Assembly (NCBI GenBank): GCA_008638005.1
Contig: VTPE01000002.1
Location: 1-39,669 of the forward strand
Direction: 5' to 3'
DNA from: Pelagibacteraceae bacterium
Lineage (GTDB): Bacteria > Pseudomonadota > Alphaproteobacteria > Pelagibacterales > Pelagibacteraceae
DNA: 39,669 nt
Each line of letters opens with the position of its first letter. Position 1 is the stretch's first letter. The notes below the pieces were generated by a model. The model did no database searches. It saw nothing but the letters and a program-made list of their open reading frames with translations, and was not told the DNA's origin. The position numbers and the translations under genes are program-made. This document shows positions 1-39,669 of the stretch, piece after piece.

Positions 1-26
1 GTTGTCATTAATAATTTTTTTTTCAT
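1..26 (-). CDS. Start of an exported-protein gene, cut by the window edge
   Basis: Reading leftwards from 26 there is an ATG followed by Lys-Lys-Lys-Leu-Leu-Met-Thr-Thr, and the window then ends. An AAGGA Shine-Dalgarno-like stretch lies about 6 nt upstream of the ATG. A Lys-rich start followed by Leu looks like the beginning of a signal peptide. Only eight codons and part of a ninth are visible, so no family can be named. The gene lies downstream of the LysR-like fragment on the same strand, with about 120 nt of AT-rich sequence between them. Confidence 0.5.
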
Positions 27-146
27 TTTTTCCTTTCAAAACTATAATTTAGTTAAATTAATTAACATTTTACAAATTCAAGTAAACCCCTAAAAAAAAC
101 AATTCAGCTATGATTTTTAAAGATATGCAAAATTAACATATCATAA

Positions 147-392
147 TTACTTTAAAAAAATATTTAAATTATCATCAAAATTTTTAATTAGTTTCAAAAG
201 CTCATTTCCTTTTGGAGTAAGCTTTATTCCATTTTTCATATGGCGATCAAATAACTTAAAACCCAAGTCTTTTTCTAAACTCATTATATCTCGGCTAAAA
301 CTTGACTGAGATTTATTTAAAATTTTAGATGCGTGATTAAAACTTTTAAAGCTCGATATATTTTTAAATGTTTCAAGTTTTTTCCAATTCAT
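147..392 (-). CDS. LysR-type winged-helix DNA-binding domain only (81 aa), possibly a remnant
   Basis: Residues 1-65 match the N-terminal winged helix-turn-helix of LysR-type regulators: the SFNHASKILNKSQSSFSRDI stretch is the HTH, followed by LEKDLGFKLFDR and LTPKGNELL of the wing and linker helix. Normal LysR regulators are about 300 aa and carry a C-terminal effector domain. Here a TAA ends the frame at residue 81, and the 146 nt downstream has no room for an effector domain. It is either a free-standing DNA-binding protein or a truncated gene. The HTH itself has no internal stop or visible damage, which slightly favours a working small protein. It lies downstream of amtB on the same strand but is separated from it by a terminator. 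Confidence 0.6.
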   Translation of the reverse strand: MNWKKLETFKNISSFKSFNHASKILNKSQSSFSRDIMSLEKDLGFKLFDRHMKNGIKLTPKGNELLKLIKNFDDNLNIFLK

Positions 393-407
393 ACAATAAG
401 TGTATTG
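391..407. promoter_or_regulatory. Inverted repeat of T-N11-A type at the LysR-fragment start
   Basis: ATAC-N7-GTAT (391-405) is an inverted repeat with LysR-box T-N11-A spacing, and CAATA-agtg-TATTG (394-407) is nested in it. It overlaps the start codon of the LysR-like gene. LysR regulators often bind such sites at their own genes, but in AT-rich DNA this could be chance. Confidence 0.25.
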
Positions 408-463
408 AAAAAAAAATTTAACAAAAATATTATTTATGCAATACAGACATGACTAAAATAAAT

Positions 464-491
464 AAAAAAGGCCCGGGGTTAACCGGGCCTT
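464..491 (-). terminator. Intrinsic terminator after amtB
   Basis: A perfect 9-bp stem (AAGGCCCGG at 468-476 and its complement at 483-491) with a 6-nt loop is followed on the minus strand by a T-rich run. It lies 26 nt past the amtB stop codon. It is one of the few GC-rich spots in the region. Confidence 0.9.
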
Positions 492-517
492 AAGTTATAA
501 CTAAACTAAATTATAGT

Positions 518-1813
518 TTAATCTCTTATTGAATAAGCAACGACACCAATTTCGGCAACGTCTGTTCCTTTTTCTTCTGCTTCTTTACTCACTCGGATAC
601 CAACAGTAGCTGCCAATACTTTCCAAATGATTAATGAAACTACAAAAACAAAGGCAATAACACTTATTACACCTAATAACTGTGATCCAAAGTTAGTGTC
701 AGCATTTGTAATTGGAACTGCTAATGTTCCCCAGATCCCTGCAAAGAAGTGAACTGGAATTGCACCTACAACATCATCTATCTTTAATTTAAATAGAAGT
801 TTTGTACCAACGATTACGATAATTCCACCAATGGCACCAATTAGAATAGCTGCTATTGGTGTTGGAGCTAATGGTTCAGCTGTAATTGCAACTAATCCAC
901 CTAGAGCACCGTTTAACATCAAAATGACATCGGTCTTTCCAGAGTAAAATCTTGTCACAATTGCATTTGCAATAACACCACCACAAGCTGCTAAATTAGT
1001 ATTAATAAAAATTTTAGCAATTGCAGTCGCATCATCAACCGTACCTAACGCAAGTTGAGATCCACCGTTAAATCCAAACCAACCAAACCACAAAATAAAT
1101 ACACCAATTGTTACTTGTGGAATTGATGAATTCGCGAATGGTGGCATTGGTTTATCACTTGAATTTTTACTAAATCTTCCAAGTCTTGGACCCAAAACAA
1201 TTGCTCCAGCTAAAGCAGCAGATCCACCTGCAGCATGAACTAAAGTTGATCCAGCAAAGTCTGAGAAGCCAGCAGCTGATAACCAGCCACCACCCCACTG
1301 CCAGCCCATTTCAATTGGATAAATGATACCAGTTAAAATTGCTGTAAATATAAAGAATGGCCAAATTTTAATTCTCTCAGCTAAAGTACCTGAAACAATA
1401 GAAGCTGTGGTTGCGCAAAAGACCATTTGGAAAAACCAATCTGATCCGTCTGAATAACCAGTTTCTAATTTAGAGCCATCACTCCATGGAGTAAGGGTTC
1501 CAATATATCCGCCCTCAGGAATACCGTATGCTAAATTATAACCAAACATCCAGAACATAATTCCAGCGATAGAAAATAATCCTATGTTTTTAGCGGCAAT
1601 GGTTGATACACTTTTTGATGTAACCATCCCTGATTCTAACATTGCAAATCCTGGCGCCATAAACATCACTAGAAAACCACATATTAAAAACAACAACGTG
1701 TTAAAAACATATTGTGTTTCAGCCCCTACTGTACTTTCAGCAGAGAAACTGGGTCCCCCTAGAAATATTAAAGCCAAAAATGCAAAAGATAAGTAGTGAC
1801 TTATTTTTTTCAT
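518..1813 (-). CDS. amtB: Ammonium transporter AmtB (first of two)
   Basis: Amt/Mep/Rh family ammonium channel, 431 aa, in the inner membrane. Residues 1-25 form a signal peptide ending FSAES, as in many proteobacterial AmtB precursors, followed by about 11 membrane segments. The two pore histidines are present (His193 in LVHAAGG and His355 in PVHFFAG). The start is supported by GGAGAAAAAT just before the ATG. It has its own terminator and a 270-nt upstream region with inverted repeats, so it is probably a single-gene unit. No PII gene adjoins it, unlike the second copy at 28076-29281, and the two copies differ clearly in sequence. It probably takes up ammonium under nitrogen shortage. Confidence 0.96.
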   Translation of the reverse strand: MKKISHYLSFAFLALIFLGGPSFSAESTVGAETQYVFNTLLFLICGFLVMFMAPGFAMLESGMVTSKSVSTIAAKNIGLFSIAGIMFWMFGYNLAYGIPEGGYIGTLTPWSDGSKLETGYSDGSDWFFQMVFCATTASIVSGTLAERIKIWPFFIFTAILTGIIYPIEMGWQWGGGWLSAAGFSDFAGSTLVHAAGGSAALAGAIVLGPRLGRFSKNSSDKPMPPFANSSIPQVTIGVFILWFGWFGFNGGSQLALGTVDDATAIAKIFINTNLAACGGVIANAIVTRFYSGKTDVILMLNGALGGLVAITAEPLAPTPIAAILIGAIGGIIVIVGTKLLFKLKIDDVVGAIPVHFFAGIWGTLAVPITNADTNFGSQLLGVISVIAFVFVVSLIIWKVLAATVGIRVSKEAEEKGTDVAEIGVVAYSIRD

Positions 1814-1905
1814 ATTTTTCTCCTTAAATAGTTTTTTTTGTTATGCGTAATTTAGATAATTCATAAGTTCACTAAAGCGCTAATAAATTGGATCAGGTGT
1901 TCTAA

Positions 1906-1921
1906 AATTAGATATCTAATT
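1906..1921. promoter_or_regulatory. 16-bp perfect palindrome upstream of amtB
   Basis: AATTAGATATCTAATT is perfectly self-complementary and lies about 95 nt upstream of the amtB start. It could be an operator for a dimeric regulator. No matching second copy was noticed near the other amtB, and AT-rich palindromes arise easily by chance. Confidence 0.3.
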
Positions 1922-1956
1922 CTGGAATAGATGAGTTGATGAAATCGAATGTTAGA

Positions 1957-2009
1957 GTGTGCTTAAATTTAACTAACAGGGGACATGAAGTGAGCAAACT
2001 CAAGCACAC
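1957..2009. other. Long inverted repeat in the amtB leader (possible RNA structure)
   Basis: GTGTGCTT (1957-1964) and AAGCACAC (2002-2009) pair perfectly around a 37-nt interior. On the minus strand that interior also holds a small TGAG-tttg-CTCA hairpin. It lies between the end of the aminotransferase gene and amtB. It could be part of an amtB 5' leader structure or of the promoter. It matches no riboswitch class I recognise. The rest of 1814-2087 shows no coding sequence I trust. Confidence 0.35.
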
Positions 2010-2087
2010 CATTAATCACTATACCTATTCGTTTTATTTGTGAATCATCAGACACTGTATTCGCGTAAAACGATTCTTATCAATCAA

Positions 2088-2942
2088 TTAAATAGCGATT
2101 TCTCTTGCTTTTTGAATGTATCTTTCTCGCAACGCTTTTGTAAATTTTCCAGGTTCACCTTTAGAAATTTTGTTATCATTAATTTTTATCACAGGCGTTA
2201 CAAATGTCGTAGCACTTGTAATAAAAGCTTCATCTGCGTTTTGAGCATCTGTTACGGTGAAACTTTTAAAATTAATTTTGTAACCAAGATCTTTAGCGCA
2301 TTCTGCTACTGTTTCTCTCGTTATTCCTTTTAAAATTAAATTATCTGCAGGTCGCGTAAAAATAACTGAGCCTTTAATAATCCATGCATTATTTGAAGTG
2401 CCTTCAGTCACATACCCATTTCTTATCATCCAAGTATCATCAAAACCTTCTTTGACTGCTTTCGCTTTTGCAAAAGATGGGTAAAGTAACTGGACAGTTT
2501 TGATATCACATCTGTGCCATCTTAAATCATCCATGGTCATAACTGAAATTCCATGTGTTGCAGCTTTGTTATTCACTAAATCTTTTTTTTGAGTAAATGC
2601 AGTCACGGTAAGTTCTGTCTTTTTGTCAGGAAAATTAAAATCTCTTTCCGCAACACCTCTTGATACTTGAAGATAGATTATTCCTTCATTTAAATTATTT
2701 TTTTCAATTAAAGCCTTATGAAAATCACGTATTTCTTTATGATCTAATAGTTTTGGATAATCAAGTTCAGTCATTGAACGATCTAAACGCTTCATATGAT
2801 TATCAAAATCTATAAGCTTACCATCAATAATGGAGGTAACTTCATATAACGCATCACTAAATAATAGGGCTCTGTCAAAAACAGAAACCTTTGCATCATG
2901 CTCTGGTATAAATTCTCCGTTTAAATAAACAATCCGACTCAT
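2088..2942 (-). CDS. dat: D-amino-acid transaminase (class IV PLP aminotransferase)
   Basis: 284 aa, the usual length for fold-type IV aminotransferases such as D-alanine aminotransferase and branched-chain aminotransferase. Recognisable parts are the N-terminal YLNGEFIPEHDAKVSVFDRALLFSDALYE-type block, the region around the presumed PLP lysine (RCDIKTVQLL, Lys148) and the EGTSNN motif that contacts PLP. The RCDIK...LL block resembles the D-amino-acid aminotransferases of alphaproteobacteria more than IlvE. The enzyme would move amino groups between D-alanine or D-glutamate and 2-oxo acids in the cytoplasm. It starts 2 nt after nadB and is very probably co-transcribed with it. An IlvE or aminodeoxychorismate lyase role is less likely but not excluded. 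Confidence 0.8.
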   Translation of the reverse strand: MSRIVYLNGEFIPEHDAKVSVFDRALLFSDALYEVTSIIDGKLIDFDNHMKRLDRSMTELDYPKLLDHKEIRDFHKALIEKNNLNEGIIYLQVSRGVAERDFNFPDKKTELTVTAFTQKKDLVNNKAATHGISVMTMDDLRWHRCDIKTVQLLYPSFAKAKAVKEGFDDTWMIRNGYVTEGTSNNAWIIKGSVIFTRPADNLILKGITRETVAECAKDLGYKINFKSFTVTDAQNADEAFITSATTFVTPVIKINDNKISKGEPGKFTKALRERYIQKAREIAI

Positions 2943-2944
2943 AT

Positions 2945-4525
2945 TTAATTTGCTATTTTAAATTCTTCATTAAGATAGTCATTCAAATTTTTTAATTTAA
3001 AAATGTTTCTTTTTTGTGTTGCATCATTTTTATTTGGGTAATCTGACCTATAATGTGTGCCTCGGCTCTCTTTTCTTTGTAAAGCGGCATAAGTAATAAG
3101 TTTTGAGACTATTAACATATCTTTAAGTTTGGCTGATAAGTTTTCAGCTTCTCTTTCAATTCTAAGAAATTCTACAAAAGCCTGTTCTAATGTCTTTTGG
3201 TTTCTTTCTACACCTACTAACTTGTTCATTGCTGAACGAAGTTGCCAAATATATTTCTTAGCTCGAATTTTGCTAATTGTTTTTTCTTTAGGAATATAAT
3301 TTTCAATATTTATAAGTTTATGACTTTGTTTTAAGGGTTCACTATTAATTTTATTTGCAATTCTTTTTGCATAAACAAATGCTTCCAATAATGAATTACT
3401 TGCTAGTCGGTTAGCACCATGCGCTCCAGTTGAACTACATTCCCCGCATGCCCACAAACCCTCAACACTTGTTTTTCCATCAATATCCACCTTAATTCCT
3501 CCCATATGATAATGAGCTGCAGGAATAATAGGGATTAAATCTTGATCAGGATTTATCGAAGACTTTTCTAAATAATAGGATGCAGTTGGAAACATTTTTT
3601 TAAAATTAATTTTAAAATGTCGACAATCTAAAAAGGTCGAATGACCATTTAACTTGTGTTGGTGAATTGCTCTTGAAACTACATCTCTTGGAGCTAATTC
3701 CCCAAGCTTATCGCTGTCAAAAACAAATCTTTTATTATTTTCATCTACAATAAAAGCACCTTCTCCTCTAATCGCTTCAGTTAAAAGTGGAGCTGGGTCA
3801 AGGCCCACATCAAGTGCAGTTGGATGAAATTGAACAAACTCTAAATCAACAAGCTCAGCACCAGCTTGTGCAGCCATAGCAACAGCTTCGCCGTAAACAT
3901 CTCTCGGGTTAGTCGTGTGAGCATAAATGCTCCCTATTCCTCCGGTTGCCAAGATGACATTTGGAGATTGAAAAAATACAAAATTATCTACAACTTCACT
4001 TTTATGAATGTGTCCCATAATACCGTGACACACATTTTCTTTATGAATAATGTGATCAACTGAAACATCTTCAACAATTGTTGCATGACCTTGTTTTTTT
4101 AAATGCTTCATTAAAAATTCAACCAAGTATTTACCCGATTGATCACCATTAATTTTCAAAACCCTGCGATGAGAATGAGCCGCTTCTTTTGATAAACTAA
4201 ATTCCCCATTAAATTTATCAAATTGAACACCAATGCTCTCTAAAAAATTTACAATATCTTTTGCATCATTTGTTATGGTTTTAACTGCTAACTCATCGCT
4301 CAAACCTGAACTTGCTTTTAAGGTATCTTTAAAATGTAACTCTGGACTATCTTCTTTCGTAACAGCTGCAGCAATTCCACCTTGCGCCCAAGCACTTGAG
4401 GACATTTCGCCTAACTTTCTTTTTGTAACTAAAGTTACTTTTCTTGGATAAAGAGAGATTGCGGTCATTAAACCAGAAATACCTGATCCAACAATAACAA
4501 CATCTGATTTGTAAATGCTTTCCAT
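2945..4525 (-). CDS. nadB: L-aspartate oxidase NadB
   Basis: 526 aa, full length for NadB, an FAD enzyme that oxidises L-aspartate to iminoaspartate in de novo NAD synthesis. The N-terminus carries the FAD-binding VGSGISG motif. The active-site stretch PAAHYHMGG and the flavin-contacting GECSSTGAHGANRLASNSL follow, and the C-terminal helical domain ends with SRGTHYRSDYP. Succinate dehydrogenase and fumarate reductase flavoproteins share these blocks, but the length, the C-terminal motif and the lack of sdh neighbours favour NadB. nadA and nadC are not in the window. Only 28 nt separate it from the divergent TPR gene. Confidence 0.93.
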   Translation of the reverse strand: MESIYKSDVVIVGSGISGLMTAISLYPRKVTLVTKRKLGEMSSSAWAQGGIAAAVTKEDSPELHFKDTLKASSGLSDELAVKTITNDAKDIVNFLESIGVQFDKFNGEFSLSKEAAHSHRRVLKINGDQSGKYLVEFLMKHLKKQGHATIVEDVSVDHIIHKENVCHGIMGHIHKSEVVDNFVFFQSPNVILATGGIGSIYAHTTNPRDVYGEAVAMAAQAGAELVDLEFVQFHPTALDVGLDPAPLLTEAIRGEGAFIVDENNKRFVFDSDKLGELAPRDVVSRAIHQHKLNGHSTFLDCRHFKINFKKMFPTASYYLEKSSINPDQDLIPIIPAAHYHMGGIKVDIDGKTSVEGLWACGECSSTGAHGANRLASNSLLEAFVYAKRIANKINSEPLKQSHKLINIENYIPKEKTISKIRAKKYIWQLRSAMNKLVGVERNQKTLEQAFVEFLRIEREAENLSAKLKDMLIVSKLITYAALQRKESRGTHYRSDYPNKNDATQKRNIFKLKNLNDYLNEEFKIAN

Positions 4526-4553
4526 AATAATTTTGTAATATATATTAAATTTT

Positions 4554-4991
4554 ATGAAAACTTTATTAATAATATTTTTGTCGCTATTTTTATCACTACA
4601 AGCATATGCGGCAGGAATGGATGAAGATAATACAATCGTAAAACCAAGAGATTACAAAAAAGCAGTTAAGCTTATTAAAAAAGAAGACTACAACAGCGCA
4701 GTTAAGTTGTTAGAAGAAGTTCTAGAAAAATCTAAGTATCAAAAAGATCCTGATATTTTAAATGAATATGCATTTGCTCTAAGAAAAAGTGGAAACTTAG
4801 AAAAAGCTGAAAATTATTATAATAAAGCTTTAGACATTGATCCAGCTCATCGCGGAGCATTAGAATATTTAGGTGAACTATTTGTAGATACGAAAAGAAT
4901 TGATGAAGCAAAAAAAGTTTTAGCTAAATTAAATGGCTGTTTATGTGAAGAATATTCTGAACTTAAAAGTTATATTGAAAAATCTAATTAG
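4554..4991 (+). CDS. Exported TPR protein
   Basis: 145 aa with a signal peptide at residues 1-20 (hydrophobic core ending QAYAA). Two or three tetratricopeptide helical hairpins span residues 33-125; ALRKSGNLEKAENYYNKALD is a typical repeat. The C-terminus has a Cys-Leu-Cys near residue 129. TPR proteins bind other proteins; here the partner is unknown and the location is the periplasm. It is divergent from nadB and overlaps the convergent exported-protein gene by 8 nt. Confidence 0.75.
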   Translation: MKTLLIIFLSLFLSLQAYAAGMDEDNTIVKPRDYKKAVKLIKKEDYNSAVKLLEEVLEKSKYQKDPDILNEYAFALRKSGNLEKAENYYNKALDIDPAHRGALEYLGELFVDTKRIDEAKKVLAKLNGCLCEEYSELKSYIEKSN

Positions 4992-5688
4992 AAGCTTCTA
5001 ATAATCTTAAAACACACTCTCCAAATTTTTCTGTTTTAGGTTTAAAACCTAGTTCCTCACATTGTTTTTTAAACTTTTCTAAATCTGCTGTTTGATTTGA
5101 TTTTTGCTTTTTAGGTTTATCAATATCTTTACCCACTTCTTTTAAAACTTTAGCAAATTCATATTTGGAAAAGTTAATATATTTAATGCTACATTTTTCT
5201 GTATCCGTCACTTTTAATTCTTTACCATCTTCTGTTTTAAGATTTTTGACTTTTGTTTCATTGCAATGATCAAGAGCCATGTTTACGAATGTGTCTTTAG
5301 TTAACTCATCATCATTAACAACTTTTGGTTTTAAATATTCGCACTTTGCAAGATTAAGTGGTCCAAGTATTAGACCTTTTTTTCCAACACACTTTGATTT
5401 CTTGTCACCAAAAAAATGATGCTTACTATTATAAATATGCTGGTTCACTGTTGCTTTTCCATCAACTTTCATTTTTTGAGATAACAAGGCAAGGTATTTT
5501 GGCTTGACCTCTAGATGCTCTTCCAAAGTAAACCAATATGCTTTTGTTTTAGAATAGTCATCTGCGTATGCATCCTTCTTATTATAACCAAGGTCGACTA
5601 AAGCTTTTAAGTCATTTGGACCTAATCTTTTTTCCGCAAAAGACTGTGTTGAAAATAATATAAAGAAAATAAGTAAAAATCTGATCAT
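4984..5688 (-). CDS. Exported protein of unknown function with C-terminal Cys motif
   Basis: 234 aa with a signal peptide at residues 1-18 (cut near SFA-EK). The middle is Lys-rich with several scattered cysteines. The last 30 residues fit the pattern Cys-x2-Leu-Gly-Phe-x-Pro-x-Thr-x2-Phe-x2-Cys-Val, a short module I associate with the C-termini of assorted small exported proteins in SAR11-like bacteria. Its function is not established as far as I know. No enzyme motif is visible. It is convergent with the TPR gene. Confidence 0.7.
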   Translation of the reverse strand: MIRFLLIFFILFSTQSFAEKRLGPNDLKALVDLGYNKKDAYADDYSKTKAYWFTLEEHLEVKPKYLALLSQKMKVDGKATVNQHIYNSKHHFFGDKKSKCVGKKGLILGPLNLAKCEYLKPKVVNDDELTKDTFVNMALDHCNETKVKNLKTEDGKELKVTDTEKCSIKYINFSKYEFAKVLKEVGKDIDKPKKQKSNQTADLEKFKKQCEELGFKPKTEKFGECVLRLLEASN

Positions 5689-5742
5689 TGATGATTTTTT
5701 GTATCAATTGACTTTCTTTAGTCAACATAGTTAAATTATTTC

Positions 5743-6555
5743 ATGTATCAAAATATCAAAGTTACTCCGAATAAAAATAATGTTGGAGCTATCATCGAGG
5801 CAAATTTATCAAATTTTAATCAAGAAATTATTGAAGAAATTAAAGATGCATTAGCAGAATATGGTGTTGTATTTTTTAGAAATCAGCAACTAGATTCACA
5901 AACTTATATTGATTTTGCAAAAGCATTTGGAAATCTTGCAGAATATCCAATGTTAAAAGGATTGGATGGATTTCCAGAAATTACCGTAGTTGAAAAAAAA
6001 CCTGATGAGCAAATTATGTTTGGAGAAGGTTGGCATACTGACTCGACTTATACTAATGAGCCTCCAAGGTTCACAATGCTCTATTCAATTAAAACTCCAG
6101 AAAAAGGAAAAGGAAATACATTATTTGCATCACAGTACAGAAGTTATGAAACTCTAGATAATGAGATGAAAGACAAATTAAAAAATTTAAAAGCTGTATT
6201 TAGTGCTGACGGACCCATTTCAAAAACAAGAAAAAATAGAGTTGATGAAAAAGGAACGGGCATTGATCCAAAATCGTTAAGTGCGATTCATCCTATTATA
6301 AAAGAGAATGAGAGAAATAAAAAAAAATCTCTTTATCTATCACCTGGACATGCCATTAAAATTTGTGATCTTGATGAACAGGAAAGTAAAAATTTAATGC
6401 AACAATTAATTGATCATCAAACCAAAGATGAATTTATTTACGGTTTTGAATGGGAACCTAATTGTTTAGCTCTTTGGTCAAACTATGCAGTATTACACAA
6501 CCCAGTAAATGATTTTAATGCACACCGTGTAATGCATCGTATCACAATTCAATAG
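5743..6555 (+). CDS. TauD/TfdA-family 2-oxoglutarate dioxygenase
   Basis: 270 aa, the usual family length. The iron-binding facial triad is visible: His98 and Asp100 in GWHTDSTY and His252 in LHNPVND, followed by the 2-oxoglutarate-binding arginine region HRVMHR. Members hydroxylate taurine, alkyl sulfonates, chlorophenoxyacetates, carnitine precursors and others using Fe(II), O2 and 2-oxoglutarate. The substrate cannot be told from sequence, and no sulfonate transporter lies next to it. Its stop directly abuts the stop of the convergent SDR gene. Confidence 0.88.
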   Translation: MYQNIKVTPNKNNVGAIIEANLSNFNQEIIEEIKDALAEYGVVFFRNQQLDSQTYIDFAKAFGNLAEYPMLKGLDGFPEITVVEKKPDEQIMFGEGWHTDSTYTNEPPRFTMLYSIKTPEKGKGNTLFASQYRSYETLDNEMKDKLKNLKAVFSADGPISKTRKNRVDEKGTGIDPKSLSAIHPIIKENERNKKKSLYLSPGHAIKICDLDEQESKNLMQQLIDHQTKDEFIYGFEWEPNCLALWSNYAVLHNPVNDFNAHRVMHRITIQ

Positions 6556-7254
6556 CTACCAAGGAATTTCTTTTTGATTAAAAAAGAATTTACCCGTAGG
6601 TCCGTCTTGATCTAAAGTTGCAGCCCAAACCAAACCTGGTACAGCTTCATCAATCGTTAATGATGCCTCGGACCCACCCATATCTGTTTGAACCCATCCT
6701 GGATGAATAGAATTAACTTTAATATTAAAATCTCTCAACTCTTCACTCACTACTTTTGTAACTGCATTAATTGCACATTTTGAAATTCTATAACTCGGCA
6801 TACCCGTTGCCATACTTTCAAGTTGGCCTAAAACTGAACTTATATTTACAATAACTCCATTTGAACTTTTCTTAATTAAATCCTGAAACTGCTGAATCAT
6901 ATAAAGTGGATTAAATAAATTGGTATTCATAGTTTGGTGGAGCAATTGATGATCTAGATTTAAAATGCTGTCATTTCTATCATTTAAAATACCAGCATTA
7001 TTAATTAAGGTATCAATATGATCATACTTTTTTTGAATTTCTTTTTTTAAATTAATAATAGAATCTAAATTACAAACATCTAATTCAAAAAAACTAGCAT
7101 TATATTTTTTTGCTTGAACCTCTTGTTCAATGGCTTTTAAATTATTTAAATTTCTTGATGTAAAAATAACTTCATGACCATGCTCACAAAGTTTTAGTCC
7201 TGTTGCTTTTCCTAAGCCCCGATTTGATCCAGTAATTAAAATAATTCTTTTCAT
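6556..7254 (-). CDS. Short-chain dehydrogenase/reductase (SDR)
   Basis: 232 aa classical SDR. The N-terminal nucleotide-binding motif TGSNRGLG (residues 8-15), NNAG and the catalytic Ser140, Tyr155 and Lys159 (YRISK) are all present, followed by the HPGWVQTDMGG block. The overall pattern (carbonyl-reductase-like, NNAGIL, QTDMGG) is typical of SDRs acting on small carbonyls. The substrate is unknown. It is a separate unit from the DUF1445 gene, which diverges from it across 44 nt. Confidence 0.9.
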   Translation of the reverse strand: MKRIILITGSNRGLGKATGLKLCEHGHEVIFTSRNLNNLKAIEQEVQAKKYNASFFELDVCNLDSIINLKKEIQKKYDHIDTLINNAGILNDRNDSILNLDHQLLHQTMNTNLFNPLYMIQQFQDLIKKSSNGVIVNISSVLGQLESMATGMPSYRISKCAINAVTKVVSEELRDFNIKVNSIHPGWVQTDMGGSEASLTIDEAVPGLVWAATLDQDGPTGKFFFNQKEIPW

Positions 7255-7298
7255 TCTTTTTCTTTATAAATTTTTTTAAATAATATATCTTCTCTTAA

Positions 7299-8087
7299 AT
7301 GTTAGACATTGAAAGCTCAATAGAAGCTCGAAAAATTATTAGACAAAATAAATATACAAAGCAAACTGCCGGTACTGCAGCTCGATATGTTCAAGGTAAT
7401 GTTTGTATTTTACCGAGTAAATATGCACTCGATTTTGCAGCGTTTTGTCAAAAAAATCCTAAACCATGTCCTTTAATTGGATTTGGAACTAAAGGGGATC
7501 CTATTTTACAAGATTTAGGAGATGTCGATATTAGAACTGATGTTCCACAATACCGAGTTTGGAAAAATGGAGAATGTATTGATGAACCGTTAGATGTAAA
7601 ATCTTATTGGAACGATGACCTTGTTACATTTATCTTAGGGTGCTCGATGTCATTTGAACTCCCTCTTATTGAAGCAGGAATTCAAATGCCACATATAAAA
7701 AATGATACCACTGTTCCCATGTATCGAACTAACATTGATTGTGAACCGGCTGGACAGTTTTCAGGAAAACTTGTTGTATCGATGAGACCTTTAAATGCTA
7801 AAGATGCAATTCGTTCTATTCAAATTAGCTCTAGGTTTCCTGCAGTTCATGGTGCTCCCATTCATATGGGTAACCCCGATGAAATTGGTATTCAAAATAT
7901 AATGAAGCCTGAATATGGTGACCCGCCATCTGTACCAATAAAAAATAATGAACTTCCTGTTTTTTGGGCATGTGGTGTAACTCCTCAATCCGTCTTAATG
8001 GACTCCAAGCCAGATTTTTGTATTACTCACAAACCTGGGTGCATGCTTATTACAGATAAGTTAAATATTGATCTTGCTGCCTTATAA
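7299..8087 (+). CDS. DUF1445 / D-glutamate cyclase family protein (YcsI-like)
   Basis: 262 aa, close to the family size. The [17 protein letters not shown] start, the PCPLIGF and [14 protein letters not shown] blocks, [10 protein letters not shown], the [20 protein letters not shown] block and the C-terminal [12 protein letters not shown] are characteristic of the YcsI/UPF0317 family. Pfam ties this family to D-glutamate cyclase, which interconverts D-glutamate and 5-oxo-D-proline; older annotations say putative hydro-lyase. In Bacillus it sits beside the 5-oxoprolinase genes. Here the same pxp genes lie 4.7 kb away, past a Liv-type transporter, which supports a shared oxoproline or glutamate role. 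Confidence 0.88.
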
Positions 8088-8798
8088 TTAATTTCCTAAG
8101 AAGACTCTTCTCACTTCACCACTATCAATAAGGTCTTTAGAATCTCCACTGATCACAAGTCTTCCACTCTCTAAAACAAAACCACGAGTCGCCATAGACA
8201 ATGCCAATCTTACATTCTGTTCTACAAATAAAATTGAAATTCCATTTTCAACAATATTTTTAAAAATATTAATTAAATCTTTAGTCACCATAGGTGAAAG
8301 TCCTAAAAAAGGTTCATCTACCATAAGCAGTTTGGGCATACCCATTAAACCTCTTGCAATCGCTAACATTTGTTGTTCACCACCTGACATTGTGCTTGCT
8401 AATTGATCTTCTCTTTGACTTAATTTTGGAAAAATTTTGTAAATTTTTTCTAAAGAATCTTGTCTCATTTCTTTAGCTTTGGGATGATAAGCTCCTAAAT
8501 TTAAATTTTGCAAAACTGTTAAATGCGGGAAAACTCTCCTTCTCTCCAACACGTGAGAGATACCAATTTCAGTCCTTTTAAATGTTGGTAGATTTGAAAT
8601 TTCTTCTCCATTAAATTTTATTGAACCTTTTTTTGGCGTAATTAAATTACTTGTTGTATTTAAAATTGTACTTTTGCCTGATCCATTTGGACCCAGTAAG
8701 GCAACCATTTCTCCTTCTTTTACATTCAAAGATACATCCCATATCACCTGGAAGTCATCATAAAGAACATCAATGTTTTGGATATCAAGCAGCATCAA
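8088..8798 (-). CDS. livF: Branched-chain-amino-acid-type ABC transporter ATPase LivF
   Basis: 236 aa ABC ATPase of the LivF type. The Walker A motif is GPNGSGKS, the signature is MSGGEQQ, the Walker B region is LLMVDEP, and the switch histidine is replaced by FVEQN, as usual in LivF. It is the last gene of the livHMGF set and overlaps livG by 14 nt. With LivG it would power uptake through LivHM. It abuts the stop of the convergent DUF1445 gene. Confidence 0.93.
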   Translation of the reverse strand: MMLLDIQNIDVLYDDFQVIWDVSLNVKEGEMVALLGPNGSGKSTILNTTSNLITPKKGSIKFNGEEISNLPTFKRTEIGISHVLERRRVFPHLTVLQNLNLGAYHPKAKEMRQDSLEKIYKIFPKLSQREDQLASTMSGGEQQMLAIARGLMGMPKLLMVDEPFLGLSPMVTKDLINIFKNIVENGISILFVEQNVRLALSMATRGFVLESGRLVISGDSKDLIDSGEVRRVFLGN

Positions 8799-9507
8799 CA
8801 GTTCCTAGATATGCATCAATTACTTTTTGATTATTCTGAATTTCTTTGGGTTGTCCAAAGGCAATTTTTTTGCCCTGATCTAAAGCGAGTACATGATTAG
8901 AAATATCCATAATAATATTAATGTTATGTTCAATGGTAATAACTGTGACACCTCGATCTCTTAATTTTTTAACAAGCTCAACAAGCCCTGGAATTGTTTT
9001 TTGATCAACACCTCCTGTTACCTCATCCATTAATAATAATTTTGGATCTGTGGCTAACGCTCTTGCAAGCTCCAACCTTTTTCTTTGTCCTGTTGAAAGT
9101 TCTTTTGCATAATGATGTCTTTTTTCTAAAAGCTGAACAAATTCAATAATTTCTAAGGCTTTGTCTCTTGCAACTTTTTGATTGTTCTCTTTTGAAAAAG
9201 CCCCAATCATTACATTCTCTAAGAGAGTTTGATCAGCAAAAGGTTTAAGCTTTTGAAAAGTTCTACCAACTCCAAGGTTACTTATTTTATCTGGACGTAA
9301 TCCAAAAATATTTTGATCTTGAAATATAACCGACCCTTTGTCCGGTTTAGTAAAGCCAGTTATTAAATCAAATAATGTTGATTTTCCTGCACCATTGGGT
9401 CCAATAACACCAAGAATTTCTCCCGGTTGAACTTCAAATGAAATATCTTGATTGGCATGAATACCTCCAAAAGATTTGCTTAGATTTTCTACTTTTAAAA
9501 TGCTCAT
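8785..9507 (-). CDS. livG: Branched-chain-amino-acid-type ABC transporter ATPase LivG
   Basis: 240 aa. Walker A is GPNGAGKS, the signature is LSTGQRKRLELARAL, Walker B is LLLMDEV, and the switch region is ITIEHN. The GRTFQKLKPF motif before the signature is typical of LivG. It overlaps livM by 4 nt (ATGA), implying translational coupling. Confidence 0.93.
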   Translation of the reverse strand: MSILKVENLSKSFGGIHANQDISFEVQPGEILGVIGPNGAGKSTLFDLITGFTKPDKGSVIFQDQNIFGLRPDKISNLGVGRTFQKLKPFADQTLLENVMIGAFSKENNQKVARDKALEIIEFVQLLEKRHHYAKELSTGQRKRLELARALATDPKLLLMDEVTGGVDQKTIPGLVELVKKLRDRGVTVITIEHNINIIMDISNHVLALDQGKKIAFGQPKEIQNNQKVIDAYLGTVDAA

Positions 9508-10514
9508 CTCTTTTTTTCCCTATGCAAAATATGATTTGGCAAAAGTGAAATGATGCCTGAGGGTTTAAAGACACAAATGATCATTAAAACAATCCCGTAA
9601 ACCATTAAGTCAACTGCACCACCAGTACCGCCAAAAAATATTCGAGCATACTCAGCTAAAGGTATTAAAATTATTGTTCCTACCAAAGGCCCCCAAACAT
9701 AACCAATACCTCCCAAAACACTTATTAAAAGTGCAATAATGGATATTTCAAAATTAAACATTCTGTCAGGATCCACGATCAAAATATATTGAGCAAATAA
9801 ACTTCCCATCGGAGCCATCATCATTGCTGAAATTGCAAAGGCTATGATCTTATGTTTTGCAACATCAATACCTAGACTTTGTGCTGCTTGAGCATCATCC
9901 CTTACTGCTCTTAAACGATAACCTAATTTTGATCGACTGATTAACCAAGTAATAAAAAAAATAATCACAAAGAAAATTAAAAACAAATAATAGTAAGGAG
10001 CCTTGCTGCTATGAAACTGCATAGCATAGTAAGAGTCTTCGCTGGTTAAAGGTATCCATAACCCTGAAGCTGCTCCAACTAAATCCCAACGTTGAAAAAC
10101 GACTTGAAAACTTATTCCAACTAATAAAGTTGCGATTGCAAAATAATGTCCACTCAGCCTTAACATTGGAATACCTACGAGTATTGCAATTACCGCACAT
10201 ATTAAAATTCCAATAATAATTCCAATCCAAGGAGTTAGGCCAAACTCAACATAAAAAAAAGAGCTTGCATAAGCTCCTATTCCAAAAAAAGCTCCATGAC
10301 CTAAACTTATTTGTCCCGAAAATCCTCCAATTATATTCCATGATTGAGATATTACCGCATGCATAAAGATCATGATCATCAAGTGTAGTAAAAATTGACT
10401 AGGACTTAAAACAGGAAACAAAATTAAAAAACCTAAAAAACCAAATAAAACATAAACCATACTTTTATTAGTATTAAAAACCGGCTCTTGTTTTGCTAAA
10501 TTTAAATCTGACAT
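9504..10514 (-). CDS. livM: ABC transporter permease LivM
   Basis: 336 aa, 8-10 membrane segments. The LivM signature GFSGQISLGHGAFFGIGAY lies near residue 65, and the RAVRDDAQAAQSLGID cytoplasmic loop that contacts the ATPase is present. It overlaps livH by one base and livG by four. This is an inner-membrane channel subunit. Confidence 0.93.
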   Translation of the reverse strand: MSDLNLAKQEPVFNTNKSMVYVLFGFLGFLILFPVLSPSQFLLHLMIMIFMHAVISQSWNIIGGFSGQISLGHGAFFGIGAYASSFFYVEFGLTPWIGIIIGILICAVIAILVGIPMLRLSGHYFAIATLLVGISFQVVFQRWDLVGAASGLWIPLTSEDSYYAMQFHSSKAPYYYLFLIFFVIIFFITWLISRSKLGYRLRAVRDDAQAAQSLGIDVAKHKIIAFAISAMMMAPMGSLFAQYILIVDPDRMFNFEISIIALLISVLGGIGYVWGPLVGTIILIPLAEYARIFFGGTGGAVDLMVYGIVLMIICVFKPSGIISLLPNHILHREKKR

Positions 10515-11407
10515 TAGTATCGTCCAAACATTCCTTGCGGCTTAAACACCACAACCAATAAGTAAATCGCAAAAACGTAAAGTAATTTAAATGAAGGATC
10601 GATCAGTAAACCACCAAGAGACTCGACTAAACCTATAATAATACCGGCATATAAACATCCTAAAATACTTCCAAATCCTCCAAGGGCTACAGCAACAAAA
10701 GCGAATAGAGAAAAATTGATTCCAACATCGGGAAAAATATAAAAGTAACTCGACATCATACTTCCAGCAATTGCTACACAACCAAGTCCTAGTCCCCATC
10801 CTAATGCAAACATTTTATTAGATGGCACACCCAAAACTTCTGCAGCTTGTCTATCTTGAGACGTAGCTTGAAGTGCTAACCCAGTTTCTGTTTTAGTTAC
10901 AAACCAATAAAGACCTATAAATGCAAAGAGACAGACAATTGCTGCGGTAAACTGTGGTTGCCCAATAAATATTCCAGCAAATTCTATTCGACCACTGAGC
11001 ATGGGATCTGCAACATTTCTAAAATCAGGAGTCCATAAAAACTGAGCAAAAGATCTTATAAAAATGGCCAAACCAAACGTTGCACAAATTTGGACTAACA
11101 TTTTTGCTTTTAAAACATAGCGAATTAAAAAGTAATGAGTTGCTATTCCACAAACAGCTAAAATTAAAATTGTAATAGGTATGGAGACAATGGGATCAAG
11201 ACCAAGCAATGCCCATAGCCAAAAGGATGAAAACATTGCTAACATCAGGTGCTCACCGTGAGCAAAATTAACAATTTCCATTAATCCAAAAATTAAACTT
11301 AAACCTGATGCAATTAATGCATAAATAAGTCCCATTAAAAGCCCAGAAATTACGGCTTGCATGATTATTGTAGTGGTCAATTTAAATACTCTTTTTTGTA
11401 TCGACAT
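10514..11407 (-). CDS. livH: ABC transporter permease LivH
   Basis: 297 aa, about 8 membrane segments, with the LivH-type GLSLIFGLMEIVNFAHGEHL block near residue 33 and an ATSQDRQAAEVLGV coupling loop. The first 15 residues (polar, then KLTTTII) precede a second Met that would give a start more like other LivH proteins; neither has a clear Shine-Dalgarno, so the start is uncertain. It is the first gene of the livHMGF operon, divergent from its binding-protein gene across 46 nt. Confidence 0.92.
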   Translation of the reverse strand: MSIQKRVFKLTTTIIMQAVISGLLMGLIYALIASGLSLIFGLMEIVNFAHGEHLMLAMFSSFWLWALLGLDPIVSIPITILILAVCGIATHYFLIRYVLKAKMLVQICATFGLAIFIRSFAQFLWTPDFRNVADPMLSGRIEFAGIFIGQPQFTAAIVCLFAFIGLYWFVTKTETGLALQATSQDRQAAEVLGVPSNKMFALGWGLGLGCVAIAGSMMSSYFYIFPDVGINFSLFAFVAVALGGFGSILGCLYAGIIIGLVESLGGLLIDPSFKLLYVFAIYLLVVVFKPQGMFGRY

Positions 11408-11453
11408 TTATATTCGATCTTTATAGGATAAGACAACTTTTATAGGGGGATAA

Positions 11454-12698
11454 ATGAAAAAAATAAAAACGTTATTAGCTTCAGTTTCTCTTGCAGCTAT
11501 GGTGAGCACAACAGCCATTGCTGAAGATGTAAAAATTGGAGTAATTTATCCATTAACAGGTCCAGTTGCACAAGTTGGAAAAGATGCGGTTGCTGCATTA
11601 GAAACAGCAGTCGATATTATCAATAATAGTCATAATATTGATATGCCACTTGCAAGAAACAAAGGGCTGTCTAATGGAAGAAAAATCAAAATCATTGTAG
11701 CAGATCACGCAGGTAAACCTGATGTGGGTGTGGGTGAAACAGAAAGACTTATTAATAAAGAGAAGGTACATGCAATGTTCGGTGCTTACTACTCATCTGT
11801 AACAGGTGCAGCTAGTCAGGTTGCTGAAAGAGCAAAGATACCTTGGGTTAATGGCGCATCAACTTCACCTAAGTTGACTGAAAGAGGTTTCAAATATTTC
11901 TTCAGAGCAACACCACATGATGGTGAATTTACATCTTTAATGTTTGAATTCATTAATGACTTCAATAAAAAAGGTGGCTCAGTTAAGACTGTAGGTATTC
12001 TTCACGAAGATACACTATGGGGATCTGATAGTGGTAGCACCCAAAATAAAATGGCTAAGAAACAAGGTTTCAAAGTTGTAGAGAAAATTAGTTATAAAGC
12101 TAAAACAACAACTTTAGATTCTGAAGTTCAAAGACTTAAAGCAAAAAACCCGGATGTTTTGATGCCATCATCTTATACATCTGATGCTTATCTATTCTTG
12201 GATACGGCTAAAAAATTGGATTACAATCCAAAATTATTAGTTGCGCAAAATGCTGGTTACACAGACCCTAAATTTGTGAGTACGATGGGAAGTAAAGCTG
12301 AAGGTGTGATTACACGTTCACCATTTAATACGGACCTTGCGAAAAGAATTCCGTTAATTGGTCAAGTAAACGATCTGTTTAAAAAATACTCTGGAGGAAG
12401 AGATTTATCTGACGTTCCTGCAAGAGCATTTACAGGTTTCATGGCTTTAGCTAATGCAATCAATAATGCTAACTCAAATGATCCTGAGGCAATTAGAAAA
12501 GCGCTTACAGAATTAAACATGGAAGCGAATGTTTTAATTGTTCCTTATAGAGGGGTTAATTTTGGAAAAGATGGTCAAAATTCTAAAACTCGAGGAATTT
12601 TGATGCAAGTTCAAAACGGAAAATATTGTACAGTGTATCCGTTTGAATTAGCAGCTTGTGAGCTAAAGTATCCAATGCCAACTTGGGCTCAAAGATAA
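11454..12698 (+). CDS. Periplasmic substrate-binding protein of the Liv-type transporter
   Basis: 414 aa, type I periplasmic binding protein. A signal peptide spans residues 1-23 (TAIA-ED), and the mature part opens VKIGVIYPLTGPVAQVG as in LivJ/LivK and amide- or urea-binding relatives. The start is fixed by GGGGGA four bases upstream. The strong ribosome site and dedicated terminator suggest high expression, normal for binding proteins. Family members bind branched-chain amino acids, amides, urea or aromatic acids; the ligand here is unknown. The nearby 5-oxoprolinase and DUF1445 genes make an amino-acid-like or pyroglutamate-related ligand plausible. Confidence 0.92.
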   Translation: MKKIKTLLASVSLAAMVSTTAIAEDVKIGVIYPLTGPVAQVGKDAVAALETAVDIINNSHNIDMPLARNKGLSNGRKIKIIVADHAGKPDVGVGETERLINKEKVHAMFGAYYSSVTGAASQVAERAKIPWVNGASTSPKLTERGFKYFFRATPHDGEFTSLMFEFINDFNKKGGSVKTVGILHEDTLWGSDSGSTQNKMAKKQGFKVVEKISYKAKTTTLDSEVQRLKAKNPDVLMPSSYTSDAYLFLDTAKKLDYNPKLLVAQNAGYTDPKFVSTMGSKAEGVITRSPFNTDLAKRIPLIGQVNDLFKKYSGGRDLSDVPARAFTGFMALANAINNANSNDPEAIRKALTELNMEANVLIVPYRGVNFGKDGQNSKTRGILMQVQNGKYCTVYPFELAACELKYPMPTWAQR

Positions 12699-12723
12699 TT
12701 AATTAAAATTATTAAACTAAAAG

Positions 12724-12750
12724 GGCGGTCTTTAGGGCCGCCTTTTTTTT
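12724..12750 (+). terminator. Intrinsic terminator after the binding-protein gene
   Basis: GGCGG (12724-12728) pairs with CCGCC (12738-12742), flanked by an A run before and eight or more Ts after. It ends the binding-protein transcript. Its T tract reaches the pxpA stop codon, so it may also serve the convergent pxpA gene. Confidence 0.85.
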
Positions 12751-13523
12751 TATTTTATTTTTGAAAGTTGATCTAATTTTTTTAGATCAATACCTTCTTT
12801 AATGAGGCCTTCTCTTAATCTAGATGCAAGTGAAACTGCTGTTTTTCCATCTCCATGCAAACAAATTGTATCAACTTGACATGGTATTATTTTTCCAGAT
12901 TTACAATTAATTGCCTGCTCCTCAATCATCTTAATTGTATGTTTTAAAGCCTCCTCGGGATCAGTAATTAAAGCATCACTTTTAGTTCTAGAAAATAATA
13001 AACCATTATCCTCATAATTCCTGTCCGCAAATACTTCACAAGCAATTTTCAATTTTAAATCTAAACCCGCTTTTTCCATTTCAGTTTTTGCTCCCACCAT
13101 ATAAATCAGTTCAGGATTATATTCTTTAATTGCTTCTCCAATTGTTTTTGACATTTCATAACTTTCACATGCCATATTATTCATAGCTCCATGCGGTTTA
13201 ACATGAGTCATGGGATAACCTTCTTCTGAACAAATTTTATCAAATAATTCAATTTGTTCTGTAACAAGATATTTAAGCTCTTTAGGTTCTAAATTTACTC
13301 TTTTACGACCAAAGTTTTCTTTATCATTAAAAGATGGATGAACGCCAATGCTTACATTGTTTTTCATTGCAATTTGAATTGTACGTCTCATTGTAGGTTC
13401 ATCACCTGCGTGATACCCGCAAGCTACATTAGCCGTATTAATGATAGTTAATAATTTTGGATCATTCTCAGATGAACAATGAGGACTAGTTTCTCCAAGA
13501 TCACAGTTTATATTGGCTTCCAT
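12750..13523 (-). CDS. pxpA: 5-oxoprolinase subunit PxpA (LamB/YcsF family)
   Basis: 257 aa, full family length. Motifs are NCDLGE at the N-terminus, NTANVACGYHAGDEPTM, GVHPSFND, HVKPHGAMNN and CLHGD near the C-terminus. PxpA works with PxpB and PxpC in the ATP-dependent opening of 5-oxo-L-proline (pyroglutamate) to L-glutamate. In most bacteria pxpA is in one operon with pxpBC; here it points away from them across 38 nt, so the two transcripts share a short divergent promoter region. Confidence 0.94.
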   Translation of the reverse strand: MEANINCDLGETSPHCSSENDPKLLTIINTANVACGYHAGDEPTMRRTIQIAMKNNVSIGVHPSFNDKENFGRKRVNLEPKELKYLVTEQIELFDKICSEEGYPMTHVKPHGAMNNMACESYEMSKTIGEAIKEYNPELIYMVGAKTEMEKAGLDLKLKIACEVFADRNYEDNGLLFSRTKSDALITDPEEALKHTIKMIEEQAINCKSGKIIPCQVDTICLHGDGKTAVSLASRLREGLIKEGIDLKKLDQLSKIK

Positions 13524-13561
13524 ATCAATTTATTTAATTATATCTTAATAGATTGCAAGCA

Positions 13562-14269
13562 ATGATTAAAAATGTATTTGAGTATGGAGACCAAGCAGTC
13601 CTTATTGATTTTGGTGATGAGATAAAAAAAGAAATTAACCAAAATGTAATTTTTGTTTTTAAAAAATTAAAACAAATCATAAGTGAAAACAATATTGTAG
13701 GTATTGAAAATATAACTCCTTCTTACAATAAACTTGCCATCCAGTTTGATTTGGGCAAAACTGATATCACAAATATTTTTAAACTAATTGATCAAGTAAA
13801 AAACGAAAAAGTTGAAATTAACTTTAATCCTAATAAAATTGAAATACCCATTAATTATGATTTAGATTTTGGAATAGATTTAGAGCGCTTATCTAAAATT
13901 ACAAAACTTGAAACTAATGAAATAATTGAGTCTCATCTTAGAACTAATTTCTATGTTTACATGTTAGGGTTTATGCCAGGATTTCCCTATATGGGAGACT
14001 TGGATCCCAAGCTATATTCGAAGAGGTTAGAAACACCTCGAGTAGAAATCGCAGAAGGATCTGTAATTATTGTTGAACAATTCTGTGCAATTTATCCTTA
14101 TAAAAGTCCAGGAGGCTGGAATATTATTGGCAAAACACCGTTGAAACTTTTTAATCAAAGTCAAAAAAATCCAAGTTTAATTAATCCTGGTGATGAAATT
14201 ATTTTTAAAAATATATCTAAAACAGAATTTCAAAAAATTTGGAAAAAAAATTATGAAAACCAAAATTAA
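13562..14269 (+). CDS. pxpB: 5-oxoprolinase subunit PxpB (KipI-like)
   Basis: About 235 aa from the chosen ATG; an in-frame TTG 9 nt upstream is possible but not needed. The start FEYGDQAVLIDFG matches the family opening. YVYMLGFMPGFPYMGDLD and the ETPRVEIAEGSVII and YPYKSPGGWNIIGKTP blocks are typical of KipI/PxpB. It forms the PxpBC part of 5-oxoprolinase. It overlaps pxpC by 17 nt. Confidence 0.93.
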   Translation: MIKNVFEYGDQAVLIDFGDEIKKEINQNVIFVFKKLKQIISENNIVGIENITPSYNKLAIQFDLGKTDITNIFKLIDQVKNEKVEINFNPNKIEIPINYDLDFGIDLERLSKITKLETNEIIESHLRTNFYVYMLGFMPGFPYMGDLDPKLYSKRLETPRVEIAEGSVIIVEQFCAIYPYKSPGGWNIIGKTPLKLFNQSQKNPSLINPGDEIIFKNISKTEFQKIWKKNYENQN

Positions 14270-15203
14270 ATTTATTAAACCAGGTATACTCACAACCCTT
14301 CAAGATTATGGACGAGTATCACTTCAAGATATTGGAATTTCAAAAGGTGGTGCAGCCAATCCATCTCTGATGGAAATTGGAAATGCGTTAGTTGAAAATA
14401 AAGATGTGTGGTCTTTTGAGTTTATTTTAAGTGGACCTACAATAGAAATATTATCAAGCAGTACATCAATTTCTATTACCGGTAATGTTGATTTTCATTT
14501 AATTAGGTCCGGTAAAAAAGAAATCGGAAGTTGCTATAGAACTTATATTTTAAAAGAAAAAGACCAAATAATTATTAATAGAACAATCGATAGCGTCTAT
14601 GGGTACATCAGTTTTTCTGGGAACATTGATCTTGATAAAGTCTTTAAAAGTTTATCCTGTAACCCACGGTCGAAAATAGGTCCTAGAGATGGTCAAAAAA
14701 TTAGGGAAAATGAAATTTTTGAAATGAGTTCAAGTATGACTGATCAAGAATTTAAGCTTGATAGAATACCAGAAAATAAAAATAAAAATAAAGTTAGATT
14801 GCTCGAAGGTCCTCAGTTTCATTTTTTTGAAAACAAAAGTGTTAAAAGATTTTTTAATACCCCATATGAAATAACAACCACATCAGATAAAATGGGAATG
14901 CGATTAATGGGTTGTAAAATTGAAAATCAACTTACAGCAAATATTAAATCTGAAGCAATTATTAAAGGCGCTATTCAAGTTCCTGCCGATGGACAACCTA
15001 TTATACTATTAACAGACCATCAAACCATTGGTGGCTACCCAAAGATTGCAGTAGTTGCATCAGCTGATTTTGAAAATTTAATACAATTACCACCAAAATC
15101 AAAAATTGAATTTAAAAAAATTAATTTAAGAGAAGCCAAAATATCTTATATGTTAAAACAAGAAACAATTAAAAATATTATAAAATCAAAAGTTAAAATA
15201 TGA
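14253..15203 (+). CDS. pxpC: 5-oxoprolinase subunit PxpC (KipA-like)
   Basis: 316 aa from the ATG at 14253. An open frame reaches back to 14190, but family members begin with a short strand and then KPGILTTLQDYGR, which fits the later ATG with GGA nine bases ahead. Blocks seen are DYGR, ISKGGAANP, GPRDGQKI, EGPQFHFF, RLMGCKI and the C-terminal PADGQPIILLTDHQTIGGYPKIAVV. Its stop overlaps the start of a 29-codon ORF. Confidence 0.93.
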   Translation: MKTKIKFIKPGILTTLQDYGRVSLQDIGISKGGAANPSLMEIGNALVENKDVWSFEFILSGPTIEILSSSTSISITGNVDFHLIRSGKKEIGSCYRTYILKEKDQIIINRTIDSVYGYISFSGNIDLDKVFKSLSCNPRSKIGPRDGQKIRENEIFEMSSSMTDQEFKLDRIPENKNKNKVRLLEGPQFHFFENKSVKRFFNTPYEITTTSDKMGMRLMGCKIENQLTANIKSEAIIKGAIQVPADGQPIILLTDHQTIGGYPKIAVVASADFENLIQLPPKSKIEFKKINLREAKISYMLKQETIKNIIKSKVKI

Positions 15204-15289
15204 ATATAAAAAAAATAAACGCTCTAAGAAAAAAACTAACCAAATATATAAATAAAATTAATGCTGCAAAAAAAAGGAAAGTAAAATGA
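15200..15289 (+). CDS. 29-aa Lys-rich small ORF coupled to both neighbours
   Basis: The ORF begins in an ATGA overlap with the pxpC stop and ends in an ATGA overlap with the start of the DUF4149 gene. The product is very basic (11 Lys and 2 Arg out of 29) and probably helical. The double coupling suggests that ribosomes pass from pxpC through it to the next gene. It may be a true peptide or mainly a translational bridge. I do not recognise a family. Confidence 0.45.
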   Translation: MNIKKINALRKKLTKYINKINAAKKRKVK

Positions 15290-15675
15290 GTGAACAAATT
15301 ATTTTAAACATTGTGTCACTCGTGATTGGCATTATGCTTTTTTTTAGCTTTGTTGTGGCGCCACTTACGTTTAAAGTTCTGGCACCTGATAATGCTGGAG
15401 TTTATATAAGAGCAATCTTTCCTTACTACTATCTAGTTAATTTAATTATTTGCTCTATCGTTTCTGGTTTTTATATTTATACGCAAACTTTTACTTTAGA
15501 TTTTTATTTAATAACCGCTGTAGCTTTATTATTTGCTTTTTCATTGTTCATTTTGATGCCAATGATTAATAAATTTAAAGATGAGAAAAATGAAAGTAAA
15601 TTTAAATACTCACATTTATTGTCAGTGATTATAAATTTTTTTCAATTAATTAGTTTAGGAATTATCCTAATCTAA
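15286..15675 (+). CDS. DUF4149 membrane protein
   Basis: 129 aa with four membrane segments. The pattern GIMLFFSFVVAPLTFKVL in the first helix and a later MPMINKFKD resemble the DUF4149/TMEM205-like family of small membrane proteins, whose function is unknown. AAGGAAAG lies just ahead of the ATG. It is probably co-transcribed with pxpBC. It overlaps the convergent zinc-ribbon gene by 4 nt. Confidence 0.75.
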   Translation: MSEQIILNIVSLVIGIMLFFSFVVAPLTFKVLAPDNAGVYIRAIFPYYYLVNLIICSIVSGFYIYTQTFTLDFYLITAVALLFAFSLFILMPMINKFKDEKNESKFKYSHLLSVIINFFQLISLGIILI

Positions 15676-15857
15676 TTAGCGGCCATGTCAGCACCGCAGC
15701 ACTGCGGTGATTTAATTTTTCCTTCACATTTTGGACATTTTGAAATTTGAACTTGATTTCCGCTCACATCCAAATGATCATTGATCAGTGGTTCATTGCA
15801 TTTTGCACATGAAGCATTGACTGACATTCCACATTTATTACATGCGTAAGTTGACAT
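15672..15857 (-). CDS. Small zinc-ribbon protein
   Basis: 61 aa with Cys pairs at CNKC, CAKC and CPKC and a final Cys-Cys. The first two pairs and the last two sets could each hold a zinc ion. Such mini zinc ribbons bind nucleic acid or protein partners; a specific role cannot be assigned. It belongs to a run of minus-strand small genes (15672-16476) with short spacers. Confidence 0.75.
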   Translation of the reverse strand: MSTYACNKCGMSVNASCAKCNEPLINDHLDVSGNQVQISKCPKCEGKIKSPQCCGADMAAN

Positions 15858-15897
15858 AATTTAAAGAGTAGTCTTTTTTAAAACTAATTGCAATGAT

Positions 15898-16200
15898 TTA
15901 GGCAATTCTTCTTTTAAATTTATCTAGAATGGTCTCGACTTTTTTGTAATTTTCAGAAAGCGCTTGTTTTGGATCAAAATAAAATTTATCTAACTTTTTA
16001 AGATCATAATTAATTTCTTCAAAAATTTTAATTGCTTCATCATGATTACGTTTTAATTCAAATGCTAAACCTTTCAGTTTTGCATCGTTAGTTTCTTCAG
16101 CAATTTTTTTTGATATTGCGCTTGCTTTTCTCAAAAGATCAAAAGCTTGTTCTTCTTTTTTTGAATTCTTTTTTTTAAAGATATTTAAAAATGAAAACAT
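15898..16200 (-). CDS. Small helical protein, unknown function
   Basis: 100 aa, almost all predicted helix. It is Lys/Glu-rich with a basic N-terminal stretch (FKKKNSKKEE) after a short hydrophobic start. No motif is recognised. It lies between the zinc-ribbon gene and DUF2061 on the same strand. It reads like a real gene, but its function is open. Confidence 0.6.
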   Translation of the reverse strand: MFSFLNIFKKKNSKKEEQAFDLLRKASAISKKIAEETNDAKLKGLAFELKRNHDEAIKIFEEINYDLKKLDKFYFDPKQALSENYKKVETILDKFKRRIA

Positions 16201-16230
16201 CCAGAAGTTGTATTATGATTTGTTTTAAAT

Positions 16231-16476
16231 TTAAATAGATTTTGTCGAAATCTTGCTTGTCCAAACTCGATCTAAAACGTAATACCAAACACCATTTATC
16301 ATAGGTTCAATAAGCGCATCTAGTACTGCCAATTGAAGAGGTGCGCCAGTAATTAGATTATTACAAGTCATCGCAATAACAATATGACCTAGCGTATATA
16401 TAACGGCTCGCCCAACGCTGGTCCCAACGATTTGATCTTTAATTGTTTTATATATTCCTGATCTAAATTCTGTCAT
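16231..16476 (-). CDS. DUF2061 membrane protein
   Basis: 81 aa with two membrane segments. The block ALIEPMINGVWYYVLDRVW near the C-terminus is the DUF2061 hallmark. The function is unknown. The ATG has no Shine-Dalgarno and is only 3 nt from a perfect 18-bp palindrome that resembles a DtxR-family operator, so its message may be leaderless and repressed by MntR. It is divergent from mntR. Confidence 0.8.
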   Translation of the reverse strand: MTEFRSGIYKTIKDQIVGTSVGRAVIYTLGHIVIAMTCNNLITGAPLQLAVLDALIEPMINGVWYYVLDRVWTSKISTKSI

Positions 16477-16479
16477 AAA

Positions 16480-16497
16480 GTTTAGCCTAGGCTAAAC
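16480..16497. promoter_or_regulatory. Perfect 18-bp palindrome, probable MntR operator
   Basis: GTTTAGCCTAGGCTAAAC is perfectly self-complementary and lies between divergent DUF2061 and mntR. Its TTAGCCTAGGCTAA core resembles metal-regulator boxes of the DtxR family, to which MntR belongs. It sits immediately upstream of the DUF2061 ATG and about 57 nt before mntR. That MntR binds it is inference. Confidence 0.7.
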
Positions 16498-16507
16498 ATA
16501 TTACTTG

Positions 16508-16523
16508 CTTGAAAATATTCAAG
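16508..16523. promoter_or_regulatory. Second inverted repeat in the mntR-DUF2061 region
   Basis: CTTGAA-aata-TTCAAG is a 6-bp inverted repeat with a 4-nt spacer, 30 nt upstream of mntR. It does not resemble the 18-bp palindrome. It may be a separate site or chance. Confidence 0.25.
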
Positions 16524-16553
16524 TGTTAATAGGGTTAAAAAAATTAAGTTTTT

Positions 16554-16970
16554 ATGAAACATACTAGATCTAGTAGCCCCCTTTACTTCAAAACTACTCA
16601 GAGTAGAAAAAGTGCTGAGTTACTAGAAGACTACGTTGAAGCTATTGATGAAATTTTAAATAAAAAAGGATCAGTAAAAAATGTAGATCTTTGTAAATTC
16701 TTTGGAGTATCCAATGCGACGGTCAGCAAAAATATAAAAAGATTAATTAAAGCTGAACTGGTTGAAAGTGAAAAATATAAAAATATTTTTTTAACCAAAA
16801 ATGGAAAAAAATTAGCAGTTCAATCTAATACTAGACATCAAATTTTATTTAATTTTTTAATTAAACTTGGAATATCAAGAAAGACAGCCGAAACAGATTC
16901 TGAAGGCATGGAACATCATATCAGTGATGAAACTTTAAAAGTAATGAAAAAATTTATTCAATCTAATTAA
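16554..16970 (+). CDS. mntR: Manganese-responsive regulator MntR (DtxR family)
   Basis: 138 aa, the size of proteobacterial MntR, which lacks the SH3-like domain of DtxR. The N-terminal part has ELLEDYVEAIDEIL and a winged helix (VKNVDLCKFFGVSNATVSKNIKRL). The C-terminal metal-binding and dimer domain ends with RHQILFNFLIKLGIS and DSEGMEHHISDETL, where Glu and His bind Mn(II). In alphaproteobacteria it represses Mn uptake genes when Mn is plentiful. No Mn transporter is in the window. It overlaps the convergent deacetylase gene by 8 nt. Confidence 0.9.
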   Translation: MKHTRSSSPLYFKTTQSRKSAELLEDYVEAIDEILNKKGSVKNVDLCKFFGVSNATVSKNIKRLIKAELVESEKYKNIFLTKNGKKLAVQSNTRHQILFNFLIKLGISRKTAETDSEGMEHHISDETLKVMKKFIQSN

Positions 16971-17976
16971 TAACACTGTACTGATAACCAAACCATTTTA
17001 TTAGTTTTTCTTTAGTTGGCATCGTACAATTTAATCGCCCTCTTCTTTTTTGAAAAGGTTCATCAAAAACAAGTTCTATGGTTTGATTATTAAGATAATT
17101 GATTTTTGTATTTTTCCATTTTCCACCTGAATTATCAAAACAATTAATTTGCTTCACATCTTCTTCAAAAGTTATTTTTAAATTAGTAGGATTGTTTTCT
17201 TTACTTAATAAAATTGTTTTAGGAGTATATTCTTTAATATTAAAGGCTCTTGATTTTAAAATATTTTTAAATCTTTCTAATTTTCCATAATTTTCGTTTA
17301 AACTAAATCTTGGAAAATAATTAATACTTTCATTTTGACTAATCACTCCTGAATGTTGTCCAAAAATAATTTTATAATTAAATGCTCTTAAAACATTAAT
17401 GATAGCCTCACTAGTTTCTCCAAATGTATGAGCATAAAGATCTGGAACTAATCCTAGTTCTTTTGAATAATCTTGGTGAGATTTTTCAATATCATTTTTT
17501 ACATCCTCAATTTTCATGTTCACAAAGTAGTCATGGCTCCATGAATGTCCTCCAATTGTAACTAAGCCACTATCACGAAGTTCCCTTACCTGATTCCAGT
17601 TCATATAATTGGGATGATTTTGAGAAACCTCTCTTGTGTTAACAAATAAAATAAAAGGAATTTTTTTTTCTTTAAGAACTGGCCAAGCATTTTGATAAAA
17701 GCTTTGAAATGCATCATCAACGGTAAGAAGTATTTTTCTTTGATTTAAAGGGGCTCCATTTAAAATCATTTCTTTAAATTCATTAGCATCAATAAATGGT
17801 AATTTAGATTCTTCTATGAATTGTAAGTGCTGGTTAAACATTTCAACAGAAACATTTGTACTCGGATACTTTCCTTCACCTACCCTATGGTACATTAATG
17901 ACAAAATGCCAGGCTCATCAGCGGCTAAGAAGGACGGGTACAAAAATAAAAATAAAGCTAAAAGTATTTTTTTCAT
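16963..17976 (-). CDS. Exported polysaccharide deacetylase family protein
   Basis: 337 aa. A signal peptide spans residues 1-18, followed by a NodB-type domain: LMYHRVG start, TVDDAFQSF (metal-binding and catalytic Asp pair) and GGHSWSHDYF (two metal-binding His). The last third is a beta-rich tail outside the catalytic domain. Such enzymes remove acetyl groups from peptidoglycan or exopolysaccharide; the substrate here is not known. It shares one base with the stop/start junction of the upstream DUF6134 gene. Confidence 0.87.
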   Translation of the reverse strand: MKKILLALFLFLYPSFLAADEPGILSLMYHRVGEGKYPSTNVSVEMFNQHLQFIEESKLPFIDANEFKEMILNGAPLNQRKILLTVDDAFQSFYQNAWPVLKEKKIPFILFVNTREVSQNHPNYMNWNQVRELRDSGLVTIGGHSWSHDYFVNMKIEDVKNDIEKSHQDYSKELGLVPDLYAHTFGETSEAIINVLRAFNYKIIFGQHSGVISQNESINYFPRFSLNENYGKLERFKNILKSRAFNIKEYTPKTILLSKENNPTNLKITFEEDVKQINCFDNSGGKWKNTKINYLNNQTIELVFDEPFQKRRGRLNCTMPTKEKLIKWFGYQYSVIN

Positions 17977-18641
17977 TAGTTTAAATTATATTCTTGCAGC
18001 TTGTATTCCCATTTTCCTTTCTTATTGAGAACTTGATGTACAATCATTCTGGTCTTTTGATCAAACCAAATTTGAGTATCTAATTTTTCTCCCTTGATAT
18101 CAAAAACTTTTGTCTCAAATATTTTACCAGCAACTTCAAAGTTTTCTTCTTTTAAAAAATTTACTTTTTGATCTGTTTTTTTACATGTAATTCCGGAAAT
18201 TTGCGTTGGAACCGTTACAATATCGTGGTTCCAGTAGGACGATATTAAAAATGGTTTGTTGAATATTCCATCAAACTTAGTTCCTTTGATATAATACCCT
18301 TTGTCTCCCAAAGTAATGTTGCAAAACTTTTCTCTACCATTGTCATCTGTTTTGGAAGAGAATGATGTCATCTTTCCTTTTGCATCATATTTTTCCGTTC
18401 CTTTTGAAGTATATTTGTAAAACGTGATACCAAATTTCTTAACACCAAAATCTATAATATTTTCAACCTCTAAACTCTCATCTGTTTTCCAATTAAAATT
18501 AATATGATGGAATCCGGCATATTGGCCGTTCCTGTAAATATCAAATTTTAAGTTTTTCAAATTTTTGTGATGCCCGACATGGGCGTGACTTGAAAATGTG
18601 ACAAAAAATAGAAATGCAAATGATATTATTTTTTTCATCAA
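17976..18641 (-). CDS. DUF6134-type exported protein
   Basis: 221 aa with a signal peptide (residues 1-20, ending SHA-HVG). The mature protein is beta-rich with pattern FDIYRNGQYAGFHHINF near the start, three Cys and a SYWNHDIV motif. It resembles the DUF6134 family of periplasmic proteins of unknown function. It is co-transcribed with the deacetylase (1-nt overlap), so the two may act on the same envelope material. Confidence 0.7.
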   Translation of the reverse strand: MMKKIISFAFLFFVTFSSHAHVGHHKNLKNLKFDIYRNGQYAGFHHINFNWKTDESLEVENIIDFGVKKFGITFYKYTSKGTEKYDAKGKMTSFSSKTDDNGREKFCNITLGDKGYYIKGTKFDGIFNKPFLISSYWNHDIVTVPTQISGITCKKTDQKVNFLKEENFEVAGKIFETKVFDIKGEKLDTQIWFDQKTRMIVHQVLNKKGKWEYKLQEYNLN

Positions 18642-18689
18642 AGCCTGTTTAACTTGTAAACCAATAACATAAAAGTAAAAGGATACCGC

Positions 18690-19598
18690 ATGTCACTGGG
18701 TATATTTTTTCAACTTTTTGAAGTTATTTTTCCTGTATTTTTTATTATTGGAATTGGTTACTGGTTTGGAAAAAAAAGCCCTGGTTTTAACACTGATGTC
18801 ATAACAACATTTTCAGGAAAGATTGGTGTTCCCGCTCTATTATTTTATTCTTTGGCAGCATCTACGACTTTAGATTTTAATACTTTTATAAAATTTGGCT
18901 CATTTACTTTTTTATTTGTAGGATCTTTTGCAATTGTTGGAATCATTATTTTAAAAATTTTAAAAAGAAATATTGTAACCGAACTTAGTCCACTCATATT
19001 ACCCAATACTGGTAACTTAGGTTTACCTATTTGTTTATTTGCTTATGGCGATCAGGGATTTTCTATAGCCAGTTCTATAGCTGCCGTCATTATGCTACTT
19101 CACTTTACAGTTGGTATATTTATTGCGAGCAATAAATTGAGTTTAAAACCTCTACTAACTTCTATTCCTATGTATATTATTTTGTTGTCAGGCATAATGC
19201 TTTATTTTGAAATTAAAGCTCCAAAGTTTTTAGTGAACACTACAATGCTTTTAGGTTATTCAACTATTTTTCTTATTCTAACTTCGCTTGGAATTGCACT
19301 GAGCACATTAAAAACAAAAAATGTGAAATCTAATATTTTTATTGCTGCATCAAGACTAGTAACAGGACCTGCCATTGCTTTTTTAATAATAAAATATTTT
19401 GGCCTCAAAGGTTATCAGGCAGGAGTTTTATTTATTCAAGCCTCAATGCCATCAGCAGTTTTAAATTTCTTGCTTGCAAAAATGTATTCGAAAAAAATTC
19501 ATGCAAATAATATTGCCTCAGTAATTGTTATCTCAACAACATTATCGTTTATAACAATTCCGATTGTTGTATTTATTGCTTTAAGATTTTTTAATTAA
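18690..19598 (+). CDS. AEC-family permease (auxin efflux carrier fold)
   Basis: 302 aa with about ten membrane segments in two repeats. The first repeat has LPNTGNLGLPI, the hallmark of the AEC/BASS-like fold, and the second has QASMPSAVLNFLLAKMY. Bacterial members move malate, malonate and other organic acids. The substrate is not determinable. It is divergent from the DUF6134 gene. Confidence 0.87.
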   Translation: MSLGIFFQLFEVIFPVFFIIGIGYWFGKKSPGFNTDVITTFSGKIGVPALLFYSLAASTTLDFNTFIKFGSFTFLFVGSFAIVGIIILKILKRNIVTELSPLILPNTGNLGLPICLFAYGDQGFSIASSIAAVIMLLHFTVGIFIASNKLSLKPLLTSIPMYIILLSGIMLYFEIKAPKFLVNTTMLLGYSTIFLILTSLGIALSTLKTKNVKSNIFIAASRLVTGPAIAFLIIKYFGLKGYQAGVLFIQASMPSAVLNFLLAKMYSKKIHANNIASVIVISTTLSFITIPIVVFIALRFFN

Positions 19599-19602
19599 AA
19601 AA

Positions 19603-19896
19603 TTATTTAGGCTGAGCTGGCTGAGCTGGTTGCTGACCTTGTGGAGCTGCACCTTGATTATTTTGTTGTAAATATTTTGCAACCATTCCTCTGTTGTAAG
19701 TAAACAAATAAGGATCTTGTCTGATTAAACCGGCGCAATAAGCTGTGGCATCATCAGTTTGAATTCCATTTGCTTTAATATCTTTTTTACAATTATTTAA
19801 ATATCTGACATCCCTATACTGTTCTTCAATTTGAAGACCAAAAAATAATGCTAAAATTACTGCAATGATACCAAGTAAAATGTTAGTCGCTCTCAT
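19603..19896 (-). CDS. Small membrane-anchored protein with Pro/Gln tail
   Basis: 97 aa from the ATG chosen; a TTG 39 nt upstream (to 19935) is an alternative, but the added residues are polar and no ribosome site supports it. One membrane helix (NILLGIIAVILALFFG) is followed by a periplasmic part with two Cys (NNCKKD and AYCAGL) that could form a disulfide. The last 20 residues repeat Ala-Gln-Pro. Function is unknown. Confidence 0.65.
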   Translation of the reverse strand: MRATNILLGIIAVILALFFGLQIEEQYRDVRYLNNCKKDIKANGIQTDDATAYCAGLIRQDPYLFTYNRGMVAKYLQQNNQGAAPQGQQPAQPAQPK

Positions 19897-19940
19897 CTTG
19901 ATTTTGTTGGTAGATGGAATTGTAAGTGAAGTCAATTTAT

Positions 19941-19963
19941 TTGGGGCAGCTTAACTGCCCCAA
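19941..19963 (-). terminator. Intrinsic terminator of the 48-aa gene
   Basis: A 9-bp stem, TTGGGGCAG with its complement (19941-19949 and 19955-19963), has a 5-nt loop and AT-rich flanks. It lies 14 nt past the stop of the small gene at 19978-20124 and upstream of the next minus-strand gene, so it closes the small transcript. Confidence 0.8.
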
Positions 19964-19977
19964 AAATAAATCTGTAA

Positions 19978-20124
19978 CTAAATGCCCTTTTGATTTGGGT
20001 TAATTACGTTTTCTTTTGCTCTAGGACGACTTTGTCTTTCCTTAAAAGTCTTACGAATTAAACGTAAAGCATTAGCGCCAGTTGTGCTGGCTTTACGCAA
20101 CAATTGAAAATCCTTATAGAACAT
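19978..20124 (-). CDS. 48-aa basic small protein with strong ribosome site
   Basis: ATG at 20124 is preceded by a consensus GGAGG, stronger than for most genes in this window. The product has 48 aa and 12 Lys/Arg, with an amphipathic middle (LLRKASTTGANALRLIRKTF) and a polar tail ending NPNQKGI. It has no signal peptide. It has its own predicted promoter, a roughly 100-nt leader with two hairpins, and its own terminator, so it is a compact independent gene. I recognise no family; it may bind nucleic acid or ribosomes, but only its charge suggests this. Confidence 0.75.
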   Translation of the reverse strand: MFYKDFQLLRKASTTGANALRLIRKTFKERQSRPRAKENVINPNQKGI

Positions 20125-20158
20125 AGAACCTCCTTATTTATATTGTTACGCCTTTTCA

Positions 20159-20197
20159 CTCATGGCTATGAGCCGCTTTTTATCCATGCGAAATGGA
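20159..20197 (-). promoter_or_regulatory. Two hairpins in the leader of the 48-aa gene
   Basis: On the minus strand, TCCAT-ttcgc-ATGGA (20183-20197) is followed by CTCAT-agcc-ATGAG (20159-20172). They lie 35-73 nt upstream of the ATG. They suggest a folded leader, but no riboswitch family is recognised. Confidence 0.4.
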
Positions 20198-20218
20198 CTA
20201 CACACTTGCATAGCAGGT

Positions 20219-20259
20219 ATGCATATAATGCATATATAGCTTTTCTGTCTTTTTTTCAA
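20219..20259 (-). promoter_or_regulatory. Candidate promoter of the 48-aa gene with tandem ATGCATATA
   Basis: On the minus strand a -35-like TTGAAA (20254-20259) and a -10-like TATATG (20231-20236) are 17 nt apart. The -10 overlaps two perfect adjacent copies of the 9-mer ATGCATATA (20219-20236, plus-strand reading). The repeat could be a regulator site. Confidence 0.45.
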
Positions 20260-20302
20260 GATCAAAAAAAGGTAATCTAATTTAAATTTTGGGGGACAAT
20301 TT

Positions 20303-20854
20303 ATGAGTCATTGCGAACAAGTTGATGGAATTCAGCAGCCAGATAAGGAAACAGAGGGCTACGTCTTTAACCACATGATGTTAAGAATCAAAGATCCAAA
20401 AAGATCTTTGGATTTCTATTCAAAAGTTATGGGGATGAGAATGGTTAAAAAATTAGATTTTCCCTCTATGAAATTCTCTTTATATTTTCTTGGAAACCTT
20501 ACTGATGCAGAAGTAAAGACTGCCCCTTCAGATAGCTATGAAAGAACAGTATGGGCTTTTAGGCAAAAAGGCCTTTTAGAACTTACCCATAATTGGGGAG
20601 CGGAAAATGACGATAGTGTAAAATTTCATGATGGAAACGCTGAACCAAAAGGTTTTGGTCATATTTGTTTTTCAGTTCCAGATGTTTATGAGGCTTGCAA
20701 AAGATTTGAAAAATACAAAATGGAATTTGTAAAAAAACCAGATGACGGATCAATGAAGCCGCTCGCTTTTGTTAAAGATCCAGACGGTTATTGGATTGAA
20801 ATTATTGAAGCAAAAGCTACAGCAAATATCGCAAAAGAATTAGGAAAAATTTAG
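20303..20854 (+). CDS. gloA: Lactoylglutathione lyase (glyoxalase I), long form
   Basis: 183 aa. It converts the methylglyoxal-glutathione hemithioacetal to S-lactoylglutathione. The sequence has the insert typical of the longer eukaryote/Zn-type enzyme and reads very like human GLO1 around [12 protein letters not shown]-type, [13 protein letters not shown] and DPDGYWIEI blocks. Metal ligands fall at His24, Glu93, His120 and Glu166; in human GLO1 the first is Gln33. GGGGGAC lies 6 nt ahead of the ATG. It is probably a separate unit from the cytochrome gene 128 nt downstream. Confidence 0.93.
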
Positions 20855-20883
20855 ATTCAACTTCTGATAGTTTTTAAGATTTA

Positions 20884-20913
20884 TTCTCAAGGCTTGTTGC
20901 AGGGCATTATAAT
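20884..20913 (+). promoter_or_regulatory. Candidate promoter of the cytochrome-dehydrogenase operon
   Basis: A perfect TATAAT (20908-20913) has a weak -35-like TTCTCA 18 nt upstream. It precedes the cytochrome c gene by about 70 nt. Prediction rests on pattern alone. Confidence 0.4.
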
Positions 20914-20982
20914 TCAATCAATTCGCACTACCTAAAAAATTAATTTTTTGTTAAAATTTTGTAACTAAAGTTCGGGGGGAGC

Positions 20983-21339
20983 TTGAAGTTTTTTTTGGTT
21001 TGTTTGATAATCTTAATATCAACTCAGATTTCAAAAGCTGAGATTAATCAACTATTCATCAAAAATTGCGCAACTTGTCATTCAGTTCAAAAAGGAGATA
21101 CCACCTTAAGAGCTGGTCCGAACCTATGGGGTGTTGTTGGTAGAAAAGCAGCAACAGATCAATCTTACACGATGTATTCAGATGCAATTAAAAAATCTGG
21201 AATTGTTTGGAACGAAGAAAATCTAAACAAGTGGTTAACCAATGCCGGTGCGTTTATTCCAGGCACCAACATGTATTATATGCAAGCTGATGAGAGTGTA
21301 AGACTAAACATAATTGATTATCTTAAGACTCTTAAGTGA
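20983..21339 (+). CDS. Periplasmic c-type cytochrome (class I)
   Basis: 118 aa starting at TTG, chosen because GGGGGGA lies directly upstream and the translation then opens with a signal peptide (residues 1-19). Heme is attached at Cys29-Ala-Thr-Cys32-His33, and Met97 in PGTNM is the likely sixth ligand, giving a c2/c550-like fold. It is the first gene of an operon with a dehydrogenase small and large subunit and is the likely electron acceptor, passing electrons to the terminal oxidase. Confidence 0.92.
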   Translation: MKFFLVCLIILISTQISKAEINQLFIKNCATCHSVQKGDTTLRAGPNLWGVVGRKAATDQSYTMYSDAIKKSGIVWNEENLNKWLTNAGAFIPGTNMYYMQADESVRLNIIDYLKTLK

Positions 21340-21361
21340 TCAAAACTATAAAGGGGGAGAA

Positions 21362-21898
21362 ATGCGTGTATTGAATAAAAAAGCAATATCACGAAGATCG
21401 TTTCTAAAAACAGGAACGGTAACTGCCCTAGGTTTAACAATAATGGGCCCGATGGTTATTGGAAAAAACAATGCTTGGGCTGCAACATTTAAAACCTTAG
21501 GTGCAGATGACGCTGCAACTCTTATCCAAATGGCTAGAGACTGTTATCCTCATGATTTCTTAGCAGATAAATATTATGCTAAGGTCATTGAAGGTATTGA
21601 GGCTCAAGCCGGAAAAGATAAAGCGTTTAAGTCAATGGTAAGCAAAGAATTAAAAAAAATTAATTCTTCTGCAAAAAAACACTACAAAGTAAACTACAAA
21701 GATATCAATCGAGAGCTCGAAAGAACTGATATCCTTAAGAAGAACTCAAAGTCACCATTATTCAAAAAAGTCCAAGGTGATCTTGTTGTTGGTCTTTACA
21801 ACAATCAAGAAGTTTGGCCTAAATTTGGATATGAAGGTGAGTCAGCTTCTAAGGGTGGATATATGAATCGTGGCTTCAATGATATCGACTGGTTATAG
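21362..21898 (+). CDS. Tat-exported small subunit of a GMC dehydrogenase
   Basis: 178 aa. ATG at 21362 follows GGGGGAGAA; the open frame extends 48 nt further upstream, but that start lacks support. A twin-arginine signal (SRRSFLK) and hydrophobic core end near AWA-AT. The mature part resembles the small (gamma) subunit of FAD-dependent glucose, sorbitol and gluconate dehydrogenases, which chaperones the catalytic subunit and takes it through the Tat pathway. The large subunit 11 nt downstream has no signal of its own, as expected for hitchhiking export. Confidence 0.85.
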   Translation: MRVLNKKAISRRSFLKTGTVTALGLTIMGPMVIGKNNAWAATFKTLGADDAATLIQMARDCYPHDFLADKYYAKVIEGIEAQAGKDKAFKSMVSKELKKINSSAKKHYKVNYKDINRELERTDILKKNSKSPLFKKVQGDLVVGLYNNQEVWPKFGYEGESASKGGYMNRGFNDIDWL

Positions 21899-21909
21899 GA
21901 GGAACGCAC

Positions 21910-23478
21910 ATGGCTAAATTTTCAAAAAATGATGACAGCTTAGTTGTTATTATTGGTTCAGGTGCGGGTGGCGGAACGTTAGGTATGGAGCTTGCAATGA
22001 AAGGAATTAAGACGGTTATCCTTGAAGCAGGTGGACGTCACGGACCTCAAGACTTTGTAAATGATGAATGGGGATCATTCGGTCAAATCAGTTGGCTTGA
22101 TAAACGAACAACATCTGGAGATTGGAGAGTATCAAGAGATTTCTCAGGTCTTCCAGCTTGGATTGTAAAAGCTGTTGGAGGAAGTACCCTTCACTGGGCT
22201 GGAGCAAGTTTACGTTTTCAAGATCATGAGTGGAAAGCAAGAACGACTTATGGAGATGTAAAAGGTGCAAGCCTTTTAGACTGGCCAATTGATGGTAAGG
22301 AAATGGCTCCGTGGTATGCAAAAGCTGAAGATCATATGGGAACAACTGGAACCAATGGTATTCCGCGACTTCCTGGTAACAATAACTACAAAGTCTTAGC
22401 AGCTGGTGCAAAAAAAATGGGATATAAAAAGTTTCATACTGGAAATATGTCCATTAATTCTCAGCCACGTGATGGTAGAGGTGCATGTCAGCAAATAGGA
22501 TTTTGTTTCCAAGGATGTAAATCTGGAGCAAAATGGTCGTCAGGTTATGTTTCAATTCCTAAAGGAGAAGCAACTGGAAAATTAGAATGTAGGTCTAATA
22601 GCCAAGTTCTAAAGATTGAGCATGATAAAAACGGAAAAGTGAATGGTGTCGTTTATGCTGACAAAGATGGTAAAGTTCACAAACAAAAAGCAAGAATTGT
22701 TTGTGTTGCAGGAAACTCAATTGAGTCTCCTAGGCTTTTACTAAACTCTGAGTCAAGCATGTTCAAAAATGGTTTAGCAAACTCATCTGGACAGGTGGGT
22801 CGAAACTATATGAGACATATGACAGCGAGTACTTATGCTATCTTTGAAAAACCTGTGTACATGTACAGAGGAACAACGATGGCAGGTATTATTCAAGATG
22901 AGTCGATCAATGATACTCGAAGAGGATTTGTTGGTGGTTACGAACTTGAAACGTTGTCATTAGGACTACCATTTATGGCTGCATTCTTAGACCCGGGTCA
23001 GTGGGGAAGAGAATTTGCTGCATCAATGGAAGGTTATGATCGTATGGCAGGGTTATGGATTGTTGGTGAAGATATGCCTCAATCAAATAACCGTGTAACG
23101 CTTCATAAGAAAATTAAAGATCAACATGGAATGCCAGTTCCAAATGTTAATTTCTCAGATCATGAAAATGATATTAAAATGAGAAATCATGCTTGGAAGC
23201 AATCTATTGCTCTTTATGAATCTGTAGGAGCAAATAAAACGATCAAAACTCCTCCATATCCATCTACTCACAACTTAGGTACAAACAGAATGAGTGCCAA
23301 AGCAAGTGATGGTGTTGTAAATAAATATGGTCAAACATGGGATGTGAAAAATTTATTCGTATCTGATGGAAGCCAATTTACAACTGGAGCAGCTGAAAAT
23401 CCTACATTGACTATTGTTGCACTAGCAATGAGACAAGCTGAATATATAGCTAAACAAATGTCATCTAAGGCAATTTAG
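21910..23478 (+). CDS. GMC-family FAD dehydrogenase with predicted 3Fe-4S cluster
   Basis: 522 aa. The N-terminus has the FAD motif IGSGAGGGTLGMEL. The C-terminus has HNLGTNRM and AAENPTLTIVALAMRQAEYI, where GMC enzymes keep their catalytic His and Asn. Cys193-x5-Cys199-x3-Cys203 matches the spacing reported for the 3Fe-4S ligands of Burkholderia FAD-glucose dehydrogenase. With the Tat small subunit and cytochrome c it would form a periplasmic dehydrogenase oxidising a sugar, polyol or alcohol and passing electrons to cytochrome c. The substrate is unknown. GGAGG lies 6 nt before the ATG. Confidence 0.9.
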   Translation: MAKFSKNDDSLVVIIGSGAGGGTLGMELAMKGIKTVILEAGGRHGPQDFVNDEWGSFGQISWLDKRTTSGDWRVSRDFSGLPAWIVKAVGGSTLHWAGASLRFQDHEWKARTTYGDVKGASLLDWPIDGKEMAPWYAKAEDHMGTTGTNGIPRLPGNNNYKVLAAGAKKMGYKKFHTGNMSINSQPRDGRGACQQIGFCFQGCKSGAKWSSGYVSIPKGEATGKLECRSNSQVLKIEHDKNGKVNGVVYADKDGKVHKQKARIVCVAGNSIESPRLLLNSESSMFKNGLANSSGQVGRNYMRHMTASTYAIFEKPVYMYRGTTMAGIIQDESINDTRRGFVGGYELETLSLGLPFMAAFLDPGQWGREFAASMEGYDRMAGLWIVGEDMPQSNNRVTLHKKIKDQHGMPVPNVNFSDHENDIKMRNHAWKQSIALYESVGANKTIKTPPYPSTHNLGTNRMSAKASDGVVNKYGQTWDVKNLFVSDGSQFTTGAAENPTLTIVALAMRQAEYIAKQMSSKAI

Positions 23479-23889
23479 TTGTTAATAAACTTTATTAAAA
23501 AAGGCCCTGTCATCAGGGCCTTTTTTTTTATTTGCTTATTATTTTTTTCAAACTGTACAACTTCAAAAAAAACGAGCGAAAATTTAAATTTATTTTCTAA
23601 AGATCAAAAAATAAAAGTTGAGATTTTTACAGTTCGAGATTTCTACACCCAAGGGCAATATCAACTCTATTTTGATGTCTTCAATAAAAATGAGAATGTC
23701 ACTATTGGAAGAATGGCTTTATATATCTTTAACAAAAACTGTGATGATGTACCAGATGATGCTCAGTCCAAAAATATTATTTACTCTAATTATACTTTTA
23801 TTGGCCCGTATCAAAATGGTGTGATTACTTTTTTTCCTGGAAAAAGATTAAAATGCTATACTGTGATGGGATTTGAGAAGTATCTATAA
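23479..23889 (+). CDS. Small putative lipoprotein, start uncertain
   Basis: Up to 136 aa. From a TTG directly after the dehydrogenase stop, with AAGG ahead, the frame reads two Lys, an Arg, a hydrophobic run and Phe-Ser-Asn-Cys at 23-26, which looks like a lipoprotein signal with an unusual Asn before the Cys. No ATG, GTG or in-frame TTG exists between the terminator and that Cys; only an ATT is available. The mature part is beta-rich with two further Cys (NCDD, LKCYTV) and no known domain. The hairpin at 23501-23522 lies inside this frame. Confidence 0.55.
   Translation: MLINFIKKGPVIRAFFFICLLFFSNCTTSKKTSENLNLFSKDQKIKVEIFTVRDFYTQGQYQLYFDVFNKNENVTIGRMALYIFNKNCDDVPDDAQSKNIIYSNYTFIGPYQNGVITFFPGKRLKCYTVMGFEKYL
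23501..23530 (+). terminator. Intrinsic terminator after the dehydrogenase operon
   Basis: A perfect 9-bp stem, AAGGCCCTG and its complement (23501-23509 and 23514-23522), has a TCAT loop and a run of nine Ts, a textbook terminator. It is 22 nt past the dehydrogenase stop. It also falls within the apparent start region of the next lipoprotein ORF. Confidence 0.9.
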
Positions 23890-23929
23890 TTATAATAGTT
23901 CTAATTAAAACAAAACAGGTAAGGAAAAA

Positions 23930-24244
23930 ATGAATTATGAAAAAGTAAAATCTGATATCGAAAATTTCGTATCAAATAGAAAATGGCAAGATTATCACAC
24001 TCCTAAAAATTTAAGCATGGCTCTATCAGTTGAGACGTCAGAGCTGCTAGAAATATTTCAATGGCAGATGAATAATGAAAAAGAATATCCAAAATCAGCT
24101 TCAAAAACTGAAGTGGAAGATGAGGTTGCTGATATCTTTTTTTATTTAGTGAGATTTTGCCAAGTTATGGATATAGACCTAGAGAAAGCTTTTTATTATA
24201 AAATGAAAAAAAATGCTGAAAAATATCCAAACCAAATTAAATAA
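23930..24244 (+). CDS. MazG-like nucleotide pyrophosphohydrolase
   Basis: 104 aa, all-helical MazG/dCTPase (RS21-C6-like) type. Metal-binding acidic motifs are visible in VETSELLEIFQW and EVEDEVADIFFYLVRFC. Such enzymes hydrolyse (d)NTPs, often dCTP or modified nucleotides, to the monophosphate as pool cleaning. AAGGAAAAA precedes the ATG. It lies upstream of a small membrane protein gene and may share its transcript. Confidence 0.88.
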   Translation: MNYEKVKSDIENFVSNRKWQDYHTPKNLSMALSVETSELLEIFQWQMNNEKEYPKSASKTEVEDEVADIFFYLVRFCQVMDIDLEKAFYYKMKKNAEKYPNQIK

Positions 24245-24251
24245 GAAAACA

Positions 24252-24587
24252 ATGTTTTTTGTTTTAAAAATTTTATTATCTGCGGTTGTTATCGCTGGAG
24301 CGAGCTGGTTATCAGGAAAGTATCCAAAGCTTGCTGGATTTATTATTGCATTACCACTGGCAACATTAATCGCTTTAGTTTTATCTTATACTGAACATAA
24401 AAATGCAGAAACAACAATCACATTTGCTAAAAGTATTCTTGTAGGTGTGCCTGCAAGTTATTTCTTCTTCATTCCATTCTTTTTTGCAAAAAGTTTAGAT
24501 ATGAATTTTTGGCTTATTTATTCTACTGGACTTGCGCTTCTTGTCGTCGCATTTTTTGTACATCGATATATTGTATCACTTTTTTGA
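24252..24587 (+). CDS. DUF3147-like small membrane protein
   Basis: 111 aa from the ATG at 24252. The open frame reaches back to 24213 inside the MazG gene, but the later Met starts just before a hydrophobic helix and is preferred. Four membrane segments, with LSGKYPKLAGFIIALPLATLIAL in the second, resemble DUF3147 proteins of unknown function. Its stop overlaps the next ATG (TGATG). Confidence 0.7.
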   Translation: MFFVLKILLSAVVIAGASWLSGKYPKLAGFIIALPLATLIALVLSYTEHKNAETTITFAKSILVGVPASYFFFIPFFFAKSLDMNFWLIYSTGLALLVVAFFVHRYIVSLF

Positions 24588-24772
24588 TGAGTTTTATTGT
24601 TATTGAAGGTGTACATAAAGATCCCAATGATATTGAAACTTTAGATCAATCCACCAAGAAAGAATATGGGCCTTTTGGAAATGAACAAGAGGCTAATGAT
24701 GTTTGCAAAGGACTTATTCAAAGAAATATTGATAACTATTATCACCGAGCATGGGTAATTAAAAAAAATTAA
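24587..24772 (+). CDS. Small protein, possibly DUF4170-like
   Basis: 61 aa from the ATG in a TGATG overlap with the previous stop; an open frame reaching further back to 24509 is an overlap artefact. The product has an N-terminal strand, then KEYGPFGNEQEANDVCKGL and a C-terminal YYHRAWVIKK, which look like a small alpha/beta domain of the DUF4170 kind. The family match is weak. Confidence 0.6.
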   Translation: MSFIVIEGVHKDPNDIETLDQSTKKEYGPFGNEQEANDVCKGLIQRNIDNYYHRAWVIKKN

Positions 24773-24781
24773 TTTTTTTAA

Positions 24782-25423
24782 TTAAAGTTGTAATAATCTA
24801 ATTATATTTTTTTTAACTTCTTCTTTTGGAAATTGAATTTTCCCAAAATTGTCTATCACTAAAAGTTTTGAAAACCCCTCATGAATCATGGTTCCAATTA
24901 TTTCTGCATTATTATTAAGAATAATAAATGATGCGGTATGATCAATAGTATAATTATTATTATCTAAATCGATACGTTTTATATAAATATTAAGTGCACC
25001 ATAAAGTTTATTAAGCTCCGCTTTATCTCCCGTTATACCAATAATTTTTTTGTCAAAGTAACCTAGGTATTCTTTTAAAATTTTTTTAGTGTCCCTGTCA
25101 GGATCAGCTGTTACAAAATAAAAATTGATTTTACTAGCATCATCTCCCAAGTCTTGAATTAAATTTGACAATAATTGTAAACTTGACGGACAAACATCTG
25201 GACAATGAGTAAAGCCAAAAAAGATAATACTTGGTTTTTTTAAAAATTTATCTTGATTGAACTGATCCCCGTTTACAGTCTCCAATGAAAAATTAACGTC
25301 TACCCTATCCAGGTTATGAGAGCTTTTCTGTAATGTAAAAAAAGCAATGACAGTTAAAACGATAGATGTAATGAATAAAGCTGGAAGAATTCTTCTAAGT
25401 AAAATTTTTTTGCTTAACATCAA
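24782..25423 (-). CDS. SCO1/SenC copper chaperone
   Basis: 213 aa with an N-terminal membrane anchor (residues 10-31) and a periplasmic thioredoxin fold. Cys74-Pro-Asp-Val-Cys78 in GFTHCPDVCP and His162 in TIDHTASF are the copper ligands of Sco proteins. It helps deliver copper to the CuA site of cytochrome oxidase. It overlaps the upstream PCuAC gene by 4 nt (ATGA), a pairing seen widely. Confidence 0.93.
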   Translation of the reverse strand: MMLSKKILLRRILPALFITSIVLTVIAFFTLQKSSHNLDRVDVNFSLETVNGDQFNQDKFLKKPSIIFFGFTHCPDVCPSSLQLLSNLIQDLGDDASKINFYFVTADPDRDTKKILKEYLGYFDKKIIGITGDKAELNKLYGALNIYIKRIDLDNNNYTIDHTASFIILNNNAEIIGTMIHEGFSKLLVIDNFGKIQFPKEEVKKNIIRLLQL

Positions 25424-25926
25424 TGATGCTTATGGTGATCTTTATCAGGATGATAACCTCTATCAACGGCTTTAAAATTGACTGTAATTGAACCGGCGTT
25501 CTTAAAATTTAAGGTGCCTTTATACATCTTACCTTTAACGATTGGTTCTTTTAAACCGATAAACATAATGTGAAATCCACTTGGTTTTAAATAAACTTCT
25601 TCATCGCTAGCAATATTTAAACCATCTAATAAAGGTCTCATTTTCATAACTTGATTTTCCATAATCATTTCATGAATTTCAACTTTTTCTGCAAAAGAAA
25701 CATTGGTTACTGATAATAAAGTGTCAGCTTTTCTAGCTTCATTTTCTATCTTCATATAACCAGCCGCAACTTTGGCAGTGGGAGGCGTTATAAATGTATA
25801 CACCCCTTCAATCTCAATATTTCCTAATTTATATTTATTACTATGATGATTTTTTTCGCTCGCATCAATATTTACAAAAGATCCAAAAACAAAAAAAATA
25901 AACAAAAACTTTATAATTTTTTTCAT
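25420..25926 (-). CDS. PCuAC-type copper chaperone
   Basis: 168 aa with a signal peptide (residues 1-22). The DUF461/PCuAC copper site is visible: His-Glu-Met in EIHEMIM, Met-Lys-Met further on, and FHIMF, fitting the His-Met...His-Met pattern that binds Cu(I). The C-terminus is His-rich (HPDKDHHKHH) and may bind Cu(II). It feeds copper to Sco and cytochrome oxidase. An MFS gene lies 4 nt upstream on the same strand. Confidence 0.92.
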   Translation of the reverse strand: MKKIIKFLFIFFVFGSFVNIDASEKNHHSNKYKLGNIEIEGVYTFITPPTAKVAAGYMKIENEARKADTLLSVTNVSFAEKVEIHEMIMENQVMKMRPLLDGLNIASDEEVYLKPSGFHIMFIGLKEPIVKGKMYKGTLNFKNAGSITVNFKAVDRGYHPDKDHHKHH

Positions 25927-25930
25927 TTAA

Positions 25931-27151
25931 TTACGCGGTAGTTAATCTTTTAAGCGGACGCTCATCAATTGGCAAATGCATTAGAGTCGCAAAAAGTGAT
26001 AGACCAATTGATAGGTACCATGCATAGTCATAACTTCCATATTGGTCAAAAAAGTACCCGCCTAAATATGCTCCAAGAAAAGCTCCGATTTGATGAGAAA
26101 AAAATACCAGTCCAAACAACATCGTAATATGTTTTGTTCCAAATATTTGAGCTACAATGCCGTTCGTTGCAGGTATGGTTGCAAGCCATAAAAATCCAAA
26201 ACAAATTCCAAATGCAATGGCTAATCCACTTGAAGCAGGAAGAATTAAAAATAAAATAATTGTTATTCCTCTAAAAAAATACAAACCACTTAGGAGTAGT
26301 TTTTTTGAATATTTATCTCCTAAATATCCCATAGTTAATGTTCCCGCGATATTAAACAATCCTATTAAAGATAAAATTGCTGTTCCAGTCCAGGCTTCTA
26401 GCCCTCTTTCAATGACGTATCCAGGTACATGGGTTGCGACTAAAGTGATTTGAAAACCGCAAACAAAAAATCCTAGGGTTAAAAAAATATAACCTTTATG
26501 ACCCAATGCTTCTTTTAATGCTGATAATGCCCCTTGATTATCAGGAACTAAATTTGGATTACTAGTGTCATCTGGCAATTTAATTAATAAAGAAAAAGCT
26601 GCAGCAATAATTAAAAAAAATACTAAAATTAAGTATGAATTTTGCCATGATGTTTGGCTCAATGATAAAGCTGAAATCAATGGAAATACAAACATTCCTA
26701 GTGAACCAAAAGCAGTCACTAAACCAGAAGCTTTAGATCGATTTTCATTTGGAAAATGTTTACTCACCGCACCAACAGCAAGTTGGGCTCCTCCTCCACC
26801 CATTCCAATTCCAGCAAGCACTCCAAGATTTAATATAAAGATTAAACCTGAACTATTTGGTAAAGTTAGTGAATAAATTCCAAATGCATAAATTAATAGT
26901 GCAAAACATGAAACTCTTCTTGCACCAAATTTATCTGCAAGAATACCCAAGAAAAAAGTCATGATTCCCCAAGTCAAAGCTTGAATTGCAATCGCTAAAC
27001 CAAAATGTGTTCTCGAAACTCCAAGGTCACTTTCAAAAAAATTAAAAAACATTCCAAAAGTTTGCCTTGTTCCCATCGCAGCAAACACCATAAAACAACT
27101 TGCAGCTAGAACGATAAATGCCAATTTATTTCTAAAAAAAGGGGATTTCAT
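25931..27151 (-). CDS. MFS transporter
   Basis: 406 aa, 12 membrane segments. GILADKFGARR between helices 2 and 3 and a weaker copy (GYLGDKYSKK) in the second half are the MFS signatures. The GIGMGGGGAQLAVGA stretch and the TRQTFGMFF start recall the oxalate/formate and monocarboxylate-like subgroup. The substrate is unknown. It is followed by PCuAC after 4 nt, so a link to copper is possible but not shown. Confidence 0.87.
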   Translation of the reverse strand: MKSPFFRNKLAFIVLAASCFMVFAAMGTRQTFGMFFNFFESDLGVSRTHFGLAIAIQALTWGIMTFFLGILADKFGARRVSCFALLIYAFGIYSLTLPNSSGLIFILNLGVLAGIGMGGGGAQLAVGAVSKHFPNENRSKASGLVTAFGSLGMFVFPLISALSLSQTSWQNSYLILVFFLIIAAAFSLLIKLPDDTSNPNLVPDNQGALSALKEALGHKGYIFLTLGFFVCGFQITLVATHVPGYVIERGLEAWTGTAILSLIGLFNIAGTLTMGYLGDKYSKKLLLSGLYFFRGITIILFLILPASSGLAIAFGICFGFLWLATIPATNGIVAQIFGTKHITMLFGLVFFSHQIGAFLGAYLGGYFFDQYGSYDYAWYLSIGLSLFATLMHLPIDERPLKRLTTA

Positions 27152-27157
27152 TTGTGA

Positions 27158-27934
27158 TTAATTAATAACTTTTATCTCATTATTCAAACTTATAATACCA
27201 TCTTCAATGGGTTTTAAATATATCCCAAAATCAATGTGGTCATAAATTTCATTTAATTTTTGAGGTATATTAATATCTGAAGTTGTTGATTGATAAGGGT
27301 AAATTGTAGCTTTGCATCTTGGGGTATTGCAAAAAACTTCAAATAAAGTGTCTCCAATTTTAATTTTTTTCTTTGCAAGTTCTAATTCTTGGAAAGGTTT
27401 CATTCCATCAATAACAATATTGGCTCTAAACCTTTCATGATCAATGCTCAGTCCTGATCTTGTTTCAAAATCCTTTAAACTTTCTAAATTAATGAGTGAT
27501 ACAACATGATCATTGATCATGTCATAAAATGGAACTTTTTGATTATAGATCATAAAAATTTCTTTATCCTTTAAATCAATTTCTTTTTTTTTAATCTCTT
27601 TTGTAATCAATTGTAAATTTTCAAAATTGAAATCTGAGATTGAGGCAATTTCTTCGTTTTTTAAATATACTTTGAGATTTTGATTATAAAATTCTAACCT
27701 GTAGTTATTCAGTAGTGGCGTGTTTTTTACACTCAAATAACTTTGATTATTTCTTAAATATTGTTTTTCTTGAAACTTTAAGGCTTCTTCTTTTGTCTTA
27801 TTTCTTACGAAGGCAAAAATGCGATCATTTTCAATTCCAATATTTTTAATAATTTTTAATGATTTATCTTCGATAAAATTAAAGGATTTTATTGGTGAAT
27901 AATAAAGTTTTTTTATTTGAATATTTTCACTCAT
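27158..27934 (-). CDS. MOSC-domain protein
   Basis: 258 aa. An N-terminal MOSC beta-barrel domain (LYYSPIKSF start) is followed by the MOSC domain with SIDHERFRANIVIDG and FCNTPRCKATIYP; the Cys in PRCKAT is the position linked to molybdenum cofactor in MOSC enzymes such as mARC and YcbX. There is no C-terminal ferredoxin domain. Family members reduce N-hydroxylated compounds or move sulfur. It is followed by the MFS gene after 6 nt. Confidence 0.85.
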   Translation of the reverse strand: MSENIQIKKLYYSPIKSFNFIEDKSLKIIKNIGIENDRIFAFVRNKTKEEALKFQEKQYLRNNQSYLSVKNTPLLNNYRLEFYNQNLKVYLKNEEIASISDFNFENLQLITKEIKKKEIDLKDKEIFMIYNQKVPFYDMINDHVVSLINLESLKDFETRSGLSIDHERFRANIVIDGMKPFQELELAKKKIKIGDTLFEVFCNTPRCKATIYPYQSTTSDINIPQKLNEIYDHIDFGIYLKPIEDGIISLNNEIKVIN

Positions 27935-27963
27935 TCTGATCTATTTAAATCAAAGGTAAACAC

Positions 27964-28071
27964 ATGCAAGAATCATTACTTTCAAATCTCTCTCAGGGTG
28001 AAATGATTCAAGCGGTTAGTATTATTCTAATTCTTGCTTATTTAATTTTTAATTTTACGAGAAAAAAATAG
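27964..28071 (+). CDS. 35-aa single-helix membrane peptide
   Basis: ATG at 27964 is preceded by AAAGG at good spacing. The product has a polar N-terminus, one membrane helix (AVSIILILAYLIFNF) and a Lys-rich end, placing the C-terminus in the cytoplasm. It ends 4 nt before the convergent amtB2 stop and is divergent from the MOSC gene. No family is recognised; small membrane peptides of this kind often modulate a larger membrane protein. Confidence 0.55.
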   Translation: MQESLLSNLSQGEMIQAVSIILILAYLIFNFTRKK

Positions 28072-28075
28072 TTAC

Positions 28076-29281
28076 TTAGATATGGTAACTTTGTTCACCG
28101 TGGGTTCCTGAGTCTAAACCTTCAGAAATTTCTTCTTCTTCGCTTACTCTCAAACCAAAAATTGATTTTGTAATTAAACAAATCACGTATGTGACAATCG
28201 CAGAAAATACAACAACAGATACAACGCCAATAATTTGAACCATTGTTTGTTGCATAACAGTTTTTTCTAAACCTAAACCACCAAACGTTTCAGAAGCTAG
28301 AACTCCTGCAAGCAGCGTTCCTAAAATTCCACCTACACCATGAACTGCCATGACATCTAAACTGTCATCGATTTTTAAACTAAATTTAAAGAAGATTACT
28401 GCATAATAACAAATAGCTCCTGATAATAATCCTAAAATAAACCCACCCATTGGACCAATAAATCCTGAGGCAGGTGTAACTGTTGCAAGCCCTGCAATTG
28501 TTCCAGTAATAATACCAACCAAACCTGGTTTTCCATTTCTAAACCAATCAATGGTCATCCAAACTAAAGTTGCAGTTGCTGCACTAATATGAGTTACTAA
28601 AATTGCCATACCTGCACTACCATTTGCGGCTAAAGCAGAACCTCCGTTAAACCCAAACCATCCAACCCAAAGCATTGAAGCTCCAATCATTGCAATCACC
28701 GGTGAATGTGGAGGATCAAAATATTCAGGAAACCCTCTTCGAGATCCTAACATTTTTACAATTACAATTGCAGAAACGCCTGCAGTAGCATGAACAACAA
28801 GACCTCCTGCAAAATCAAAAACTCCAAGATCCGCTAACCATCCACCTCCCCAAACCCAATGCGTAACAGGGGCATAAACTGCTAAGATCCATAATGCTGA
28901 AATAAATAAAACTGCAGAAAATTTTATCCTTTCTACATAAGCTCCAACAATTAAAGCAGGGGTAATAATAGCGAATGTCATTTGGAACATGACGAACAAA
29001 ATCTCAGGAATATCACCACTTAAACTTTCAGTACCAACTCCTTTTAAAAACGCTTTTGAAAGATCTCCAATGTAATTTCCTTCACCACTAAATGCGATTG
29101 AATATCCAGCTACAAACCAAACAACAGAAGCAACACAAGCAATTCCATAACATTGCGCTAAAGTTGAAATAGTATTTCTAGATTTAACTAAACCCGCATA
29201 AAATAAACCAAGACCTGGAAGAGTCATAAATAAGACTAAAGCGCTAGCTGTTAAAATCCAAGCTGTATTAGCACCACTCAT
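28076..29281 (-). CDS. amtB: Ammonium transporter AmtB (second copy, paired with GlnK)
   Basis: 401 aa. Eleven membrane segments start at residue 7 and no cleavable signal peptide is obvious, unlike the first copy. The pore histidines are His164 (VVHATAG) and His314 (AVHGVGG). The Cys-containing CYGIACV and the WVGWFGFNGGSALAANG block are typical. It directly follows glnK with no spacer, the classic glnK-amtB order, so GlnK probably gates this channel when nitrogen is plentiful. Confidence 0.96.
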   Translation of the reverse strand: MSGANTAWILTASALVLFMTLPGLGLFYAGLVKSRNTISTLAQCYGIACVASVVWFVAGYSIAFSGEGNYIGDLSKAFLKGVGTESLSGDIPEILFVMFQMTFAIITPALIVGAYVERIKFSAVLFISALWILAVYAPVTHWVWGGGWLADLGVFDFAGGLVVHATAGVSAIVIVKMLGSRRGFPEYFDPPHSPVIAMIGASMLWVGWFGFNGGSALAANGSAGMAILVTHISAATATLVWMTIDWFRNGKPGLVGIITGTIAGLATVTPASGFIGPMGGFILGLLSGAICYYAVIFFKFSLKIDDSLDVMAVHGVGGILGTLLAGVLASETFGGLGLEKTVMQQTMVQIIGVVSVVVFSAIVTYVICLITKSIFGLRVSEEEEISEGLDSGTHGEQSYHI

Positions 29282-29620
29282 TTATAATGCCTCCTCATTT
29301 TTCTCACCTGTTCGAATTCGAACCACTTCATCTAAATTATTTATAAAAATCTTGCCGTCTCCATACTTTCCTGTTTTAGCGGCCTCGGTAATAGCTTGAA
29401 CAACAGAATCTTTTTTTTCATCTGATACTGCTAGAAATATTTGAATTTTTGGTAAAAAATGTACTTGAACAGGGCTTCCTCTGTAAAATTCGGTTTTTCC
29501 TTTTTGATGACCAAAACCTTTCACATCTGAAATCGTCATACCCTTAACTCCAACTTCATTAAGTTTCTCTTTCACCGCATGAAGTCTTTCGGGTTTAATA
29601 ATTGCTCTAATTAATTTCAT
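29282..29620 (-). CDS. glnK: PII signal protein GlnK lacking Tyr51
   Basis: 112 aa, exact family length. ATP and 2-oxoglutarate contacts are kept: Gln39, Lys40 and Lys58 around the T-loop, GDGK near 85-88 and the RIRTGE block at the C-terminus. The T-loop reads FYRGSPVQV, so position 51, the tyrosine uridylylated by GlnD in proteobacteria, is Val, and residue 50 is Pro. Tyr46 remains. The protein can probably still sense ATP/ADP and 2-oxoglutarate and bind AmtB, but should not be uridylylated at the normal site. It is the first gene of a glnK-amtB operon. Confidence 0.95.
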   Translation of the reverse strand: MKLIRAIIKPERLHAVKEKLNEVGVKGMTISDVKGFGHQKGKTEFYRGSPVQVHFLPKIQIFLAVSDEKKDSVVQAITEAAKTGKYGDGKIFINNLDEVVRIRTGEKNEEAL

Positions 29621-29709
29621 TCAGAGCTTATTAATTAAATTTAAATAAAAGACTTATGCTAAAATAGAATAGCTGCCCTCAGAGATATAAATATGTTAGT
29701 AATTAAACT

Positions 29710-29955
29710 GTGATTAAAAAATTATTACTTTTAGCGGCTATATTGCTACCGTTTGCGGTTTATTACATTTCAATGCTGATTGCCAAAAAGGGAACAGAGA
29801 GAAAACTGCCTATTATTCCACTGTCTTTAGTAAGTGTATTGTTGCTTGCTGCAGTTTTAATTTTTTTTAGACTGGGAGACCAGGATCCATCTGATGGCAA
29901 ATATACACCGCCTCAGTTTAAAGATGGAAAAATTATATCCCCAAAGACTCAATAA
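29710..29955 (+). CDS. DUF6111-like small membrane protein
   Basis: 81 aa from a GTG start, as no ATG fits. Two membrane helices are followed by a tail with GKYTPPQFKDGKIISP, the pattern of alphaproteobacterial DUF6111 proteins. Function unknown. It is divergent from glnK across 89 nt. Confidence 0.72.
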   Translation: MIKKLLLLAAILLPFAVYYISMLIAKKGTERKLPIIPLSLVSVLLLAAVLIFFRLGDQDPSDGKYTPPQFKDGKIISPKTQ

Positions 29956-30011
29956 TAAAAAAGACTCACATACCAACACTGTTTGTAAGTCATATGTCGT
30001 AAAGGTTTAAT

Positions 30012-30035
30012 TTTTGATTCAAAAGTGAATCAAAA
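30012..30035. repeat. 9-bp inverted repeat between DUF6111 and typA
   Basis: TTTTGATTC (30012-30020) and GAATCAAAA (30027-30035) pair perfectly around a 6-nt loop. It lies between two convergent genes, 39 nt past the typA stop, so a terminator role is possible, but neither strand has a following T run. Confidence 0.4.
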
Positions 30036-30073
30036 CGAGAACATAGATATTGATAATAACAGGATACTAACAG

Positions 30074-31897
30074 TTAAACGGATACAGCTTCTTTTTGATG
30101 TCTTTTTCTTTCATGAGCTAAAAGAAATTTTTTTCTTAATCTTAAACTTGCAGGTGTCACTTCTAGAAGTTCATCATCATTCACATAAGCCATCATTTCT
30201 TCTAAAGACATTTTAATTGGTGGAGTTAAGGTTACCAAACCATCACTTCCTGCGGCTCTGACATTGGTAAGTTTTTTTCCCTTTAAAACATTAATTTCTA
30301 AATCATTTTCTCTATTATGCTCACCAACAATCATTCCACCATAAACTTTAGTTTGTGGCTCAATAAACATTAAACCTCTATCTTGAAGATTGAAAATTGC
30401 ATAAGCAACTGCTTCTCCACTATCTGTTGATATTAGAGCTCCATTTCTTCTTCCTCTAATGTCACCTTTGAACTCACCGTAAGAATGGAAAACTCTGTTC
30501 ATGACTCCCGTTCCTCTGGTTTCAGTTAAAAATTTACTTTGATAACCAATTAATCCTCTTGAAGGAGCTTTAAAAATAATTCTTTTTTTACTTTGACCTG
30601 TATCCCTCATATCAATCATTTCACCTTTTCTTTGATTCATAGAATCGATCACTGTACTTGAATATTCCTCATCTACATCAATGGTAACTTCTTCAATAGG
30701 TTCAAGTTTTTTTCCATTTTCATTTTTAAATAAAACTTTTGGTCTTGAAACCGAAAGTTCAAAACCTTCTCTTCTCATCGTTTCAATTAAAACTCCAATT
30801 TGAAGCTCTCCTCTTCCTCCAATTTCAAATGAGTCTTTTTGATCATTTTCTTGATAAGAAATTGCAACGTTCGTTTCAGCTTCAGCTAATAATCTTTCTC
30901 TGATCATGGTTGAGGTTACTTTTTTTCCTTCTAGTCCAGAAATTGGGGAGTCATTGACGGTAATGGTCACAGACATCGTAGGCGGATCTATTGGGGTAGA
31001 CTTTAACGCCTCGTTCACCTCATTATGACAAATCGTATCTGAAACTGATGTTGTTTTTAACCCAGCCACACAAACGATATCTCCTGCCATCACTTTATCT
31101 GTTGGAACTTTTGTAGTTCCTGAAAATGTAAATAGTTTTGTTAATCTTCCCTCTTCAACTTTTTGGTTATCTAAATTTAAGGATTTCACAGTGTCATTAA
31201 CTTTTGCAATTCCATGAATAACTCTTCCTACTAAACATCTTCCAAGAAAAGAGTCTGAATGAAGTAATGTCGATAGCATCGCAAAAGGCTTGCTTAGATC
31301 AACATCTGGTTCTGGTACGTGGTTTAAAATTAAATCCAATAAAGGTTGTAAATTATCTCTTGCTTGGTCTAATTCATAATTACACCAACCATCTCGTCCG
31401 GATGCATAAAGAACTGGAAAATCTAATTGTGCATCATTTGCGTCTAGAGCAACAAATAGATCGAAAATTTCATTTATAACCTCTTTAGGTCTTGCATCTG
31501 ATCTATCGATTTTATTGATGACAACAATAGGTCTTAATCCTAGGGCTAATGCTTTTGATAAAACAAACTTTGTTTGAGGCATTGGTCCTTCTGCGGCATC
31601 AACTAAAAGAATAACACCATCGGTCATTCCTAAAATTCTTTCAACTTCTCCTCCAAAGTCAGCGTGACCCGGGGTATCAATAATATTAATTTTTGTATCT
31701 TTCCAAATTAAAGATGTGGGCTTTGCAAGGATTGTAATTCCTCTTTCTTTTTCAAGGTCACCACTGTCCATGACGCGCTCATCAATTTTTTGATTATCTC
31801 TAAACAAACCACTTTGTTTTAAGAGATTATCGATCAGAGTAGTCTTACCATGGTCAACGTGAGCAATAATTGCAATGTTTCTTAAGCTATTTGTCAT
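30074..31897 (-). CDS. typA: Ribosome-associated GTPase TypA/BipA
   Basis: 607 aa, full length. G1 motif AHVDHGKTT at residues 12-20, the GITI switch I, DTPGHADFGGEVER, NKIDR, then the EF-G-like domains and a unique C-terminal domain with RGLIGYQ and SHGEF-like motifs. It assists 50S subunit assembly, notably in the cold and under stress. Upstream lies a small secreted-peptide ORF on the same strand. Confidence 0.97.
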   Translation of the reverse strand: MTNSLRNIAIIAHVDHGKTTLIDNLLKQSGLFRDNQKIDERVMDSGDLEKERGITILAKPTSLIWKDTKINIIDTPGHADFGGEVERILGMTDGVILLVDAAEGPMPQTKFVLSKALALGLRPIVVINKIDRSDARPKEVINEIFDLFVALDANDAQLDFPVLYASGRDGWCNYELDQARDNLQPLLDLILNHVPEPDVDLSKPFAMLSTLLHSDSFLGRCLVGRVIHGIAKVNDTVKSLNLDNQKVEEGRLTKLFTFSGTTKVPTDKVMAGDIVCVAGLKTTSVSDTICHNEVNEALKSTPIDPPTMSVTITVNDSPISGLEGKKVTSTMIRERLLAEAETNVAISYQENDQKDSFEIGGRGELQIGVLIETMRREGFELSVSRPKVLFKNENGKKLEPIEEVTIDVDEEYSSTVIDSMNQRKGEMIDMRDTGQSKKRIIFKAPSRGLIGYQSKFLTETRGTGVMNRVFHSYGEFKGDIRGRRNGALISTDSGEAVAYAIFNLQDRGLMFIEPQTKVYGGMIVGEHNRENDLEINVLKGKKLTNVRAAGSDGLVTLTPPIKMSLEEMMAYVNDDELLEVTPASLRLRKKFLLAHERKRHQKEAVSV

Positions 31898-31953
31898 AAA
31901 ATCAGCGCTTGATACACTTTATTGTTTTATTTACTAGTTAAAAAAAAATGAAG

Positions 31954-32097
31954 TTATTGCTTACTTTTTATTAATGATTTTAAACCAGTAGTTTTAATTA
32001 CATTATTTTCACCAGTATTATCTACTTGTTGGCTACTCACATAACTTGAAGCGGTTGCTAGGAAAATAAAAAATATCATGATTATAGTTTTTTTCAT
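31954..32097 (-). CDS. 47-aa putative secreted peptide
   Basis: The ORF opens MKKTIIMIFFIFLATASSY, a good signal peptide with a likely cut near ATA-SS, leaving about 30 polar residues with no Cys. No Shine-Dalgarno is seen, so confidence is limited. It lies 56 nt ahead of typA on the same strand. Function is unknown. Confidence 0.5.
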   Translation of the reverse strand: MKKTIIMIFFIFLATASSYVSSQQVDNTGENNVIKTTGLKSLIKSKQ

Positions 32098-32144
32098 GAT
32101 GTGTAATTTAATAATTAATACGACAAGTATTAATCTAAATTATG

Positions 32145-33377
32145 TCATGAAAGTGTTTTGCTAAGTTTATTTCGATCTAATTTTGTCGCAAAATAAAATG
32201 CAAATAATCCTGATAAGCCAAGAAATGAAAAAGCATAAATCCAGTTCGTTTGCTGAGATAAAGGTTCATGATTATTGGTAAAATCTAAAATAAAACCAAA
32301 AATTCCAGGAGTAACAGACCCAAATCCTATTCCAATCATTGATCTAAAAGCAAGTGAACGTCCCAAAACATTTCTTTTGGTACTATCCGTCAAAGCTGCT
32401 GTTAACACTCCAGAGTCACCAATAGTGAAAAAACTATATAAAAAAGAAATAATCAAAATCAACAACCAAGAAAAGTTAGGTATCCAACCTACTAAGAAAG
32501 AAAATAAAGCACTAATGATTGCAAATATAACGAGTACATTTTTGCTTCCAAACTTATCTGAAAAATAACCACTAATGACATTAGAAAATACACCAGTCAA
32601 ATGCAGTGTTAAGGAAATAACTAATCCTAAAATAATCGGATTTAAATAAGTTTTATCAACTAATATAAGACTTAAAAAAACTGGCATCCATGCCCACATG
32701 CCAAACAATTCAATGCAATGAGCTGTGTAACCTCTAATTAAGTTTTTATTTTGATATGATTGCTCTGTAACTTTAAAATATTTAATAATTTGAAAATCTA
32801 GTTTTTTAAATAAATCTGAGTAAGAGGATAATGCGAAACTAGCTAAACCCAACAAGGTCAATATAGCACAAATTAAAAAACCATCTTTAAAATTATAAAA
32901 ATTAGAAAACGTAAAAGTGATAGATAATGACAATGCATATCCAAGAGATTGTCCTCCAAGCATCATGCCCATGGCAAAACCTTTTCTTCCTTGACTAAAT
33001 TTTTCTGATACCAAAATCATTGAAGGTCCATAAATGCCTCCAGCGGCAACACCTAAAATAAAATTTAAAATAAGAGCGCTATAAAAATCATTAGCAAAAT
33101 AAAAAAATAAAAAAGCACCTAAAGAGTTTAAAATTGATGAAAAAATTAAAATTTGATTAGGGTTTATAAAATCCGAATAAAAAGAACTAAAATAAAGTGA
33201 TCCAGCAAAACCAACGACTAAAGCAGTTTGAATAAGTCCAGCGCTTGTTGCAGATAAATTCCACTCTTGAATTAAAAAAGCCATTGAACCCACATACATA
33301 AAGAATGTTGTTGCAGTTAAAACTCGACCTATAAATAATAAAGCTAACCAAGTAGAGTTTGAAAAATGATAATTCAT
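32145..33377 (-). CDS. MFS transporter
   Basis: 410 aa, 12 membrane segments. The first-half MFS loop is degenerate (FYSDFINPNQ), and the second-half loop GYFSDKFGSKN is better kept. GVAAGGIYGPSMILVSEKF is typical of helix 4-5 in MFS members near the YdjE/YbjJ or cyanate-like groups. The substrate is unknown. Confidence 0.83.
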   Translation of the reverse strand: MNYHFSNSTWLALLFIGRVLTATTFFMYVGSMAFLIQEWNLSATSAGLIQTALVVGFAGSLYFSSFYSDFINPNQILIFSSILNSLGAFLFFYFANDFYSALILNFILGVAAGGIYGPSMILVSEKFSQGRKGFAMGMMLGGQSLGYALSLSITFTFSNFYNFKDGFLICAILTLLGLASFALSSYSDLFKKLDFQIIKYFKVTEQSYQNKNLIRGYTAHCIELFGMWAWMPVFLSLILVDKTYLNPIILGLVISLTLHLTGVFSNVISGYFSDKFGSKNVLVIFAIISALFSFLVGWIPNFSWLLILIISFLYSFFTIGDSGVLTAALTDSTKRNVLGRSLAFRSMIGIGFGSVTPGIFGFILDFTNNHEPLSQQTNWIYAFSFLGLSGLFAFYFATKLDRNKLSKTLS

Positions 33378-33388
33378 TTAATTACTGT

Positions 33389-33730
33389 CTATTTCGAAAA
33401 GGCCTTATTTTTTAAATATAAAAAATAAGCAATAATTTCGTAAAAAAAATGAAAAACTTGGAAAATAATTGGAAGACTAAAAATTTTATTTAATATTTTT
33501 AATTTTGGTATTCTAGACCATACAATCAGAAAAGCTTTTGCCCCGCTGTATAGTTTTCCATCATCTAATACATGAAGCCTTCTTGATAATTGGTCAGTAT
33601 CTAAATTTGTAACTTTAGCTTCTTGTTGATGAATATCTACCCAGCTAAGATCGTTTTCCATTTTTTTATAAAGATCAATTTCTTTTTTACAAATTTTGCA
33701 TGACTCATTAAAAAAAACCTTGGTGGTCAT
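33389..33730 (-). CDS. DCC-family thiol-disulfide oxidoreductase-like protein (DUF393)
   Basis: 113 aa. VFFNESCKICKKEIDLYKKM near the start has the Cys-x2-Cys of the DCC family, and WVDIHQQEA, RRLHVLDDGKLYSGAKAF and the C-terminal hydrophobic helix fit DUF393. The redox role is presumed from the CxxC. It overlaps the upstream small membrane gene by 4 nt. Confidence 0.83.
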   Translation of the reverse strand: MTTKVFFNESCKICKKEIDLYKKMENDLSWVDIHQQEAKVTNLDTDQLSRRLHVLDDGKLYSGAKAFLIVWSRIPKLKILNKIFSLPIIFQVFHFFYEIIAYFLYLKNKAFSK

Positions 33731-33918
33731 TTTTTAACTTTCTTTTTTTTCTTTTTTGTTTTCTTTTTATTTTTAGTTCTACGTGACTTTAATGCTAATT
33801 CTCGTTGTTTTTTTTCTACATTATCTTTGAGTAATGTTAAAATTCCAAAAACAATAAGAGCACCAGCTCCTAAAAGTCCGTAGGATAACAAGGCTTCAAT
33901 GGGTAATGGTTTAATCAT
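33727..33918 (-). CDS. Small membrane protein with poly-Lys tail
   Basis: 63 aa. One membrane helix (YGLLGAGALIVFGILTLL) is followed by a cytoplasmic tail of about 35 residues with a final run rich in Lys. No family is known to me. It overlaps the upstream gene by 8 nt and the downstream DCC-family gene by 4 nt, so all three are translated together. Confidence 0.65.
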   Translation of the reverse strand: MIKPLPIEALLSYGLLGAGALIVFGILTLLKDNVEKKQRELALKSRRTKNKKKTKKKKKKVKK

Positions 33919-34147
33919 CTTCCTCCTCTTCTAACCAGTGTTCCATAAATACTTTATGACATGCATAACAAATAATTGGTATTGAGAAAAAAAAACCAAT
34001 AGTTACGCCCGTTTTCATACCATAATCAATAATTGAGAAATGAGTCATTGAAATAGTGGGTATTGTACAAACTGCAATTAAATATGGAACTCTCCACTTA
34101 AATGCTGGTTTAAAATGTTTAATAAAATAAATAAATTTTAAAATCAT
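33911..34147 (-). CDS. Small membrane protein with acidic tail
   Basis: 78 aa. Two membrane helices (YLIAVCTIPTISMTHF and GVTIGFFFSIPIICYAC) and an acidic C-terminus (EEEEDD). It is the first of three overlapping genes. No family is known to me. Its tail is charged oppositely to that of the next gene's product. Confidence 0.65.
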   Translation of the reverse strand: MILKFIYFIKHFKPAFKWRVPYLIAVCTIPTISMTHFSIIDYGMKTGVTIGFFFSIPIICYACHKVFMEHWLEEEEDD

Positions 34148-34181
34148 AAAATTAATAACGTTATATTTGAAAGGGCAAAAT

Positions 34182-34208
34182 AAAAAAGGGGGCTGTTAAC
34201 CCCCTTTT
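34182..34208 (-). terminator. Intrinsic terminator after aceA
   Basis: AAAAGGGGG (34184-34192) pairs with CCCCCTTTT (34200-34208) around a 7-nt loop, with further Ts on the minus strand. It lies 24 nt past the aceA stop. Confidence 0.88.
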
Positions 34209-34231
34209 ACTAGCCTGTTTAAACTAAAGGA

Positions 34232-35521
34232 CTATGAAACGATTTTTAAATCTGCTTTTTTCTTTTGATCAAAGAATTGTTCATCTTCGGTTGAACCTTT
34301 AAGTGCTGTCGTAGAAGATGTTCCAGAACTTACAATATTAGAGATTTGATCAAAATAAGATGCTCCAACTTCTCTTTGATGTTTTGCTGCAGTATAACCT
34401 TGCTCTTCAGCAGCAAATTCTTGTTGTTGAAGTTTTGAGTAAGCAAACATTCCATCTTTTTTGTAATTTCTTGCGAGATCGAAAACTGCATAATTTTGAG
34501 CATGAAAACCTGCAAGCGTGATAAATTGAAATTTATAACCCATCTCACCAATTTTTTGTTGGAACTCTAACATTTCTTGATCTGAAAGATATTTTTTCCA
34601 ATTAAATGATGGCGAGCAATTATAGGCTAACAATTTCCCTGGAAATTTTTCATGAATTGCATCAGCAAATTCTTTAGCCTCTCCAAGATCTGGTGTTGCT
34701 GTTTCACACCAAATTGCATCACAATAAGGTGCATAAGCAAGACCTCTAGAAATTGCCTGTTCTAATCCGGGTTTAACATAATAAAAACCTTCGGGTGATC
34801 TTTCACCTGTTAAAAACTGTTGATCATTTTCATCAACATCTGATGTTAAAAGTTTTGCAGCATTTGCATCTGTCCTTGCAAAAATGCAAAGCGGAACATC
34901 CATTACATCTGCGGCCAGTCTTGCTGACTTTAAGTTTCTAACTGCATTTTGAGTTGGGATTAAAACTTTACCACCCATATGACCACATTTTTTTTCTGAT
35001 GCTAACTGATCTTCAAAATGAACTCCTGCAGCGCCTGCTTTAATAAATTTTTTAGTTAATTCAAAAACATTTAAAGGTCCGCCAAATCCTGCTTCTCCAT
35101 CTGCAACAATTGGCATATGATAATCTACAGCTTCATTAGCTTGCATCTTGCCTTCTAAAACTTCCATATGCTGTACTTGGTCAGCTCTCATCAAAGCATT
35201 AATCATGCCTTGAACTAATTTAGGTGCACTGTCATATGGATATAAACTTTGATCTGGATACATTTCACCAGCACTATTAGCATCAGCAGCTACTTGCCAT
35301 CCTGATAAGTAAATTGCTTTCAATCCAGCCTTAGCATGCTGTACTGCTTGATTTCCTGATAAACTCCCTAATGTATTAACGTAGTCTTCTGAATTTAATA
35401 ATTTCCATAATTTTGATGATAGTTCTTTTGAAACTGAATATTCAACGTTAAAAGTTCCTCTTAATTTTTTTACATCTTCTTCAGTATAATCTCTTTTAAT
35501 ACCCTTAAATCTGTTCTCCAT
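34232..35521 (-). CDS. aceA: Isocitrate lyase AceA
   Basis: 429 aa, full bacterial length. It splits isocitrate to glyoxylate and succinate, the first step of the glyoxylate bypass for growth on acetate or fatty acids. The catalytic motif KKCGHMGGK carries Cys179, and [10 protein letters not shown] and [11 protein letters not shown] blocks are typical. AAAGGAGAGC precedes the ATG. No malate synthase is nearby. Two small ORFs precede it on the same strand, and a RamB-like regulator diverges beyond them. Confidence 0.97.
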
Positions 35522-35554
35522 TATTTTTGCTCTCCTTTGTTTTTGTTTAAAATT

Positions 35555-35725
35555 TTAAAATAAATTTTTTATATAATTGAATAATTTTTCCCCTGTTCTT
35601 TTGACGGTCTCCTTTTCTTTATTTTCCATTGCAATAACATCTTGATAATAATTATCCTGTTCATCAAAGCAGTAATCATCAAGTGTAACGCAGTTACTTT
35701 CTATGTTGTGTTTATCCCTTGCCAT
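35555..35725 (-). CDS. 56-aa small protein upstream of aceA
   Basis: ATG at 35725 lies one nucleotide after the TAA of the previous small ORF, and the stop is 33 nt before aceA. The product is acidic in the first half (two Cys, CVTLDDYCFDEQD) and basic at the end (KLFNYIKNLF). It has no signal peptide and no recognised family. Its position implies co-transcription with aceA. Confidence 0.6.
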   Translation of the reverse strand: MARDKHNIESNCVTLDDYCFDEQDNYYQDVIAMENKEKETVKRTGEKLFNYIKNLF

Positions 35726-35726
35726 A

Positions 35727-35891
35727 TTAAGCTCTTTGTTGATTTGATGTATAACGACTTAATCCTGAAGATCCCCAGTCCTGATCATCTTCATTCATAG
35801 TTAATCCCTGTTGAGGTTTAGGATCATTAGCAACCGCCTCTCTAATCTTTTCCTCAATTTCCCTAATAAATTCACTTCCAGTTTTAGTCAT
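35727..35891 (-). CDS. 54-aa small protein, first in the aceA unit
   Basis: ATG at 35891 follows AAGGAGATAAA, a strong ribosome site, which argues for a real gene. The helical N-terminal half (EFIREIEEKIREAVAND) is followed by a polar tail (DWGSSGLSRYTSNQQRA). No family is recognised. It is the first gene downstream of the aceA-ramB divergent promoter, so its expression should follow that of aceA. Confidence 0.7.
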   Translation of the reverse strand: MTKTGSEFIREIEEKIREAVANDPKPQQGLTMNEDDQDWGSSGLSRYTSNQQRA

Positions 35892-35918
35892 TTTATCTCC
35901 TTTTTTAAATTTACATTA

Positions 35919-36016
35919 TTTACAAAATATATTTTTTTCAATTAAAATGGCTCTATTGCTTGTAAATTGAGTAAATTAATATTGACTAATAGTTTTCAAT
36001 TTGTAAATTTTGTAAA
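35919..36016. promoter_or_regulatory. Repeated TTTGTAAA-type sites in the aceA-ramB divergent region
   Basis: Copies are seen at 35919-35927 (minus, TTTTGTAAA), 35960-35967 (TTGTAAAT), 35999-36007 (ATTTGTAAA) and 36008-36016 (TTTTGTAAA), the last two being adjacent direct repeats. They resemble the AAANTTTGCAAA site of corynebacterial RamB with C changed to T. The last one ends 2 nt before the regulator ATG, suggesting autoregulation. Confidence 0.6.
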
Positions 36017-36018
36017 CT

Positions 36019-37434
36019 ATGAAAAATCAAATTGGCTTTAAAATTAAAAACGCCAGAAGAAAAGCAAGTATTTCTCAGGCTGATTTATCAGCAAAACTTG
36101 GAATTTCTTCAAGCTACCTGAATCTAATTGAATCTGGAAAAAGAAATGTGAATGTTGATCTTCTTCTTAAGGTTTCTGAAGTATTAAATATTGAACTAAA
36201 AGATCTCTCCAAAAAAGAAGATGCCAATTTATATCATGATGCATTAGATCTACTTGGAGATAATATTTTTGAAGACTTAGATATTACTAATATTGAGGTA
36301 AAAGATCTGGCCAATAACAATCCTCTTATTGCAAAAGCTTTAATAAGATTAGGCGATTTTTATAAAAAAGGAAATAAAGAGATATACTCAAAAGTAGAAA
36401 GTATATCTGAAGATAATATTGTAAATTTTAAATCTAGTTTTCCAGGTGAAGCAGTTTCTGATTTTCTTCAAGAACATAATAATTATTTTGATGAACTTGA
36501 AGACTTTGCTAATAAAATTTTTAAATCTGTAAATTCAAAAAATAGAACGAGACACGTCTTGCTTGTTGATTACTTAAAAAAAAAACACAATGTTGATGTT
36601 GTAGACATCGTCCCATCTGAAAAAGAAAATTTTGCAAAAAAATTTGATTTAAATCAAAAAAAATTATTTTTATCAGACTACTTAACTCTAGAAACAAAGA
36701 AACTTTATACTGCATCACAAATTGTTCAACTGGAAGCGATGAACATTATTGAAAAGCAATTAGTTAATTTTAATTTCCAAAATGATGAGTCCAAAACACT
36801 AACAACTATTGCTTTAATTAATTATGCAGCTGCGGCTATACTCATGCCTTATGAACTTTTTTATCAAGAATGTATTAAGCATCGTTATGACCTAGAGTTA
36901 CTCCAACATACATTTGCAACTTCATTCGAGCAAGTTGCTCACCGAGTCACATGTTTGCAAAATCCAAAAATGAAAGGAATACCGTTTCATATGTTAAGAG
37001 CGGATATTGCTGGAAATATTTCTAAACGTTTATCTTTATCTGGGATTCAAATCCCAAGATATGGAGGAGCTTGTCCAAGATGGAATATTCATTCTGCGTT
37101 TGTTACTCCTGGAAAAATTCATACTGCACTTTCTAAAATGACTGATGGGGAGAAATATGTTTGTATTGCTCGTACAGTTGAAAAAGGTATTGGTCGTCAT
37201 GGTGTTCACAGAAGCATGGTAAGTATTGGATTGGGATGCCAAGCAAAATATGCAAAAGATTTTGTTTATGCCGATCAACTTAATTTGAAAGATGAAAAGG
37301 CTGCAATATCTATTGGTGTAAATTGTAGGACATGTACTCGACTAGATTGTCAGCAAAGAGCCTTTCCCCCGATTAACAAAAAGTTTAATATTGATTTAAA
37401 TAAAAGGGGTATTTCGGTTTACGTCGGTGAGTAA
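36019..37434 (+). CDS. RamB-like regulator of acetate/glyoxylate metabolism (XRE + DUF2083)
   Basis: 471 aa. Residues 5-63 are an XRE helix-turn-helix (ISQADLSAKLGISSSYLNLIE). The middle is an IrrE/ImmA-like region and the end a DUF2083 domain with RNRHGVHRSM-type and CRTCTRLDCQQRAFPP motifs, where Cys may bind metal or sense redox. RamB/ScfR regulators control isocitrate lyase and acyl-CoA genes in actinobacteria and alphaproteobacteria. Divergence from aceA fits. No Shine-Dalgarno; the operator-like repeats reach the start codon, so the message may be leaderless. Confidence 0.88.
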   Translation: MKNQIGFKIKNARRKASISQADLSAKLGISSSYLNLIESGKRNVNVDLLLKVSEVLNIELKDLSKKEDANLYHDALDLLGDNIFEDLDITNIEVKDLANNNPLIAKALIRLGDFYKKGNKEIYSKVESISEDNIVNFKSSFPGEAVSDFLQEHNNYFDELEDFANKIFKSVNSKNRTRHVLLVDYLKKKHNVDVVDIVPSEKENFAKKFDLNQKKLFLSDYLTLETKKLYTASQIVQLEAMNIIEKQLVNFNFQNDESKTLTTIALINYAAAAILMPYELFYQECIKHRYDLELLQHTFATSFEQVAHRVTCLQNPKMKGIPFHMLRADIAGNISKRLSLSGIQIPRYGGACPRWNIHSAFVTPGKIHTALSKMTDGEKYVCIARTVEKGIGRHGVHRSMVSIGLGCQAKYAKDFVYADQLNLKDEKAAISIGVNCRTCTRLDCQQRAFPPINKKFNIDLNKRGISVYVGE

Positions 37435-38098
37435 CAGCTTTTTAAAATTTCAAAAAAAAGTTTACTCATGTCGAAAATGTACTCGCCTAGTTAAATTTAG
37501 AAATCAAATAGTTAAAAAAAAAAGAAAATCTTACGAAGATCAAAAATACTGGGGTAAACCTGTTAGTGGATTTGGGGATGTTAATGCTAAAATTGTTTTA
37601 GTAGGTTTGGCTCCAGCTGCCCATGGTGCTACGAGAACTGGTCGAGTTTTTACCGGTGATAAGTCAGCAAATTTTTTATTTAAATGTTTGCATCAATCGA
37701 GGCTAGCTAATCAGCCTAACTCTGATCATCTAAAAGATGGTCTTCAATTAAAAAATATTTTTATTACCCTTGCTTTACGTTGTGTACCGCCTCAAGATAA
37801 ACCTAAACCTGAAGAATTAAAAAACTGCTCAAATTATTTTAAAGAAGAATTATTTTTATTAAAAAATAAAAAAATTATCATCGCTCTAGGTAAAATTGCC
37901 TTTGATGCTTGTATTAGGTTTTATAAGCAAAATTTTAATATTTCAGGATCATATAAATTTGGGCATGGATTAAAGTATAAAATTAACGATATAATTTTGT
38001 TAGGTTGTTATCATCCATCTCCAAGAAATGTTAATACGAGGAGAATAAATGAAAAAATGATGATTGATTTGTTTAATAAAGCAAAAAAACTTGGATAA
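37427..38098 (+). CDS. Uracil-DNA glycosylase family 5 (UdgB-like)
   Basis: 223 aa starting with GTG and overlapping the regulator by 8 nt. The active-site block GLAPAAHGATRTGRVFTGD, without the usual Asp/Asn of family 4, plus the C-terminal HPSPRN identify family 5. An N-terminal CRKC and two later Cys (LRCVPP and LKNCSN) fit its 4Fe-4S cluster. It removes uracil and some other deaminated bases from DNA. It is convergent with sodB across 1 nt. Confidence 0.9.
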   Translation: MSNSFLKFQKKVYSCRKCTRLVKFRNQIVKKKRKSYEDQKYWGKPVSGFGDVNAKIVLVGLAPAAHGATRTGRVFTGDKSANFLFKCLHQSRLANQPNSDHLKDGLQLKNIFITLALRCVPPQDKPKPEELKNCSNYFKEELFLLKNKKIIIALGKIAFDACIRFYKQNFNISGSYKFGHGLKYKINDIILLGCYHPSPRNVNTRRINEKMMIDLFNKAKKLG

Positions 38099-38099
38099 A

Positions 38100-38693
38100 T
38101 TAATCTAGTAAAGAAGCAACGTATTCCCAATTAACAAGATCATTAATAAAAGCTTTTAAGTAATCAGGTCTTCTGTTTCTGTAATCCACATAATATGAAT
38201 GCTCCCATACATCACATCCTAAAATAGGTTTCATATTATTCACTAATGGGTTTGAGGCGTTTGCTGATTTAGTTACAACGAGTTTTCCGTTATCTATTGC
38301 TAACCAAGCCCATCCTGATCCAAACTGTGTAATTCCAGCTTGAATAAAATCTTCTTTAAATTTATCGATACTTCCAAAATCAGATATAATTCTTTTTTCT
38401 AACTCAGAAGGTATTGAGCCACCGCCTTTTGGCTTCATGCATTTCCAAAAAAGAATATGATTCCAATGCTGACCCGCATTATTAAAAATTCCGGCTTTAG
38501 ATGTATCGTTAGAAGTTTTTTTAACAATTTCCTCTAAAGATAAATTAGCTAAATCTGTATCTTTAATTAAATTATTTAAATTAGTTACGTAAGTTTGATG
38601 ATGTTTTCCATGGTGTAGATCCAATGTTTCTTGAGACATCACAGGTGCCAAAGCATCGTTTGCATAATCTAACTTTGGTAATTCAAAAGACAT
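38100..38693 (-). CDS. sodB: Superoxide dismutase (Fe type)
   Basis: 197 aa. The metal ligands lie in DLHHGKHH, the NHILFW block, and DVWEHSYYVDY. GSGWAWL is the usual catalytic-domain motif. The Gln in AGITQFGSGWAWL placement (TQFGSG) and the length fit the Fe enzyme of proteobacteria. It removes superoxide in the cytoplasm. The FAH-family gene ends 16 nt upstream on the same strand. Confidence 0.95.
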   Translation of the reverse strand: MSFELPKLDYANDALAPVMSQETLDLHHGKHHQTYVTNLNNLIKDTDLANLSLEEIVKKTSNDTSKAGIFNNAGQHWNHILFWKCMKPKGGGSIPSELEKRIISDFGSIDKFKEDFIQAGITQFGSGWAWLAIDNGKLVVTKSANASNPLVNNMKPILGCDVWEHSYYVDYRNRRPDYLKAFINDLVNWEYVASLLD

Positions 38694-38708
38694 ATTGGTT
38701 ATATAAGT

Positions 38709-39596
38709 TTATAAAACAGTATTTTCAAGTGTTCCTATAGGATTAATTGTAATTTTAACTTTATCTCCCGATTTTAAAAATTTTGGTGGATCAAAACCAA
38801 TTCCAACACCAGATGGAGTACCGCTTGCAATGATATCTCCTGGCAGAAGTGTCATTGATCTGCTTAGAGTCTCAATAATTGTTGGAATATCAAATATCAT
38901 ATCTTGAACAATTCCAACTTGTCTTTCCTCATCATTAACAAAAGTTTTCAACTGTATTTTATTAATATCTTCAATTTCATCTTTTGTGATAATGGCAGGT
39001 CCCATAGGACAGTAAGTATCTGGACTCTTTCCAATGAACCATTGTTTATGATTATTTTGCAACTCTCTTGCTGTTACATCATTAATAATAGTGTAACCAA
39101 AAATCACATCAAAGGCATCAGCCTTGCTTATACCTTTTGTGGTTTTACCAATTATCACTCCAAGCTCGCCTTCATAATCAGTAGTATTAGTCACATCATT
39201 TTTTAGATTAATTTTATCATTTGGTCCAATTACAGATGTTGTAGCCTTTGTAAAAATAATTGGTTTTGTCGGAACTGCCTGTTTTCCTTGCAAGGTATTG
39301 TAAGAAGATCTTTGTACTTCTTTTGCATGTTCTGCATAATTTTTTCCCACACATATAATATCTCTTATTGGAACAGGTATTGGAGACAATACTTCTACTT
39401 CATCAATAGAATAATGAATGTTTGATTTATCATTTACTTTTTGAATTGTTTCTTCAAATTGAGAATAGTTTTTTATAATTTCATTGATCGAATTAGGAAT
39501 GCTTTTATCAATCTTTGTTAATTGAATAACGCCCTCGCCGACTAATTCTAAACCAGCGTAAGTTTCGTTATTTTTTTTAAATGAAATAAATCTCAT
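38709..39596 (-). CDS. Fumarylacetoacetate hydrolase family protein
   Basis: 295 aa. The C-terminal catalytic domain has CVGKNYAEHAKE, the metal-binding Glu in TDYEGELGVIIG and GTPSGVGIGFDPPKFLKSGD. Members cleave or hydrate acylpyruvates, ureidoglycolate-like or 2-keto-pentenoate compounds; a catechol, sugar-acid or oxaloacetate-decarboxylase role cannot be told apart. The N-terminal 60 residues form the usual lead domain. Confidence 0.9.
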   Translation of the reverse strand: MRFISFKKNNETYAGLELVGEGVIQLTKIDKSIPNSINEIIKNYSQFEETIQKVNDKSNIHYSIDEVEVLSPIPVPIRDIICVGKNYAEHAKEVQRSSYNTLQGKQAVPTKPIIFTKATTSVIGPNDKINLKNDVTNTTDYEGELGVIIGKTTKGISKADAFDVIFGYTIINDVTARELQNNHKQWFIGKSPDTYCPMGPAIITKDEIEDINKIQLKTFVNDEERQVGIVQDMIFDIPTIIETLSRSMTLLPGDIIASGTPSGVGIGFDPPKFLKSGDKVKITINPIGTLENTVL

Positions 39597-39598
39597 AT

Positions 39599-39669
39599 TT
39601 ATACTTTATTCTTAAAATATTTTTTTTTAACAAAATTTGCAATCAAAGACATTAATGCAAGCGCTAATA
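39599..39669 (-). CDS. C-terminal end of a probable membrane protein, cut by the window edge
   Basis: The frame open to the right edge ends LALALMSLIANFVKKKYF and a few more residues, then TAA, 2 nt before the FAH-family start. A hydrophobic helix followed by Lys is typical of membrane-protein C-termini. Co-directional and nearly abutting, it is probably the upstream gene of the FAH operon. Confidence 0.5.
   Translation of the reverse strand, partial: LALALMSLIANFVKKKYFKNKV

Follow-up and report, generated by a model that had tools for sequence, protein, structure and literature searches.

The window, a stretch of 39,669 nucleotides from a Pelagibacteraceae genome (contig VTPE01000002.1), contains two small open reading frames in the gap between a ramB-like gene and aceA, both on the aceA strand. 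ORF1 (35727..35891, minus strand) encodes 54 aa and ORF2 (35555..35725, minus strand) encodes 56 aa, the lengths and places that an earlier note on this DNA had reported. A single base, 35726, separates the TAA stop codon of ORF1 (35729-35727) from the ATG of ORF2 (35725), as that note had claimed, and the good Shine-Dalgarno that it had seen for ORF1 is AAGGAG at 35897..35902 (minus strand), a few bases ahead of the ATG; ORF2 has a weak AAAGAG alone. ORF1 comprises a predicted N-terminal helix followed by the core motif NEDDQDWGSSGL (residues 33-44), and the core of ORF2, IESNCVTLDDYCFDEQ, lies near the N-terminus. The gene aceA (34232..35521, minus strand), which encodes isocitrate lyase (Pfam ICL, E 1e-115), is 33 nt downstream of ORF2 and has its own ribosome site, the Shine-Dalgarno AAAGGAG at 35532..35538 (minus strand). 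The interval from aceA to a DCC1-like oxidoreductase gene contains two mutually overlapping ORFs of 63 and 78 aa (33727-33918 and 33911-34147, minus strand), which are conserved in the sister genome G009 (91% and 81% identity) and have no significant family match.

The gene divergent from ORF1 (36019..37434, plus strand) encodes a ramB-like ScfR regulator according to Pfam. Its product has the domains of the RamB/PrpR type: an N-terminal HTH_3 (PF01381, E 3e-13), a central M78-like domain (IrrE/M78, PF06114, E 8e-10) and a C-terminal ScfRs domain (PF09856, E 5e-60). It overlaps a uracil-DNA-glycosylase-like gene (37427-38098, plus strand) by 8 bases, so that the two genes, which span 36019-38098, are probably co-transcribed.

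The intergenic region between ramB and ORF1 contains two RamB-like double boxes, both exact genome matches: TTGTAAATAATGTAAA (35910..35925, minus strand), just upstream of ORF1, and TTGTAAATTTTGTAAA (36001..36016, plus strand), directly ahead of the ramB start codon. Such a near-identical pair in a divergent intergenic region is the arrangement expected of a promoter controlled by an ScfR regulator. The genome of the window has two copies of the exact double box TTGTAAANNNTGTAAA, both in this gap. Two of the three copies in G009 lie inside the same promoter, as do two of three in G306, a genome of the second family described below (f141); the remaining exact boxes in these genomes and in G005 and G017 are within other genes. 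The ramB-less genome G022 has no exact double box genome-wide, and a reversed control pattern gave 0-2 matches per genome. In genus g3 the second half of the box reads AGTAAA, so these boxes fall outside the exact pattern. Recognisable RamB-like sites, taken as the exact double box, are nearly confined to this promoter.

In Paracoccus, ScfR regulators recognise pairs of boxes ahead of the genes of the glyoxylate shunt and are responsive to CoA esters, according to the excerpted text of PMC10370305. As described there, the RamB operon of Paracoccus denitrificans resembles the present locus in having an ScfR regulator gene, ramB, divergent from the shunt genes, and paired near-identical boxes in the intergenic region. 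It differs in that malate synthase and then icl stand behind the promoter, whereas micropeptides precede aceA in SAR11, and in that the box spacer is 18 bp instead of the 3 bp of the window; the same excerpt makes no mention of a micropeptide (PMC10370305). By analogy with Paracoccus RamB, we infer that the SAR11 regulator binds the boxes described here.

In first-order Markov sequences, the chance of one aceA-strand ATG ORF of at least 54 aa in the 497-bp gap is 4.6%, and that of two such ORFs is 0.06%. Conservation is far stronger evidence for ORF1 and ORF2 than these odds. At the same location in G009 are relatives of ORF1 (E 1.7e-15) and ORF2 (E 6.4e-11), with identities of 55% and 47% to the window, against 95% for AceA and 90% for RamB; the micropeptides thus evolve more rapidly than the genes beside them. 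Among the 147 family genomes searched, the credible relatives of the two ORFs lay between ramB and aceA. With a profile, a single ORF1-type protein was found in each of 101 genomes among the 197 of the order, with E 6e-16 or better, and the named records bearing them were Pelagibacteraceae in every case. The window was accordingly attributed to a SAR11-type bacterium. At least one micropeptide of the types defined below was present in the gap at all 52 distinct Pelagibacteraceae loci examined with ramB beside aceA, and the gap micropeptides of SAR11-type relatives have 40-80 residues. The profile and class search across Alphaproteobacteria gave no credible ORF1-type match outside the order. 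The class-search matches in G164, G210, G393, G396 and G472 (E 0.01-0.07) were taken as chance because they were weak and mostly within long reading frames, and weak ORF2 matches (E above 0.009), many of them within frames of 190-656 aa, were also dismissed as chance. The outcome that the earlier note had named as damaging, a lack of conservation in relatives or a coding signal that vanishes on alignment, was looked for and did not occur. Chance ORFs are ruled out by the conservation, the Markov-sequence odds and the purifying selection described below, and the conservation of both supports the proposal of two real small genes at the head of the aceA transcription unit.

Three types of micropeptide were distinguished by their cores. 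The A-type, to which ORF1 belongs, was defined by an invariant D-x(2)-D-W-G-x(2)-G core in a protein of about 41-64 aa located between ramB and aceA; its core reads [ED]D[DH][QC]DWGSSG, with GIYMRDDHCDWGSSGM in genus g4 and GVYVREDDQDWGSSGM in others. The B-type was defined by the core IESNCV-x(3)-D-x-C and includes ORF2; it reads IESNCVx(2)DDxC, as in IESNCVSFDDDCYNET, and among the genomes sampled it was found only in genus g1, together with the A-type, and alone in genus g6. The C-type core, HDDVCFxDQ or HDDVCFDET (HDDVCFxD), was found in G013, G014 and G120. Profile-profile comparison showed no similarity between A and B, and a single superfamily for A, B and C was abandoned on this account; B and C have DDxCFDE in common, by eye only. 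In the AceA tree, g1, the genus of the window (A and B), is sister to g12 (A only) plus g6 (B only), which suggests an ancestor with both types. The simplest history that this suggests is one of differential loss in which at least one micropeptide was always retained. ORF1 and ORF2 had no match in Pfam, NCBIfam or PHROGs, the other micropeptide types gave insignificant matches only in curated-family searches, and the A-type profile had no match below E 0.2 in PDB. In addition, the literature searched contained no paper on an isocitrate-lyase small protein in SAR11. The A- and B-type micropeptides are families absent from the curated families searched.

The coding-selection check proposed in the earlier note for both peptides showed purifying selection, with core pN/pS of about 0.10-0.14. 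In close pairs, the values were 0.10 for the DDHC variant of the A-type core and 0.14 for its EDDQ variant, and the B-type core gave 0.10 from 5 pairs only. Outside the core, A-type pN/pS was about 0.6. Core pS was 0.42-0.66, that is, synonymous differences at 42-66% of sites, near saturation. Low core pN/pS together with freely varying synonymous sites indicates that the protein rather than the RNA is conserved, a pattern in keeping with a translated protein that has a single short docking motif, and not with a conserved RNA or DNA element. A structured RNA or riboswitch in the gap was considered and rejected, since there was no Rfam match and synonymous sites vary freely; nor does aceA appear in a survey of P. 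ubique RNAs. The AlphaFold model of ORF1 has a mean pLDDT of 64 and a single helix (residues 5-21), and the core is without confident structure. The micropeptides are probably largely disordered, with one conserved linear motif each.

In genera g3, g4 and g7, the micropeptide ATG directly follows TATAGT- or TATAAA-like promoter text and has no Shine-Dalgarno, which suggests a leaderless mRNA. At loci of these genera, such as L017 and L030, the ATG abuts TTTGTAAATATAGTAAATTT or TTGTAAATTATAAAGTTTAC, and a regulator box lies over the -10 region of the candidate leaderless mRNAs. In G034 and G050 the upstream box is decayed and TATAGT is retained.

The presence of the micropeptides was compared with that of ramB and aceA, which were found in 54 and 59, respectively, of the 147 family genomes. 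Four genomes have aceA and readable upstream sequence without detectable ramB (G002, G050, G107 and G034). The micropeptide is missing in G002, G050 and G107, in which aceA is intact, whereas G034, a genome 78% complete, keeps both micropeptide and aceA with no ramB found, so that ramB may not be strictly needed for the micropeptide. The absence in three of four ramB-less aceA genomes gave a Fisher p of 1.4e-4 with kinship ignored, a result which is suggestive only, given the shared ancestry of the genomes, the small number of ramB losses and the possibility that neighbouring genes disappear in one event. There were at least three ramB losses, too few for any significant sign test on the tree, and some co-losses may represent single deletions because the genes are adjacent. 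In G050, promoter-like text and the first micropeptide codons are joined in frame to aceA (MNDSADSSKIKFGNVSFDLKRF...), as if an in-frame deletion had taken the micropeptide core and the start had been reused for aceA. The loci L190 (G050) and L082 both present this apparent fusion of aceA to the first codons of a lost micropeptide, with promoter-like text kept; ramB is absent from them, and a homocysteine-methyltransferase-like gene faces aceA instead. At the loci examined in other members of the class, the gene opposite ramB is aceA or a malate-synthase-like one, and nothing comparable to the small ORFs was recognised.

A second marine alphaproteobacterial family with small genomes, f141, presents a parallel arrangement. 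Its RamB has 46-49% identity; ramB was found in 66 of 80 genomes, and a divergent conserved micropeptide in 63 of 80. This micropeptide is an ORF of 51-59 aa, located 120-136 nt from ramB, with the motif YS[EN]RYGW[TS]LRK and a motif pN/pS of 0.15. The 14 ramB-less genomes of the family, which are incomplete, gave no credible micropeptide match. With an isocitrate lyase query that succeeds in SAR11 and f105, aceA was found in none of the 80 genomes. The family may correspond to AEGEAN-169/HIMB59, a group reported as mostly without aceA (PMC10308909). At most f141 loci read, the ATG comes directly after a TGTAAAnnnTGTAAA-like box; examples in which the ATG often abuts the box are L186 (G306:C4:59000-65000) and L228-L256. 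The f141 micropeptide showed no homology with the SAR11 A-type (hhalign probability 0.2%), so the parallel between SAR11 and f141 is one of position, size, build and promoter. Apart from ramB itself, the exact boxes point to no recognisable output in f141 other than the micropeptide. Taken with the absence of the micropeptide from G002, G050 and G107, its retention in f141 makes the link of the micropeptides to RamB at least as strong as that to AceA.

We consider the chances about even that ORF1 and ORF2 are RamB-controlled, trans-acting small regulatory proteins whose docking motif binds another protein. According to this proposal, the micropeptides would be made from the promoter facing ramB, and RamB, a member of the acyl-CoA-responsive ScfR family, would bind TTGTAAAnnnTGTAAA boxes at either end of the divergent promoter. 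RamB would thereby determine how much micropeptide is made and, in SAR11, how much of the AceA encoded behind it. The earlier note had expected expression together with the glyoxylate bypass, which is plausible from the gene order and the RamB-like boxes, and its reading of the ORFs as regulators is likewise plausible. We also infer that the micropeptides are expressed and act in trans, the conserved motif docking on another protein. The favourite target, a guess from pathway logic, would be an isocitrate branch-point enzyme such as isocitrate dehydrogenase, with the outcome that isocitrate is diverted while the shunt is on. In E. coli, this diversion is the job of AceK. Such a target would account for co-expression with AceA, for the loss after ramB loss and for the retention without aceA. 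Since profile comparison detected no homology between A and B or between A and the f141 type, one common function is suggested by position and build only.

Other explanations were weighed against this one. The micropeptide could instead bind RamB itself and form a feedback loop on the divergent promoter, which we regard as possible but unlikely. The co-occurrence of micropeptide and ramB in two families, with and without aceA, speaks for such a co-regulator, as does the absence of the micropeptide from most ramB-less aceA genomes; however, with the exact box essentially confined to this promoter, the f141 RamB would have no physiological output unless weaker sites exist, and G034 retains the peptide without detected ramB. 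A role on isocitrate lyase, whose activity or assembly the micropeptide would tune by binding, appears somewhat less probable still. The Pelagibacteraceae micropeptide stands immediately ahead of aceA and reads the same way, and A-type matches among the 147 genomes were found only where aceA is present, but f141 retains a RamB-linked micropeptide with no aceA detected, and the micropeptide is missing from G002, G050 and G107, in all of which aceA is intact. For the suggestion in the earlier note that the peptides are partners of AceA, we found no specific support; these same genomes and f141, in which no aceA was detected, speak otherwise. Gene fusions do not favour it either, the AceA extensions of f105 resembling the motif superficially only.

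The isocitrate lyases of f105 (L160, L161 and L195-L207) have an N-terminal extension of roughly 25-40 residues, which ends near DYAPDRW and includes a variable acidic/Trp stretch ahead of it. An origin of the micropeptide as a split-off AceA N-terminus was rejected: the extension contains NDNYNWGDGG-like text, but its conserved part is DYAPDRW. As the first cistrons of the operon, with a candidate leaderless start in g3, g4 and g7 of a kind common in mycobacteria (PMC4633059), the small ORFs could also act in cis, their translation controlling aceA at the level of transcription or translation by stalling or coupling, or keeping the mRNA loaded with ribosomes. This is improbable in our view, because the conserved A-type motif sits inside the protein, ahead of a variable tail (that of ORF2 being near the N-terminus), the spacing between aceA and the last micropeptide ranges over 16-106 nt, aceA in the window has its own ribosome site, and the f141 micropeptide has no aceA downstream. 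The free variation of synonymous sites and the lack of an Rfam match also stand against it, and the sequence signs of a cis-acting leader, a C-terminal motif and an overlap with the next gene, were not seen. That the peptides are translated and serve a passive, housekeeping or stabilising role apart from the shunt is very improbable, given their strict position beside ramB and the motif-specific purifying selection in two clades.

Among known systems, the closest to the way of working proposed for the SAR11 micropeptides would be the cyanobacterial small proteins CP12, IF7/IF17 and PirC/CfrA, which dock on central-metabolism enzymes, the abundance of some being set by a metabolic regulator (PMC7760959). 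No sequence relation of the SAR11 micropeptides to CP12, IF7 or PirC was found, and they are not claimed as members of these families. The leaderless ORFs of mycobacteria are likewise short first cistrons, comparable to the SAR11 genera in which the ATG abuts promoter-like text, but many of them overlap or couple to the next gene, whereas the SAR11 ORFs have no overlap and a conserved protein motif (PMC4633059). The aceBAK operon of E. coli encodes AceK, the isocitrate dehydrogenase kinase/phosphatase. AceK thus regulates the isocitrate branch from within a glyoxylate operon, a role which is only proposed for the SAR11 peptides, and it differs from them in being a large kinase/phosphatase. The micropeptides are best filed among regulon-encoded small regulatory proteins, as a new variant. 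A wider reading, which we put forward tentatively and consider rather unlikely, is that RamB has been rewired in streamlined marine Alphaproteobacteria so that a small protein is its chief output; the micropeptide would then be a trans-acting switch at the isocitrate branch, standing in for AceK in miniature and retained even by a clade that has lost isocitrate lyase.

SAR11 are among the most abundant cells of the ocean, and their glyoxylate shunt has been described as responsive to iron supply (Beier 2015, as cited in the excerpted text of PMC6618146). A conserved micropeptide family together with a regulator whose recognisable sites are almost confined to one promoter is a candidate for a missing layer of shunt control, and it gives warning that the main product of a small regulon can be a micropeptide. 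Judged from their sequences and genomic setting, these micropeptides look like an overlooked RamB-controlled regulatory peptide, and not like a simple enzyme partner.
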